Below are positions 1-57,339 of a stretch of DNA of 57,339 nucleotides, one piece after another. The stretch spans positions 1-57,339 of the forward strand of contig JAENYG010000022.1 in assembly GCA_016841875.1 (NCBI GenBank). Reading direction: 5' to 3'. The notes beneath the pieces are model-generated. The model was given only the letters and a program-made list of their open reading frames with translations, had not been told where the DNA came from and did no database searches. How positions within the stretch are numbered: position 1 is the first letter of the stretch; the number at the start of each line of letters is the position of its first letter. Source of the DNA: Syntrophomonas sp. (lineage in GTDB: Bacteria; Bacillota; Syntrophomonadia; Syntrophomonadales; Syntrophomonadaceae). Position numbers and translations under genes: made by a program.

Positions 1-108
1 TTGTTTTAGGGGTTTGCGAGCTTTCTTCTCTTCTCTAAGTGTCAAAGACGGGATTTACCCCGGCTGAGGATAAACAGTCAAGAATTCATAGGGTTCGAAG
101 ACACTTGC

Positions 109-834
109 TTATATGTTTAAGGCTGACAAAACGGCTAGATTCTGGTTTTTCAACAAACAATCAATAAACTGAAACCCGGCCAACCTGAGTTCATTATACA
201 TATCCCAGATAGTACCTGGCTTATCACCCATAGCCTGGTAATTGTCCAGCTGTCTTTGCTTCAATTCAGAAAATGTATAATCCTGACCAAGCTCTACTTT
301 AATACTTTCCAGCATCCACCGGATATAGTTATCGAATTCCCAATCATTGAGGGTAGGTGAATTACACTTAAAAAGATCTCCATTAACGAACACACCCTTG
401 TATTTCAATGCATTTCTAATATCAGTATAAAGCCTCAATCTTTTCTCATACGCAATATGATGCAGAGCAAAACAAGAAACAACTGCATCATACTCCATCT
501 CTTTATAAGGAATCATTCCTTGATTCAGATCATGCTGCAGCACTTGAACATTTGGATTATCTTTAAATCTTTCTTTGCTGATTCCGACCATCTCTTCGGC
601 GAAATCTACCATAACTACCGAACACCCTGGGGCGTACTTTAAAATCTCTTCCGTAACCTGCCCCCATCCGCATCCAATATCCATAATTTTAAGCTGCTCC
701 GGGGGTATTTGGGTGGCTAACCTGGCTATGATGTTTAATATTTCTTTTCGTCCTGGAGCAACTACATCCACCATTTTCATATATTTTTCAGCAGCTCCCA
801 GAGTTTTCCAGCCTTCACCTGACACTTTTATCAC
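109..834 (-). CDS. Class I SAM-dependent methyltransferase
   Basis: A 241-residue Rossmann-type methyltransferase. The SAM-binding motif I DIGCGWG lies at residues 52-58, followed by an acidic loop (VMVDFAEEM) and a motif VVSCFALHHI typical of the methyltransferase type 11/25 families. The substrate cannot be read from the sequence. The start is GTG at 834, preceded by GAGGGG about four bases upstream. It is divergent from the aminotransferase at 1088 and has no obvious operon partner; the 108 bases downstream to the window edge hold no gene. The fold is sure, the role unknown. Confidence 0.85.
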   Translation of the reverse strand: MIKVSGEGWKTLGAAEKYMKMVDVVAPGRKEILNIIARLATQIPPEQLKIMDIGCGWGQVTEEILKYAPGCSVVMVDFAEEMVGISKERFKDNPNVQVLQHDLNQGMIPYKEMEYDAVVSCFALHHIAYEKRLRLYTDIRNALKYKGVFVNGDLFKCNSPTLNDWEFDNYIRWMLESIKVELGQDYTFSELKQRQLDNYQAMGDKPGTIWDMYNELRLAGFQFIDCLLKNQNLAVLSALNI

Positions 835-890
835 CTTTCCCCTCAGGTAAATATCTCCTCTCTCCAGTTTTTTGGCCAGTCTAATTCAAT

Positions 891-919
891 TTGAAGACAC
901 TGTCAATATTAGTTATTAT
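891..919 (+). promoter_or_regulatory. Putative sigma-A promoter upstream of the aminotransferase
   Basis: TTGAAG (891-896) and TATTAT (914-919) are separated by exactly 17 bases in the divergent intergenic region, giving a leader of about 165 bases. A second candidate nearer the gene is TTTACA (1019-1024), 17 bases, TATCAC (1042-1047). Both are matches by eye in AT-rich DNA. Confidence 0.35.
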
Positions 920-1087
920 TCATCTTAATCCCATACCGTACATGCATTCTTACTATATAATAAATAGATTTAATACGGTAATTTATATCAGTGCTGGGCA
1001 AGAACTCTATTCAGACTCTTTACAAATCTGGTAGACTTTGCTATCACCCTTCTATAGAATAAAAAGAAAAAATCAAGGAGCAGAACA

Positions 1088-2248
1088 TTGAATATGAATA
1101 AATTGTCACCATCTTCCCGAGCTGAACAATTATCACCTTTTATTGTTATGGAAGTCCTGGAGAAAGCGCAGGCTATGATGGCTCAGGGTGAAGATATTAT
1201 TCACCTGGAGGTGGGGGAACCGGATTTCGCCACTCCCGAACCAGTCAAAGAAGCAGCCCTGCGGGCTATTAAGCAGGATGATACCCATTATACTCACAGC
1301 CTGGGAAAAATCACATTAAGAGAAGAGATAGCTAACTTCTACTGGAGAAAATACCGGGTGGAGATATCTCCTGAGCAGGTTATGGTAACTTCCGGCACCT
1401 CACCGGGCTTGCTGTTAGTTTTCTCAGCACTACTGGAAAAGGGGGAAGAGATCATTCTTCCCAACCCTTATTATGCATGTTACCCCAACTTTATTCGTTA
1501 TGTGGATGGACAACCGGTATTCGTGCCGGTCAACGAGGAAGATGGGTTCAAATATCGGCCGGAAGATATCAAAAAGCATTTGAGTCCACTTACTCGGGCT
1601 ATCCTGGTTAACTCACCCAGCAATCCTACCGGTTCAGTTTCTAGTGCAGATGATCTTAAGGCACTAGCCAATTTGGATCAAATGATCATATCGGACGAAA
1701 TATATAATGGATTGATTTATGAAGGTGAAGAACACAGTATTTTGGAGTTTACTGACCAGGCTTTTGTTTTCAATGGGTTCTCCAAACTCTACGCCATGAC
1801 TGGTTGGCGCCTGGGATATGTTATTGCTCCCCGTGAATATATACGGGCCATGCAGATAATGCAACAGAACTTCTTTATCTGTGCATCTTCTTTTGCCCAG
1901 GAGGGAGGCATTGCCGCTCTAAGAGATTGTAACAAGGAAGTAAGAGCAATGCTGGCGGTATACGATGAGCGGCGCCGATACTTATTAGAACGGCTCAAAG
2001 AGATGGGTATTGCCACCCGGCATGACCCCAATGGAGCCTTCTATGCCCTGGCCAATGTCAAACAATATACTAATGACTCCTATAACTTTGCTTTTGAAAT
2101 CTTAGAACAGGCCAAAGTAGCTGTAACTCCCGGCATTGATTTTGGCAGCAACTGCGAAGGTTATATTCGTCTTTCCTATGCCAATTCTTTGAGTAATATA
2201 AAAGAAGGTCTGGATCGTTTGGAGACTTTCTTAACTAATCGCGGATAA
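1088..2248 (+). CDS. PLP-dependent class I/II aminotransferase
   Basis: A 386-residue fold-type I aminotransferase of the aspartate/aromatic type. Visible motifs are EVGEPDF near residue 41, the N-P-T-G element with Asn179, Asp203 in SDEIY, the Schiff-base Lys233 in FSKLYAMTGWRLGY, and a C-terminal YIRLSYANS that carries the substrate carboxylate-binding Arg. It transfers an amino group between an amino acid and a 2-oxoacid; the specificity cannot be fixed. The TTG at 1088 is preferred because AAGGAG lies seven bases upstream; the in-frame ATG at 1094 is 13 bases away. It is followed after about 20 bases by a reductase, so the two are probably co-transcribed. Confidence 0.9.
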   Translation: MNMNKLSPSSRAEQLSPFIVMEVLEKAQAMMAQGEDIIHLEVGEPDFATPEPVKEAALRAIKQDDTHYTHSLGKITLREEIANFYWRKYRVEISPEQVMVTSGTSPGLLLVFSALLEKGEEIILPNPYYACYPNFIRYVDGQPVFVPVNEEDGFKYRPEDIKKHLSPLTRAILVNSPSNPTGSVSSADDLKALANLDQMIISDEIYNGLIYEGEEHSILEFTDQAFVFNGFSKLYAMTGWRLGYVIAPREYIRAMQIMQQNFFICASSFAQEGGIAALRDCNKEVRAMLAVYDERRRYLLERLKEMGIATRHDPNGAFYALANVKQYTNDSYNFAFEILEQAKVAVTPGIDFGSNCEGYIRLSYANSLSNIKEGLDRLETFLTNRG

Positions 2249-2270
2249 CTATGATAGGGGGACTTCATTG

Positions 2271-3212
2271 ATGATAAACAGAATTTCCATAGTTGGTATG
2301 GGAGCGATCGGATGTGCCTATGCTGAACAGATTATCAAAACGCTTCCGAGCGAAAATATAAGTGTCATAGCAGATGGTGACCGGGCCAGACGCTATAAAG
2401 AAAACGGGATTAGTATAAACGGTCATAATTATAAATTTAAAATTGTCGATCCTACCGAAGAATGTGATCCAGCCGACTTATTGATATTCAGTGTAAAGTT
2501 TCATCAGCTTGATGAAGCTATAGAAGAAGCCAAATTCCATGTAGGGCCAAATACCATTATCATATCGCTGCTTAATGGTATAAGCAGTGAAGACATTATT
2601 GCAAGACGCTTCGGTATGGAAAAGGTTCTTTATGCACTCAATGCAGGTATTGATGCGCAGCGTGTGGGAGATGAGGTAATCTCACACCGTCTCGGCACCA
2701 CCTATATTGGTGAAAAGATGAATAGTCCCGGGTCTTATTCGGAAAAAGTACTCCAACTCAAGGAGTTTTGTGATAACACCAGTATTGATCATATTATCCC
2801 GGATTCCATGATCAAGACCCTGTGGTGGAAATTCATGCTCAATGTAGGGGTGAATCAGACCTCGGCTGTATTCAGAGTTCCGTATGGAATAGTACGGCAG
2901 GTCCCTGAATTGCGCAGGCTAATGGTAGATGCCATGCAGGAAGTAGTTGAGGTATCTAAAAAAGCCGGTATTAACCTCACTCAGGATGACCTTAACGAGT
3001 GCCTGCGGGTAATCGATGACCTGACACCAACTGGCAAGACTTCTATGTGCCAGGACGTAGAAGCTTCACGGCAAACCGAAGTGGATATATTTGCCGGTAC
3101 GGTAGTGGAGCTGGGCAAGAAATATGGCGTGCCCACGCCGGTCAATGATATGCTGCTGCGTATCATCAAGGCTGCAGAAGACATATTTCGTTACAATTCT
3201 CTTAATATGTGA
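2271..3212 (+). CDS. Ketopantoate reductase-like (ApbA/PanE family) oxidoreductase
   Basis: About 313 residues with an N-terminal NAD(P)-binding GMGAIG motif right at the start, and a C-terminal helical domain with TLWWKFMLNVGVNQTSAV. The Lys and two Asn in that stretch match the catalytic and substrate-binding residues of 2-dehydropantoate 2-reductases. True PanE makes pantoate for coenzyme A, but this family has many paralogues reducing other 2-oxoacids and there are no pan genes nearby. AGGGGG at 2256-2261 lies nine bases before ATG 2271 and six before an in-frame TTG at 2268, so either start is possible. It is likely in one operon with the upstream aminotransferase; both could act on 2-oxoacids. 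Confidence 0.8.
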   Translation: MINRISIVGMGAIGCAYAEQIIKTLPSENISVIADGDRARRYKENGISINGHNYKFKIVDPTEECDPADLLIFSVKFHQLDEAIEEAKFHVGPNTIIISLLNGISSEDIIARRFGMEKVLYALNAGIDAQRVGDEVISHRLGTTYIGEKMNSPGSYSEKVLQLKEFCDNTSIDHIIPDSMIKTLWWKFMLNVGVNQTSAVFRVPYGIVRQVPELRRLMVDAMQEVVEVSKKAGINLTQDDLNECLRVIDDLTPTGKTSMCQDVEASRQTEVDIFAGTVVELGKKYGVPTPVNDMLLRIIKAAEDIFRYNSLNM

Positions 3213-3232
3213 TGCCCGAGCCACAGACTGAC

Positions 3233-3257
3233 TTCAGGCAGGAATCATCTGCCTGAA
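3233..3257. other. Intergenic 9-bp perfect hairpin
   Basis: TTCAGGCAG (3233-3241), a seven-base loop and CTGCCTGAA (3249-3257) form a perfect stem 21 bases after the reductase stop. No T-tract follows, so it may be a processing signal or weak end of transcript rather than a standard terminator. The rest of 3213-3443 shows nothing else I can name. Confidence 0.4.
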
Positions 3258-3443
3258 AGTAATGATCAGCCTGTAATACTACTCGCCTTATAAAGAATCC
3301 CGTCTGAAGTCTTTTATGATATTTAAGAACTTAACCTGTCCTTTGCTCCTTACCAGGATATAGGCAAATACTCGGTTTGGCGCATGGACAGGGGAAAATT
3401 GGGAAAAGCTATACCCAGCTATTTACAGGGAAGAGGTCGGTAA

Positions 3444-6164
3444 ATGCTGGGGCAGTTATTCAGATTTGGGATTAGCGGCATATTCAATACAGTAATAGAT
3501 TTTGGTATTTTTAATTTCCTGGTATATATAAGCGGGGTCCATAGCGGAATACTGCTGGCTTTGATAAACACTACAGCAGTTAGCATTGCTGCTGTGAACA
3601 GTTATTTTCTGAACCGTTCCTGGACTTTCAACTCACTTGAATGCAGTAAATCCCAATTTATCCGTTTTTTCTTGGCTACCGCTGTCGGTATCTTGATCAA
3701 CAGTATGGTAGTCACAGGTGCTGGCAGCCTGACCGGGCTGACGGCTGTTTCATATTATGCGGTACTCAATGGCGGCAAATTAGCAGCTGCTGTTATTTCT
3801 GCGTCCTGGAATTTCTTTTCTTATCGCCACTGGGTATTTCCAGCAGCCAATAAGGCTTTTCCGCATATGCATCAAGACTATACCAGGGATCTGGTCAGTG
3901 TGATAATACCTGCCTATAATGAAGCAAAGCGTCTTCCTCCCCGCCTGCAAAATTTGGCCGGCGTTCTTCCCACCCTTTTCCCGGTGGAAATACTGGTGGT
4001 AGATGACGGCAGCAGGGATGATACTCTAACTGCTGTTCAGGAGATAGCGTATAAATATCCGGTTATCAAGTGCTTAAGTTACGTTCCTAACTGCGGTAAA
4101 GGGAAAGCCGTTCAAACCGGAATCCTGGCCTCCAGGGGACAGTTCTTGATATATACTGATGCTGATGACACCTTTACCGTGGAGCATATCAAGGCAGTGG
4201 TGGATGAGCTGCGATCAGGCCGGGATATGGTGATTGCCTGCCGACGCACCACAGATCACCGACGCCTGCAGGGTGAATCTCATCTGCGTACTACCATGGG
4301 CAAGGTTTTTAATTATCTGGTACAGCTCTTTTTACTGCCCGGAATTAAAGATACCCAGTGTGGGCTGAAAGGGTTTCAGCGTACAGCGGCCTGCAAACTA
4401 TTCCCCCGGCAGACTATACAGCGTTTCGCGTTTGATGTAGAATTACTGGCTCTGGCCCGCAGTCAGGGACTGGAAGTGGCGGAGCTTCCAGTTGCTGCAC
4501 TGGACTGTACCGGAAGCCAGGTCAACTGCTGGCTTTCACCTCTGCAGATGTGCTGGGATCTGCTGAAAGTAAAAACCTATTTACTTACTAACCGTTACGG
4601 GCTGCCGGGTGGTAATCAGCCTATGCTTCAGTTATTAGCAGTTGGGTCACTTTTTACAGCCGCCCTGGTGGTACGCATTCCCTGGTTGTGGGAAGTACCC
4701 CGTTTTATAGATGAGCTGAAAGAAGTCCAGCTCGCATATCAAATTTACAGTGGTGAAGTTTACCCGCTGCACAATATGGCCCATGATATCGGCTCACTGC
4801 ACAATTACATCCTGGCGGGTTGGTTTAAACTGCTGGGACCCAGCATATACTGGCCCCGTCTGTATGTAGCTGTAACGGCTGCTTTAACGGTGGTATTAAT
4901 TTATCAACTGGCCCGACGGATGTATGGGCAAACAGCAGCTCTTCTGGCAGCTGGTTTACTGCTTACCAATGGCATGCATATACTGGTCACCCATATGGCC
5001 TGGTCTAACTGCACCACGCCTTTTTTCTTTACCCTGGCCTTAATAGCGGCTCTGGCAGCTGAACAAAAGAAGTCAGGCTGGTGGCTCATAGTCTCCGGGT
5101 TTCTATGGGCTATTGCTTTACAGACCCATTCATCAATAATAATATTTGTGCTGGTGGCCCTGGTCTATGTTCTCCGTCCGGCCTTCCGCCAGGAAACCGG
5201 AATTACCTGGCGTTTCTATACCCTTTCTGCGGCAGCATTCATAGCCGGTTATGCAAACATGATATATTTTAATATCATTACCCTGGGAGGCAGTTTCCGC
5301 TGGCTGACTTTTAAATCATACGCCTTGGAGACTGATCTCGGGATAAACAGCTACCTGAGCAATTTAGCCCGGCTCCTGCTTGAGCTGCTGCGCAGCTTGA
5401 GTTCAACTTATACTACCTATGACAATCTGCTCCAGTACTTCCTGCACCCGGCTATTCTGCTGCTCACCATGCTGCTCGGTTCCGGTATATATTTCACTTT
5501 GAAATCTAAATCCAAGCTTCTGGTCTGGCTGCTGCTGGGTGGCATTTTAATAATACCCACCGTCAATGAACGCTATGCTTTTTATATTTCCACCCGTTAT
5601 ATAATGCCTTTGCTTATTTTGTCGATACTGCTTTCATCTGTAGGGGCGGTACAATTATTTGAATATGGCAAAAAACACTTTCTGCCCCGCAACATCAATC
5701 CGGCACTGGCTGCCGCCGCCGTACTGTTAGTCATGCTGCAGTTGTATCCCTTTTATAATTACTGCAGCAGCGTTGCTGATACCAATGCTTCCAATCGGAT
5801 GGCTCTTAGTATAGTAAACCTGGCCGGTGATTTTTCATATGATGGACAGACGACTATAGTGATAGATGATAAGCTGGGGCTGGAAAATGAACCTCTTCCT
5901 TATCTGTTTACCCTCAGACAGCAGCCCTTTGAAGTTGTAGATACCGAACAAGGCCTGCTTAAAGAATGGATAAGCTGTTTTCAGACATGCCGTAGCGGGG
6001 AATTAATAGCAGTTATGAATGAGAATACTTTTGAAGAATTCAAGGGATGGCTGGCACCGACCAATGTATCCTGTCTGAGCTCCAAAATAGTAATCCCCGC
6101 CCCTTCCAATACAGAGCGCAGAGTCTATGTAGTGGTCATGAAGCGGGATGCTGAGTCTAAATAA
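3444..6164 (+). CDS. GtrA / GT2 / GT-C triple-domain membrane glycosyltransferase fusion
   Basis: A 906-residue protein joining three activities usually encoded separately. Residues 1-135 are a GtrA-like four-helix membrane domain (LFRFGISG start, SYFLNRSWTF). Residues about 150-385 are a family 2 glycosyltransferase of the dolichol-phosphate-sugar synthase type, with VSVIIPAYNE at 151, VVDDGS at 185-190, a D239-A-D241 metal motif, and DTQCGLKGF. Residues about 390-900 hold many membrane helices with an acidic Asp-Glu pair (423-424) in the first loop, as in GT-C (ArnT/PMT) enzymes that use polyprenyl-phosphate sugars. I infer that one chain charges undecaprenyl phosphate with a sugar, helps flip it and transfers it outside. 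The start ATG has AAGAGG upstream. Acceptor and sugar are unknown. No similar genes flank it. Confidence 0.85.
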   Translation: MLGQLFRFGISGIFNTVIDFGIFNFLVYISGVHSGILLALINTTAVSIAAVNSYFLNRSWTFNSLECSKSQFIRFFLATAVGILINSMVVTGAGSLTGLTAVSYYAVLNGGKLAAAVISASWNFFSYRHWVFPAANKAFPHMHQDYTRDLVSVIIPAYNEAKRLPPRLQNLAGVLPTLFPVEILVVDDGSRDDTLTAVQEIAYKYPVIKCLSYVPNCGKGKAVQTGILASRGQFLIYTDADDTFTVEHIKAVVDELRSGRDMVIACRRTTDHRRLQGESHLRTTMGKVFNYLVQLFLLPGIKDTQCGLKGFQRTAACKLFPRQTIQRFAFDVELLALARSQGLEVAELPVAALDCTGSQVNCWLSPLQMCWDLLKVKTYLLTNRYGLPGGNQPMLQLLAVGSLFTAALVVRIPWLWEVPRFIDELKEVQLAYQIYSGEVYPLHNMAHDIGSLHNYILAGWFKLLGPSIYWPRLYVAVTAALTVVLIYQLARRMYGQTAALLAAGLLLTNGMHILVTHMAWSNCTTPFFFTLALIAALAAEQKKSGWWLIVSGFLWAIALQTHSSIIIFVLVALVYVLRPAFRQETGITWRFYTLSAAAFIAGYANMIYFNIITLGGSFRWLTFKSYALETDLGINSYLSNLARLLLELLRSLSSTYTTYDNLLQYFLHPAILLLTMLLGSGIYFTLKSKSKLLVWLLLGGILIIPTVNERYAFYISTRYIMPLLILSILLSSVGAVQLFEYGKKHFLPRNINPALAAAAVLLVMLQLYPFYNYCSSVADTNASNRMALSIVNLAGDFSYDGQTTIVIDDKLGLENEPLPYLFTLRQQPFEVVDTEQGLLKEWISCFQTCRSGELIAVMNENTFEEFKGWLAPTNVSCLSSKIVIPAPSNTERRVYVVVMKRDAESK

Positions 6165-6229
6165 GTATATCCCCCTGAGTCGTAAGTTAATAAGCCGAAA
6201 ACCTGATATTGTTTAAGAAACATGCGGCA

Positions 6230-6305
6230 CTGGGACGCGGGGACAGGTCCCTTGTCCCATTTAACCAATAATTGGTGGGACAAGGGACCTGTCCCCGCGT
6301 CCCAG
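6230..6305. repeat. 76-nt near-perfect palindrome (family A-like)
   Basis: A perfect 30-bp inverted repeat (6230-6259 and 6276-6305) encloses a 16-base loop that itself holds ACCAAT-A-ATTGGT. The stem carries the core GGGGACAGGTCCC. It lies between two convergent genes, the fusion glycosyltransferase and rnr, where it could also stop transcription from both sides, although no T-tract follows. Its layout resembles the GGGGACGGTTCT elements elsewhere in the window, so I treat it as a relative. Confidence 0.8.
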
Positions 6306-6323
6306 GAGCTTCCGGTGCTTAGT

Positions 6324-8438
6324 TTAAGGGATCAGTTCGAAATCTATTTTGGCTTCGTTGACGTCGACTTTAACCAGCAGTACTTTCACTACGTCCCCGA
6401 TGGAGAATTTCCGGCCGGTGTGGTTGCCTGTTAATGTATAGTTACGGTCATTAAAGACATAATAATCGTCGGCGATAGAGGATATGTGAACCAATCCTTC
6501 TACGGTATTGGGCAGTTCAACAAAGAACCCGAATGATAGTACGGAGGAGATTTTTCCGGTAAATTCTTCCCCTACAAAAGGCTCCATGTACTGGGCTTTT
6601 TTGATACTGACCAGTTCTCGTTCCGCTTCTTCGGCTTTTATCTCCTGCATTGTCGAATGTTCACCGTATTCCACCATCTTGGCTGTTAAACTGGCCTTCT
6701 TGCGTTCACTGATGCTGTGAGCCAGCATCAGGCTCAAGACCCGGTGTACGATCAGATCCGGATAACGCCGGATCGGACTGGTAAAGTGGCAGTAGTATTC
6801 CGAAGCCAGGCCGAAGTGGCCCAGGGCCTGGGGCACATAACGGGCGTGTTTCATGGACCGCAAAATCATCAAGGAAATCATCTGTTCCTCCGGGCGGCCT
6901 TTTATGTCTTCCAGGACTTTCTGGAACAAACGGGATTGTATTTTTCGACCTTTTATCTGGTGTCCAAACACTCCCAGCACATGATTCAATTTAACCAGGG
7001 CCTCTTCATCCGGATTTTCGTGAACCCGGTATAGTATGGGCAGCTCCTGCTTATACATATGCTCTGCTACGGTCTCATTAGCTTTTATCATGAAGTCCTC
7101 GATCAGCTTTTCTCCCTCACCCTGCTCGCGGCGTTTTATTTCTATAGGTACCCCGTTATCATCAACGATCACTTTGGATTCGGGGAAGTCAAAGTCCAGC
7201 ATGCCTCGCGCCATTCTCTCAGCTCTAATAATATCGGCCAGTTCTTTCATGAGGAAAAAGTTGTCTATATAATCCCGGTAGCGGTCCTTCAACCCGCCGT
7301 CCTCACCGGCCAGGATCTTATTCACATCGCTGTAAGTCATGCGTTCTTTAACATTTATCACCGACTTGCGAATCTCATAATTAAATACTTGTCCCTGCTG
7401 GTCTATATCCATGATGCAGCTGAGGGCCAGACGATCCTGTTTGGCATTTAGACTGCATATATCATTAGACAGCTGCGGCGGCAGCATGGGCAGTACTCTA
7501 TTGATAAGGTAGACGCTGGTTCCTCTTTTGCAGGCTTCTTTATCCAACTTGCTGTCTTCCCGCACGTAATGGGATACATCGGCGATGTGTACTCCCAGGC
7601 GGTAACCACCTGCTATTTTTTCCACCGATACCGCATCATCCAGGTCTTTGGCATCTTCCCCATCGATAGTGACCATGGATACATTTCTCAAATCCAGCCT
7701 TTTACGTGTTTCCGCTTCAGAAACTGACTGGGCCGAAGCTTGCACTGCTTCCTCCAGTACACTTTCGGGAAATTCGGTGGCTAGTCCGTGTTTTTTGATC
7801 ACTACCTGCACATCCAGGCCGGGCTGGCCCTTTTTCCCCAGGACCTCCAGGATTTTTCCCTCGGCAATCCCTTTTTTATCCGGCCAGGAAGTGATGCTGA
7901 CCAGTACTTTGTCGCCGGGATTCACTTTTAGCTTACGGGTACGGCTCACTGTAATAGGATATATCTGCCGGGAATCATCCGGTATCACCTGCAGCGAGTG
8001 TTTTCCCCGTTCATAGGTGCCTACCAGTTCCTTATTGGCCCGATTGATCACTCTCACTACTTCACCTTCGGGACGCCTTGAATCTTCATTACTGCGCTGG
8101 TACACCCTTACCAGGACCTTGTCATGGTGCATAGCACCGTTCAAGTTCCTGCCATACACAAAAATATCGGGAGCATCCGGTTGATCAAGGATAATGAATC
8201 CATATCCGCGCTGGCTCAAGTTTATTACTCCTTTGGCCAGGTTCATTTGATCAGGCAGGCCATACTTTTTTTTGCGGGTCTTGATTATGTCACCCTGTTT
8301 TTCTAATGTCCCCAGTACTCGCGAGAATTTGCCTTCTTCTTCGGCCTGTATCTCGAATACTTCCATCAAGTCAGTATAACTGAGCGGGTGATACGAATCC
8401 TGCCGCATATATTCCAAAACTGTATTTTTGTTTACCAT
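6324..8438 (-). CDS. rnr: Ribonuclease R (RNase II/RNB-family 3'-5' exoribonuclease)
   Basis: At 704 residues this has the full RNase R plan: an N-terminal helix-turn-helix, two cold-shock/OB domains (about 80-220), the RNB catalytic domain with its acidic cluster in TIDGEDAKDLDDAVS near residue 255, and a C-terminal S1 domain. It degrades structured RNA processively and acts in RNA turnover and trans-translation clean-up. AAGGAGG precedes ATG 8438 at good spacing. In Bacillus the order is secG-esterase-rnr-smpB; here secG and the esterase lie upstream but smpB does not follow, the region downstream being taken by the palindrome at 6230. Confidence 0.95.
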   Translation of the reverse strand: MVNKNTVLEYMRQDSYHPLSYTDLMEVFEIQAEEEGKFSRVLGTLEKQGDIIKTRKKKYGLPDQMNLAKGVINLSQRGYGFIILDQPDAPDIFVYGRNLNGAMHHDKVLVRVYQRSNEDSRRPEGEVVRVINRANKELVGTYERGKHSLQVIPDDSRQIYPITVSRTRKLKVNPGDKVLVSITSWPDKKGIAEGKILEVLGKKGQPGLDVQVVIKKHGLATEFPESVLEEAVQASAQSVSEAETRKRLDLRNVSMVTIDGEDAKDLDDAVSVEKIAGGYRLGVHIADVSHYVREDSKLDKEACKRGTSVYLINRVLPMLPPQLSNDICSLNAKQDRLALSCIMDIDQQGQVFNYEIRKSVINVKERMTYSDVNKILAGEDGGLKDRYRDYIDNFFLMKELADIIRAERMARGMLDFDFPESKVIVDDNGVPIEIKRREQGEGEKLIEDFMIKANETVAEHMYKQELPILYRVHENPDEEALVKLNHVLGVFGHQIKGRKIQSRLFQKVLEDIKGRPEEQMISLMILRSMKHARYVPQALGHFGLASEYYCHFTSPIRRYPDLIVHRVLSLMLAHSISERKKASLTAKMVEYGEHSTMQEIKAEEAERELVSIKKAQYMEPFVGEEFTGKISSVLSFGFFVELPNTVEGLVHISSIADDYYVFNDRNYTLTGNHTGRKFSIGDVVKVLLVKVDVNEAKIDFELIP

Positions 8439-8502
8439 AAAATCCTCCTTGCCAGTTGATTGGCATTTATATTATTATTTCCTTATTCACCTGTAGATTA
8501 AT

Positions 8503-9054
8503 CTACAAACCTATATCGGCAGCAATTTTTTTCATGCTCTGCAGACCCAGATCCAGGAATTCTTCCAGTTCCAGACCCAGTTCACTGCAGGTTTGCATCT
8601 GTTCTCGGCTGGCACCTTTAGCAAAAGCCTTTTCTTTAAAGCGCTTTTTTAATGATTTTAGCTGTACTTCCTCCAGTTTTTTATCCGGTCTAACCAGTGC
8701 TGCTGCAGTGATAAACCCGCTGACCGGATCGGCTGCGTACAAAGCATGGTCAAGCAGGCTCTTCCTTTCCAGTCCGTGAACCTCATTATGTACTTTGACT
8801 GCATAAACGATATCCTCGGGCAGACCATTTTCGGTCAATATCTCGGCTCCCATGAGTGAATGGCGGTGAAAATCGTCGGCAGTAAAATCATAATCAATAT
8901 CGTGTAAAAGCCCGGCCAGGCCAAATTTTTCTATGTCTTCTCCCATTCTCTCGGCAATTCTTCTCATGATGGTTTCAACTGCCAGGGAATGGTTGATAAG
9001 GTTTTCACTTTTCAAGTGCTGCTTGAGCAGTTCCAGAGCTTCATTTCTATTCAT
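8503..9054 (-). CDS. HD-domain (HDIG-type) hydrolase
   Basis: A 183-residue HD-domain protein. The metal-binding His and the HD doublet are seen as NHSLAVE near residue 21 and GLLHDIDYD near residue 48, with further His in HRHSLMGAE and KVHNEVHG. Such small HD proteins are phosphohydrolases of nucleotides or other phosphate esters, but the substrate cannot be read here. It lies two bases below the esterase stop and 64 bases above rnr, so it is probably in one transcript with them. Confidence 0.8.
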   Translation of the reverse strand: MNRNEALELLKQHLKSENLINHSLAVETIMRRIAERMGEDIEKFGLAGLLHDIDYDFTADDFHRHSLMGAEILTENGLPEDIVYAVKVHNEVHGLERKSLLDHALYAADPVSGFITAAALVRPDKKLEEVQLKSLKKRFKEKAFAKGASREQMQTCSELGLELEEFLDLGLQSMKKIAADIGL

Positions 9055-9056
9055 TT

Positions 9057-9830
9057 TTAATCCCCCTGTTCTCTATTAGACTCACTATCCATAAAATCCA
9101 CTAATTCATGTACCAATATATGTTTCTCTTTATCCATAGTAGCAATATGCCCTGAATTAGGCAAGGTTACCCTTCTGACCCGGCTGTTGAGCAGGTGCCT
9201 TTGTATATATTCAACACTTCCGCTCCTGACTGCCCGATCCTGTAAAGACTGCACCAGCATCGAAGGCAGCCTGAGCTCATCCAGCTCTTTTATAATGGTG
9301 TTCCTGAGTTGGGTAAGGCTGGTGTATGCTTTGACCGGATAACAATTGTAATCAAATCTTCCCTGCTGGGCCAGGTTATACTCTTTGCGAGCTCCCTTGG
9401 TGAAGTATGGCACAACACAATGCATAACTGGAGCTGCTGCCGATAGGATACGGTACTGGGTAAAGACCGGGGCATTGATTGCTACCACCCCCTTTAATCC
9501 CTGCAGGTGAATACCGGCATGCAGGGAGAGCAGTCCTCCCATCGACAGGCCGGCTATAAAAACGTGCCGGTATTGGTTCAGCAGTCTTTCGCCTTCATTC
9601 TGTACCGCTTCATACCAGTCATGCCAGGTAGTAGTATTCAAATCGGCCGGATGGGTGCCATGGCCGGGCAGGAGTATGCCGCTTATCGTACAGCCATTTA
9701 TATCGTGCAGCAGTTTTGCTGTGGGCAAAAGTTCTGACGGTGAAGCAGTAAAACCATGTAGAAAAAGCAGGGCCTTATCGGTTTCCCCTTCCAGATAAAA
9801 TGGATCCGCTTTAGGATTACAATTCTTCAC
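9057..9830 (-). CDS. Alpha/beta-hydrolase carboxylesterase (Est30/YvaK-like)
   Basis: A 257-residue alpha/beta hydrolase. The nucleophile is Ser96 in GLSMGG, the oxyanion-hole segment is LFLHGFTAS, the acid is the Asp in LQDRAV and the base is the His in NSGHIATMD. Length and motif positions match the thermostable Bacillus carboxylesterase Est30, whose gene sits between secG and rnr, as here. It cleaves short to medium acyl esters; the physiological substrate is unknown. The start is GTG at 9830 with AAGGGA upstream. Confidence 0.85.
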   Translation of the reverse strand: MKNCNPKADPFYLEGETDKALLFLHGFTASPSELLPTAKLLHDINGCTISGILLPGHGTHPADLNTTTWHDWYEAVQNEGERLLNQYRHVFIAGLSMGGLLSLHAGIHLQGLKGVVAINAPVFTQYRILSAAAPVMHCVVPYFTKGARKEYNLAQQGRFDYNCYPVKAYTSLTQLRNTIIKELDELRLPSMLVQSLQDRAVRSGSVEYIQRHLLNSRVRRVTLPNSGHIATMDKEKHILVHELVDFMDSESNREQGD

Positions 9831-9882
9831 TATCTAATCCCTTCCTGGCATTTATTCAACTGCAAAAACCCTAAAGATGACT

Positions 9883-10091
9883 TTTTGAATGCATAAATAT
9901 TCAGGAGGCATTGGCGAAGCATGGCAGAAACACCCCGCGAAGACTCATAGCAAATGGGGTTGAGTCCCACGGATGGGACGAGAAGGCAGTTGAACACGGA
10001 TGTGAATCTGCCCGGTACCCCATTTACTTTGAGGCAAGCAGTTGGTGTTTCCCATGCGGAGACTGACGACGGCATATTTTTGCATTCAAAA
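9883..10091. ncRNA. Candidate structured RNA or foldable element, multibranched
   Basis: The gap of about 390 bases between the esterase and hppA holds a nested fold. P1 pairs 9883-9900 with 10074-10091 (17 of 18 bases). P2 pairs GCATGG (9919-9924) with CCATGC (10052-10057) and AAACACC (9928-9934) with GGTGTTT (10044-10050). P3 pairs AAATGGGGT (9952-9960) with ACCCCATTT (10017-10025). Inside P3 are two hairpins: GTCCCA-CGGA-TGGGAC (9964-9979) and GGCAG...CTGCC (9985-10012) with an inner CAC-GGAT-GTG. GACTCA (9942-9947) can instead pair with TGAGTC (9961-9966), an alternative fold. I recognise no riboswitch or known RNA class. It may be a non-coding RNA, an omega-RNA/HEARO-like relic or a folded miniature element. 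Strand is undecided. Confidence 0.5.
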
Positions 10092-10142
10092 TCACGAACA
10101 TTACTTTTGCAGATCAATATTATTATTATTAAAATTATATAC

Positions 10143-10173
10143 AAAAAAGCAGGTAGATTTACTACCTGCTTTT
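10143..10173 (-). terminator. Rho-independent terminator of hppA
   Basis: On the minus strand GCAGGTAG, a five-base loop and CTACCTGC form an 8-bp core (11 bp with flanking A-T pairs) followed by a run of six T. It is 50 bases past the hppA stop. The A-rich other flank means it could also act on the plus strand. Confidence 0.85.
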
Positions 10174-10224
10174 AGATTTTCGGCAAGATGCCGTGTCTAT
10201 GATTAGTTCAGGTATAAATATTTT

Positions 10225-12210
10225 TTACAGCAGTGGAGCGATGAAAACCAATGAGACTATGGCCATAAGTTTAAGCAGAATATTCAGTGAAGGCCCGGCA
10301 GTATCTTTACAGGGATCACCCACCGTATCGCCAACTACTCCTGCTGCATGAGCTTCACTGCCTTTTCCACCGTAATTTCCAGATTCAATATATTTTTTGG
10401 CATTGTCCCAGGCTCCTCCGGCATTGGCCAGCATTATCGCCAGACATACTCCAGAAGCAATGGAACCGGCCAGCATCCCGGCCAGGGCTTCACCTTTCAG
10501 GAACAACCCTACCAGTACCGGTGCTATAATAGCCAACAGGCCTGGCACTACCATCTCCTTAATGGCAGATCTGGTGCTGATGTCTACGCAGCGGGCATAA
10601 TCAGCTTTGGCGGTTCCTTCCATCAGCCCGGTGATTTCCCGGAACTGTCTTCTAACTTCTTCCACCATTTCAGCAGCTGCTCTTCCTACCGCTCCCATGG
10701 TCAGAGCACAGAAGAAGAAGGGCAGCATAGCACCTATCAGAACACCTACCATAACCATGGGGTTCAGCAGGTTAACGGATTCGATTCCGGCTACCTGAGA
10801 AAAAGCGCTCAACAGGGCCAGGGCGGTTAAGGCAGCAGAACCTATGGCAAAGCCTTTACCTATAGCAGCGGTAGTGTTTCCTACCGAGTCCAATCTGTCA
10901 GTGGTTTCCCTTACCTCGTGGGGTAGTTGAGCCATTTCGGCAATACCACCCGCATTATCAGCTATGGGACCATAAGCGTCAACTGCCACCACCATTCCGG
11001 TAGTGGCCAGCATTCCTACAGCTGCCAGGGCGATACCATAAATGCCACCGGTCAGATATGCTATTACAATCGCAGCACAGATAATCAGGACGGGAATAAG
11101 GGTAGAAAACATACCTACTCCCAATCCAGATATGATAACCGTAGCAGGTCCGGTTAGAGCGGATTTAGCTATGCCCTTAACCGGTTTATACTCATCCGAA
11201 GTATAGTATTCGGTGACCAGACCGATGATAGTTCCAGCTGCTAATCCGGCTACCAGGGACCAGAATACTCCGAAGTATGCTTCCGGCAGTAAATACTTGA
11301 CAGCGAAATAAGCCATCACTATTAGAATCGCGGCTGAGCTGAAGGTACCAGCATTTAATGCTTTAAGGGGATTGGTCTTTTCGTCGGTTCTTACAAAAAA
11401 GGTACCAATTATGGAAGCAAATACTCCCCCGGCAGCGATAACTACAGGAAGGAATATTCCTCCTGGACCGTACAAGGCTAAGCCAACTGCACCCAGAGTC
11501 ATAGCGGCGATAATAGATCCAACATATGATTCAAACAGGTCTGCTCCCATTCCGGCCACGTCACCTACATTGTCTCCTACGTTGTCAGCAATGGTAGCCG
11601 GGTTCCTGGGGTCGTCTTCGGGAATCCCTGCTTCCACTTTACCTACCAGGTCGGCTCCAACATCGGCAGCTTTAGTATATATTCCTCCGCCTACGCGGCC
11701 AAACAGGGCTATAGAACTGCCCCCCAGAGCAAAGCCATTAACTATCGATGGTTCTCCAAAAATTATGTACAGTATTCCCAGTCCCAACAGGCCTAATCCG
11801 GAAACTGCCATCCCCATGACTGCCCCGCCGGAAAAAGCTATTCCCAGAGCAGCATTCTGTGAGGTCCGAGCAGCGTTGGCGGTTCTGACATTAGCCTTGG
11901 TAGCTACGCTCATACCAATAAAACCAGCCGTAGCAGAACACACCGCACCTACTAGAAAACAGATGGCTGTCTGCCAGCTGTTGTTGGGCAGGGCTAAACC
12001 GAGTACCAGGAAAATAAAAACCACAAAAGCTGCCAGAGCCGTATATTGTCTTCTTAAAAAGGCCATGGCCCCTTCATGAATATGTCCCGCTATTTCAATC
12101 ATTCTTTCATTGCCAGGGTCTGCTTTGTTTACTCTTCCGGCCAAATAAACCGCAAAAAGAAGAGCAACTGCTCCTGCTGTAGGAGCATAAATCGTCAGGT
12201 TTTCTAACAC
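10225..12210 (-). CDS. hppA: K+-dependent membrane-bound ion-translocating pyrophosphatase
   Basis: A 661-residue integral membrane pyrophosphatase with about 16 helices. The catalytic segments are intact: [11 protein letters not shown] at 183-193 and [19 protein letters not shown] at 209-227. At the motif that separates subfamilies the sequence reads [10 protein letters not shown] (444-453), with Ala448 and Gly451, the signature of K+-dependent enzymes; K+-independent ones have Lys and Thr there. It hydrolyses pyrophosphate and pumps H+ or Na+; which ion cannot be decided. The start is GTG 12210 with GGAGGA nine bases upstream. It follows secG and the glycolytic genes and ends in a clear terminator. 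Confidence 0.95.
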
Positions 12211-12273
12211 GATAACAAATCCTCCTTATTAAATAACGAAGTGAAATCAAGGTAGCATTGCTGCAACTTTAAT

Positions 12274-12501
12274 TTATAGTATAGCAATTACCAGGGTTAA
12301 GGTCATAAATACCGCAACCAGCCAGGCTGTGACCTTAGCCAATAATTCGTCCAGCCCCTTCTTTTTTCCACCAAACAGGGCTTCACTTCCACCTGCGATG
12401 CTACCTGATAAACCAGCACTTTTACCTGATTGAAGCAGTATTGTTGCAATCAACCCGAGTCCAATCAGAACCTGAACAACCAGAGCAATAGTTCTTAGCA
12501 T
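12274..12501 (-). CDS. secG: SecG, protein-export membrane subunit
   Basis: A 75-residue protein with two membrane helices (about 3-23 and 53-73) joined by the glycine-serine-rich loop typical of SecG (LLQSGKSAGLSGSIAGGSEALFG). It is the small subunit of the SecYEG translocon. It lies 88 bases below enolase, the same neighbour order as in many Firmicutes, and may be transcribed both with eno and from its own signals. Confidence 0.93.
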   Translation of the reverse strand: MLRTIALVVQVLIGLGLIATILLQSGKSAGLSGSIAGGSEALFGGKKKGLDELLAKVTAWLVAVFMTLTLVIAIL

Positions 12502-12556
12502 GATTTCACCTCCGTTTCAAGCAATAGGTCATAATAGCCAAAATATATTTTAACAT

Positions 12557-12578
12557 AAAAATATTGTCTTTAACAATA
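12557..12578 (-). terminator. Weak terminator-like hairpin between eno and secG
   Basis: On the minus strand TATTGT, a five-base loop and ACAATA form an AT-rich 6-bp stem followed by five T. It lies just after the enolase stop. The weak stem suggests partial attenuation rather than a full stop. Confidence 0.4.
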
Positions 12579-12589
12579 CACTGATTTAT

Positions 12590-13915
<1,326 letters not shown>

Positions 13916-13936
13916 TCAACATTTCCGGTGTTTTGA

Positions 13937-15481
13937 TTATCCACTTTCGATAAGGGTGGTACCCGTCATTTCCGGAGGTATTTCAATTCCTAGCAACCCC
14001 AGGATAGTCGGTGCAATATCCTGCAGAGACCCTCCTGACCTTAATCTGGCCTCCCGGTGTTGATCAGATATCAGTATGAAAGGAACCAGATTGGTGGTAT
14101 GAGCGGTTATGCATCCACCGGTAAGCGGACAGATCATCTCTTCACAGTTGCCGTGGTCGGCAGTTATAAGTACTATGCCCTCTTTTCGCAGGACACACTC
14201 GACTACCTGCAAAAGACATCTATCTACAGTCTGGACGGCTTTTACAGCTGCGGCCAGATTGCCGGTGTGGCCTATCATATCCGGGTTGGCATAATTCAAA
14301 ATGATAACATCGTAATAGTCCCGGTCCAGTTCTTTAATAACCCGTTCGGTCACTTCTGCAGCACTCATCTCGGGCTGTAAATCATATGTTTCCACCGGTG
14401 GGGATGGAATCAGTATTCTGTCTTCACCAGGATTGGCCTGCTCAATTCCGCCATTAAAAAAGAAGGTGACATGAGCATATTTTTCGGTCTCAGCGATCCG
14501 CAGCTGTTTCTTATCTTGCTGAGAAAGCCATTCACCCAGGGTATTATCCAGACTTTGAGGGGTAAATGCTACCGGTGTGATGAGTTTAATATCATACTGG
14601 GTCATACAGACATAATGGGTTGCTGGCCATTTAATCCGATCAAAATCCCTAAAATCCATATCCACCAGGGCATGACTTATTTCCCGCGCCCGATCGGCTC
14701 GAAAGTTGAAAAAGATAATACTATCTCCATCTTCAATAGTTCCCAGCGGAAATCCCTCTTCATCGATTATTACTAATGGTTCTATAAATTCGTCGGTGAC
14801 ATCAGACTGGTAACTCTTTTCGATGGCTGTCAGCGGATCCAGGATTAGCTGACCTTGGCCCAGAACCATAGCCTCATAGGCCTTTTTCACCCGGTTCCAG
14901 CGCTTGTCCCGATCCATGGCATAAAATCGGCCCATTATGGTAGCAATCTTACCGGTTCCTGATTCCTGCATTTTTTCCTGCAGCCTGCGAACATATTTGA
15001 TTCCACTGTGAGGTTCGGTATCTCGCCCATCTAAAAAAGCATGGACCAATACTTTTTGTATATCCTGACGCTGGCAAAAATCCAGGAGCGCATAAATGTG
15101 GTCCATATGACTGTGTACTCCTCCATCTGACACTAGCCCCATTAAATGCAAAGCCCCGCCATTATTCCTGGTTTGCTCGGCTGCTGCTAAAAATGCTTCA
15201 TTATCGAAAAAAGAGCCGTCTTCAATAGCGTTGTTAATGCGAGTTATTTCCTGGTACACAATTCGCCCGGCACCTATATTCAGGTGCCCGACTTCGGAGT
15301 TGCCCATCTGTCCCCAGGGCAGACCTACATATTTACCAGAACTATTTAACCGGGTATCTGGATATTCTTGTTTTAATCTATAAAAATTTTTGGGGTTAGC
15401 CAGGGTTATAGCATTGCCAGGACATGCTTCCCCTTCACCCCAGCCATCCAGGATCATTAATACCAGAGGTTTTTTATCCAT
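13937..15481 (-). CDS. gpmI: 2,3-bisphosphoglycerate-independent phosphoglycerate mutase
   Basis: A 514-residue alkaline-phosphatase-superfamily mutase that interconverts 3- and 2-phosphoglycerate using two metal ions. The N-terminal MILDGWGEGE carries the first metal Asp, the phospho-accepting Ser lies in QMGNSEVGHLNIGAGR near residue 62, and TADHGNCEEM near the C-terminus holds further ligands. ATG 15481 overlaps the tpiA stop (shared ATGGATAA), which suggests translational coupling; a TTG two codons upstream is an alternative start. Confidence 0.96.
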   Translation of the reverse strand: MDKKPLVLMILDGWGEGEACPGNAITLANPKNFYRLKQEYPDTRLNSSGKYVGLPWGQMGNSEVGHLNIGAGRIVYQEITRINNAIEDGSFFDNEAFLAAAEQTRNNGGALHLMGLVSDGGVHSHMDHIYALLDFCQRQDIQKVLVHAFLDGRDTEPHSGIKYVRRLQEKMQESGTGKIATIMGRFYAMDRDKRWNRVKKAYEAMVLGQGQLILDPLTAIEKSYQSDVTDEFIEPLVIIDEEGFPLGTIEDGDSIIFFNFRADRAREISHALVDMDFRDFDRIKWPATHYVCMTQYDIKLITPVAFTPQSLDNTLGEWLSQQDKKQLRIAETEKYAHVTFFFNGGIEQANPGEDRILIPSPPVETYDLQPEMSAAEVTERVIKELDRDYYDVIILNYANPDMIGHTGNLAAAVKAVQTVDRCLLQVVECVLRKEGIVLITADHGNCEEMICPLTGGCITAHTTNLVPFILISDQHREARLRSGGSLQDIAPTILGLLGIEIPPEMTGTTLIESG

Positions 15482-16235
15482 TTCCAACCAACCTTACTAT
15501 ATTAGCCAAAGATACTGGATTTAGACTCGCTCCACCTATCAGTGCCCCATCTATATCTTCCTGCTGCATAAACTCTTCTATATTCTCTTCTTTAACACTT
15601 CCGCCATATAAAACCTTTACTGCCTGAGCTGCCCCTGGCCCATACTTCTGCCCTAATCGCTGGCGAATAAAGCGGCTCATCTGCTGTGCGTCCTGTCCGC
15701 TGGCATTCATCCCGGTACCAATAGCCCAGATCGGCTCATAGGCTATAACCAGCTTTTCTCCCTCTTCCAGGGATAAGCCATAGAGGGCCTGGTCCAACTG
15801 CTGGCTTACTACCTTTTCGGCCTGCTGTGCTTTTCTTTCCTCCAACGTTTCTCCAATACACAGAATTGGAATCATTCCCGCCGTGCTGGCAGTGATCAAC
15901 TTTTTGTTAACGTTAAGGTCGGTCTCGCCCATAACCTGCCTTCTTTCCGAATGTCCGATTATTACATATCTGCATCCGGCATCAATAAGCATGGCAGCTG
16001 ATATTTCTCCGGTATATGCGCCATTTTTTTCCCAGAAGACGTCCTGAGCACCCAGGTGAACCTGGGAATCTGCCAGCAGTTCATAAAGCGGATGCAATAC
16101 CGTAAACGGGGGACATATGAGTATTTCAGCCCCGGTGATCTCTTCAATCAGGGGTAATAGTTCCATGACAAAGGACTTGGCTGCACCGATTTCCTTGTTC
16201 ATTTTCCAATTGCCTGCAATCAACGGTATCCTCAT
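15474..16235 (-). CDS. tpiA: Triosephosphate isomerase
   Basis: A 253-residue TIM barrel. The catalytic Lys is in AGNWKMN near residue 12, the catalytic His in IIGHSERR near residue 97, the catalytic Glu in AYEPIWAIGTG, and the phosphate-binding loops in YGGSVKEEN and ALIGGASL. It interconverts dihydroxyacetone phosphate and glyceraldehyde 3-phosphate. Its 3' end overlaps gpmI by eight bases. Confidence 0.97.
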   Translation of the reverse strand: MRIPLIAGNWKMNKEIGAAKSFVMELLPLIEEITGAEILICPPFTVLHPLYELLADSQVHLGAQDVFWEKNGAYTGEISAAMLIDAGCRYVIIGHSERRQVMGETDLNVNKKLITASTAGMIPILCIGETLEERKAQQAEKVVSQQLDQALYGLSLEEGEKLVIAYEPIWAIGTGMNASGQDAQQMSRFIRQRLGQKYGPGAAQAVKVLYGGSVKEENIEEFMQQEDIDGALIGGASLNPVSLANIVRLVGNG

Positions 16236-16264
16236 CCAACCACCCCTTTAAACCTTACAATAAT

Positions 16265-17440
16265 CTAATGTTCACAAACTGCTACCCCGGGTAATTCTAT
16301 TCCCTCCAGGAATTCCAGGGTTGCTCCACCTCCAGTAGAAATATGAGTTATACCCGCTTCTAAACCCAGATCATGAACTATGACACTGGTATCGCCTCCA
16401 CCTATGACCGTAGTGGCAGGTGAATCGGCCAGGGCTTGAGTAATTGCTCGGGTTCCATTGGCAAATTGTTCATACTCAAATACTCCCAGTGGACCATTCC
16501 AAACTACCGTTTGCGCATCTTTAACAAGATTTTTAAAGAGCTCCACTGTTTTGGGCCCAATATCCAGTATCATCTTCCCAGCCTTAACCTGATCCACATC
16601 GACTATCTCTGCGGCAGCATCTGCAGATATTTCATCCGCTACTACCACATCCTGGGGAAGCACCAGACGCACGTTTTTGCTTTGCGCTGCATTCATTAAG
16701 CTCCTGGCTTCCTCCAGCAAACCATCTTCACAGATCGATTTGCCGATATTCTTACCCTGGGCCTTTAAAAATGTATTAGCCATACCGCCGCCAATCAAAA
16801 TAGTGTCCATTTTATCCAGCAGGTTATGAATCAGCCCTAATTTATCAGCAACTTTAGCTCCACCTAGAATAGCCATCCTGGGTTTCTCGCCATCCTCCAG
16901 TACTTTTCTTAACATGGCCACTTCGTTTTCCATGAGAAAACCTGCATAAGCCGGCAGATAATCAGCAATGCCAGTAGTTGAAGAATGGGCGCGATGGGCG
17001 GTACCAAAGGCATCATTTATGAAAATTTCCCCCAGGGAGGCCAGCTGCCTGGAAAATTCGGGGTCGTTTTTTTCCTCCCCTTCATAATATCTTACGTTTT
17101 GCAGCAGCAGCACTTGGCCATCCTGCATCTTCTGTACCGCTCTTTGAACTTCTTCCCCTATACAGTCATCTACCATGGTGACGGGCATATTTAACAGGGA
17201 TGCCAGGTGAGATGCTATTTTATCAAGACTATACTTGCCATTTTTCTTCCCCTGGGGTCGGCCCAGATGACTCATTAAAATCAGTCGGCCACCTTGCTGT
17301 AAAACATATTGGATAGTAGGTAAGGCAGCTGTAATTTTGGCATCATCGAGAATGTTGTTTTCTTTATCAGTTGGTACATTGAAATCTACTCGCATTAAAA
17401 CTCGTTTACCTTTAATCTCCAGGTTGCGCAAATTTCTCAC
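16265..17440 (-). CDS. pgk: Phosphoglycerate kinase
   Basis: A 391-residue two-domain kinase. The N-terminal basic substrate site includes MRVDFNVP and LMSHLGRPQGKKNGKYSL, and the nucleotide-binding C-domain has AILGGAKVADKLGLIHNLLDK and VIGGGDTSVIV ending in STGGGATLEFLEG. It makes ATP from 1,3-bisphosphoglycerate. The start is GTG 17440, seven bases below GGAGGT. It lies between gap and tpiA in the glycolytic operon. Confidence 0.97.
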   Translation of the reverse strand: MRNLRNLEIKGKRVLMRVDFNVPTDKENNILDDAKITAALPTIQYVLQQGGRLILMSHLGRPQGKKNGKYSLDKIASHLASLLNMPVTMVDDCIGEEVQRAVQKMQDGQVLLLQNVRYYEGEEKNDPEFSRQLASLGEIFINDAFGTAHRAHSSTTGIADYLPAYAGFLMENEVAMLRKVLEDGEKPRMAILGGAKVADKLGLIHNLLDKMDTILIGGGMANTFLKAQGKNIGKSICEDGLLEEARSLMNAAQSKNVRLVLPQDVVVADEISADAAAEIVDVDQVKAGKMILDIGPKTVELFKNLVKDAQTVVWNGPLGVFEYEQFANGTRAITQALADSPATTVIGGGDTSVIVHDLGLEAGITHISTGGGATLEFLEGIELPGVAVCEH

Positions 17441-17467
17441 TACTTACACCTCCGTAAATAATCAATC

Positions 17468-18469
17468 TCATTTAAGCCCGCCTATATATGAGACTGCATC
17501 GACAACTCTCATAGAGTAACCCCATTCATTATCATACCAGGCGATAACCTTGGCCATATTATCCCCCATAGTCATAGTTAAAAGTCCATCTACTACTGAT
17601 GAATTACTTTCCCCTCGGTAGTCACTGGACACCAGTTCTTCTTCGGTATATCGTAAAATCCCCTTTAACTCATTCTGACTAGCCTGTTGGAAGGCATTAT
17701 TGATATCATCAACTGTGGCTGATTTTTCTAGTTCAACGGTTAAGTCTACCAGCGAAACCGTGGGAGTTGGAACTCTAATTGCCATTCCATCTAATTTCCC
17801 CTCCAGCTCTGGTATTACCAGCCCCAATGCACTGGCAGCACCAGTAGTGGTCGGCACGATCGATAGTCCCGCTGCACGGGCCCTGCGCAGATCATCATGG
17901 GCCAGATCCAAAATACGCTGATCGTTTGTATAAGAATGAACCGTAGTCATCATACCCCTCTTGATTCCGAATTTGTCCATTAACACTTTAGCCACCGGAG
18001 CCAGGCAGTTAGTAGTACATGAGGCATTGGAAATTATCTGATATTCCGGCCGACACTGCTGGTGATTCACACCCATGACCATGGTAAAATCCACTTTCTT
18101 GCCCGGAGCCGTTATCAAGACCTTTTCTGCGCCAGCCTGTAAATGCTTGGAGGCTTTGTCCTTACTCCGAAAAGCACCGGTACCTTCAATAACTATCTGC
18201 ACCCCCAGCTCTTTCCAGGGCAGCTTTTCCGGATCCTTCTCGGATAAATATTTAATATTTTTCCCACTTATAATTAGACCATCATCCTGTACTTTGACAT
18301 CTCCCTGATATTCTCCATGGATAGAATCATATTTAAAAAGATGTGCTGACGTTTTTGCATCACCCAGATCGTTAATAGCCACGATGTCCAGATCATCTCT
18401 GTCCATTGCGATTCTGCCAACCAGCCGTCCAATACGTCCAAACCCATTTATAGCTGCTTTTATCGCCAT
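17468..18469 (-). CDS. gap: Glyceraldehyde-3-phosphate dehydrogenase (NAD type)
   Basis: A 333-residue GAPDH. The N-terminal NGFGRIGR binds NAD, with an acidic residue at the end of the second strand (AINDLGD), favouring NAD over NADP. The catalytic Cys151 sits in SNASCTTNCLAP. ATG 18469 is chosen over GTG 18478 and ATG 18472 because the AAAGGG ribosome site would overlap the former and lie three bases from the latter, and because the family begins MAIK. It follows cggR closely. Confidence 0.96.
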   Translation of the reverse strand: MAIKAAINGFGRIGRLVGRIAMDRDDLDIVAINDLGDAKTSAHLFKYDSIHGEYQGDVKVQDDGLIISGKNIKYLSEKDPEKLPWKELGVQIVIEGTGAFRSKDKASKHLQAGAEKVLITAPGKKVDFTMVMGVNHQQCRPEYQIISNASCTTNCLAPVAKVLMDKFGIKRGMMTTVHSYTNDQRILDLAHDDLRRARAAGLSIVPTTTGAASALGLVIPELEGKLDGMAIRVPTPTVSLVDLTVELEKSATVDDINNAFQQASQNELKGILRYTEEELVSSDYRGESNSSVVDGLLTMTMGDNMAKVIAWYDNEWGYSMRVVDAVSYIGGLK

Positions 18470-18483
18470 CATGATCACCCTTT

Positions 18484-19509
18484 CTAATGAATTAATTTAA
18501 TGATTTCTCTGGAAGCTCCCTCATCTGTTATCAGAACATCAAGCCTTCCATGACCCAAAACTGCTTTAATAGCCTCAGCCTTAGTTTTACCTCCCGCCAC
18601 AGCAACTACCGTCTCAATATTACTCAAGTCACTCATTTCCAAACCTATACCAGGAACTTCATATACTATATTGCCCTTTTCATCAAAATAATATCTAAAG
18701 GCTTCAGCAACAGCATGTTTTTCCTGCAGCATCGATATTATAGGGGGAGAAAGTCCTCTCCTTAATGCCATTTCCATAGCTGGTCCAATACCGTGCATCA
18801 GTATATCACTGGATTTGATGAGTTTCAGCAGCTCTTTTATATGAATATCTTCTTTTAAAATCTGGGCCGTATTTTCCTCTATATTATCAGGGATGTGCAG
18901 CAGTCTATACTGGGCACCCATGGAATCTGCAATATTAGCAGCTATGGTTCCTGCCTGCTGTTTCAGTCCTTCACCCAATCCTCCCCGGGCTGGCACAACC
19001 AGAACATCATCCATTTTGATGCTGCCGTTCATTGCAGCTGCCATCTCTGCCAAGGTAGTGCCGCCGGTTACCGCCAGCACACTGCCTGGTTTCAATACTT
19101 TTCTTAAATAACCTGCCGCAGCCCTGCCCAGATCTTTTTTACTCAAATAGTCTTCACTGGAATCTCCAGGCACAATAATCACATCTCTGATATTAAATTT
19201 TTGTTTAATCTTCTCTGCTAGCGGTTGGATACTTAATAAGGAGGGGATAAGTTCACTTATATCCCGGAGCATTTCTTTACCAGATATGCTGATGTGTATG
19301 CCTGCAGAAGTAGATTTTACTGCACCCCGGGCTTTTAAATGTTCAATTTCATTTCGGATAGTTCTTTCTGAATAATCCAGTTCTTTACATAACTGCCGTC
19401 TTCCTATAGGTTCATGATAATAAATATGTCTTAAAACCCGATATCTGGTTTCAATAATATCCACAGCCTCAGGAGCAAACCTCTCCATAACAAGAAGTAT
19501 TTTATCCAT
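18484..19509 (-). CDS. cggR: CggR, central glycolytic genes regulator (SorC/DeoR family)
   Basis: A 341-residue repressor with an N-terminal helix-turn-helix (GRRQLCKELDYSERTIRNEIEHLK, about 37-60) and a sugar-phosphate-binding domain with the VTGGTTLAEMAAAM loop and VLVVPARGGLGEG. In Bacillus CggR represses its own operon and is relieved by fructose 1,6-bisphosphate. Gene order cggR-gap-pgk-tpi-gpmI-eno matches that model, and an operator-like site lies upstream (19545-19580). GAGG precedes ATG 19509. Confidence 0.93.
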   Translation of the reverse strand: MDKILLVMERFAPEAVDIIETRYRVLRHIYYHEPIGRRQLCKELDYSERTIRNEIEHLKARGAVKSTSAGIHISISGKEMLRDISELIPSLLSIQPLAEKIKQKFNIRDVIIVPGDSSEDYLSKKDLGRAAAGYLRKVLKPGSVLAVTGGTTLAEMAAAMNGSIKMDDVLVVPARGGLGEGLKQQAGTIAANIADSMGAQYRLLHIPDNIEENTAQILKEDIHIKELLKLIKSSDILMHGIGPAMEMALRRGLSPPIISMLQEKHAVAEAFRYYFDEKGNIVYEVPGIGLEMSDLSNIETVVAVAGGKTKAEAIKAVLGHGRLDVLITDEGASREIIKLIH

Positions 19510-19544
19510 TTCTCAACCTCGTTCTCGTTATATATTGTCGTTTG

Positions 19545-19580
19545 CGGGACAAGATATTATCCCAGGGGCGATTTCGTCCC
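19545..19580 (-). promoter_or_regulatory. CggR operator-like site
   Basis: The region just upstream of cggR carries, read on the minus strand, two GGGAY half-sites spaced about 18 bases apart. The second reads GGGATAATATCTTGTCCC, similar in form to the Bacillus operator CGGGAC-N6-TGTC pair. The site lies 36-71 bases before the cggR start, in the position expected for autorepression. A possible -10 TATAAT (minus strand, 19628-19623) lies further upstream without a convincing -35. Confidence 0.6.
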
Positions 19581-19735
19581 ACTCTGGATAAAAAACACCT
19601 ATAAATTCTTTGTTTTGACTATATTATATCACATAGCTAACTTAATGATGTATTCAATCGCCATATAAAATAGTCTGCCAGATATCACTGCTCGGGAGAT
19701 CATTTATCTCATATGCTGCTTTCCAGTCATACTAT

Positions 19736-20041
19736 CTAGTATTGCAGGGCCTGCTCAATAGGAAGAACGAATACCGTTGCCAGGCCTTCAGCAACTATTC
19801 TTTTAGCATCCTCTTGATCTGTTTTTATCTTCTGGAGCTTCTTTTTTTGAGTATATTCTTTAATGATCTGCAGCACCAACTGAGCCTCTTCGTCTTCAAC
19901 CCCGCTGATTATAGTGCGATTGCCTTTTTTCAAAAAGACTCCGGAACTTGTCAACCCGGTCATACGAATCCCATGCTTAAGAAGTTCATCACTTAGACCA
20001 GATGCAATTTGTTCATTTACTATCGCAATAATAAGTTTCAT
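19736..20041 (-). CDS. darA: DarA/PstA-type cyclic-di-AMP receptor (PII-like)
   Basis: A 101-residue PII-like protein of the CdAMP_rec family. It has the recognisable start MKLIIAIVNEQ, the nucleotide loop SGVFLKKGNRT (DarA: GGFLKSGNTT), the GVED segment and the C-terminal ATVFVLPIEQ. These trimers bind cyclic-di-AMP; their target is not established. ATG 20041 is chosen because GGGGG lies seven bases upstream and the family begins MKL. Only four bases separate it from the preceding ClC channel gene, so the two are probably co-transcribed. Confidence 0.88.
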   Translation of the reverse strand: MKLIIAIVNEQIASGLSDELLKHGIRMTGLTSSGVFLKKGNRTIISGVEDEEAQLVLQIIKEYTQKKKLQKIKTDQEDAKRIVAEGLATVFVLPIEQALQY

Positions 20042-20045
20042 CTTC

Positions 20046-21794
20046 TTACCCCCTATCACTATTAGCGGCCAGAGAGTATGCCTCTATTATGTCGCTTCTG
20101 CTGATTATTCCCATTAATTTTTGCTGGTCAGCCGGATCTACCACCGGAAGGCGCCCCACATCCCCTTCCGCCATTTTTTCCATCACTTTTCCTATGGTAT
20201 CCTGGGGGAATACACATATCAAATGATTATTCACTATATCTTTTAATAAACGCGTTTCATCTCCATCGTTCTTGATGGCCCTCCATACCTGTTCATAAGT
20301 AACTACAGCAGCAAGCTGGTCTCCTTCCATTACCGGGAATCCAGTAAAGGACCTCTGCAGCATTTGTTCTTTGGCAGCTTTTAAACTCATGTTGATATCC
20401 AGAGTCTCAACATCTACTGTCATAACCGACTCTACCGGCAGTAGTCCCATCAAATCAACATTCTGCCCTTTCCTTACATTCACGCCTCTCCTGGCCAACT
20501 TCATGGTGTAAATAGATTCAGGACATAAACCTTTGGATACCAGTGAACTGATCACGCATACCAGCATCAGAGGCAGCACTACCTTGTAGTCCCCGGTCAT
20601 CTCAAAAATAATTATAATTCCGGTAATGGGGGCCTGCGAAATTCCAGCAAATACACCTGCCATTCCTACTAGAGCATATGCTCCTGGTGCAGCAGTGATG
20701 GTTGGAAACAGTTTATCCACCAGGTATCCAAAACTGCCTCCCAGCATAGAACCCATGAATAGACTAGGAGCAAACACTCCACCTGATCCGCCTGAGCCGA
20801 TAGTCAGTGACGTTGCTGTCAGTTTAGCAAATAGAAGAATAAAAACTAAAGCCCAGGGCAGTTCGTTTCTTAAAACTAGTTCCACACTCTCATATCCTAC
20901 TCCGAAAACATGTGGAAAATAGAGCCCTATAAAACCAACCATTAATCCACCGATTACTGGTTTAATATACTCTGGGATAATTTTTATCTTCTCAAATAAA
21001 TCTTCAGAAGCATATAGCGTTTTATTATAAATAACCGCAAATATACCTGCCAATATACCCAGCACCACATAAAATACCAACTCTTCTGGAGATACCAGTT
21101 CATAAGGCTGTACCATGAAAGAAGGATGATCACCCCAGTATACACGGCTTACTATAGCCGAAATCACTGAACTTATGACTATGAGGATGAAGTTGTTAGT
21201 GGTGAACCTACCCAGAATAACTTCCTGGGCAAAAAGCACTCCGCCGATAGGAGCATTAAAGGTAGCCGAAATCCCTCCCGCAGCACCGCAGGCGACCAGA
21301 GTTTTTAAAATATCCGGTGAAACTTTTAATATTTGTCCGACTGTTGAACCTATGGCTGAACTGATTTGGACAATTGGTCCTTCCCGTCCAGCCGAACCAC
21401 CCGAACCAATAGTAATAGCAGATGCCAGGGCCTTTACCAATACCACCCGCGGCCTTAATATTCCATCATTCTCTGCTACTGCCAGCATGACTTCCGGTAC
21501 TCCATGCCCCTTGGCCTCACGAGCCAAAAAGTAAACAATGGGACCAACCAGTAATCCTCCCAATGCCGGGACCAGAATTACATAGTATTTTCCTAAAAAA
21601 GATCCCAGGACAGTCTCGGTACCGGTAAAAAATCCGGTATGGAACAGCCCGATAAGTGCTTTGAAGCCAATAGCAGCAAAACCGGTTCCCAATCCAATAA
21701 ATGCAGCGATGACTAAAAGCATAGAGGAATCAAGCCAGTAATTCATGCTTCGATTACTTTGCAGGTTAGTTGTGAATTTCATAAATTTGATCAT
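20046..21794 (-). CDS. ClC-family chloride channel/transporter with CBS pair
   Basis: A 582-residue ClC protein: about 450 residues of membrane domain, then two CBS domains (about 458-575). The anion-selectivity elements are GSGGSAGREGPIVQ, including the gating Glu (GREGP), and GSGGSGGVFAPSLF. The gating Glu is kept, compatible with either a gated channel or a Cl-/H+ exchanger. CBS pairs commonly bind adenine nucleotides. The ribosome site AAGGA abuts ATG 21794, so the start is uncertain by a few codons; ATG at codon 5 is the alternative. It is followed by darA. Confidence 0.92.
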   Translation of the reverse strand: MIKFMKFTTNLQSNRSMNYWLDSSMLLVIAAFIGLGTGFAAIGFKALIGLFHTGFFTGTETVLGSFLGKYYVILVPALGGLLVGPIVYFLAREAKGHGVPEVMLAVAENDGILRPRVVLVKALASAITIGSGGSAGREGPIVQISSAIGSTVGQILKVSPDILKTLVACGAAGGISATFNAPIGGVLFAQEVILGRFTTNNFILIVISSVISAIVSRVYWGDHPSFMVQPYELVSPEELVFYVVLGILAGIFAVIYNKTLYASEDLFEKIKIIPEYIKPVIGGLMVGFIGLYFPHVFGVGYESVELVLRNELPWALVFILLFAKLTATSLTIGSGGSGGVFAPSLFMGSMLGGSFGYLVDKLFPTITAAPGAYALVGMAGVFAGISQAPITGIIIIFEMTGDYKVVLPLMLVCVISSLVSKGLCPESIYTMKLARRGVNVRKGQNVDLMGLLPVESVMTVDVETLDINMSLKAAKEQMLQRSFTGFPVMEGDQLAAVVTYEQVWRAIKNDGDETRLLKDIVNNHLICVFPQDTIGKVMEKMAEGDVGRLPVVDPADQQKLMGIISRSDIIEAYSLAANSDRG

Positions 21795-21837
21795 TCCTTA
21801 AACTGTGGTAACATAAATTTTCGAACTGATGCTGAAG

Positions 21838-21863
21838 AAAAAGCTGCACCCCCGGGATGCAGC
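21838..21863 (-). terminator. Rho-independent terminator of rpoN
   Basis: On the minus strand GCTGCA pairs with TGCAGC (extended by CCC/GGG) and is followed by TTTTT. It separates rpoN from the ClC gene. Confidence 0.8.
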
Positions 21864-21910
21864 GATTGTCATCGAATACTATGATATTTTCCCACTATTT
21901 AATAATATTT

Positions 21911-23308
21911 TCAATACCTTTTACGAGCCATGGTGGAAGGGATCCTCATTTCCTGTCGATATTTAGCTACTGTTCTCCTCGAAATCCTTATCCCTTTTTG
22001 TTTTAATAACTTGGATATGGCTTCATCACTTAATGGTTTACTTGTATCTTCAGTGTTAATAATCTCTTCCAGCATATGTTTGATACTCTTGGAAGACACT
22101 TTACTGCTTCCATATGACTCAACTCCAGTACTGAAAAAGTATTTTAACTCAAATAAACCCTGGGGGGTCTGAATATATTTGTTAGTTGTTGCCCTGCTGA
22201 CCGTTGATTCATGAACATCAACAGCTTCCGCAACTTTACGCAGGTTGAGGGGCTTCATATATTCTACTCCCTTATCCAAAAACTCGGTCTGAATGTCTAC
22301 TATGCTTCGGGCCACCTTGTAAAGGGTCATGCGTCTCTGCTCTATACTGCGAATAAGCCATATAGCTGAACCCATTTTATCTTCCAGATATTTTTTGGCA
22401 TCCTGGGAAAAATTATCATTTTGATGTAATATCCGTTTATAAACATTATTCACTATCAGCCGCGGAAAATTCAAATCATTAACTATTACTACATATTCTC
22501 CCTCAACTTTTTCAACAAAGACGTCAGGCATGATATATTTAACTTCATCATAGCTGCTGTATTGGAGTCCTGGCTTGGGATCCAAGGTGCGTATAAGGTC
22601 GCATACGTCCTGAACCTTATTTACCGGTATAGATAAGGCCTGAGCTATTTTATTAAGCTTGGCCTTGGCCAGGTCTTCCATATGATGCTGTATAATGCGG
22701 GTGGCGATAGAATTTTCTTTATTATAATAACTTAGCTGTAATAACAGGCATTCCGGTAAATCACGAGCTCCAACCCCATGTGGATGGAAGGATTGAATCA
22801 TACTCAACACTTCTTCCACTTTTCCAATTGGAACCTTTAAATTTGATGACACTTCATTCAAATCAACACAGAGATATCCAGTTCTATCTATACTCCCAAT
22901 AAGGTAATGGCCTATAACCAGATCGTCTTCTTCTTTACTGCTCAGATGAAGCTGGAATTCCAGATGTTCATAAAGACTAGGTCTTTTAGTAAGGAAATTT
23001 TCCAGTGATGGGCTTTCTTCCCGATTGGTGGGAGTATATTCTATATCTCTATCATTGTAGTACTCAACTATATCTTCTATTTTATTATCGCTTTCGCGTT
23101 CACTTTCCCGTTCACTCTCTGCTTTGTCAGATTCAAGGCTTTCTTCAGGTTCTTTCACTTCCAAGAAGGGATTTTCCTGAAGTTCCTGCTCAATATACTC
23201 ACTCAACTCAATGGTAGACATCTGCAGGATAGCAATGGCCTGACGCAATTCAGGAGTCATCATTAATTTCTGCTGTTGTTCCAGGAAAACATCCTGTGTC
23301 AGCCTCAT
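21911..23308 (-). CDS. rpoN: RNA polymerase sigma-54 factor
   Basis: A 465-residue sigma-54. The Gln/Leu-rich activator-interaction region I is at 1-50 (QQQKLMMTPELRQAIAILQMS), an acidic linker runs to about 100, the core-binding domain follows, and the DNA-binding part ends in the RpoN box SRRTVAKYRQ (443-452). It reads -24/-12 promoters with the help of AAA+ activators, none of which are in this window. It lies after whiA and before the ClC gene, with its own terminator. Confidence 0.96.
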   Translation of the reverse strand: MRLTQDVFLEQQQKLMMTPELRQAIAILQMSTIELSEYIEQELQENPFLEVKEPEESLESDKAESERESERESDNKIEDIVEYYNDRDIEYTPTNREESPSLENFLTKRPSLYEHLEFQLHLSSKEEDDLVIGHYLIGSIDRTGYLCVDLNEVSSNLKVPIGKVEEVLSMIQSFHPHGVGARDLPECLLLQLSYYNKENSIATRIIQHHMEDLAKAKLNKIAQALSIPVNKVQDVCDLIRTLDPKPGLQYSSYDEVKYIMPDVFVEKVEGEYVVIVNDLNFPRLIVNNVYKRILHQNDNFSQDAKKYLEDKMGSAIWLIRSIEQRRMTLYKVARSIVDIQTEFLDKGVEYMKPLNLRKVAEAVDVHESTVSRATTNKYIQTPQGLFELKYFFSTGVESYGSSKVSSKSIKHMLEEIINTEDTSKPLSDEAISKLLKQKGIRISRRTVAKYRQEMRIPSTMARKRY

Positions 23309-23383
23309 CTTGGTCCCTCCGCTTCAAATACTATCCATTCCTTAGATTTCGTCATAAAGTTACAAGTTCCTGCTTTTTACTGC

Positions 23384-24325
23384 TTATTGTTGCTCCCCAG
23401 CAGCTTGTTCGATCATCGATTCAAGTTTTCTCATCCGGTAAGCTGTACCCGATTTACTCAATGGAGGTTCGAGCATAGCACCCAGTTCCTTTAACGAATA
23501 ATCCGGATATTCAACTCTTAGTATGGCCAGTTCTCGCATATTACTGGGAAAGCGATCCCAACCATTGCTTGCGACATACTGTTTGATTAACTCTACCTGC
23601 CGCAGGGACGCATCTACCGTTTTAGCCAGATTAGCCGTTTCGCAATTAACCTGCCGGTTAACATTGTTGCGTACCGACTTCAAAATTCGGACATTTTCAA
23701 AGTCCAAGAGGGCTTTGTTGGCTCCCACCAAACGCAGGAAATCCACTATCTTTTCGCCTTCTTTTAGATAGATGACCAGATTGGTCTTTCTCTCCACCAG
23801 GCCTGCCGGGAGGTCATATAAACCCATAAGCTTTTTGATGTCCCCCGCCATCTTACTGTCATTACAAATAATCTCCAGATGGTAGCTGCCTTCCGGGCGG
23901 TTAATAAACCCCCGGCTCAAAAATAATCCTCGCAGATAGGCTCTTTTACAGCAGGACTTTCCTAATAGCGCCCAGTTGATCCTTTTACTTATTCCACCCT
24001 GCTTGTTTACATTAATGATATCCTCCAGGACTCGGAATTCATCCGGGCTCATCTCCGCACTGACCATATAATAACGATTCTTGCGGAAAAATCTTCTGGT
24101 TGCTACGTTTACTGTAGATTGCAGTCCATAAACATTTTTGAATATCTTAAAGGCTTTCCTGGCTGTAGCGGCATTATCTAAGGTGATGCTCAGATTATAT
24201 TTTCCCTCCCTTAAGGACAGCTTACCACTGCTCATAAATAATGCTGAAAGCTCTGCTTTTTGACAGCAGTCTTTTTCACCCATTTCTCGTGCCAGCTCAT
24301 TACGTACATCATTGGAAAAACTCAT
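23384..24325 (-). CDS. whiA: WhiA-family sporulation/division regulator
   Basis: A 313-residue WhiA: an N-terminal LAGLIDADG-like domain (CCQKAELSALFMSSGKL; RAYLRGLFLSRGFINRPEGSYHLE) and a C-terminal helix-turn-helix (YSLKELGAMLEPPLSKSGTAYRMRKL). WhiA binds DNA and in Firmicutes influences chromosome segregation and division. The rapZ-yvcK-whiA order is conserved across Gram-positives. Confidence 0.95.
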   Translation of the reverse strand: MSFSNDVRNELAREMGEKDCCQKAELSALFMSSGKLSLREGKYNLSITLDNAATARKAFKIFKNVYGLQSTVNVATRRFFRKNRYYMVSAEMSPDEFRVLEDIINVNKQGGISKRINWALLGKSCCKRAYLRGLFLSRGFINRPEGSYHLEIICNDSKMAGDIKKLMGLYDLPAGLVERKTNLVIYLKEGEKIVDFLRLVGANKALLDFENVRILKSVRNNVNRQVNCETANLAKTVDASLRQVELIKQYVASNGWDRFPSNMRELAILRVEYPDYSLKELGAMLEPPLSKSGTAYRMRKLESMIEQAAGEQQ

Positions 24326-24348
24326 AGCTTTTTTCTCCCCGGCTTTAC

Positions 24349-25302
24349 TCAGTCTATCAGTTCCAGTATGGCTCGAGCCAGTTTATCAGAATCATGCCAG
24401 GCAACTTCGTCATCAGAGACCAGATCGTGTTTAATGATTTTAACACCCATATTCTGAATATCTTCGTAAGCAGGCCTTACTGGGACCGCATCTTCCTGCC
24501 GGTATCGATCAAGTCTCTCTTCATCAATAGTACCTGAATTAACAATCATATAGTCTATCAGCTGCTGGTTTAGATGTCGATTGATTACGTGCAGATGGTC
24601 AGCAGCAGTAAAATCGTCTGTTTCACCTTTTTCGGTCATTATGTTGCTGATATAAATTACCGGTGCCCTGGCTTTTTCAATAGCCTCCGTCACCTTTTTA
24701 ACCAGCAGGTTGGGTATTATACTGGTATATAGGCTGCCGGGTCCAAGTACAATTGCATCAGCTTCATGGATGGCCAGCAGAGTCTCAGGTACGGGCAGAC
24801 ATTTATCCGGGATAAGTGATATTCTCTCTATTTTTCCCTCATGATTCCTGATGCGAGTTTCACCTATTACTGTACTGCCATTCTTCATGCTGGCAGCCAG
24901 TACTACTGGTTCCAGGGTAGCTGGTAAAACAACCCCCCTGACCGCCAGGACCTTACTAACTTCTTGGATGGCCGAAACAAAATCTCCCGCGATCTCACTC
25001 ATGGCCACCAGCAGAAGATTACCGAGATTATGCCCCTGCAAGCCTCCCCCTGCTTTGAACCGGTGTTGAAACACCTTATCCATTAAGGTCTCAGTTTCCG
25101 CCAGGGCTACCAGACAATTGCGAATATCTCCGGGTGGTAAAACACCCATTTCCGCCCTGAGTCTTCCAGAACTACCTCCATCATCACTGACCGTAACTAC
25201 TGCGGTCAGCCGGGAGGTATATCTTTTTAAACCTTTCAATAGAACCGCAAGTCCAGTTCCTCCCCCAATGACAACTATCCTGGGTTCTCTATCTCTATCC
25301 AT
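24349..25302 (-). CDS. yvcK: YvcK/GlmR-family regulator (CofD-like fold)
   Basis: A 317-residue protein with IVVIGGGTGLAVLLKGLKRY at the N-terminus and TVSDDGGSSGRLR, typical of the YvcK/CofD fold. In Bacillus YvcK (GlmR) binds UDP-GlcNAc and directs carbon toward cell-wall precursors. It is adjacent to rapZ, whose stop is followed directly by this start, indicating one operon. Confidence 0.94.
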   Translation of the reverse strand: MDRDREPRIVVIGGGTGLAVLLKGLKRYTSRLTAVVTVSDDGGSSGRLRAEMGVLPPGDIRNCLVALAETETLMDKVFQHRFKAGGGLQGHNLGNLLLVAMSEIAGDFVSAIQEVSKVLAVRGVVLPATLEPVVLAASMKNGSTVIGETRIRNHEGKIERISLIPDKCLPVPETLLAIHEADAIVLGPGSLYTSIIPNLLVKKVTEAIEKARAPVIYISNIMTEKGETDDFTAADHLHVINRHLNQQLIDYMIVNSGTIDEERLDRYRQEDAVPVRPAYEDIQNMGVKIIKHDLVSDDEVAWHDSDKLARAILELID

Positions 25303-26190
25303 TTACTCCTCCAATTTAGACCTGGCATTATCTCTATGTTTGACCAGTACACTGTATCCCATATTCATGAGTTGTTTGGCTATATATTCAGCCAGTACTA
25401 CCGAGCGGTGCTGCCCTCCCGTACATCCGATGGAAAGAGCCAGATTAGTTTTTCCTTCTTTGATATAATGAGGAATCAAATACTTTAACAGGCCCATGAA
25501 TCTACGGTTAAAAGCCCGGGTAACTGCAGAATCCAGTACAAAATCCTTGACTTCCTGATCCATGCCGGTCATAGTCTTCATGATTGGGTCATAAAATGGG
25601 TTGGGAAGGAATCTAACATCGATAACCAGATCCGAATCCAATGGTATTCCCATTTTATATCCAAATGAGACTACATTAATTGAAAATCCATTAATAGCCT
25701 CTTCAGCGTAGAGACTGATCAACTTCTCTCGTAATTCGCGGGAAGTAGTGGCAGAAGTATCGATAACCACGTTAGCCTGACCACGAAGTTCTTCCAGCAT
25801 GGTTTTTTCAATCTGGATAGCTTCCAAGAGCCTCCACCGCCCGGATAGCGGATGCTTCCTTCGGGACTCCTTAAAGCGCCGCACCAGAACCTCATCGGAA
25901 GCTTCCAGGAATAGTATTTCATACTGGATGTTCTCCTGTTCTAATTCCCCCAGGGCTCTGGATAAATCATGGAAAAAGTCGCCCCCCCGGGCGTCTATAA
26001 CCAGAGCAACTTGATCGATTTTACCCTCTGATTGTACACCCAGTTCTACAAATTTGGTCAGCAGTGCCGGCGGGAGATTATCAACACAGTAATAACCGAT
26101 ATCCTCCAGACAGTTAACTGTCTGAGTTTTTCCTGCTCCTGATAATCCGGTAATTATAAGTATGCGTAATACTTCACTTTTTTTGACCAC
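25303..26190 (-). CDS. rapZ: RapZ/YvcJ-family nucleotide-binding protein
   Basis: A 295-residue P-loop protein with Walker A GLSGAGKT near residue 16, followed by CLEDIGYYCVDNLPP and the C-terminal DVRFLPNPFYDP and GCTGGQHRSV signatures. E. coli RapZ is an RNA-binding adaptor for a glucosamine-phosphate-synthase regulatory RNA; Firmicute YvcJ hydrolyses GTP. The start is GTG 26190, inside the end of the PHP gene, giving a 37-base overlap; a G-rich ribosome site (GGGGGG) lies about nine bases upstream. Confidence 0.94.
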   Translation of the reverse strand: MVKKSEVLRILIITGLSGAGKTQTVNCLEDIGYYCVDNLPPALLTKFVELGVQSEGKIDQVALVIDARGGDFFHDLSRALGELEQENIQYEILFLEASDEVLVRRFKESRRKHPLSGRWRLLEAIQIEKTMLEELRGQANVVIDTSATTSRELREKLISLYAEEAINGFSINVVSFGYKMGIPLDSDLVIDVRFLPNPFYDPIMKTMTGMDQEVKDFVLDSAVTRAFNRRFMGLLKYLIPHYIKEGKTNLALSIGCTGGQHRSVVLAEYIAKQLMNMGYSVLVKHRDNARSKLEE

Positions 26191-26942
26191 CCTTTATATC
26201 CCCCCCCGGACCGGCTATTGGCTACTCTCTCTTCATCAATCCCTAATTTATCTACTATCCGGCTGCCATAATCAAGTTTTCCAACTGTTTCTTGAAAATG
26301 TGAGTCACTGTTAATTATGAAATCCACACCAACCCGGTTAGCTTCAATTATATCAGAAATAGATGGATATTTATGACCACAATTTATTTCAAATAAAACA
26401 TTATTTTTTATACAGGCCCTGGATACCTCCCCGATATCTACCTTAAAAAATAAACCTGGATGAGCCAGGATATCTAATTCTGGGTGCTGGTAAATAACTT
26501 CTACTACCGCTTTAGTATTAGCAGTCACCGCCTTATCCCTGAAACTCCTGCCCAGATGGCGCATGGAGTTCTGCACCATAATATTCCAGCCATCTTTGAT
26601 GGTCTTGGGAAGAGTATACGGATGTAAACCTGCGATCAATATATCCAGCTCTTCTATAAACTCCTTATCGATGTCCAGAGTACCCTCTAGATCTCTTATG
26701 TTCGCTTCCGCCCCCAGCAGTATGGTAATATCAGACTGCTCGCTTTGGAGGTCAGTGATTTCGTGCTTTATTTTAAGATAATCATCTGCACTTTTCACAC
26801 CGATAACTGCAGCCAGAGGCCCATGATCCGTTATAGCAACTTCTTTAAGTCCTTTATCAACGGCTGCATCAACTATGTTTTCGACACTCTGCCGGCCATC
26901 ACTATGTCTTGAATGAGTATGGTAATCACCATAGAATTTCAT
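26154..26942 (-). CDS. PHP-domain metal-dependent phosphoesterase
   Basis: A 262-residue PHP-domain protein. Metal ligands are seen in GDYHTHSRHSDG near the start, ITDHGP, and LLGAEANI, with HPG and NSDSHF further on, as in the YcdX/histidinol-phosphatase group. It probably removes phosphate from a small molecule; the substrate is unknown. ATG 26942 is chosen because GGAGGT lies seven bases upstream and the family starts just before the first HxH. The gene ends over a run of eight G (26200-26207) and overlaps rapZ. Confidence 0.85.
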   Translation of the reverse strand: MKFYGDYHTHSRHSDGRQSVENIVDAAVDKGLKEVAITDHGPLAAVIGVKSADDYLKIKHEITDLQSEQSDITILLGAEANIRDLEGTLDIDKEFIEELDILIAGLHPYTLPKTIKDGWNIMVQNSMRHLGRSFRDKAVTANTKAVVEVIYQHPELDILAHPGLFFKVDIGEVSRACIKNNVLFEINCGHKYPSISDIIEANRVGVDFIINSDSHFQETVGKLDYGSRIVDKLGIDEERVANSRSGGGYKGWSKKVKYYAYL

Positions 26943-27019
26943 AAATACCACCTCCTCACCTATAATTTGTCCATTATATTCTGAATATACTACTCCCGTC
27001 ATTTAATACTCATTTAAAG

Positions 27020-27046
27020 AAAAAACCAGAGCCTATATCCCTGGTT
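27020..27046 (-). terminator. Terminator after the isomerase gene
   Basis: On the minus strand AACCAG pairs with CTGGTT around an 11-base loop and is followed by five to six T. It is placed between the isomerase gene and the PHP gene, below a larger inverted repeat. Confidence 0.65.
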
Positions 27047-27066
27047 CATTTTGCTTATGTATAACC

Positions 27067-27147
27067 TTGATTCCACTGCAAAAAGTAATATGCGTAGAAT
27101 ATTTATGTATTCAAAAAGTTTATTTAGTATTTTTGCAATGGAATCAA
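27067..27147. repeat. 81-nt inverted repeat with 18-bp arms
   Basis: Arms 27067-27084 and 27130-27147 pair in 17 of 18 positions (TTGATTCCA..TGCAAAAA) around a 45-base loop. The loop contains a second short hairpin, GAATA..TATTC. It lies just after the isomerase stop. On the minus strand the loop reads TTTTTGAATACATAAATATT, almost the same as the outer stem of the candidate RNA at 9883. Confidence 0.6.
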
Positions 27148-27158
27148 CCTTAAGTTTT

Positions 27159-28193
27159 TTATTTCGCCAGCTGTTCTTTAAGATAGTCTATCATTTTCAC
27201 CGGGGTGGGGTTGATACCATATTCGAGGGCCAGGTAGACACTGGCGTAATCGCCTATATATATAAGAGAGAAGACCCGGGCCAAATAAGATTCCCCGCTG
27301 CTGTATACTTCGATTACGTTTTTAACCTGATCTTTGATAATATTTTTACTGATGTCTATGCGCTTTTGGATCCGATCGTAATCACGGGTATCCCTTAGAA
27401 TAATATATACCTGCCGCTGCAGTAATTCCCGGGGGGCTTCAAACCCTACTATTTCATTATGGTTAAGTTCTGGAAATACATTATAATAAGCAGGACTTTT
27501 GGCGTTTTCATTAATTTGTGCTTTCCAGCGCTGCGCCGCTACCTCTGATACACCTGTAGTCCCCCAAATTACCGGAATATTGTCCCGTGTTTTCCCAGCA
27601 ATAACGCGAGCCAGATTTACCGGCACATCTATGGTGGGATTCAGAGATTCTCTGAGCTGTTTTAATATTTCAACTGTTTCCTTTATTTCATTCTCTACTT
27701 CTGGCAATATCCCCATCTGTCCCAGCAGGAGGGCCACCGGTGCAAACAGCCAGGCTGCGGCAGCCCGGGGTACAAAACCAGTTGGAACCTGGATCACCGC
27801 TTTATTATCCCGGCGAGCATATTCTGAGAGTTTCCCCCCACTGCTCAAGACTATAACGTCTGCTCCTCGCTTTACAGCCTCTTGGTATGCTTCCAGGGTT
27901 TCCTCAGTATTTCCTGAATAGCTGACCGCAAAAACCAGGGTATCAGTTCCCACAAAAGCAGGCAGAGTATAATCACGGTTCACTACCACCGGAAGGCTGG
28001 CCTGCTTGGCCGCATAATTCCTTAGAATATCGCCTCCTATAGCAGAACCTCCCAACCCGGTTACCACGATATTGTGGTAGACCTTCTTATACTGTTCGAT
28101 AAAATCAAATTTTAAGCCCAGGCTGTTTTGGAACTGATCCGGCAGTTCATAAAGATATCCCATCATTTTTTCAACACTCAAATCATTCTGCAT
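27159..28193 (-). CDS. Bifunctional phosphoglucose/phosphomannose isomerase (SIS domain)
   Basis: A 344-residue double-SIS protein. Sugar-phosphate motifs are TGLGGSAIGGDIL, FAVSYSGNTEETLEAY and VLSSGGKLSEYA; the C-terminal bact-PGI domain includes PELNHNEIVGFE. It resembles the small bifunctional PGI/PMI enzymes of archaea and some bacteria rather than classical Pgi, and could supply the upper glycolytic isomerase for the lower glycolysis genes in the window. ATG 28193 is chosen for AGGGGGG six bases upstream. Confidence 0.9.
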   Translation of the reverse strand: MQNDLSVEKMMGYLYELPDQFQNSLGLKFDFIEQYKKVYHNIVVTGLGGSAIGGDILRNYAAKQASLPVVVNRDYTLPAFVGTDTLVFAVSYSGNTEETLEAYQEAVKRGADVIVLSSGGKLSEYARRDNKAVIQVPTGFVPRAAAAWLFAPVALLLGQMGILPEVENEIKETVEILKQLRESLNPTIDVPVNLARVIAGKTRDNIPVIWGTTGVSEVAAQRWKAQINENAKSPAYYNVFPELNHNEIVGFEAPRELLQRQVYIILRDTRDYDRIQKRIDISKNIIKDQVKNVIEVYSSGESYLARVFSLIYIGDYASVYLALEYGINPTPVKMIDYLKEQLAK

Positions 28194-28503
28194 CTTAATC
28201 CCCCCTATCATCATGTATGGACTCAATTGAAGCAACAATTAACCTGATACCCATTAATAACAGAGCTGCAGGTGATATATTATATTGTACAGCTTATGCC
28301 GGCTAAATATGGTTCAGTACTTCGGACTGCCGAGTATAGCTTGATTACAGCTTTATCAATTTAGATTTTTATTGGTTATTATTGTCCATGGTTCTGGAAA
28401 TCCTAATTAATTATCAGCTGCAGCATCAAGAATAAATACACTCCGGGCATCCTTTACTATCTTTTCCCATGCCCGGCTTAACTATTACAGCTAACCTGAA
28501 TGT
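28194..28503. other. Intergenic stretch with one 8-bp hairpin
   Basis: About 310 AT-rich bases between the HAD gene and the isomerase, both on the minus strand. The only structure I see is CCGGGCAT (28443-28450) pairing with ATGCCCGG (28469-28476) over an 18-base loop, just below the HAD stop, without a T-tract. The rest probably holds the promoter of the isomerase gene, but no convincing -35/-10 pair was found. Confidence 0.5.
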
Positions 28504-29304
28504 TCAACCAACGAATCTTTCCAGGGCTAACACTACACCTTCTTCTTCATTGGATCCAGTAATAAAGTCGGCTGCTTTTTTTACCTGCGGGTGCGCATTT
28601 CCAACTGCTACTCCTATTCCTGCCCATTTGATCATGGGCAGATCGTTATAGCTGTCTCCTATGGCCATAACCTCATGCTGCTGGATATTTAACTGGGCCG
28701 CAACAGCTGCCAGGGCTCTGGCTTTGGTAGCACAACGGTCCATGATTTCCAGCGAATCATATTTAAACCTGGTCAGGTGAAGCTGCTCACCATAAAGATT
28801 TCTTATCATCTGTTCCATGCCTTGCCTGCGGGACTTTTCCTCAAACACTGCCATAATCTCTAAGGGCTGGGTTTCTCTCAGCAGGCCGGGGATATCTTGA
28901 ATAACCACCGGCTCAATCCCGGTCAGCCGGGTATGTTTTTTCAGTACCGGTATGATTTTTCGGGTATATAACTGATCATTAGAATAAATATGGTAATCTA
29001 TCTGCTTAGCTTCCAGCACACCGGTTATCTTTAAGGCCAGTTCCAGGTCTATGGTACGTTCATAGAGCACATCGCCTGAATAAGCATTTTTTACCAGAGC
29101 CCCCTGGTAAGCAATCAGGGGCAGGTCCAGCCCCAGCTGCTGTGCGTAGGGAAGCGCTGCTCTATACATCCTGCCGGTAGCCAGTATTATATGTACCCCC
29201 TGCTCCTTAACTCGCTGGATGGCTTTAATACATGCCGGCGATATACGGTGCCTGGAATCCAGCAGGGTATCATCCAGGTCGATCGCTGCCAGTTTAATGC
29301 TCAT
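28504..29304 (-). CDS. Cof-type HAD-IIB phosphatase (copy 2)
   Basis: A 266-residue HAD phosphatase of the Cof/YbiV group. Motif I is AIDLDDTLLDS with nucleophile Asp9 and acid Asp11; motif II is ILATGRMY; motif IV is MAIGDSYNDLPMI. Members dephosphorylate sugar phosphates and similar metabolites. Its ATG overlaps the stop of the upstream paralogue (ATGA), so translation is probably coupled. It resembles the upstream gene along its length. Confidence 0.9.
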   Translation of the reverse strand: MSIKLAAIDLDDTLLDSRHRISPACIKAIQRVKEQGVHIILATGRMYRAALPYAQQLGLDLPLIAYQGALVKNAYSGDVLYERTIDLELALKITGVLEAKQIDYHIYSNDQLYTRKIIPVLKKHTRLTGIEPVVIQDIPGLLRETQPLEIMAVFEEKSRRQGMEQMIRNLYGEQLHLTRFKYDSLEIMDRCATKARALAAVAAQLNIQQHEVMAIGDSYNDLPMIKWAGIGVAVGNAHPQVKKAADFITGSNEEEGVVLALERFVG

Positions 29305-30125
29305 CTTTCATTCTGCTCCTGTTCCAATACCAACCTTTGCAATACCTCCGCTACTCCATGTTCCTCATTGGAAGAGGTAACATAATCCGCCACTGCTTTC
29401 ACTTCTTCCCGGGCATTACCCATAGCCACCCCTATTCCAGCCCATTTTATCATGGCCAGATCATTATAGCTGTCCCCCACTGCCATAACCTCCTCCTGCT
29501 GGATTCCGTAATATTCAGCAACCAGTCTCAGGGCATCGGCTTTATTGGCCAGAGGATTCATCACTTCCAGAAAATATGGTTTGGACCTGGTGATGTTGAG
29601 TAAACTCCCGTATTGATGCTTTAGATCATTTTCCAGATCCAAAAGCAGTTCCTGGTCACGGGTAACCGCCATTATTTTGATTGCTTCCTGTCCACTCTTA
29701 CATGATTCAATCAGGTTATCAATTAATATGGGTTCAACACCTGCCAGGCGAGCGTAATCAATCCCTTCTTCACTTAAGGACTCCAAGCACAGGCGATCGT
29801 TAAAATAGGTATGGTAGTGTACACCAGCGTGCTTGAAATACTCCATGGTCTCTACGGCCAGGTTGAGTGTTAGTGGTTTATAGTACAGTACCTTTTGGGT
29901 CTGGGAGTTTTTCACCAGAGCTCCCTGATAGGTGATCAGCGGCACATCTGTTTCTAACGCCATCGCATAAGGCAGGGCGGAGCTGTACATCCTGCCCGTA
30001 GCCAGGGTTACTATGACCCCTTGAGTGCGAGCAGCTTGAATATTCTTAATGCACGGGCCAGATATTTTTAACCCTGAATCCAGCAGGGTATCATCCAGAT
30101 CGATGGCAACCAGTTTTACCGGCAT
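29301..30125 (-). CDS. Cof-type HAD-IIB phosphatase (copy 1)
   Basis: A 274-residue paralogue of the downstream gene with AIDLDDTLLDS, TLATGRMYSSALPYA and MAVGDSYNDLAMIKWAGIGVAMGNA. The shared phrases show a tandem duplication that has since diverged. ATG 30125 is chosen for GGAGGG four bases upstream and because the family begins immediately before KLVAIDLDDT. A composite repeat element lies directly upstream. Confidence 0.9.
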   Translation of the reverse strand: MPVKLVAIDLDDTLLDSGLKISGPCIKNIQAARTQGVIVTLATGRMYSSALPYAMALETDVPLITYQGALVKNSQTQKVLYYKPLTLNLAVETMEYFKHAGVHYHTYFNDRLCLESLSEEGIDYARLAGVEPILIDNLIESCKSGQEAIKIMAVTRDQELLLDLENDLKHQYGSLLNITRSKPYFLEVMNPLANKADALRLVAEYYGIQQEEVMAVGDSYNDLAMIKWAGIGVAMGNAREEVKAVADYVTSSNEEHGVAEVLQRLVLEQEQNER

Positions 30126-30155
30126 AATGCCCTCCTTTACGGTAAGAGACACAAC

Positions 30156-30349
30156 AAACCGGACTGCTGCCCGGTTTCAGACCGATTACAGAAATGAATC
30201 TCGGCGTTATTTCAACAAGCCCGCTCAATCAACGTACTCAAGTACGCCTCAATCGCGGGCTCGTTTCATGCCTTGATCTTTGGTTCTGTAATCGCCCTGG
30301 CAGCTCGCCGACTTTGTCGACAACCTGAAACCGGACTGCTGCCCGGTTT
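30156..30349. repeat. Composite repeat element C1, flanked by 22-bp hairpin direct repeats
   Basis: Identical 22-base hairpins (AAACCGG, eight bases, CCGGTTT) lie at 30156-30177 and 30328-30349. Between them is an imperfect palindrome: GATTACAGAA pairs with TTCTGTAATC, an AGCCCGC/GCGGGCT pair lies inside, and CGTACT-CA-AGTACG is at the centre. Near the right end is ACTTTGTCGACAA. The second copy at 37780-38050 shares CAGACCGAT, GCGTTATTTCAA and CTTTGTCGACAA in the same order. No gene is inside. Confidence 0.75.
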
Positions 30350-30386
30350 ATAGTACGATAGGTTTATGTTAACGGCTTATCCCATC

Positions 30387-30746
30387 CTATTTAAATTTGA
30401 AATCCTTATCATCTACAATAAAGCTGATTACAAAGCTGATTATACTTATTAAAATGGCACTCAAAATGGCCCAGCCAAAACCATCGATATCAAATCCCCG
30501 GATAGTGATCGAAGTCACCCACAGCATAAAACCATTGATAATAAAGGTGAATAACCCCAGGGTTAACAGGTTTAAGGGCAAAGTGAGCAATATCAACAGG
30601 GGACGAATGACGGCATTTATTACGCCTAGAAATATTGAACCTACCACGGCGGCCCACGGAGTAAGGTCAAAAGCAGGTATAATGGCAGCGGTTATCACAA
30701 TGGCCAGTATATTTAACAACCACCTCAAAATCCAACCCTGCACCAT
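30387..30746 (-). CDS. YvlD-like small membrane protein (phage holin family 4)
   Basis: A 119-residue protein of four membrane helices covering almost its whole length, with the family phrases ILAIVITAAIIPAF, SIFLGVINAVIRPLLILLTLPL and FTFIINGFMLWV. This YvlD-type family is widespread and of unknown function; in Bacillus it is linked to envelope stress. It stands alone between repeat C1 and uvrC. Confidence 0.85.
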   Translation of the reverse strand: MVQGWILRWLLNILAIVITAAIIPAFDLTPWAAVVGSIFLGVINAVIRPLLILLTLPLNLLTLGLFTFIINGFMLWVTSITIRGFDIDGFGWAILSAILISIISFVISFIVDDKDFKFK

Positions 30747-30845
30747 ATAATTCCTCCCTTCCTGCAGTTTGCTTATGCTTTATTAACTTTATAATACTCT
30801 ATTTTTCCGTATTTTTATAATATTTTCTAGATATTTCTTACTTTT

Positions 30846-32663
30846 TTAATTATTTTTTTGGTTGGGTACAGTATTATTTTCCCGTAAGTGCTGGTAAATA
30901 TTCCGGGCCAGAGTCAAACTGATGCCTGGTACGGCCTGAAGCTCTTCCAGGCTGGCCTCTTTTACCCGGGCAGCCGAACCAAAATGCGATAATAATGCCT
31001 TTTTACGCTGGGTTCCCACCCCTGGAATATGATCCAGAGTGGATTTCCTGAGTTTTTTTAGTCTCCTGCTGCGGTTATACTCAATCGCAAACCGGTGAGC
31101 TTCATCTCTTAAACGCTGCAGCAGCTTCAGCCCTTCATCATTTCTAGGTAGTTTAATGGGAATAGAACTGCCCGGCCGGTATATCTCTTCCTGCTTTTTA
31201 GCCAGGCTGAAAAGAGGAATATCAGCCTGAACTTCATGCAAGATCCCAGCTGCGGCATTAACCTGCCCTAAACCTCCATCTATTAGAATCAAATCCGGTT
31301 CGGGCAGAAAAGCCGTATTGCCTTTTCTGGCTTCATCAAAGCGGCGCTTAAGAGTTTCAGCCAGGGATGCATAATCATCATTCTGATCCTTTTTTATTTT
31401 AAACCGGCGATAAGCCTTTTTATCTGGAAATCCGTCCGTAAAAACCACCATAGAGGCTGCAGTTTCTTCCCCGGATAGGTGAGATATATCATAACACTCT
31501 ATGCGCCGGGGAATCTCTTCCAACTTCAAAGCCCTGCTCAACTTGATCAGGCTATCGGTTCCCTTCTCTTCCCGGTCTATCTTTTCCTGGTATAAGATCC
31601 GGGCGTTTTCTTCCAACATGTTGAGCATATTTTTCTTGTCTCCCCGGTGGGGAATAGCCAGGCGGACAGTTCGGCCGGTTTTTTCCTTTAACCACTTCTC
31701 AACCACCTGGATATCAGCAGGCAGCCGGTTCAGCAGTATCTCAGGAGGTATATCCTGGTTTGTATCATAGTAGTGCTGTAAAAAATACTGGATTAACTCC
31801 TGCTCACCTTCATCCATGGCCCGGTTCAGCCAGGAGGCATAGCGATCAACGATTTTTCCGGCCCGTATTTTAAATAATAACCCCAGGGCGGTCTTCTCCC
31901 CCTGCATAACCGCAGCCATATCCAGATCATAAGGTTTTTCAAAGTTGATATTCTGTTTTTCATTGATTTTATGTACATTGATTATCTGATCTCTCAGCCG
32001 GGCTGCTCGTTCAAATTCCAGATCAGCTGCCGCCTGTTTCATGTCTGCTTCCAGCCGGCTTATTAATGTCCTGCTGTCTCCTTCCATAAACTTCAGCAGG
32101 GCATTAACCATGGCTCGATATTCTTCCACTGGAACATTGCCGGTACAGGGAGCCAGGCATCTCTTGATATCATGATTTAAGCAGGGCCGGGGACGCTGTC
32201 TGAATACTCGACAGACCCGCAGGGGAAATATACCGGTCAGCAGTTTCAGAGTCTCCCGCAGTGAAGTTACATCAGTATAAGGGCCAAAGTAGCGGGATAA
32301 CTGATCCTTCTTCTCCCTGGTAATATACATGCGGGGATATTTATCGCCCAGACTGATTTTCAAATAAGGATAGGTTTTGTCGTCTCTCAAGTCTATATTA
32401 TACCGGGGCCGGTATTCTTTGATCAGGTTATTCTCCAGTATCAGGGCTTCTACTTCCGAAGCAGTAACGATGTAATCGAAGTTGGTCACCCGGTTCATCA
32501 TAGCTCTGACCTTGGGGTGCAGGCGATCTGCTGCTTGAAAATATGAGCGCAGGCGGCTGCGTAAAGCCAGCGCTTTACCCACATAAACAACGTGTTCTTC
32601 CGCATCCTTGAACATATAGACCCCAGGCTGTTTGGGTACATTTTTCAAGCGTTCTTTCACCAA
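30846..32663 (-). CDS. uvrC: Excinuclease ABC subunit C
   Basis: A 605-residue UvrC: N-terminal GIY-YIG nuclease (GVYMFKDAEEHVVYVGKA, 3' incision), a UVR motif (AAADLEFERAARLRDQI, UvrB contact), the RNase H-like 5' nuclease domain (ECYDISHLSGEETAASMVVF; DLILIDGGLGQ) and C-terminal tandem helix-hairpin-helix (LDHIPGVGTQRKKALLSHFG). It makes both incisions in nucleotide excision repair. It follows uvrB-uvrA, with a half repeat element between uvrA and uvrC. Confidence 0.97.
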   Translation of the reverse strand: MVKERLKNVPKQPGVYMFKDAEEHVVYVGKALALRSRLRSYFQAADRLHPKVRAMMNRVTNFDYIVTASEVEALILENNLIKEYRPRYNIDLRDDKTYPYLKISLGDKYPRMYITREKKDQLSRYFGPYTDVTSLRETLKLLTGIFPLRVCRVFRQRPRPCLNHDIKRCLAPCTGNVPVEEYRAMVNALLKFMEGDSRTLISRLEADMKQAAADLEFERAARLRDQIINVHKINEKQNINFEKPYDLDMAAVMQGEKTALGLLFKIRAGKIVDRYASWLNRAMDEGEQELIQYFLQHYYDTNQDIPPEILLNRLPADIQVVEKWLKEKTGRTVRLAIPHRGDKKNMLNMLEENARILYQEKIDREEKGTDSLIKLSRALKLEEIPRRIECYDISHLSGEETAASMVVFTDGFPDKKAYRRFKIKKDQNDDYASLAETLKRRFDEARKGNTAFLPEPDLILIDGGLGQVNAAAGILHEVQADIPLFSLAKKQEEIYRPGSSIPIKLPRNDEGLKLLQRLRDEAHRFAIEYNRSRRLKKLRKSTLDHIPGVGTQRKKALLSHFGSAARVKEASLEELQAVPGISLTLARNIYQHLRENNTVPNQKNN

Positions 32664-32710
32664 TCATCCCTCCTTGTCCATCAGGTTTCAACGGGTCAGT
32701 GCCAATGGTC

Positions 32711-32739
32711 TTGTCAATGGGGACGGTTCTTTTTGACAA
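32711..32739. repeat. Family A half element between uvrC and uvrA
   Basis: TTGTCAAT, GGGGACGGTTCT, TTTTGACAA in a row: a 29-base half palindrome that differs by one base from the left arm at 35639-35667. It can form a short hairpin (TTGTCAA/TTGACAA) but lacks the opposite arm. Confidence 0.75.
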
Positions 32740-32772
32740 CTTTTTCTTTGGGCCGAATACAAAGGTCCTTCC

Positions 32773-35616
32773 CTAAGACATCACCTCTCGGAGATACTTC
32801 CCGGTATAAGATTCCGGGACTGCAGCAACTTCTTCCGGAGAACCCTGAGTTACTATCTGTCCTCCCTGGTCCCCGCCTTCGGGCCCCAGGTCAATAATAT
32901 AATCAGCTGATTTTATCACATCCAGATTATGTTCAATCACCAGAACTGTATTGCCGGTGTCTACTAATCGGTTCAAGACCCCCAGCAGGTGTCTCACATC
33001 TTCTTTATGCAGTCCAGTAGTCGGTTCATCTAATATATACAGGGTTTTCCCGGTCGCCCTTTTGGAAAGTTCCGTAGCCAACTTGACCCTTTGGGCCTCA
33101 CCTCCGGAAAGGCTGGGAGCAGGCTGTCCCAGTTGAATATAGCCTAACCCTACATCCTGTAATACTTTAAGTTTGCGATAAACTTTGTTTATATTTTCAA
33201 AGAAATCTACTGCTTCATCTACGGTCATATCCAGTACATCTGCGATGGTCTTACCTTTATATTTGATTTCCAGGGTCTCGCGATTATATCTCTTTCCCTT
33301 GCATACTTCGCAGGGGACATATACATCGGGCAGGAAGTGCATCTCGATTTTTATTATCCCGTCTCCTGAACATGCTTCACAGCGTCCCCCCCGGACATTG
33401 AAGCTGAAACGACCTGGTTTATATCCCCTTACCCGGGACTCGGTGACATTTGAAAACAGCTCCCTGATACCATCGAAAGCTCCGGTATAAGTAGCCGGGT
33501 TGGAACGAGGGGTACGACCAATCGGGGACTGGTCTATATTGATCACCCGGTCGATAGCTTCGATTCCTTCTATCGCTCGGTGTTGGCCAGGACGGTATCG
33601 CAGTGAGGCTCGGGTCTGCTGGCGAGAAAGCCTGCTCATCAGGGCAGGATATAGTATTTCCTGGACCAGAGTACTCTTCCCGGAACCAGATACCCCGGTC
33701 ACCAGCACCAGCTGGCCCAGAGGGATATCTACATCGATATTCTTCAAATTGTACTGCTCAGCCCCTAATATGCGCAGTGATTTATGGTTACCTGCTCTCC
33801 GGCTGGCCGGGGTTTCAATCACTCTCCGACCGGATAAATACTGGGCGGTAAGTGATTCTTCTGCCAGCATAATATCTTCTACCGTGCCGTGAGCAACTAT
33901 CCGGCCTCCATGTATGCCGGCAAAAGGGCCAATATCTATAATATAATCGGCGTTCAGTATAGTATCCTCATCATGTTCTACCACGATAACAGTATTGCCG
34001 AGATCCCGCAGTCGTTTTAAGGTAGCCAGGAGACGGTCATTATCCCGGGGATGCAAACCAATACTTGGTTCATCCAGGACATAGAGCACCCCTACCAGGC
34101 TGGAACCTACCTGAGTGGCCAGACGTATCCGCTGGGCTTCTCCACCGGAAAGACTGCCGGCAGCTCTATCCAGAGTCAGATAATCCAAACCCACGTCGAT
34201 AAGAAACTTCAGCCGGGATTGAATCTCTTTAATAACCTGACGGGCAATCAGAGTATCTTTTTCATTTAACCGCAGATTCTCAAAAAACTCAGCCGCCTGA
34301 TTTACAGACATAGAAGTAATATCATTTATTGATTTACCCCCTATAAGAACCCATAGTATCTCCCTTTTTAACCTCTTCCCTTTACATTGCGGGCAGAGAC
34401 TGGCAGTCATATATTTTTCAATTTCTTCCCGGGAAGCATCGGATTTCGTCTCATGATAACGACGCTTGAGATTGTTGATTACCCCTTCATAACTGGAGCG
34501 AAAGGAGTGTTTTTCTCCATAGGAGTTAACATAGTCTATTTTAAATCGTTCCTCACCATTTCCATAAAGAATGATATTAAGCTGCTTTTTGCTTACCTCC
34601 TTTAAGGGCAGGTCCATAGGAATCTTCTGCCGCTCGGCCATGGCGGCCAGGATCTGATTATAATAGGTATAAAAATTATTGGACCAGGGTACTATTGCTC
34701 CATCCTGCAGACTTTTTTCCTGGTTCAGCACCAGGTCAGGATCTATCTCTCTTTTTTCTCCCAGGCCATCACATTCAGGACAGGCACCAAATGGACTATT
34801 AAACGAGAACATGCGGGGACTCAACTCAGGCAGGCTGAATCCGCAGCTGGTACAGGCAAAATCCTGACTGTAAACCATCTCCTCCTCACTGCCATCATCT
34901 TTGATAAGTTTGACTACTGCGGTCCCTTCTCCCAGTTCAAAGGCCAGTTCCAGTGACTCCGCCAGCCGACTGCGGATTCCGTCTTTTATCACCAGACGGT
35001 CGATAACTGCACTGATATCATGTTTTTTGTTTTTTTCCAGGTTTATCTCCTCGTCCGAGGTATACTCGTAACCGTCTACCATCACCCTGATAAAGCCTTC
35101 CCGGAACAGATTCTGCAAAACTTTTCGGTGTTCACCTTTCTGACTTTTGATCACGGGAGCCAGGAGCTTGATCCTGCTTTTTTCTTTCAGCTGTAATAAA
35201 CTATCCACTACCTGATCTACCGTCTGTCTTTCGATAGGTATACTGCAATTAGGGCAGTGCGGTTTTCCCACCCGGGCATACATCAGACGCAGATAATCAT
35301 ATATTTCGGTTACTGTGCCCACCGTGGAACGAGGATTATTGGATGTTGATTTTTGGTCTATAGATATCGAAGGGGATAATCCTTCTATATAATCGACATC
35401 TGGTTTGTCCATCTGGCCCAGAAATTGTCGGGCATAAGTAGAAAGCGATTCCACATAGCGCCGCTGGCCTTCACTGTAGATGGTGTCAAAAGCCAGACTG
35501 GACTTGCCGGACCCGGATACTCCGGTAAATACCACCAGTTTGTCCCGGGGGATGGTGACATCGATATTTTTCAAATTATGTTCCCGAGCCCCTTTAACAT
35601 AGATATAATCTTTCAC
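32773..35616 (-). CDS. uvrA: Excinuclease ABC subunit A
   Basis: A 947-residue UvrA with two ABC ATPase modules (Walker [13 protein letters not shown] near residue 35 and [12 protein letters not shown]; signatures [13 protein letters not shown] and [13 protein letters not shown]) and zinc motifs (CTSCGF / CPECDG; CEAC / CEVC). It recognises DNA damage. The open frame runs on to 35721, but that extension is the translation of a palindromic repeat; GTG 35616, seven bases below GGGAG, gives the normal length and the family start [15 protein letters not shown]. Confidence 0.96.
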
Positions 35617-35638
35617 TTTAAATCTCTCCCGTTTAATG

Positions 35639-35721
35639 TTGTCAAAGGGGACGGTTCTTTTTGACAACATTATTTTTATCATCATAGCATTATTGTCAAA
35701 GAGAACCGTCCCCTTTGACAA
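35639..35721. repeat. Family A palindrome between uvrB and uvrA
   Basis: Arms 35639-35667 and 35693-35721 are inverted repeats matching in 28 of 29 bases, with core GGGGACGGTTCT / AGAACCGTCCCC. Each arm itself begins TTGTCAAA and ends in a complementary TTGACAA. The loop is 25 bases. It lies four bases from the uvrB stop and 22 bases from the uvrA start, so it sits inside the uvrBA transcript. Confidence 0.85.
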
Positions 35722-35725
35722 GCAA

Positions 35726-37723
35726 TTATCGTCTTTTCTTTTTCTTACCCTTTTTGGGTGGGTCCTGCAGCTGTTTTATCATGTCCCTGAGTTCTGCCGC
35801 CCTTTCAAAATCAAGCTTTTCAGCCGCACTGATCATGTCCCGCTGCATTTCTGCTGCCAATCTGAGCCGTTCCTCACTTTTCATAGCAGTAAAATTACTG
35901 ATTTCATATTCCCCTGGTTCCTCAGCAATAGTGGCTTCGATGGCCTGATAAACTGCCTTTTTTATGCTTTCCGGAGTTATATTATGAATCCGATTGTATT
36001 CAATCTGCTTGTTTCGCCTGCGGTCAGTCTCGTCTATGGCCTGTTTCATGGATGGTGTGCTCCGGTCGGCATACATTATTACTTTTCCTTCTGCGTTACG
36101 CGCAGCTCGACCAATAGTCTGTATCAGCGATCGTTCTGATCTTAAAAAACCCTCTTTGTCAGCATCCAATATGGCCACCAGGGCTACCTCCGGTAAATCC
36201 AGTCCCTCCCGCAGCAGGTTGATCCCTATCAGAACATCAAATACCCCGGAACGGAGTTCCCGCAAAATATCCAATCTTTCCAGGGCATCTATATCGGAAT
36301 GCAAATACCTCACTCTTATTTTCGCATCGGCCAGGTAATCACAGAGATCTTCTGCCATCCTCTTGGTCAGGGTGGTGACCAGTACCCTGAACCCCCGGGC
36401 AACTTTTTGCCGGATATTTTCCATTAGATCGTCGATCTGGTTTTCGGTTGGCTTAACCTCGATTTCCGGATCCACCAGTCCGGTAGGTCGTATGATCTGT
36501 TCTGCGGTATGGCTGCTTCGCTCTAATTCATAAGCTCCCGGAGTAGCACTGACGTATATCACTTGTTTGATCTTGCTGTTAAACTCTTGAAACTTTAACG
36601 GCCGGTTATCCAGGGCTGAGGGGAGGCGAAACCCAAAATCCACCAGGTTTTGCTTACGCACCCGGTCTCCTTCATACATCCCTCTGACCTGGGGAACTCC
36701 AATGTGCGATTCATCCATAAACAGAAGATAATCTTCAGGGAAAAAGTCTATTAAGGTATAGGGAGGTTCTCCGGCTTTCCTCCCGGTGATGTAGCGCGAA
36801 TAATTTTCAATACCCTTACAATAGCCAACTTCCTTGATCATTTCCAGGTCATAGCGGGTTCTCTGCCCTATGCGCTGCGCCTCCAGAAGCTGTCCGGCGC
36901 TTTTAAAATGTTCTATCTGCTGCTGCAGTTCCTGCTCTATCTCTTCCGCAGCGGCTAGCATATTATCCCGGGTAGTTACGAAATGTGATGCCGGGAATAT
37001 CATAACATGCATCCGTTTGCCTAGAATCTCACCGGTAAGCGGGTTAAATTCTATCATGCGTTCAATTTCATCACCAAAAAATTCTACTCTTATGGCTTTC
37101 TCCCCACTGGAAGCCGGAAATATCTCGACCACATCACCTCTAACCCTGAAGGTACCGCGGTAAAAAGCCACCTCATTGCGCTCATACTGGATCTGGACCA
37201 GATTCCTCAGCAGATCATCCCGCGCTATGGCCATCTCAGGCCGCAGTGAAACCGCCAATTCATAGTAGTCCTGAGGAGCTCCCAGACCATAGATACAAGA
37301 AACACTGGCCACTATTATTACATCTCTCCGTTCCAAGAGTGCAGCTGTCGCCGAGTGCCTGAGCTTGTCTATTTCATCATTAATCGAAGAGTCTTTTTCT
37401 ATGTAGGTATCAGTCTGAGGTACATAAGCCTCAGGTTGGTAGTAGTCATAGTAGCTGATAAAATATTCCACTGAATTTTCAGGAAAATACTGTTTAAATT
37501 CGGAATAAAGTTGCCCGGCCAGCGTTTTATTGGGAGCCATTACCAGAGCAGGACGCTGTAATTCTTCGATAACTCTAGCCATGGTAAAAGTTTTCCCCGA
37601 TCCGGTAACCCCTAATAATACCTGCTCTCGATTCCCGTTATATAGTCCGCTGACCAGACTGGCAATCGCCTGGGGCTGGTCACCGGTAGCAGTATATGCT
37701 GAATGCAGTTTAAATCTGTTCAT
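35726..37723 (-). CDS. uvrB: Excinuclease ABC subunit B
   Basis: A 665-residue UvrB: helicase Walker [13 protein letters not shown], the damage-gripping beta-hairpin segment [24 protein letters not shown] motif region [13 protein letters not shown], helicase motif TIGRAARN, and a C-terminal UVR coiled coil ([17 protein letters not shown]) that contacts UvrC. ATG 37723 is chosen for GGGAGAG six bases upstream. It is the first gene of the uvrB-uvrA-uvrC run. Confidence 0.97.
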
Positions 37724-37779
37724 ATATATCTCTCCCAATTATCCACCTGATATCCACAGCTTTCTCATAAATAATAACA

Positions 37780-38050
37780 AAGTATTGGGAAAATCCCAAT
37801 ACTCAGACCGATAACAAAAACCCACAGGATAACCCCGTACCGGGGCAACTGATGTGCCTTATGTTTCATTGCGGCACAATTTAGGGTGCAGTTGAAGTTC
37901 GAGCAAGGCTCAAAAATCAAAAAGAAACGAATATCTGCGTTATTTCAAAAAACCCTTACAGGACAACCCCGTACCGGGGCAACTGATGAGGGCTCCCGTC
38001 ATCGGTCTGGCAGTTTGTCTACTTTGTCGACAAACTAAGTATTGGGAAAA
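37780..38050. repeat. Composite repeat element C2 with nested repeats
   Basis: The left end is a perfect hairpin, AGTATTGGGA-AAA-TCCCAATACT (37781-37803). The right end repeats AAGTATTGGGAAAA (38037-38050), a 14-base direct repeat of 37780-37793. Inside are CAGACCGAT, GCGTTATTTCAA and CTTTGTCGACAA in the same order as in C1. A 31-base direct repeat (37824-37854 and 37958-37988, one mismatch, each with CCCCG-TAC-CGGGG) is nested inside. It lies between uvrB and the downstream-facing ATPase gene. Confidence 0.7.
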
Positions 38051-38070
38051 ACATTTAGAGCAACTCGGGG

Positions 38071-38128
38071 TCAGACCTGATATTGACATATCTACTGTGA
38101 GGTTTGATATGTCAAGTGTCAGGACTGA
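38071..38128. repeat. Family D palindrome
   Basis: TTGACATATC (38083-38092) pairs perfectly with GATATGTCAA (38106-38115) over 13 bases, and an outer TCAGACCTGA pairs with TCAGGACTGA apart from one base. It lies 27 bases past the ATPase stop, directly beside element C2. Confidence 0.65.
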
Positions 38129-38155
38129 TTCCATTTATTCTCTAAACCAGCATCA

Positions 38156-39244
38156 CTACTTTTCTTCACCGACACTGGTCATCATATTAAGGATCTCCTG
38201 CCTTTTTTCTGCCACGGTATCAAAATCCATGGCTGCGGAATACAAGCGCTTTAAACTCTTTGTGGCTCTATGAGCAGTTTCCAGCTCAGCCTGAGCTTTT
38301 AACACCAGGCATTCATATTGCCTCCGGAACCTGGTGTGATCCTGCTCCTTTAACGGCTGGTAAGATTCATCCAGACAGTCCGCCAAATCAATTAGTCTAT
38401 CCCCGGGACGGGCAGATATTTCCATATCATTGGCTTCGATGATACCCAGCTGAAGATGAGTGATTATTACCATAATTATTCTTAGTGGATTTAACCCGCA
38501 GTGATAATATTCTACAAAATACCCCGCTTCTCTGGCTTTAAACGAGATTTCTTCAATCACTTTTTCAGCACCAGACCCACCTTTTAACAGATATCTGATT
38601 TTACAGCGGGTGCTTATCTCATCCACATAATTGATAACCCCTTCCGGGGTAATTGAGGTAGCAAAATAATGCTTTTCACCCGGCTGCTCCTTGAGGATTT
38701 CGTTTTCCAGCCTGCTGATCAAATTATGCAGTTTGTTTTCATTAAGCCCTTCATAGCTTACCGGCAGTATTTCTTCTTTAATTATAGAAGCCTGCTCTAA
38801 AATGCTGGCCGCCTGTATAGCCTGCTCTGCCACCTGATCTACCAGTTCCATAATTTCCGGCCCATATTTATTTATACTCAATTCATCCAGGTATTCGGAC
38901 AAATTAATAATGGAACCCGTAATGCCAGGATATTTAGGATCGATTGCTATCGGTAAATTCCCATTTACTATGGCTGTTTCCATTTGTATAATATATACTC
39001 CCTCCGGATTCATAGGATCTTCGGCCGACATCCAGAACTCTACTTCGTATCCCTGTTCCGAAAGAGAATCCCCCAAGCATCTAATAAAAGTTGACTTTCC
39101 GGTCCCAGGTGCACCCTTAAGCACATAAACTTTCTTCACTCCCTCCAGTAACCCGGGAATGAAAGTATAAAAACCCTTACCGGTATGGCTGCTAGTAAAC
39201 ACATACCTAATCTTTCCCTTGCCGCCCAAATATAAAACCCCCAT
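38156..39244 (-). CDS. P-loop ATPase with degenerate second nucleotide site (PRK06851-like)
   Basis: A 362-residue protein with two related halves. The first has an intact Walker A (KGAPGTGKSTFIRCLG, about 43-58) after SHTGKGFYTFIPGLLEGV. The second has RYLLKGGSGAEKVIEEI near residue 220, where a normal P-loop is expected but Gly-Lys-Ser/Thr is missing. It resembles a Firmicute ATPase family of unknown role. The annotated ATG has weak AGG upstream; a TTG at codon 6 is possible. It faces away from any clear partner. Confidence 0.7.
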   Translation of the reverse strand: MGVLYLGGKGKIRYVFTSSHTGKGFYTFIPGLLEGVKKVYVLKGAPGTGKSTFIRCLGDSLSEQGYEVEFWMSAEDPMNPEGVYIIQMETAIVNGNLPIAIDPKYPGITGSIINLSEYLDELSINKYGPEIMELVDQVAEQAIQAASILEQASIIKEEILPVSYEGLNENKLHNLISRLENEILKEQPGEKHYFATSITPEGVINYVDEISTRCKIRYLLKGGSGAEKVIEEISFKAREAGYFVEYYHCGLNPLRIIMVIITHLQLGIIEANDMEISARPGDRLIDLADCLDESYQPLKEQDHTRFRRQYECLVLKAQAELETAHRATKSLKRLYSAAMDFDTVAEKRQEILNMMTSVGEEK

Positions 39245-39321
39245 TTGCCTGCCCGTATATTCCTTATTAATATATTCAGGGTAGTGACAAAAGGTTAATA
39301 GTTTTTGGGTTGTCTTTTATG

Positions 39322-39415
39322 GGTGCCAGGCACTAACTTACTAACTTATGACCGTCAGTTAATATCGTGACTCACTGTTATAACCCCATAAGTTAGTAAG
39401 TTAGTGCCTGGCACC
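39322..39415. repeat. Family B palindrome, copy 1
   Basis: Perfect 28-bp arms (39322-39349 and 39388-39415), starting GGTGCCAGGCACTAACTTAC, enclose a 38-base loop. The right arm overlaps the 3' end of the MinJ-like gene and encodes its last four residues (Gly-Ala-Arg-His) and stop. The loop is similar to that of copy 2. Confidence 0.9.
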
Positions 39416-40642
39416 ATTACAGATTTTTTGCCAGAGTCTGCGAACCAGGTTAAATATCCGATCTTCTTTCATTACGATATATCTGGCCACGGGTTCCTCA
39501 GGTACCGGGATTATACCGGAATCATTCAAGCAGTATCCGGGCATACGAATATCGATCTCTTCATCTTCTCTTCTTACCCGCAGCGAAACATTACTGACGG
39601 TACTAATCAATTCTCTTACCATTGAATAATGGTCTACCTTAAAGTCATTAACCGTGAGAATAATATCTCTTTCGCTTATGCCTGCATGATAGGCCGGGCT
39701 GCCTGGTCTAACTGTCAGAACCCTTACCCCCTCCTGGCTTTTGATATATATAGGTTTTCGATTATTTTCTTCCCGCATTCCCAACCAGATAACAAACTCA
39801 TGGCCTAAAGGAGAAAATAAGGCTGCTGCTATGGTAATTACTGGCAACCGGCAGGATAGACAGGCCAGAAGCAGGAGGGTGAGGCTGTAAATAAAAAGAT
39901 TGAGCGAGGATTTCTTCACTCTCAGCACTGGGGTACTGGTAGTAGTTATTTCTCCATATCCGAGTATGGCAACTACCGGCAGCAGAGTAAAGGTCTGGGC
40001 AGTCATACCAGAATAGCCCTGCAATAAAGGCCACCATTGGGGCATGGCCAGACCGTCCATCGGAGCAACGCCTGAAACTCCCACCAGAGCCATGAGGGGC
40101 AGCGGCCAAAACTTTTGCAGGTTAAAGCCACCTACGATCTGGTTTTTCTTCTTTACATACAGCGGAATAGGATAACTATGACCATTTATCAGTATCAGGA
40201 AGCTTTCGATCATATGCAGTATGGCTACCAGAGCCAGCAGATGAGGGACACTGATATCAGGATAAGAAAACAGCAGGCTGAATAGAGACAAAATTCCGGC
40301 CGCATATGCAAAGCATAAGAAACGCGGATTTATGAGCATTAACAGCAAGGCCAGGACCCACAGATAAGCAAAACCAATGTTCTCCAGGTTAATACCAACG
40401 ATGATCAGCAGTACGCTTCCCAGCAAACCCCCGAAAATTCCAATTAAAGATGATAAACAGGCAGAGCGTACGAAAAGCCGGGCATTGCTTTTAATGAGCT
40501 TTTCACTCATGTTTTCCAGCCTTTTATACTGCCAGCAAACTATCGTAAACAGAAGTAAATATATGGCAATAAAAAAGGGCGAGGTAATCGTTTCCAGCAT
40601 AACTCGCCCCATCAATGACAATATTTCTATCAGTAGATCCAA
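39401..40642 (-). CDS. Polytopic membrane PDZ protein (MinJ-like)
   Basis: About 413 residues: some eight membrane helices in the first 300, then one PDZ domain (VRVLTVRPGSPAYHAGISERDIILTVNDF). The plan and the position beside ctpB and uvrB match Bacillus MinJ (YvjD), which bridges DivIVA and MinD in division-site selection; sequence identity could not be tested. TTG 40642 is preferred because GGGAGG lies eight bases upstream; the longer frame begins inside a palindromic repeat. The last codons come from repeat copy 1. Confidence 0.75.
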   Translation of the reverse strand: MDLLIEILSLMGRVMLETITSPFFIAIYLLLFTIVCWQYKRLENMSEKLIKSNARLFVRSACLSSLIGIFGGLLGSVLLIIVGINLENIGFAYLWVLALLLMLINPRFLCFAYAAGILSLFSLLFSYPDISVPHLLALVAILHMIESFLILINGHSYPIPLYVKKKNQIVGGFNLQKFWPLPLMALVGVSGVAPMDGLAMPQWWPLLQGYSGMTAQTFTLLPVVAILGYGEITTTSTPVLRVKKSSLNLFIYSLTLLLLACLSCRLPVITIAAALFSPLGHEFVIWLGMREENNRKPIYIKSQEGVRVLTVRPGSPAYHAGISERDIILTVNDFKVDHYSMVRELISTVSNVSLRVRREDEEIDIRMPGYCLNDSGIIPVPEEPVARYIVMKEDRIFNLVRRLWQKICNGARH

Positions 40643-40669
40643 ATATCTTATCCTCCCGAGAGTTCGGTG

Positions 40670-40762
40670 GGGGTCAGGCACTAACTTACTAACTTATGAC
40701 CGTAAGTGAATTACGTTACTCCTGATATAACCGCATAAGTTAGTAAGTTAGTGCCTGACCCC
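40670..40762. repeat. Family B palindrome, copy 2
   Basis: Perfect 28-bp arms (40670-40697 and 40735-40762), GGGGTCAGGCACTAACTTAC, around a 37-base loop. It fills the gap between the ctpB stop and the MinJ-like gene. Confidence 0.9.
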
Positions 40763-40768
40763 ATTGAT

Positions 40769-41923
40769 TTACATTTGTTGTTTAAGAACTTCAATGGCCT
40801 GCTTAAGCTGCAGATCTTCACTGCTTTCTATTTCATCAGCTGCTATATAATCCGGAACAATTCCAATTTCGTTTATATCAGTGCCGTTAGGAGTAAAATA
40901 CTTCTGGGTAGTTAATTTCAAGGCACCTCCATCCCGTAATGGGAAGACGGTCTGCACCAGGCCTTTGCCATAGGTAGTTACTCCTACCAGTAATGCTCTC
41001 TGGTTATCCTGCAGCGCTGCAGCCAATATTTCCGAGGCGCTGGCGCTATCCTGGTTGACCAATACTACTAACGGGACATCGGTTTTGCCGGATGAAGCCT
41101 TATACTCTTTTTGATTTCCCCGCGCATCCGCAGAACTTACTACCACATCCCCTTCATCAAGGAAAATGCTGGCTATATCAATAGCTGCATCAAATTCTCC
41201 TCCACCGTTATTACGCAGATCGAGAATAAGTCCTTTTATGCCCTCTTCATTTACTAGACGGTCAACGCTTTCCAGCATTTCCTGGGCTGATTGAGTATGG
41301 AACTGGCTGAGCCTGATGTATCCAATGCCATTATCGGCATCCAGGACTTCATCTTCTACGGAAGGTACTTTTATTATTTCCCGGATTATCTTGAATACAT
41401 ACTCCTTATTATCTGATTCGCGATAGATGGTCAATTCCAGCTGAGTTCCGGGGTCTCCCCTCATCAGGGTTACTGCATCATCCTGAGTCATATTCAGAGT
41501 GCTTTCCCCATTGATCCTGGTGACGATATCGCCATGCTGTACCCCTGCCTCATAAGCCGGGGTACCTTTGATAGGTGAATAAATCTTGATCTGCCCCTCG
41601 TTATCCTGGAATACATATACTCCAATTCCACCAAATTTTGCTTCTAACCTGATCTTTAATTCCTGCCAGGTTTGTTGGTCCAGGTAAGTTGAATAAGGGT
41701 CATCCAACGCATCTACTATACCGGCCGCGGCCCCTTCAAACATCTGCCGGGAATTAATATCATACAACGACTGAGTATTTACCAGGCCCACTACACTGAA
41801 TAAGGTACCCAGCCCGATTGGATTTGCTGCCAGTATAAATATTAAACCTGCTATGAAAAGTACCCCCAGGGTTGAAAATATAATGTTTAAACCTTTTAAT
41901 AAACCTTTTCCTTTATTATTCAA
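40769..41923 (-). CDS. ctpB: CtpB-type C-terminal processing protease (S41)
   Basis: A 384-residue membrane-anchored protease: one N-terminal helix (about 10-33), a PDZ domain (about 95-175) and the S41 core with Ser295 in QDSASASEIL and Lys320 in TTYGKGLVQ as catalytic pair. In Bacillus CtpB cuts a signalling protease in sporulation. The apparent start is TTG 41923 with GGTG upstream. It is followed at once by repeat B copy 2 and the MinJ-like gene. Confidence 0.9.
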   Translation of the reverse strand: MNNKGKGLLKGLNIIFSTLGVLFIAGLIFILAANPIGLGTLFSVVGLVNTQSLYDINSRQMFEGAAAGIVDALDDPYSTYLDQQTWQELKIRLEAKFGGIGVYVFQDNEGQIKIYSPIKGTPAYEAGVQHGDIVTRINGESTLNMTQDDAVTLMRGDPGTQLELTIYRESDNKEYVFKIIREIIKVPSVEDEVLDADNGIGYIRLSQFHTQSAQEMLESVDRLVNEEGIKGLILDLRNNGGGEFDAAIDIASIFLDEGDVVVSSADARGNQKEYKASSGKTDVPLVVLVNQDSASASEILAAALQDNQRALLVGVTTYGKGLVQTVFPLRDGGALKLTTQKYFTPNGTDINEIGIVPDYIAADEIESSEDLQLKQAIEVLKQQM

Positions 41924-42036
41924 ATCTTCACCACCACTAGTATTTTATTATTAAACTATAGATTTTATGTTACTCCTGATAAACAGGAAATACAATGCAG
42001 CATTTTTGATGTAATTGATACCGATAACTCTGGCTC

Positions 42037-42072
42037 AAAAAATTTAACCAGGAAGCAATATCCTGGTTAAAT
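42037..42072 (-). terminator. Strong terminator after the M23 peptidase
   Basis: A perfect 12-bp stem (ATTTAACCAGGA / TCCTGGTTAAAT) around AGCAATA, followed on the minus strand by six T. It separates the ftsE-ftsX-M23 unit from ctpB. Confidence 0.85.
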
Positions 42073-42131
42073 ATATTGTTGGTCTTCAACACATAAACTT
42101 GAGTTAGTAGCGAGTTCCTATTCTTTCTTAA

Positions 42132-43265
42132 TTATTTTATGTAACCCATGGGATCGGTAGGATTTCCATTTATTCTAACTTCAAAATGCAGGTGGGGACC
42201 CGTACTCCAACCGGTACTGCCAACATAGCCGATCACCTGTCCCTTGACTACCGTTTGTCCTGAGCTCACGGCAAACTTTGACTGATGAGCGTATAAGGTC
42301 GACATACCAGCACCGTGGTCGATAATTATCACCTGTCCATATCCACCCTGCCATCCAACAAATATTACCTTACCCGTATCAGCGGCCACGATTTTGGCTC
42401 CTGAAGGTGCGCCAATATCTACTCCGGTATGCAGCTTCCTGGTTTTTAATATAGGATGAAAGCGCATCCCATAGGGTGAGGTTATGGCGCTATAACCTGG
42501 AGTGGGCCAGGTATATACCCCGGTACCCAGCTGTTCGCCGGACTGCGATGCCCTGATCAAGGCTTCCAGCTCCCGGGAGGTTTGTTCCAATTCTTCCAGG
42601 GCTTTTTCATAGCTGCCCTTTTCCTGCCGCACACTTGCCAGCAGTTCCTCTTTCTGATCGGATTGAGCAGATAACTCACTGCGCTGCGCTTCCTGCACCT
42701 CTCGCATGGATACCAGCTCTCTTTTCTGTATCTCCAGGTCACTCTTCTTGATATCCAGAGCCCGCTTATGTTTATTTATGGAATCTATCAGATCCATATC
42801 CTGTTCTACCACATACTGCAGTAAATCATAACGAGTTAGAAAATCTTTTATATTAGTAGCTGAAAACAACACTTCCAGGTAAGAAACATCCATCCCGTCT
42901 TCATACATATAAATCAGTCGCTCGCACAAATAATCTATCTGCACCTGCAGTTCTTCTTCACTTTCTTTTATTTCGTCTTCGGTTTTGCTGATATCGCTTT
43001 CCAGCTCTTCAATTTGGGATGCGAGTATTTTAATCTCCTGTTCTTTGTCGGCAATATTTTTTTCCAGAGTTTGCAGCTGTCCCATGATGGAGTTTTCCTG
43101 CTGTTTAACCTGGCCTAGATTGTTCTGCTGGGCTTCTATCTGTCGGCTTACGTCCTGCAGTTTTTGCTGGGCTTCATCTATGTCATCTGCATAAACAGGT
43201 ATAATTGCCGTTATCATAAAGCACAGTATAATCATCAGCGCTGCGAGACGTTTATAAGCTTTCAT
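42132..43265 (-). CDS. Secreted coiled-coil M23 (LytM) peptidoglycan endopeptidase
   Basis: A 377-residue exported hydrolase. The first 26 residues are a signal peptide (cleavage after PVYA); residues about 28-245 are a long coiled coil; the C-terminus is an M23 domain with zinc ligands in LHTGVDIG and HLHFEV, so it looks catalytically active. Its plan matches EnvC/PcsB-type proteins controlled by FtsEX through the coiled coil, and ftsE-ftsX lie directly upstream. ATG 43265 is chosen for GGAG upstream and the signal peptide start; the longer frame is rejected. Confidence 0.9.
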   Translation of the reverse strand: MKAYKRLAALMIILCFMITAIIPVYADDIDEAQQKLQDVSRQIEAQQNNLGQVKQQENSIMGQLQTLEKNIADKEQEIKILASQIEELESDISKTEDEIKESEEELQVQIDYLCERLIYMYEDGMDVSYLEVLFSATNIKDFLTRYDLLQYVVEQDMDLIDSINKHKRALDIKKSDLEIQKRELVSMREVQEAQRSELSAQSDQKEELLASVRQEKGSYEKALEELEQTSRELEALIRASQSGEQLGTGVYTWPTPGYSAITSPYGMRFHPILKTRKLHTGVDIGAPSGAKIVAADTGKVIFVGWQGGYGQVIIIDHGAGMSTLYAHQSKFAVSSGQTVVKGQVIGYVGSTGWSTGPHLHFEVRINGNPTDPMGYIK

Positions 43266-43320
43266 GTCACCACTCCTTACTTTTCTTTGCTCTGCATGAT
43301 GAGACAAAAATCTCCCCGTA

Positions 43321-44205
43321 TCAAACATCCAGGAACCGGTTGATAGAAATGCCGGTCCCGATAATACCCAGTACTGCTCCTGCAGCAAAAAGGGATAGAT
43401 ATAGGTTTATTAAAACATTAGTTCCGCTTACCAGGGGCATAAATAAAATGGTATCCACCCTGCTTAATAAAGAACCATAAGCTGCCGCAAGAATGATGAT
43501 TGATAACAAGGAACCCAGAGATCCAAGTCCAATTCCCTCAATAAAGAACGGCCAGCGAATAAACCAGTCTGTAGAGCCGATCAGCTTCATCAGGTAAATT
43601 TCTTTTCTTCGTGCGAAAATCGCCAGACGAATAGTAGTAGCGATTAAGAAAATAGCTCCCAGGGCCAGCAAAAATATGAAAACCAGGCTCACCACCCTGA
43701 CCCATCTGGCAGTAGAAAACAGCTGTTCGACTATGCCTTTGCCGTAATTCACTTTGTATATGCCATATATTTTCTCGATTTTAACTGCCAGGTCTGGCAC
43801 ATCATGTGAATCAGTGGCCTTTATTTCAAATGAGTCCGGCAGAGGATTTTTTCCCAGGGTACTCTCTAAATCATAGTCTTTCTTACCCAGGGTCTCCTGC
43901 ATGTCCTTCAGAGCTTGTTCCCGGGACACGAAAGTTATGGTTTCTATCCCCGCCAGGCTTTCTAATTTCTCCTGTACATCTTTCACCCCAGCATTATCCA
44001 GATCTTGATCCAGATAAGCCATAATTTCTACATCCGATTCCAGGCTGTCCAGAAAAGTACTGGTATTAAGAGTTATCAATACCGACATACCCAATATTAA
44101 AATGCAGATGGTTATGGTGCTTACCGTCGCAATGCTCAGCAGGTGATTCCGGGCTATAGATTTACATGCTTCGCGAAAAAAATATACTGCATTTCTTATT
44201 TGCAT
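43321..44205 (-). CDS. ftsX: FtsX, permease-like cell-division protein
   Basis: A 294-residue FtsX with four membrane helices, a large extracellular loop after the first helix (about 42-165) and a C-terminal permease domain. With FtsE it gates peptidoglycan hydrolases at the envelope. It overlaps ftsE by ten bases and precedes the M23 hydrolase by 55. Confidence 0.95.
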   Translation of the reverse strand: MQIRNAVYFFREACKSIARNHLLSIATVSTITICILILGMSVLITLNTSTFLDSLESDVEIMAYLDQDLDNAGVKDVQEKLESLAGIETITFVSREQALKDMQETLGKKDYDLESTLGKNPLPDSFEIKATDSHDVPDLAVKIEKIYGIYKVNYGKGIVEQLFSTARWVRVVSLVFIFLLALGAIFLIATTIRLAIFARRKEIYLMKLIGSTDWFIRWPFFIEGIGLGSLGSLLSIIILAAAYGSLLSRVDTILFMPLVSGTNVLINLYLSLFAAGAVLGIIGTGISINRFLDV

Positions 44206-44885
44206 AGTGTAAATTCTCCTGGGTTTATATCTGAATCAATCTTACCGCTCTCCAGAGTTATAACCCGTTTACGAGCTGCCTTAACCAGTTCCCAAGCATG
44301 GGTAGCCATAATCACCGTGGTACCCTTACGATTTATATCGAAAAGAAGCTCCATAATCTCCTGTGCGGTATTCATATCCAGATTGCCGGTTGGTTCATCA
44401 GCAATTAATAATAAAGGTCTATTGGTAAGAGCCCGGGCTATTCCTACCCGCTGCTGCTCTCCTCCGGAAAGCTCACCCGGAAGGGATTTTTCTTTGCCGT
44501 GAAGTCCTACCATCTTAATAACTTCAATTACCCGACTTTTTATTTCGCGGTGATTGGCTCCCACAACCTCCATGGCAAATGAAACGTTTTCATACACGGT
44601 TTTATTTTCTAACAGCTTGAAGTCCTGGAAAACTACCCCGATGTTTCTGCGCAGGGCTGGAATTTCTTTTTTCTTCATGCGTACTAAACTTCTTGAGGCT
44701 ACAAAGATCTGCCCCCGACTGGGAATTTCCTCTCTATACAGCATCTTGATCATCGTTGATTTGCCAGCTCCGCTGGGTCCCATAAGGAAAACAAATTCTC
44801 CTCCATCTATTTTTATCGATATATCATCTAACGCCTTTACCCCATTGGCATATATTTTGGAGACGTTATAAAATTGAACTAGCAT
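44196..44885 (-). CDS. ftsE: FtsE, cell-division ATP-binding protein
   Basis: A 229-residue ABC ATPase: Walker A GPSGAGKST (36-44), signature LSGGEQQRVGIARAL, Walker B LLLIADEPTGNLD. It powers FtsX and follows the transketolase terminator, so it starts a new transcript with ftsX and the M23 gene. Confidence 0.96.
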   Translation of the reverse strand: MLVQFYNVSKIYANGVKALDDISIKIDGGEFVFLMGPSGAGKSTMIKMLYREEIPSRGQIFVASRSLVRMKKKEIPALRRNIGVVFQDFKLLENKTVYENVSFAMEVVGANHREIKSRVIEVIKMVGLHGKEKSLPGELSGGEQQRVGIARALTNRPLLLIADEPTGNLDMNTAQEIMELLFDINRKGTTVIMATHAWELVKAARKRVITLESGKIDSDINPGEFTLCK

Positions 44886-44901
44886 ATATTAACCTCCAAA
44901 T

Positions 44902-44927
44902 AAAAAAACCACCTCAAGAAGGTGGTT
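44902..44927 (-). terminator. Terminator after the transketolase genes
   Basis: On the minus strand AACCACCT pairs with AGGTGGTT around five bases and is followed by seven T, between the transketolase C-subunit gene and ftsE. Confidence 0.9.
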
Positions 44928-44959
44928 CTACAAAAATATATAAAATTCCTTTTTTAGTT

Positions 44960-45895
44960 TTATAATATTTTTAGTAAATTCCGGACTTTTTGCGCTATTT
45001 TATCAACAGTTAGACCATAATGTTGTAATAACTCCTCAGGACTTCCCGATTGTCCGAACTGATCTTCGATTCCCAGACGCAGGACTGGTACCGGGCAGTA
45101 TTCACTGACTACTTCACAAACCGCGCTGCCCAAACCTCCGATAATGCTGTGTTCTTCCACTGTCAGTATGGCACCAGTTTCCTGCGCCTTCCTGATTACC
45201 AGTTCCTGATCCAGCGGTTTGATAGTATGCATATCAACTACCGAGACCATAATCCCTTCTCCAGCCAGTATCTCCGAGGCCTGCAGAGATTTTTCCACCA
45301 TGATACCGCATGCAATTATGGTGGCGTCTTTTCCGTCTTTGAGCTCAATACCCCGGCCTATTTGAAGTTTAAGATCATCATTATAAATATGCGGCACTGC
45401 CAGCCGGCCCAGCCGTAGATAGGCAGGACCGCTTCTTTCATAAAGTTCCAGCAAAAGCTGGCGGGTACTAGGCCCATCTGCAGGTACTACTACGCACATT
45501 CCTGGTATACTGCGCATCAATGAGACGTCCTCTATTGACTGATGAGACCCTCCATCTTCACCCACGGTAATACCAGCATGAGTAGCACATATTTTTACAT
45601 TCAGCTCCGCATAAGCTATAGAATTTCTTATCTGTTCAAAAGCACGTCCGGCAGCAAACACGGCAAAGGTACTGGCAAACACTACCTTACCTGATGCAGC
45701 CAGCCCGGCTGACATGCCCATAAGATTCTGTTCAGCTATACCTGCATTAATGAATCTTTCGGGGAAAAGTCCTGCGAATTCTGCTGTCTTAGTCGATTTA
45801 GACAGGTCTGCATCTAGAACTACTATGTCATGGTGCTGCTGTCCTAATTCTACTAAAGCCTTTCCATATGCTTCTCTAGTTGCCTGCTTTTTCAA
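44960..45895 (-). CDS. Transketolase, C-terminal subunit
   Basis: A 311-residue pyrimidine-binding half of a split transketolase, with FASTFAVFAAGRAFEQIRNSIAY, THAGITVGEDGGSHQSIEDV and the C-terminal transketolase domain. Together with the next gene upstream it makes a thiamine-diphosphate enzyme of the pentose-phosphate pathway. The two-gene form is common in anaerobes. Confidence 0.92.
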   Translation of the reverse strand: MKKQATREAYGKALVELGQQHHDIVVLDADLSKSTKTAEFAGLFPERFINAGIAEQNLMGMSAGLAASGKVVFASTFAVFAAGRAFEQIRNSIAYAELNVKICATHAGITVGEDGGSHQSIEDVSLMRSIPGMCVVVPADGPSTRQLLLELYERSGPAYLRLGRLAVPHIYNDDLKLQIGRGIELKDGKDATIIACGIMVEKSLQASEILAGEGIMVSVVDMHTIKPLDQELVIRKAQETGAILTVEEHSIIGGLGSAVCEVVSEYCPVPVLRLGIEDQFGQSGSPEELLQHYGLTVDKIAQKVRNLLKIL

Positions 45896-45931
45896 GGCGT
45901 ATTCCTCCTAATCTTAGCTTGACTATTTAAT

Positions 45932-46759
45932 CTATACGAGTTCAGCCAGTGCTTTTTCCATCTCTTCTTTATTGGGAGCAGTTCCATGCCATTCCACCTT
46001 ATTTTCCATAAAGGAACAGCCTTTGCCTTTGATAGTTTCAGCCACAATTACCACTGGTTTTCCCTTAATATTTCTCGCATTATTCAGCGCCTTCATGATC
46101 GCCCGGATGTCATGTCCATCTATCGATATAACTTCCCAGCCAAAAGCTCTAAATTTATCAGTTATTGGCTCCGGTGACATAACATCCGTTATTCTGCCAT
46201 CTATCTGCAAGCCGTTATGATCCACAAAAACCAGAAGATTGTCCAATTTATAGTGAGCCGCCGCCATGCTGGCTTCCCACACCATTCCTTCTTCCAGCTC
46301 CCCATCGCCAACAATAGCATATACTCGGGAATCCTTTTTATCCATCTTACCTGCTAAAGCCATTCCCACCGCCCAGGAAATCCCCTGACCCAGTGAACCA
46401 GTAGAAGCCTCCACCCCCGGCAGTTTTCTTTTATCAGGATGTCCCTGCAGCCGACTGCCTAATTTTCTCAGGGTCATCAGCTTTTCCGGGGAGAAATAAC
46501 CCCGCTCGGCCAGAGCAGCATATAAAACCGGCGCTGCATGACCTTTACTCAAAACGAAACGATCCCGATCTGCCCAGTCCGGATGGGCAGGATCAATTTT
46601 CATTTCCCAGAAATAAAGACAGGCCACTATATCCGCTGCACTCAAAGAGCCGCCGGTATGACCTGAACCTGCTTCACAAAGCATAGAAATAATATGCCTT
46701 CTGATCGCCAGGGCTTTCTCTTCCACCTGCTGTACTGCTTGGTCATTAATTTCTTTCAC
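45932..46759 (-). CDS. Transketolase, N-terminal subunit
   Basis: A 275-residue thiamine-diphosphate-binding half: GSGHTGGSLSAADIVACLYF, SKGHAAPVLYA, and the metal/ThDP motif GDGELEEGMVWEA with DHNGLQIDG. It lies 36 bases above the C-terminal subunit and 12 bases below the end of prfB. Confidence 0.93.
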   Translation of the reverse strand: MKEINDQAVQQVEEKALAIRRHIISMLCEAGSGHTGGSLSAADIVACLYFWEMKIDPAHPDWADRDRFVLSKGHAAPVLYAALAERGYFSPEKLMTLRKLGSRLQGHPDKRKLPGVEASTGSLGQGISWAVGMALAGKMDKKDSRVYAIVGDGELEEGMVWEASMAAAHYKLDNLLVFVDHNGLQIDGRITDVMSPEPITDKFRAFGWEVISIDGHDIRAIMKALNNARNIKGKPVVIVAETIKGKGCSFMENKVEWHGTAPNKEEMEKALAELV

Positions 46760-46771
46760 GTTATCCTCCCT

Positions 46772-47879
46772 CTACAGCTTGTTCTTAAAGGCCAGGCAGG
46801 CATGGATAAAAGCATCCAGGTCTCCATCCAGGACTGCCTGTACATTTCCCGTTTCGACATTGGTACGATGATCTTTGATCAGATTAAACGGATTGAGGGT
46901 ATACGTTCTTATTTGACTGCCCCAGGCAATCTCTTTATATTCACCCTTTAAACCTTCCAGGCTGCTCTCCATTTCCTTCTGTTTTAATTCGTACAGCCGG
47001 GCAGTTAGTATTTTCATAGCTGCCATGCGATTGGAAAGCTGGGATCGTTCATTCTGACACTGAACTACTATCCCGCTGGGAATATGGGTTATGCGTACCG
47101 CAGAATCAGTTTTATTTACGTGCTGCCCACCGGCTCCACTGGATCGGTAGGTATCTATACGCAGGTCATCGTTATTTATATCAACTTCTACTTCTTCATC
47201 GATATCCGGTAGGACTGATAAAGAAGCAAAGGAGGTGTGTCTTCGCCCGGATGAATCAAAGGGGGAAATTCTAATCAAGCGGTGAACACCCTGTTCGCAT
47301 TTCAGTTTTCCATAAGCATAATTCCCCGTCACCAGGAAGGTCACACTTTTTACCCCTGCTTCATCTCCGGCCAGAAGATCCATGATTTGAACTTTATAAC
47401 CGGATGCGTCAGCCCAGCGGGTATACATACGCAAAAGCATTTCCACCCAGTCCTGAGCTTCCGTTCCGCCAGCGCCAGCATGGAGTGATACAATAGCGTT
47501 ATTATGATCGTGCTCTCCGGAAAATAAAAACAGGAGCTCAAATCCTCTAAATTTCTCCTGCACTTCTTCCAATTCTGTAATGGTTTCGCTTATTAATTCA
47601 TCCTCATTTTCTTCCTCAGCTATCTCCAGCATATCTTTAATATATTCAACCTTATTATACAGGTCTTCGTACTGCTTTACGACATCCTGTAAATCGCTTA
47701 TTTCCTTTAGTATGGTCTGAGCATGCTGATTATCATCCCAGAAATCAGGTTTTACAGTCTTTTCCTGTAATAATTCGATTTTCTCCTTTTTGCCATCAAT
47801 GTCAAAGAGAAGCCCTCATTTCCTGCAGACGGTTCATTATGTATGAGCAAACGCTCCGGGGGTCTTCTATCAATTCCAT
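46772..47879 (-). CDS. prfB: Peptide chain release factor 2, programmed +1 frameshift
   Basis: RF2 of about 368 residues in two frames. A 25-codon first frame (ATG 47879) ends at TGA 47804-47802; the main frame resumes at GAC 47803 through CTTTGAC. The main product has the RF2 domain order, the stop-codon-reading region (HTSFASLSVLP) and the catalytic GGQ in SSGAGGQHVNKTDSAVR. AGGAGG lies two bases before ATG 47879 but eight before an in-frame TTG at 47873, so the latter may be the real start. It is part of the conserved hpf-secA-prfB neighbourhood, interrupted here by motAB. Confidence 0.96.
47801..47819 (-). promoter_or_regulatory. RF2 autoregulatory frameshift site
   Basis: Minus-strand sequence ATGAGGGCTTCTCTTTGAC: the slippery CTT, in-frame stop TGA and following C, with the purine-rich GAGGG acting as internal Shine-Dalgarno six bases before CTT. 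Scarce RF2 delays reading of TGA and favours the +1 shift. Confidence 0.95.
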
Positions 47880-48102
47880 CTCCTCCTATCTGCTTAATCT
47901 TATTGTCTTATATGTACTCTATCATATAAACTATTTTAAATAAATTATTACCGGGCATCAGAGCAATATACCCACTGGACCGCAGCCCCTGCGGCTAGAA
48001 GTTGAATTGACCTGGGTATCATCCCTACGCCCCTGGATAATGGCAACAAGTTTCTATTGTATTAAGGTAGCATCCGTTTATATTTTTGTCAAATGCGGAA
48101 GA

Positions 48103-48134
48103 TTGACAGCGGGGAAGGTTCTCCGTCTGTAGCA
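48103..48134. repeat. Decayed family A element
   Basis: TTGACAGCGGGGAAGGTTCT and the following TCCGTCTGTAGCA align with the reverse of the element at 48436-48466 with a few changes, keeping the GGGGA-GGTTCTCC core. Confidence 0.5.
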
Positions 48135-48435
48135 CTCTTCCTTTTCATGGTATAAATTGGGTTGAAATTAATCAAGATAAATCGGTAGTTATGCAAGAAA
48201 AAGAAGTTGCTTATAGTTTGTTATGTCATGTTAGGAGAAATAAATCGGAGAATGATTTTTTAGTAGATAAATATTGAAATATCGTGGATACAACTGAGCT
48301 GAATAAAATAATAAAATTAGGAAAAAAGATAGGCAGCTTTTAAAGAGGGATTAAGAAGAAATCTTCGATGGCTTTTGGAGCATTATCAAGTGTTTTTGAG
48401 GTTACTTAGCATCGTAAAGATAATAGAGTTTGAGT

Positions 48436-48471
48436 GCGACAGATGGAGAACCGTCCCCTGTCGCATTTTTG
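48436..48471. repeat. Family A hairpin with T-tract
   Basis: TGCGACAG (48436-48443) pairs with CTGTCGCA (48459-48466) around a loop carrying AGAACCGTCCC, followed by five T on the plus strand. It sits directly at the motB stop and may end plus-strand transcription, or be only a repeat. Confidence 0.7.
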
Positions 48472-49299
48472 TTATTCAGATTCAATCCTGGGGGGTTCAA
48501 AATAGTCATACTTCTTTTTCAGTATGACCAAATCCACCCTGCGGTTCATGGCCCGGTGCTGCTCGGAGTCGTTAATAACCAGCGGTCGGTTTTCCCCATA
48601 ACCAATGGCAGCCAGGCGATCGGCGGGAATGCCGCTGGCTTCGCTCAAGACATGTACCACGTTGGTGGCTCTCATAACTGACAGTTCCCAGTTAGAGGGG
48701 AATTTACCGGTGTTAATAGGCAAATCGTCGGTATGTCCTTCCACCCGTACATAATTTGGTATCCCTACCAGGGGTTTACCTACCTCTTTGATGATCTCCC
48801 GGGCAGTCGGGGTGAGATCAGCAGAACCACTGCCAAATAGCAGGGCATCCTTAAAACTAATGACTAATCCGCGTTCCTGTTCGTATATTATTATCTGTTC
48901 ACTCAGCCGGGTAGTTTGAGAGTCGCTGGAACCTGAACTGCTTATTTGACTATCCCGGGTTGCAATAAATTTAGTGATGATGGCTTCGATTTCCTCCAGT
49001 TGGGCCTGGTTAGCGGCAGCCGCTGCGGCAGCCGCTGCTGCGGATGCCTGGTCACTGCTGGACAAACCTTCTGCCATGGATGGGCCCGGGGCCTCCATCA
49101 TGCTCATCGTTTGCCCGGTCAAGACCAGGCTCAGTGAATTAGCTACGGCAGAGTATTTGGCAATATCTACCTGGCTCATAGAGTACATCAGAACGAAGAA
49201 TACCATCAGGAGAGTGATCAAATCGGAGTAGGTTATTAACCATCTCTCATTATTTCCTTCTTCCTCGGCGGCCTTTTTCCTTCTCCTGGAACGACTCAT
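48472..49299 (-). CDS. motB: Flagellar motor stator protein MotB
   Basis: A 275-residue stator subunit: one membrane helix with the ion-binding Asp26 (WLITYSDLITLLMVFF), a long linker, then an OmpA-like peptidoglycan-binding domain (VRVEGHTDDLPI, GYGENRPLVINDSEQHRAMNRRVDLVI). The linker holds a run of ten Ala (87-96) preceded by a Ser-rich stretch, unusual for MotB. It lies three bases after motA. Whether H+ or Na+ drives it cannot be settled. Confidence 0.93.
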   Translation of the reverse strand: MSRSRRRKKAAEEEGNNERWLITYSDLITLLMVFFVLMYSMSQVDIAKYSAVANSLSLVLTGQTMSMMEAPGPSMAEGLSSSDQASAAAAAAAAAANQAQLEEIEAIITKFIATRDSQISSSGSSDSQTTRLSEQIIIYEQERGLVISFKDALLFGSGSADLTPTAREIIKEVGKPLVGIPNYVRVEGHTDDLPINTGKFPSNWELSVMRATNVVHVLSEASGIPADRLAAIGYGENRPLVINDSEQHRAMNRRVDLVILKKKYDYFEPPRIESE

Positions 49300-49302
49300 A
49301 AA

Positions 49303-50091
49303 TTACATCTCCGTTTCCACTGCCTGCTGTTGTGCTTTTTTCTTGGATTCGGCCGGCACGAAAGTGAGCAGTTTCTCTCTTATGACGCGCGGGTTTTCCC
49401 CGGCCTGTATAGAAAGAACTCCTTCTAATATCAGGTCCATCAATAGCACTTCTTTCTCGCCTTTGATTTTGCATTTGGTGGCAAAAGGAATCCATAATAC
49501 ATTGGCACTGGAAACCCCGTAGAGGGTGGCTAGAAACGCGACCGCAATAGCACCGGCCAGTTCTTCCGGTTCCGCCATATTACTTAGAACATGGACCAGT
49601 CCCATGACTGTTCCAATAATACCCATAGTAGGACCATATCCGCCTGCGGTCATAAAGACAGCATGGCCGATACTCTGTCTTTTTTCATGAGCCTCGATAT
49701 CCATTTCCAGCATGGTCCGGGTCAGATCCGGGTCGGTTCCATCAATGACCAACTGCAGTCCTCGAGCCAGAAATTCATTGTCTATATTAGCCAGCTGGCT
49801 TTCCAGGCTTAAGAGTCCTTCTCTCCTGGCTTTGTCAGCAGTTTCTACCAGTATTTCTAAAACTTCTGCATAGTTTATCTTTCTATCGGTAAATACCAGT
49901 TTGAAGAAAGAACCCATGGTCTTCAGTTCATCAGCAGTGTAACTGATCACTGTCGCTCCAATAGTACCGCCCATAACGATGATGAAGGCGGTATGCACCC
50001 ACAGCATACCCGCGCTTCCTCCTTCCATGAGGAAGCCGCCTACCAGACCGCCAAAACCTATCAGCAGTCCTATTAGAGTCGCTAAATCCAT
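49303..50091 (-). CDS. motA: Flagellar motor stator protein MotA
   Basis: A 262-residue MotA with four membrane helices, a cytoplasmic loop of about 100 residues between the second and third, and the GGYGPTMGIIGTVMGLVHVLSNM stretch that lines the ion channel. It starts only three bases after the secA stop, so motAB depend on secA transcription or a promoter inside secA. Confidence 0.94.
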   Translation of the reverse strand: MDLATLIGLLIGFGGLVGGFLMEGGSAGMLWVHTAFIIVMGGTIGATVISYTADELKTMGSFFKLVFTDRKINYAEVLEILVETADKARREGLLSLESQLANIDNEFLARGLQLVIDGTDPDLTRTMLEMDIEAHEKRQSIGHAVFMTAGGYGPTMGIIGTVMGLVHVLSNMAEPEELAGAIAVAFLATLYGVSSANVLWIPFATKCKIKGEKEVLLMDLILEGVLSIQAGENPRVIREKLLTFVPAESKKKAQQQAVETEM

Positions 50092-50094
50092 TAA

Positions 50095-52593
50095 TTAGAC
50101 CCCTTTTCCACAACAATGTTTATATTTTTTACCGCTGCCGCAGGGGCAGAGTTCATTACGCCCAATTTTCTTGTCTTTGCGTACCGGTTTCTTGATCGTT
50201 TCTTCACTTTGACTGGTGGATATTTTTCTCTCTTCCGGATTTTGAACTACTTTAAGTCGCAATATATAACGAACGATATCTTCCTTAATACTGTAAACCA
50301 TGGACTGGAATGCCTCAAAGGCTTCGAATTTATATTCTATCAAAGGATCTTTTTGCCCGTAAGCTCTAAGAGATATCCCATTTCTAAGCTGATCCATAGC
50401 ATCAATGTGGTCCATCCACTTCTGATCGATAATTCTCAGCAGGAGCGCTTTTTCCAGCTGCCGCATTACTTCTGATCCCAATTCCTGCTCCCGGGACAGA
50501 TACAAGGTATGAGTACGATCAGCCAGGAATTCTTTGGCTTCTGGAGCAGTCATACCGGTTATATCCTGGGCCTCAAAGTCAGGTGCCGGTATCAAAGATT
50601 GTTCGATATAAGTCATCATGCCCGGCAGATCCCAATCATCTGAATATTTTGTCTCACCCGCAAAAGTATCTACCACTGTATCTACAACATCATCGATCAT
50701 GCTGCTGACGGTTTCCTGTAAATCTTCTCCCAGCAGTACTTTGTACCGCTCTCCGTATATTACTCCCCGCTGCTGATTAATAACATCATCATATTCCAGC
50801 ACGTTTTTGCGGATGCTAAAATTCCGATTCTCTACTTTTTTCTGAGCATTTTCAATACCCCGGGATATGATATTATTTTCGATGGGCATATCATCATCCA
50901 TACCCAGGCGATCCATGACGCCTTCTATGGTGCTGGCACCGAAAAGCCTCATTAGATCATCTTCCAGAGATACATAGAAGCGGGACATACCGTTGTCTCC
51001 CTGCCGACCCGAACGCCCTCGGAGCTGATTGTCGATGCGCCTGGATTCATGCCTTTCAGTGCCCAGAACATACAGCCCGCCCAGCTCTTTAACTCCTTCT
51101 CCCAGTACAATATCAGTTCCCCGGCCAGCCATATTGGTGGCAATGGTCACCATACCCTTTTGCCCGGCCTGGGCAATGATCTGGGCCTCCTTTTCATGGT
51201 ATTTGGCGTTCAAAACCTGATGAGCCACTCCTCTTTTAGCCAGCAGTGAACTTAGCAGTTCGGATTTTTCTATGGAAATCGTACCTACCAGAACTGGCTG
51301 CTGCTCTTTGTGCCGTTCTACTATATCATTAACCGCCGCCTGGAATTTTCCCATTTCGGTACGGTAGATGATATCCGGGTGGTCTTCTCGGATCATAGCC
51401 ATGTGGGTGGGAATAACCACCACATCCATGCTGTATATCTTCTTAAATTCGGCTTCTTCTGTTTCGGCAGTACCAGTCATTCCTGCCAGCTTATCGTACA
51501 TACGAAAATAATTCTGGAAGGTGATGGTAGCCAGGGTCTGGGATTCCTTTTCTATCTTTACCCCTTCTTTGGCTTCGATAGCCTGGTGCAGACCGTCACT
51601 GTACCTTCTGCCGAACATTAATCTGCCGGTAAATTCATCTACTATAATCACTTGATCGTCTTTTACTACATAATCACGATCCCTTTTCATCAAGGTATGG
51701 GCTTTAAGTCCCTGGTTAATATGGTGGGCGAGTTCCATGTTTTCAGATAAATTCTCAATATGAAAATACTGCTCCACCTTTTTGACCCCATCCTCGCTAA
51801 GGGTTGACACATGCGCCTTCTCATCTACTATATAGTCATCCTCATGTTTCAAGCGAGGGACAAATTTGGCAATCTGGTAATACAGACTGGTAGGCTTGTC
51901 ACCTTCCCCGGAAATAATCAATGGTGTACGGGCCTCATCGATCAATATGGAGTCAACCTCGTCTATAATGGCATAATGCAGTGGTCCCTGCACCATGTTT
52001 TCCCGGTTTACAGCCATATTGTCTCTCAGATAATCGAAGCCATATTCATTATTGGTTCCATAGGTAATATCACAGGCATAAGCCGCCTTTTTTTCTTGAT
52101 TATTCATTCCGTGTATGACCAATCCAACCGTCAGACCGCAGTACTCGTAAATCGGCTTCATCCATTCAGCGTCTCTGCTGGCCAGATAGTCATTAACCGT
52201 AATAATATGAACGCCTTTTCCTTCCAAGGCATTCAAATATGCCGGCAAGGTGGCGACCAGGGTTTTACCTTCCCCGGTTTTCATTTCCGAGATTCGGCCA
52301 TCATGCAGTACCATTCCACCTATTAACTGGACATCGAAATGTCTCATGCCCAGGACTCGCCGGGAAGCTTCTCGGACCAGGGCAAAGGCCTCTGGTAATA
52401 TATCGTTTAATGATTCACCATCCTTTAGCCTTTGCTTGAATTCTTCTGTTTGGACCGGAAATTCTTCCTCGCTCAATTTCTCATACCGGGATTCCAGTTC
52501 ATTAATAGCCTCTACTCGCTTGCGATAGCGTTTTACTTCTTTCTCATTATCATCCAGGATATTCTTAAGAAAATTTTTCAACATGTTTTTCAT
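50095..52593 (-). CDS. secA: Preprotein translocase ATPase SecA
   Basis: An 832-residue SecA: DEAD-type motor with [20 protein letters not shown], the [16 protein letters not shown] segment, [17 protein letters not shown], scaffold domain, and a zinc-binding C-terminus [13 protein letters not shown] for SecB or phospholipid contact. It drives export through SecYEG. The start ATG has AAAGG three bases upstream; ATG three codons later is an alternative. It lies 93 bases below hpf, in the order hpf-secA common in Firmicutes. Confidence 0.97.
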
Positions 52594-52605
52594 CTGCCTT
52601 TCATT

Positions 52606-52633
52606 AAAAAAAGAAGGAACCTTTTGGCTCCTT
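52606..52633 (-). terminator. Terminator after hpf
   Basis: On the minus strand AAGGAGCC-AAAA-GGTTCCTT (8 bp, one G-T pair) is followed by C and seven T. It separates hpf from secA. Confidence 0.85.
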
Positions 52634-52686
52634 TCCTAAAGCAATTCATCAATTTTATATTAGCACTTTTCCAAACTGCACTTCAA

Positions 52687-53244
52687 CTAGTCAAAATGCG
52701 GTTCTATCAGGCCATAATTACAATCTTTTCTCTTATACACCACATTTACTTCGTCCGTATTAGCATTAAAGAAGACAAAAAACGTATGGCCCAGCAGATT
52801 CATCTGCATTATGGCTTCTTCTTCATCCATAGGTTTAAGAGCAAACCTCTTGGTTCTGACAATGTTGAAGGCATCCGCTGCTTCTGCTGGCTCCACTCTA
52901 TTTTTTATCTCTTTTTCGATTTCTTCCCGCAGGCTTTTCCTAAATCCTGCTCCCCTGGTGTTTCTGTACAACTTGGTCCTGTATTTATTTATCTGTTTTT
53001 CCAGTTTCTCCTCTACCAGATCTATCGAACTGTACATATTATCGGTAGCTTCTTCCCCTCGAAGAATCATGCCATTAATGGGAATAGTGACCTCCACTTT
53101 GTGTCCCTCACTGTCCACAGATAAGGTGACCTGGGCCTCTTTTACATCGTCAAAGTATTTTTCTAACTTGGAAAGCCGCTTGGTGGTATAATCCTTAAGC
53201 GCATCGGTGACTTCTATGTTTTTTCCCCTGATGTCGAGTTTCAT
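52687..53244 (-). CDS. hpf: Ribosome hibernation promoting factor, long form
   Basis: A 185-residue long HPF: N-terminal ribosome-binding domain (MKLDIRGKNIEVTDALKDYT), a linker, and a C-terminal dimerisation domain (RTKRFALKPMDEEEAIMQMNLLGHTFFVFFN). It makes inactive 100S ribosome dimers in slow growth. Family B repeats lie upstream of its start (53359-53461). Confidence 0.95.
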   Translation of the reverse strand: MKLDIRGKNIEVTDALKDYTTKRLSKLEKYFDDVKEAQVTLSVDSEGHKVEVTIPINGMILRGEEATDNMYSSIDLVEEKLEKQINKYRTKLYRNTRGAGFRKSLREEIEKEIKNRVEPAEAADAFNIVRTKRFALKPMDEEEAIMQMNLLGHTFFVFFNANTDEVNVVYKRKDCNYGLIEPHFD

Positions 53245-53358
53245 ATGACCACTCCTTTCCCGATGTTATATTACTATTCTATACCAGGAACGCTCTTTTC
53301 TCCACTACAAATCATAATACTTAATAAATAGTATGTGCATTCTATCTTAAAATACCAT

Positions 53359-53461
53359 GGTGTCAGGCACTAACTTAGTACGAGCGGTGTCAGGCACTAA
53401 CTTACTAACTTATTCCATTTAAGTACCTGGAGAATAAGTTAGTAAGTTAGTGCCTGACACC
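53359..53461. repeat. Family B palindrome, copy 3 with tandem partial arm
   Basis: Perfect 30-bp arms (53386-53415 and 53432-53461) around 16 bases, plus an extra 19-base partial arm at 53359-53377 (GGTGTCAGGCACTAACTTA). It lies between the zinc-ribbon gene and hpf. Confidence 0.9.
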
Positions 53462-53485
53462 ATAAATACCTGACCCCATAAATAA

Positions 53486-53505
53486 ACCGGGCGCAGAGGC
53501 CCGGT
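53486..53505 (-). terminator. Terminator-like hairpin after the zinc-ribbon gene
   Basis: ACCGGGC-N6-GCCCGGT, a perfect 7-bp stem, followed on the minus strand by TTATTTAT. Moderate T content. Confidence 0.65.
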
Positions 53506-53532
53506 CATAATCAGATTAATTAACTGTTGTGG

Positions 53533-53823
53533 CTAAATCGCTTCTTCCTCTTTCATCTGCTGAAAGCATTGCAGACAGTATACCGGTCTATCCCCAACTG
53601 GTTTGAATGGCACCTGAGTTTCCTGACCGCATCTGGCACAGGTAGTATCAAACATCTGGCGAGGACCCCGTTCACTTCGGCCCGCCCGCCGCTGGGTTCT
53701 GCATTCCTTACATCGTTTCGGTTCGTTTTGAAATCCCTTTTCATGATAAAATTCCTGCTCGCCAGTAGTAAAGACGAACTCCTGCCCGCAGTCCTGGCAA
53801 ATTAATGTTTTGTCTTCAAACAT
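53533..53823 (-). CDS. Small double zinc-ribbon protein
   Basis: A 96-residue protein with two CxxC...CxxC ribbons (Cys9/12/38/41 and Cys62/65/83/86). The first matches the clostridial zinc-ribbon family beginning DKTLICQDCGQEFVF; the second is a CxxC-CxxC domain often fused to it. Function is unknown. It stands alone between hpf and the flagellar chaperone genes. Confidence 0.8.
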   Translation of the reverse strand: MFEDKTLICQDCGQEFVFTTGEQEFYHEKGFQNEPKRCKECRTQRRAGRSERGPRQMFDTTCARCGQETQVPFKPVGDRPVYCLQCFQQMKEEEAI

Positions 53824-53998
53824 GGAAATCCCTCACTTTGTATGATTTTGCCGGAAGTCAACTTAATATGATCCAGTATCCTACCGACCCGTATTGCATA
53901 TTATATAGCTCAAAAATCAAAATAGCAAGGAATCAAGATCCCCTGCCAGGTGTCCCTTATATTCATTTACCGCTGCTTGTGGCCGCTAATAGGCCGGA

Positions 53999-54469
53999 TC
54001 AATTCTGATTCGGATTCATTGACCTGCGATAGGCATCACTGGCCTGCCTGTTGCTAGCCTTGCTTTCGCCCCCTGCTTTACTAGTATTTACTTCCACCAT
54101 CAGCAGCTGATTTTTACGATCCATTTCATTGATTGCTTCCAGTATCGACCCCAACCTGCTGACGGTATCTCTTAACTGCTCATGATCCGCTCCATCAATC
54201 AGTCCCTGCAGTTTACTTAATACAAATTCATTAATATCCAACTGCTGTACCGCCTGCTGCTGACAGGCACGATTTTTCTCATTTAAAGAACTGATATCTT
54301 CCATAAGAGCCTGCCGTTTTGACATGATATCTCTTAATTCCCCGGACATAGCCCGGTTTTTTTCCAGACAAATTAACTGAGCAGAAGACAGTTCTGCCAT
54401 CTTCTCATAGAGATCTAGCTGCTTCTGAAAGTTATCTACTATTTCTCTGATAATCTGCTTTACCACCAA
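53999..54469 (-). CDS. FlgN-like flagellar chaperone
   Basis: A 156-residue all-helical, coiled-coil protein. The pattern of a short N-terminal helix and long heptad helices, ending in a disordered Ser/Asn-rich tail, and its place after fliS and flaG suggest a FlgN-type export chaperone for hook-associated proteins. The family call rests on form and context, not on a clear motif. Confidence 0.55.
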   Translation of the reverse strand: MVVKQIIREIVDNFQKQLDLYEKMAELSSAQLICLEKNRAMSGELRDIMSKRQALMEDISSLNEKNRACQQQAVQQLDINEFVLSKLQGLIDGADHEQLRDTVSRLGSILEAINEMDRKNQLLMVEVNTSKAGGESKASNRQASDAYRRSMNPNQN

Positions 54470-54537
54470 TAATCTTCCTTAAATCAAAATTTCAGGCATC
54501 AATGCAGGAATCAAGCAGAGAGAAAGAACCTTCAGCT

Positions 54538-54999
54538 TTATTTACGCTTATCAAAAAACCAGGCCTCGCCATAAGCTGGTTCCGGATAGTAGCAGTGCAC
54601 AACTTTCTTGTTGTCCCTGGTTTTTTCTAAACTAACTCGGGTTTTTCGCATCCCCTCTGATAATAGAGCCTGACTTTTACTGTCATTAGCCTGTATTAAA
54701 CTAATTATATCTCTTATTTCTGTTTTTTGCTCTATATATCCTGCATATATTACCCTGCCTTTTGAAAAAGTTCCAGTTTTAGTATTAAGGCTTAATATTT
54801 CCTCCTCATATTTTTTTAAATTTATTATAGCTTGCTCAATATCATGCTGCAGGGAAATGCGTTCCTGCTCTATAGCAGGCAGTTCTTTATAAGCATCCTT
54901 TTCAATCATATCCAACTGCTGGCGGGATAAGCCCAGCAGCTGTTTAATAAGATTTCTTAATTGTTCGATGGTATTGGCCAATTTTAATTCTATGCCCAT
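54538..54999 (-). CDS. FlgN/FliT-like coiled-coil protein in the flagellar cluster
   Basis: A 153-residue mostly helical protein (LIKQLLGLSRQQLDMIEKDAYKELPAIEQERISLQHDI) of the FliT/FlgN form, six bases after the fliS stop. Its C-terminus (PEPAYGEAWFFDKRK) is not helical. Probable export chaperone; weak support. Confidence 0.5.
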   Translation of the reverse strand: MGIELKLANTIEQLRNLIKQLLGLSRQQLDMIEKDAYKELPAIEQERISLQHDIEQAIINLKKYEEEILSLNTKTGTFSKGRVIYAGYIEQKTEIRDIISLIQANDSKSQALLSEGMRKTRVSLEKTRDNKKVVHCYYPEPAYGEAWFFDKRK

Positions 55000-55005
55000 A
55001 ACAGA

Positions 55006-55428
55006 TTACCCGGTCACACTAAAATTTTGCCGGCTGGTATTGTCCGGACTGGTGTTTTGGACTTTGCCAATGGCATCCTGCCAGGTGTTTCTCAGGTCTA
55101 CCAGGAACGTGTGAATTTCATCCAGAAGTTCAACATCTTTTTTAATATTAGCCTCTACCATTTGATTATATATATAATCATAAACAGATAATAAGCGCTG
55201 GGATATATCATAATCCATATTAAGAGTAGCCATAAGCTCTATTATGATATCCTGAGCTTTAACTATCTTTTCGTGGGCCAGACCAGGGTTCTTTTCATTT
55301 ATAGCAATTCGGGCATTTTCTATATTTTTTATACAGCCATTGTAGAGCATTAAGAGAAGTTTACCCGGGGGCGAAGTCTCCACGCTAGTTCTCTTATACT
55401 GCTCATATACTTGTACATTAGTACTCAC
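55006..55428 (-). CDS. fliS: Flagellin chaperone FliS
   Basis: A 140-residue FliS with the family start VYEQYKRTSVETSPPGKLLLMLYNGCIKNIENA and helical bundle to the end. It binds flagellin in the cytoplasm before export. GTG 55428 is chosen for GGAGG seven bases upstream, rather than the longer frame from 55464. It lies 60 bases after flaG; fliD, often found between them, is absent here. Confidence 0.92.
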   Translation of the reverse strand: MSTNVQVYEQYKRTSVETSPPGKLLLMLYNGCIKNIENARIAINEKNPGLAHEKIVKAQDIIIELMATLNMDYDISQRLLSVYDYIYNQMVEANIKKDVELLDEIHTFLVDLRNTWQDAIGKVQNTSPDNTSRQNFSVTG

Positions 55429-55488
55429 TCTCTCGCCTCCTTGCTTATCGATAACAACGATCATAGTACTTTTTAACCAGTTTAAACC

Positions 55489-55866
55489 TTATCTCTTCTC
55501 ATCAAATATGAGCCCGAGGGCTTCATTCAAAACCCCCTTGATGCGAGCTGATAAATCAAGCATAAAGTCCTGGGGGATTTCCCTGATCACTTCATCGGTA
55601 TCAGAATTAACCACCTTGACCTGGTAACGACCACTAGCCTCATGCATCTGGAATTCCAAATGATGATTGGTGGAGCTCTTGATAGTCTGATTAAGCAGTT
55701 TTACAACTTTGTCCAGCTTATCTTTTACCGCAGCATCTCCGGTCTCATTCCCAGGTGCTGGTTCAACTTCCTTCTCTTCAACAGGGATTTTTGCAGTTTT
55801 CACCATACTCTGCAGCTGATTGGGAGTATAGAAGGGTTCCACTGCACCCTGCCCTTCGATCTTCAT
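55489..55866 (-). CDS. flaG: FlaG-family flagellar protein
   Basis: A 125-residue FlaG: a variable N-terminus, then the conserved half DKLDKVVKLLNQTIKSS...LEFQMHEASGRYQVKVVNSDTDEVIREIPQDFMLDLSARI. It is linked to filament length. ATG 55866 is preferred (GAGGTG six bases upstream) over GTG 55875. It is the first gene behind the sigma-28 promoter at 55918-55944. Confidence 0.9.
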   Translation of the reverse strand: MKIEGQGAVEPFYTPNQLQSMVKTAKIPVEEKEVEPAPGNETGDAAVKDKLDKVVKLLNQTIKSSTNHHLEFQMHEASGRYQVKVVNSDTDEVIREIPQDFMLDLSARIKGVLNEALGLIFDEKR

Positions 55867-55917
55867 GTTTTTCACCTCATTTCATGGATTCAGCTACTAT
55901 TATCATCACTACTATAT

Positions 55918-55944
55918 ATATCGGCCAGCAGCGGCGAAACTTTA
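55918..55944 (-). promoter_or_regulatory. Sigma-28 (SigD/FliA) promoter of flaG-fliS operon
   Basis: On the minus strand TAAA (55944-55941), exactly 15 bases, GCCGATAT (55925-55918): a full match to the SigD consensus TAAA-N15-GCCGATAT, about 52 bases before the flaG start. Confidence 0.92.
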
Positions 55945-56002
55945 ATAGATAAGCCTTTGGTCTTAAATTGAGCAGAAATTAACCACTTTAGGTAATTTTT
56001 TC

Positions 56003-56030
56003 TAAAGTTGCGTCCCAAAAATAGCGATAT
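56003..56030 (+). promoter_or_regulatory. Possible sigma-28 promoter of the EF-hand protein
   Basis: TAAA (56003-56006), 16 bases, AGCGATAT (56023-56030), six of eight matches to GCCGATAT, with the gene start 58 bases downstream. Confidence 0.5.
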
Positions 56031-56087
56031 TATTAATAGAGTATTTTATAACACATTTTAGGACCGACCTCAAAAGGGGGGCAAAAT

Positions 56088-57131
56088 ATGATCATAGAAA
56101 ATTCCTGTGTAGAAATGACCTCGTCCCGTACTTATCGGGAAGAATTGGTTCAAGAAGAGAGAAGCCGGATATGGATGGGCATTAATCCTGACGATTCCAA
56201 GCAGGAGCAGAATTCCAGCCTGGTGCAGCCCCAGGACAGTGTAGAAATATCTGCCGCAGCTGAGAAGGCTCAAAAGCAAGAATTTCGTTTCGAGCTGAGC
56301 CAGGAAGATAAATGTAAAGTCTCCCTCTTAAAGAGTCTTTTGGAGGCCTTCACCGGCAAAAAAATCAAATTCTATCTGCCCTTGAATATGGACGCTGAAA
56401 CACAAGATAAAATAGACTCTCTACAAAAAACTTCTCCTCGGCAGAACAAGGTCCAGCGGGCTGGCTGGGGATTGGAATATGATTACTATGAGTCTTATTC
56501 AGAGAGTGAACAGACCTCCTTTTCCGCTACAGCTATGGTTAAGACCGCAGATGGCAGAGAAATCAACGTATCATTATATTTGAACATGAGCCGTTCTTTT
56601 TCATCCCAAACGGAACTGCATATTCGAGCAGGAGATGCTCAGTTAGCCGACCCGCTGGTAATCAATTTTGATGGGCCGGCGGCGTCCTTGACCGAGCGCA
56701 GCTTCGAATTCGACCTGGACAGCGATGGGGAAATGGATACTATGTCCTTTCTTAACCCGGGCAGCGGGTTTTTGGCTCTGGATTTGAACGATGATGGAAT
56801 GATCAATGATGGCAAAGAATTATTTGGTCCCCAGAATGGCGAAGGTTTTGCCCAGCTGGCGGAATACGATGAAGATGGTAACGGCTGGATAGATGAAAAT
56901 GATGCGGTATTTGACCGGCTGCGCATCTGGACTAAAGACAGCTCAGGCAATGATGTGCTGTTTGGTCTGGGACAAAAAGACATTGGCGCCATCTGCCTCA
57001 CCAATATCGATACTTCCTTCGCTTTGAAGAATTTTAACAATGAACTGAATGGCCAGGTAACATCATCCGGTATATTCTTAAGAGAAAATGGCACTGCTGG
57101 AAGCATCCAGCAGCTTGATCTAAGAATTTAA
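56088..57131 (+). CDS. Acidic EF-hand-like calcium-binding protein, flagellar context
   Basis: A 347-residue protein without signal peptide. The N-terminal half is mostly helical and polar. Residues about 150-195 are a beta segment, then three Asp-rich loops follow: DLDSDGEMD (209), DLNDDGMINDG (232) and DEDGNGWIDEND (261), the pattern of calcium-binding EF-hand/dockerin-like loops, within ALDLNDDGMINDGKELFGPQ, a phrase also found in large secreted adhesins. It is divergent from flaG and may share sigma-28 control. A role in the flagellum or surface is inferred only. GGGGGG lies six bases before ATG. Confidence 0.75.
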   Translation: MIIENSCVEMTSSRTYREELVQEERSRIWMGINPDDSKQEQNSSLVQPQDSVEISAAAEKAQKQEFRFELSQEDKCKVSLLKSLLEAFTGKKIKFYLPLNMDAETQDKIDSLQKTSPRQNKVQRAGWGLEYDYYESYSESEQTSFSATAMVKTADGREINVSLYLNMSRSFSSQTELHIRAGDAQLADPLVINFDGPAASLTERSFEFDLDSDGEMDTMSFLNPGSGFLALDLNDDGMINDGKELFGPQNGEGFAQLAEYDEDGNGWIDENDAVFDRLRIWTKDSSGNDVLFGLGQKDIGAICLTNIDTSFALKNFNNELNGQVTSSGIFLRENGTAGSIQQLDLRI

Positions 57132-57186
57132 TTCCAACCTCCTTATACTGCTCCAGTGAGCATTGTGCACCTAATATCCTCTCTTC

Positions 57187-57213
57187 CCCGGCTAGAAAGC
57201 CGGGATTTTTTTT
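57187..57213 (+). terminator. Terminator of the EF-hand protein gene
   Basis: CCCGGCT-AGAA-AGCCGGG, then A and eight T, 56 bases past the stop codon. Confidence 0.9.
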
Positions 57214-57219
57214 GGTTCT

Positions 57220-57295
57220 GGGGTCAGGCACTAACTTACTAATTTATGCGTGGTAAAAGTTCTCTTAACGGTCTCTTCATTTCATAAGTTAGTAA
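57220..57295. repeat. Family B palindrome, copy 4, truncated right arm
   Basis: The left arm (57220-57247) is complete with one change (AATTTAT for AACTTAT). The right arm keeps only ATAAGTTAGTAA (57284-57295) before unrelated sequence. The loop does not resemble those of copies 1 and 2. Confidence 0.8.
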
Positions 57296-57339
57296 CTCAA
57301 CTTTCGCAGGAGAGTTATACCGCAAAAGCATTGATATTA

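Follow-up and report, generated by a model that had tools for sequence, protein, structure and literature searches.

The window, as we call the whole stretch of 57,339 nt analyzed here, contains hppA (10225–12210) and an alpha/beta-hydrolase-like esterase gene (9057–9830), both on the minus strand; the gene names come from the sequence and from an earlier note on this DNA. The spacer between the two genes was said in that note to have an unusually strong fold, and this was borne out. The predicted folding energy of 9883–10091 is −76.6 kcal/mol on the plus strand (shuffled sequences: −55.2, sd 4.1; z −5.27) and −81.7 kcal/mol on the minus strand (z −7.38); on neither strand did any shuffle reach the native folding energy. 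The inverted repeats named there were found as well: one of 18 nt, 9883–9900/10074–10091, with a 94% match, and one of 17 nt, 9944–9960/10017–10033. The features of this region that are needed first are as follows.

9883–9900, plus strand: 5′ arm of the inner helix P1, pairs with 10074–10091
10074–10091, plus strand: 3′ arm of the inner helix P1, partner of 9883–9900
10145–10173, minus strand: intrinsic terminator of hppA, located outside the element described below, on its hppA side

Since hppA has a terminator of its own and both neighbours are on the minus strand, the folded stretch belongs to neither gene. A search of the window against Rfam gave no match at the gathering threshold; the loci of 14 other copies of the element gave one tRNA and nothing else at this threshold. 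Weak matches to L20 leader, MicC and sagA (E 0.1–4.5) fell on the hppA terminator and on the AT-rich spacer; we considered them chance matches.

A dispersed miniature element

The repeat common to all copies compared runs from ~9851 to ~10115, so that the 18-bp helix is internal to it. The earlier note had thought of a miniature element with 18-bp ends; the element is there, with its true ends ~30 bp further out. The following features belong to it.

9851–10115, plus strand: whole element copy, oriented as the GGA-loop RNA; repeated in its own genome, with an empty site in the sister genome G002
9851–9868, plus strand: left terminal inverted repeat TTTATTCAACTGCAAAAA; family form TTGATTCCACTGCAAAAA, 2 mismatches
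10104–10115, minus strand: right terminal inverted repeat, decayed, CTTTTGCAG-ATC; family form TTTTTGCAGTGGAATC, TGGA lost
27069–27145, no strand assigned: second copy of the family, internally deleted, ends only, 77 bp; exact 6-bp duplication AACCTT on both sides

We identified the feature in the window as one member of a family of miniature inverted-repeat elements (MITEs) that is dispersed in the Syntrophomonas lineage. Every MITE feature that could be tested was found, save an autonomous partner. The terminal inverted repeats expected of a MITE are present: the family ends are GATTCCACTGCAAAAA/TTTTTGCAGTGGAATC, and the full repeat reads TTGATTCCACTGCAAAAA ... TTTTTGCAGTGGAATCAA. Among 84 complete copies bounded by these repeats, 48 have an exact 6-bp target duplication and 10 an exact 7-bp one, against 0.78 and 0.01 expected when the flanks of different copies are re-paired. 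In the window copy (9851–10115) the right end is decayed, and so is the target duplication, which is not readable. Lengths of complete copies cluster at 270–271 and ~317 bp; shortened forms, down to 44 bp, retain target duplications. In Syntrophomonas wolfei ssp. methylbutyratica near-identical copies have exact 6-bp duplications that differ from one another. In the sister genome G002 the hppA and esterase flanks (94% and 91% identical) are joined directly, i.e. the site is empty.

Copies adjoin unrelated genes in both orientations, and none of 79 copies lies inside a long reading frame. With respect to co-directional neighbours there was no orientation bias (34 copies sense, 29 antisense, p 0.61). 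An autonomous transposon sharing these ends was sought in the genus and in the collected loci (in G071, among the matches listed), and no transposase-bearing pair of ends 0.7–3.5 kb apart was found; the end pairs found had spacings of 44–450 bp only, apart from one in L141. The latter spans an ordinary pyrD-like gene and was rejected as a chance pair.

In a congener (G001) we saw a subfamily with altered ends, GAGACCACTG...CAGTGGTCTC, represented by L102; it is flanked by an 8-bp repeat, GGAATGTC, rather than the usual 6 bp.

The RNA core and its relation to TwoAYGGAY RNA

The inner part of the element is conserved as a multibranched structure; a covariance model of it (R1) was built from 14 diverse copies.

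9910–10065, plus strand: conserved RNA core; 164.3 bits with R1
9964–9979, plus strand: hairpin 1, GUCCC-ACGGAU-GGGAC, with tandem G.A flanks at 9962–9963/9980–9981
9994–10003, plus strand: tip of hairpin 2, AC-ACGGAU-GU, from the sequence and the alignment of copies

R1 finds 13 copies of the core in the genome of the window and copies in 34 of 63 genomes of the order; several MAGs of Syntrophomonadaceae are among the carriers, as is S. wolfei ssp. methylbutyratica. One relative's genome has at least 47 copies; the 245 ends present there suggest ~100 elements. A genome-wide gapped pattern also matched in unrelated genomes (Dyella, Nitrosomonas and others); those searched with R1 gave no match and were set aside as chance.

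In an alignment of 46 distinct sequences, which was fitted to R1 so that its covariation numbers are inflated, 94% of the cells are paired, 35 of the 39 core pairs have changes on both sides, cells with changes on both sides number 361 (90 when shuffled), and the covariation score is 0.578 (0.165 when shuffled, 0.06–0.08 with slid partners). An unfitted alignment (A8) already has compensated changes in 21 of the 39 pairs. The earlier note had suggested a structured RNA, to be judged by covariation among homologues, and covariation among non-coding homologues is what we saw. Among paired cells G-U is more frequent than A-C (46 versus 25, p 0.017); this excess and the tandem G.A beside hairpin 1 favour the plus strand as the RNA. 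Selection on base pairing maintains the core, which is best read as a plus-strand RNA.

Although the median identity is 52%, 45 of 48 copies have apical loops of the form A(N)GGA(N) (ANGGAN or AGGAN) on both hairpins. The hairpin stems turn over (CCCC/GGGG, GCGAC/GUCGC, GCGGC/GCCGC, GAAAC/GUUUC); outside the loops, conserved unpaired segments include GCGAAG and CAAGC. Two details singled out in the earlier note are not shared across the family. The GCGAAGC mini-hairpin is present at 9914–9920 but is no family feature, as most copies read GCGGAGC; the GACTCA/TGAGTC pairing proposed as a switch is present (9942–9947/9961–9966) but is not conserved, diverged copies having, for example, GCCGAAT, GGTGAAA or GGCGCCG in the place of GACTCA.

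Longer copies (L003 at 1590–1650, L004, L006, L008 at 1400–1500, and L010) carry extra modules of ~50–110 nt beside hairpin 1; these modules (CCCGGGCACAACTGATGTTCGGTTAT...; CTCCGGGTACTACTGATGTTCCCGTTGG...) have motifs in common and may be nested insertions.

The Rfam search that the earlier note had advised, empty at the gathering threshold, gave one sensible match below it: TwoAYGGAY RNA (RF01731), a candidate RNA described by Weinberg et al. 2010 (PMC2864571). The model aligns with this copy over its full length at 28.8 bits; the threshold, 43 bits, is reached by no copy in the same genome, and we therefore speak of a divergent TwoAYGGAY-like RNA and not of a formal member of RF01731. As in TwoAYGGAY, two hairpins with AYGGAY loops (here both ACGGAU) stand within one long closing helix; the differences are in helix sequences and lineage. 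A locus of a relative (L061 of G007) shares the left terminal repeat of this family and, at 54.5 bits with RF01731, is above the cut-off. Reciprocally, R1 matches 20 of 24 RF01731-type loci of other families and also the TwoAYGGAY loci L062–L066, none of them used in building R1. Tandem G.A has been reported for TwoAYGGAY (PMC4333381) and is present in this core too. Because of the L061 score, the reciprocal matches and the tandem G.A, we take the relation as homology rather than chance: the core is a divergent relative of TwoAYGGAY. The statement in the earlier note that no known RNA matches, made there of riboswitches only, is not upheld, given this sub-threshold but reciprocally supported relation. 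That note had a real object in hand and guessed two of its natures, structured RNA and miniature element; it missed the family.

TwoAYGGAY copies elsewhere in the phylum

Of 299 genomes sampled across the phylum, 29 have RF01731 matches above the threshold, mostly in multiple copies. Copies from twelve genomes are dispersed repeats as well, with other ends. In G178 and G312 the elements have ends CAGACTGTAGACAA..., and most copies adjoin a hairpin resembling an intrinsic terminator, which occurs again on the opposite side; the similarity of the two flanks scores up to 22 (mean 6.4 and maximum 14 for cross-pairs), with two copies scoring no better than the cross-pair mean. The G300 copies sit inside repeats of the CACGGGGACGGTTCT type. 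The differing ends in different genomes indicate that one RNA core travels on several unrelated mobile repeats.

The enclosing repeats in G300 (L290, L291 and L292), CACGGGGACGGTTCT...TGACTCA, are REP/RAYT-like in appearance. In G048 (C15:4754–5200) two TwoAYGGAY copies, L062 and L074, lie ~130 bp apart in direct orientation inside a longer direct repeat.

In the literature examined TwoAYGGAY is published as a candidate RNA and not as a mobile repeat; we found there no description of a mobile, multi-vehicle TwoAYGGAY and nothing relevant on a CsrA-linked MITE or on Syntrophomonas MITEs. The mobile, multi-vehicle nature of this RNA thus appears to be unreported. Since its description in 2010 TwoAYGGAY has remained an orphan candidate; the finding of its relatives as MITEs, and of the same core between unrelated ends, changes the kind of object it is and offers hundreds of natural variants to test.

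Possible roles of the core

The copy in the window is, in our view, that of a non-autonomous DNA transposon (MITE) with a conserved multibranched RNA related to TwoAYGGAY as cargo; we give this a probability of about 0.85, which covers the mobile element and the TwoAYGGAY relation, not the CsrA step discussed next. Such an element would be moved in trans by a cut-and-paste transposase recognizing GATTCCACTGCAAAAA. No promoter for the GGA-loop RNA was seen above chance, and transcription would come from outside, by readthrough.

TwoAYGGAY was proposed to bind CsrA from matches to the loop motif, paired hairpins with such A(N)GGA(N) loops being the known CsrA/RsmE site (PMC4333381). Paired GGA-loop hairpins, a feature of CsrA-sequestering sRNAs, are present here, and csrA is present in the same genome. 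Across the phylum csrA was found in 34 of 35 TwoAYGGAY genomes versus 179 of 264 others (p 9e-5), and by genus in 27 of 28 (p 0.001); it loses significance when only the order is considered, and there are element-rich genomes with no csrA match, such as G022 (99% complete), which has 19 copies. Group II introns, another mobile RNA used as control, also track csrA (OR 2.9, p 7e-5; OR 16 for TwoAYGGAY), so that the phylum-wide association partly reflects genome type; inside intron-bearing genomes the TwoAYGGAY excess has p 0.13. With these numbers and the loop motif in mind, binding of the two GGA loops, once transcribed, as a pair by a CsrA-type dimer is a tentative hypothesis, more doubtful than the mobile element itself. 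The copies would then serve as CsrA-binding sites or as a sponge. In the window the GGA-loop RNA would run opposite to hppA and the esterase gene alike; with no orientation bias among copies, no cis-regulatory role is visible.

One could speculate further, with still less assurance, that a CsrA-binding module is cargo of several unrelated mini-transposon families of Firmicutes, that TwoAYGGAY is a name for this module, and that tens of dispersed mobile sites per genome titrate or rewire CsrA. If the loops do bind CsrA, mobile elements of Gram-positive bacteria would be disseminating sites for a global regulator, in a group for which we know of no established CsrA-sequestering RNA.

The MITE cargo could also be a trans-acting RNA whose protein partner is not CsrA, or else a ribozyme or a processing signal. 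Such a role would suit the conserved unpaired stretches and the hosts that lack csrA; we still think it somewhat unlikely, as the loops on paired hairpins are those of the CsrA/RsmE site and point to no other partner. Less probable again is that the folded core is needed for transposition, either as DNA hairpins or as an RNA recruiting or regulating the transposase, its GGA loops being read by a transposition factor. The balanced orientations, the lack of a promoter above chance and the conservation of the core in csrA-less genomes would all agree with this. However, elements with unrelated ends and different manners of insertion contain this core (GATTCCACTGCAAAAA ends with duplications of 6 bp, CAGACTGTAGACAA ends next to terminator hairpins in duplicate, and further kinds), the pairing constraint is skewed to one strand, and copies reduced to their ends (44–151 bp) keep target duplications, which makes the core dispensable unless they were shortened after insertion.

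That the core acts in cis on the esterase gene (or on hppA), as a riboswitch or other regulatory RNA, is very improbable: the element lies only 20 bp from the esterase start, but the constrained strand is antisense to both genes, the sister genome does without the element, and copies stand beside unrelated genes in either orientation. Equally improbable is a relic of an IS200/IS605 element, of an IscB/TnpB omega-RNA or of HEARO, an idea of the earlier note that has a foldable repeat in its favour and nothing more. Against it stand genuine terminal inverted repeats, an Rfam search in which none of these RNAs matched even at E ≤ 10, and target duplications of 6 bp, which IS200/IS605 elements are not known to make.

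The preferred reading, a MITE with an RNA cargo, has partial counterparts among known systems. CsrA-sequestering sRNAs of the CsrB/RsmY type likewise have several hairpins with GGA in the loop; those, however, are sRNA genes of Gammaproteobacteria with their own promoters, whereas here we have dispersed transposon copies with no visible promoter and putative binding. Bacterial MITEs resemble our family in terminal inverted repeats, target duplications, absence of a gene, many copies and deletion derivatives; they differ from it in that the family has a conserved RNA core, found also between unrelated ends in other lineages. Some IS1182-type elements duplicate palindromic targets. The relatives in G178, G312 and others whose core stands between duplicated terminator hairpins may resemble them; the likeness would concern these relatives and not the family in the window. 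The terminator-duplicating TwoAYGGAY elements that we observed are L280–L287 in G178 and L296–L299 in G312.

What the first reader, a model, noticed from the sequence alone, without database searches (positions are those of the whole stretch)
30156..30349. Element C1: palindromic insert flanked by duplicated terminator-like hairpins
Seen: two identical 22-base hairpins flank a roughly 150-base imperfect palindrome that shares ordered motifs with C2. The flanking hairpin differs between copies, so it belongs to the target rather than the element. Inference: an element that targets hairpins (perhaps terminators) and duplicates them, which would be an unusual insertion specificity.
Basis: partly seen in the sequence, partly recalled or inferred. 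Interest (0 to 1): 0.7.

Follow-up and report, generated by a model that had tools for sequence, protein, structure and literature searches.

The report
Mobile element that duplicates target hairpins
A 150-base gene-less jumping element in Syntrophomonas bacteria inserts at DNA hairpins (often transcription stop signals) and leaves a full copy of the hairpin on each side; its end sequence matches that of gene-carrying transposons of the IS1182 family, which do the same.

Summary
A 150-bp element (30178-30327) sits between two identical 22-nt hairpins (30156-30177, 30328-30349). The same genome has 54 BLAST matches to it, and at least 30 copies across six related genomes are flanked by duplicated hairpins of 19-32 nt whose sequence differs from site to site. 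Orthologous empty sites carry one hairpin at eight loci, including C1 and C2. So the hairpin is the target and insertion duplicates it whole; every duplicated unit tested is a hairpin (30 of 30 with at least 7 of 8 foot pairs; random rate 0.0006), and 19 of 30 have a terminator-like T-run (7.6% expected). The element is a MITE (CAG...CTG ends, no gene). The likely source is an ISEfa7-like subgroup of IS1182 transposons: two IS copies in one genome of the same phylum end in the same 18 nt as one MITE end, and five gene-bearing copies in four Bacillota duplicate a whole hairpin. Precedents are IS1272/TnSha1 (IS1182 family; hairpin target, but deleted) and IS1630 (IS30 family; inverted repeats duplicated). 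I found no earlier description of whole-hairpin duplication in the IS1182 family or in a MITE. A source transposase of this subgroup was not found in the window's own draft genome.

The parts
30156..30177 (.). left copy of the target hairpin (7-9 bp stem); terminator-like on the minus strand
30178..30327 (+). MITE C1, 150 bp, ends CAG...CTG, no ORF of 80 aa or more
   Evidence: boundaries from the empty site in G002
30178..30193 (+). left terminal inverted repeat CAGACCGATTACAGAA (family consensus CAGRCCGATGACARAA); also pairs with 30284-30299
30310..30327 (-). right terminal inverted repeat; read inward CAGGTTGTCGACAAAGTC, 17 of 18 identical to the end of the IS1182-family IS in L325 (18 of 18 in other copies of the MITE)
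30328..30349 (.). right copy of the target hairpin (22-bp target duplication)
37782..37804 (.). target hairpin of C2, left copy AGTATTGGGAAAATCCCAATACT
   Evidence: single in G001-G004
37805..38037 (+). C2, longer mosaic member of the same MITE family (right end ...GACAAACTA)
38038..38050 (.). right copy of the C2 target hairpin, truncated (AGTATTGGGAAAA; 18 bp of hairpin plus flank deleted relative to G002)

Best explanation
C1 is a MITE (gene-less, trans-mobilised DNA transposon) of an ISEfa7-like subgroup of the IS1182 family. A DDE transposase acting in trans recognises the CAG...CTG ends and joins them to a target that is a stem-loop, chosen by shape. The two strands are attacked at the two 5' feet of the hairpin, so gap repair copies the whole hairpin and leaves one complete hairpin, often a working terminator, on each side. 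SHOWN: element boundaries, many copies, hairpin target, whole-hairpin duplication, empty sites, and the same ends and the same duplication in gene-bearing IS1182-family elements. INFERRED: action in trans, extruded cruciform or single-stranded hairpin as the substrate, attack at the 5' feet, and the idea that keeping a terminator on both sides makes insertions nearly neutral.
For: Thirty curated copies with hairpin duplications of 19-32 nt. Eight loci with single-hairpin empty sites: C1 (G002, G003), C2 (G001-G004), L004, L007, L010, L011, L013, L016. IS1182-family IS in G050: AGCAGAAGTGAAATCACTTCTGCT|CAGACTGTAGACAAA...(transposase)...GACTTTGTCGACAAGCTG|AGCAGAAGTGAAATCACTTCTGCT, and a second copy with a different duplicated hairpin; that right end is 18 of 18 identical to MITE right ends such as L003. 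The same architecture in Sutcliffiella (30-bp hairpin), Peribacillus (24) and Cytobacillus (35) plasmid copies. A G045 copy (same order) has end CAGATTGTAGACAAAT abutting a hairpin. NF033551 (IS1182) scores 474 and 449 bits for the G050 and G045 transposases, cut-off 270. Wan et al. 2017 drew whole stem-loop duplication as the outcome of 5'-foot attack (PMC5678879).
Against: The window's genome has only two IS1182 matches; the full one (C14) has different ends (GAGACCACTGAAAAA), the other is a contig-end fragment without the CAG end, and none has this subgroup's ends. The left end of the MITE is more diverged than the right from the IS ends. Some duplicated hairpins differ by 1-4 bases, and some copies have lost one hairpin. 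No transposition was observed.
Confidence: 0.83

Rival explanations
1. MITE mobilised by an IS1630-like IS30-family transposase, the first family reported to target and duplicate inverted repeats.
For: [quoted passage not shown] copies in M. fermentans M64 have 16-26 bp duplications (PMC3317919).
Against: IS30 transposases are essentially absent from the class: 2 of 63 genomes, one of them a contig-end fragment in G000 whose end lacks the CAG repeat. The MITE end matches IS1182-family ends instead.
Confidence: 0.05
2. Hairpin-element units amplified by recombination or replication slippage, with the hairpin carried along as part of the mobile unit.
For: Tandem arrays hairpin-element-hairpin-element-hairpin with near-identical units exist (L007/L008, L015/L017, L059, L114), so local amplification does occur.
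Against: Flanking hairpins are unrelated between dispersed sites and match the single hairpin present at the orthologous empty site, so the hairpin belongs to the target.
Confidence: 0.04
3. REP/RAYT-like single-strand mobilisation by a Y1 HUH transposase that recognises hairpins.
For: The genome has 8 Y1 transposase matches and the element is itself hairpin-rich.
Against: None of the 30 Y1 loci examined carries the element or its end motif. Y1 matches and element counts do not track each other (G037 and G009 have elements without Y1 matches at the threshold used; G025 and G028 the reverse). Y1 transposition gives no target duplication (general knowledge).
Confidence: 0.03
4. The hairpins and element form one conserved regulatory RNA or terminator device and are not mobile.
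For: The location is intergenic and the hairpins look like terminators.
Against: Empty sites, dispersed copies at unrelated loci, no Rfam match in the window.
Confidence: 0.01

Closest known systems
ISEfa7 and relatives (IS1182 family)
   Same: Ends CAGACTGTAGACAAAG, transposase of the same subgroup (54% identical to the G050 IS); relatives in Sutcliffiella, Peribacillus, Cytobacillus and G050 duplicate whole hairpins.
   Different: About 1.5-kb gene-bearing IS; the element here is gene-less and 148-392 bp. The ISEfa7 copy I read did not itself show a clean duplication.
IS1272 / TnSha1 (IS1182 family)
   Same: Targets hairpins by shape, including confirmed transcription terminators (PMC4923244; PMC5678879).
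   Different: Deletes or replaces the stem-loop and leaves no duplication; the element here keeps and duplicates it.
IS1630 of Mycoplasma fermentans (IS30 family)
   [quoted passage not shown]).
   Different: Different transposase family; 27-bp ends; 1.2-1.4 kb with a gene. The original paper was not held, so its details were not read.
RUP, BOX, Correia and other bacterial MITEs
   Same: Short, palindromic, multicopy, intergenic, trans-mobilised.
   Different: From general knowledge, their duplications are short and fixed; here the length equals the target hairpin.

Membership tests
MITE | short, multicopy, no transposase gene | tested here: met
   148-392 bp; 54 matches in G000; no ORF of 80 aa or more in the C1 element
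MITE | terminal inverted repeats shared with an autonomous transposon | tested here: met
   right end 18 of 18 identical to the IS1182-family IS in G050; left end shares CAG..G..GACA
MITE | target duplication at insertion | tested here: met
   empty sites with a single hairpin at eight loci
IS1182 family, ISEfa7-like subgroup | ends CAGAYTGTMGACAAA | tested here: met
   (right end; left end diverged)
IS1182 family, ISEfa7-like subgroup | whole-hairpin duplication by gene-bearing members | tested here: met
   L325, L318, L358, L360, L361
IS1182 family, ISEfa7-like subgroup | a transposase of the subgroup in the same genome | tested here: not met
   G000 holds only other IS1182 subgroups or fragments in this 90-contig draft; nearest subgroup member with a visible CAG end in the order is G045. 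This concerns the mobiliser's presence, not the membership of the ends.
IS1272-type stem-loop replacement | target hairpin deleted, no duplication | tested here: not met
   both hairpins retained at all curated sites
IS1630 (IS30) | IS30 transposase with matching ends | tested here: not met
IS1634 family (long duplications) | matching ends | tested here: not met
   IS1634 ends found are unrelated, e.g. GTCTTTGACACTT
REP/RAYT | element flanking a Y1 transposase gene | tested here: not met

The most novel reading that the evidence does not exclude
An IS1182-family subgroup and its MITEs follow a structure-set rule: the transposase attacks the two 5' feet of an extruded stem-loop, so the duplication length is read from the target's fold and not fixed by the enzyme, in contrast to IS1272 in the same family, which removes the stem-loop. 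Duplicating a terminator keeps neighbouring transcription units insulated.
Probability: 0.6. Interest if true: 0.75.

Novelty: new variant of a known kind. Interest (0 to 1): 0.62.

Why it matters
Target duplication length is normally a fixed property of a transposase. Here it follows the target's fold (19-35 bp). One family would then use two outcomes at hairpins, removal (IS1272) and whole duplication (this subgroup), which makes the proposed 3'-foot versus 5'-foot attack model directly testable. It also explains a class of duplicated terminators in Syntrophomonas-type genomes and suggests how an element can insert beside genes with little harm.

Tried and rejected
Rfam on the window: no match. 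IS30, IS1634, ISAs1 and Y1 transposase families as mobiliser: absent, or with unrelated ends. Gene-bearing copies of the MITE itself within the fetched loci: none, longest 392 bp. Isolated right ends (L071, L072, L073, L079) checked for a distant left end: no upstream hairpin copy found, so read as decayed copies. Literature on Syntrophomonas repeats: nothing relevant. The original IS1630 paper is not held.

Full report
OBSERVATION. The two 22-nt hairpins are exact copies at 30156-30177 and 30328-30349, separated by 150 nt. The insert folds as a long imperfect hairpin (z -3.2) and holds both cores in the same order as C2. It lies in an intergenic gap between a HAD-type hydrolase gene and a small membrane-protein gene (identified by reading the translations), both on the minus strand; the hairpin is terminator-like on that strand.

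COPIES. The 150-bp element has 54 matches in the window's own genome (3.97 Mb, 90 contigs) and matches in 19 of 61 genomes searched, mostly of the same family, plus one other family of the order (G037). Full copies start CAG and end CTG. A scan for hairpin direct repeats abutting the element recovered copies of 148-392 bp with duplications of 19-32 nt in G000, G001, G002, G033, G035 and G037. The duplicated unit differs from site to site and is always a hairpin: in 30 curated sites at least 7 of the 8 outermost base pairs form, against 0.065% of random window k-mers; 19 of 30 have a T-run next to the hairpin on at least one strand, against 7.6% expected. Hairpins usually begin with A and end with T (28 of 33), but GGCC...GGCC and other feet also occur, so the A and T are not part of the element.

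EMPTY SITES. At C1, G002 and G003 have one hairpin (ATAAACCGGACTGCTGCCCGGTTTAT; ATAAACCGGACTGGTGGCCCGGTTTAT) and no element. G001 has the hairpin followed by a 3'-truncated element that shares unusual letters with C1. Since G002 is closer to the window (91-93% identity) than G001 (81-84%), the simplest reading is insertion before these lineages split and precise loss in G002, perhaps by recombination between the hairpin copies; an independent insertion in G001 is not excluded. G003, more distant, shows the single-hairpin state. At C2, all four same-genus relatives have one hairpin, and the right copy in the window has since lost 18 bp. Six more sites have single-hairpin orthologues: L010 (G001, G002, G003), L013 (G001, G002), L004, L007, L011 and L016 (G001). 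The hairpin therefore pre-exists and is duplicated.

WHO MOVES IT. IS30 transposases are nearly absent from the class. IS1634 and Y1 loci lack the ends. ISAs1 is absent. IS1182 transposases are widespread. In G050 two IS1182-family copies are flanked by whole duplicated hairpins of different sequence, with ends CAGAYTGTAGACAAATGG and CAGCTTGTCGACAAAGTC. The second end is identical over 18 nt to MITE right ends such as L003 and is followed by a similar subterminal repeat. Relatives in Sutcliffiella, Peribacillus and Cytobacillus plasmids show the same ends and 24-35-bp whole-hairpin duplications. ISEfa7 of Enterococcus faecium has the ends CAGACTGTAGACAAAG. G045, in the window's order, has one end visible, abutting a hairpin. 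These transposases are 50-66% identical to the G050 one; the other IS1182 transposases of this clade are 25-34% identical, have other ends, and those read sit inside split hairpins.

MECHANISM. Shown: hairpin target, whole duplication, shared ends. Inferred: the transposase joins the element ends to the 5' feet of the stem-loop on the two strands; repair then copies the hairpin. Wan et al. (PMC5678879) drew this as pathway b for a stem-loop target, while proposing 3'-foot attack and removal for IS1272. Furi et al. (PMC4923244) showed that IS1272/TnSha1 targets hairpins, several confirmed as terminators, with partial deletion and no duplication. IS1630 (IS30 family) is reported to target and duplicate inverted repeats (original paper not read). 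Tandem hairpin-element arrays with near-identical units are best explained by later recombination or slippage between the duplicated hairpins.

NOVELTY. Hairpin targeting in the IS1182 family and inverted-repeat duplication in IS1630 are known. I found no report of whole-hairpin duplication by the IS1182 family or of a MITE family with this behaviour; the paper library is partial and ISfinder/TnPedia were not available, so this is a limited negative.

LIMITS. No subgroup transposase was found in the window's genome, which is a draft in which multicopy IS are often lost at contig ends. No wet-lab evidence.

Noticed in passing
L012, L019, L028, L031, C2 (37805-38037): Longer members carry inserted inner modules (e.g. 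CCCACAGGACCACAATTTGAGCTCGC... and its complement; CCCCGTACCGGGGCAACTGATG) in place of part of the core, so the family is a mosaic of hairpin modules.
   Followed up: no
C1 locus in G001 (L150) versus G002 (L149): C1 seems older than the G000/G001 split and precisely lost in the closer relative G002, perhaps by recombination between the hairpin copies.
   Followed up: partly
L007/L008, L015/L017, L059/L060, L114: Tandem arrays hairpin-element-hairpin with near-identical units, up to three elements and four hairpins.
   Followed up: partly
L275 (G002:C49): At the L003 site G002 carries a diverged element with end CAGGGTGTCGTAAAAGTCGACACCCTG directly after the hairpin: a second subfamily using the same target.
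   Followed up: no
L294/L337 (G000:C14:19921-21333), L296, L298: Other IS1182 elements with ends GAGACCACTGAAAAAGT sit between the two arms of a hairpin, a second insertion mode in the same family.
   Followed up: partly
L197, L220 (G053): Repeats GTTTGTAGGGTGCCTATGAGGAATCGAAAC and variants on both sides of IS1634 transposases look like CRISPR arrays interrupted by the IS.
   Followed up: no
L201, L221 (G025): IS1634 copies with direct repeats of many tens of bases, in keeping with that family's long duplications.
   Followed up: no
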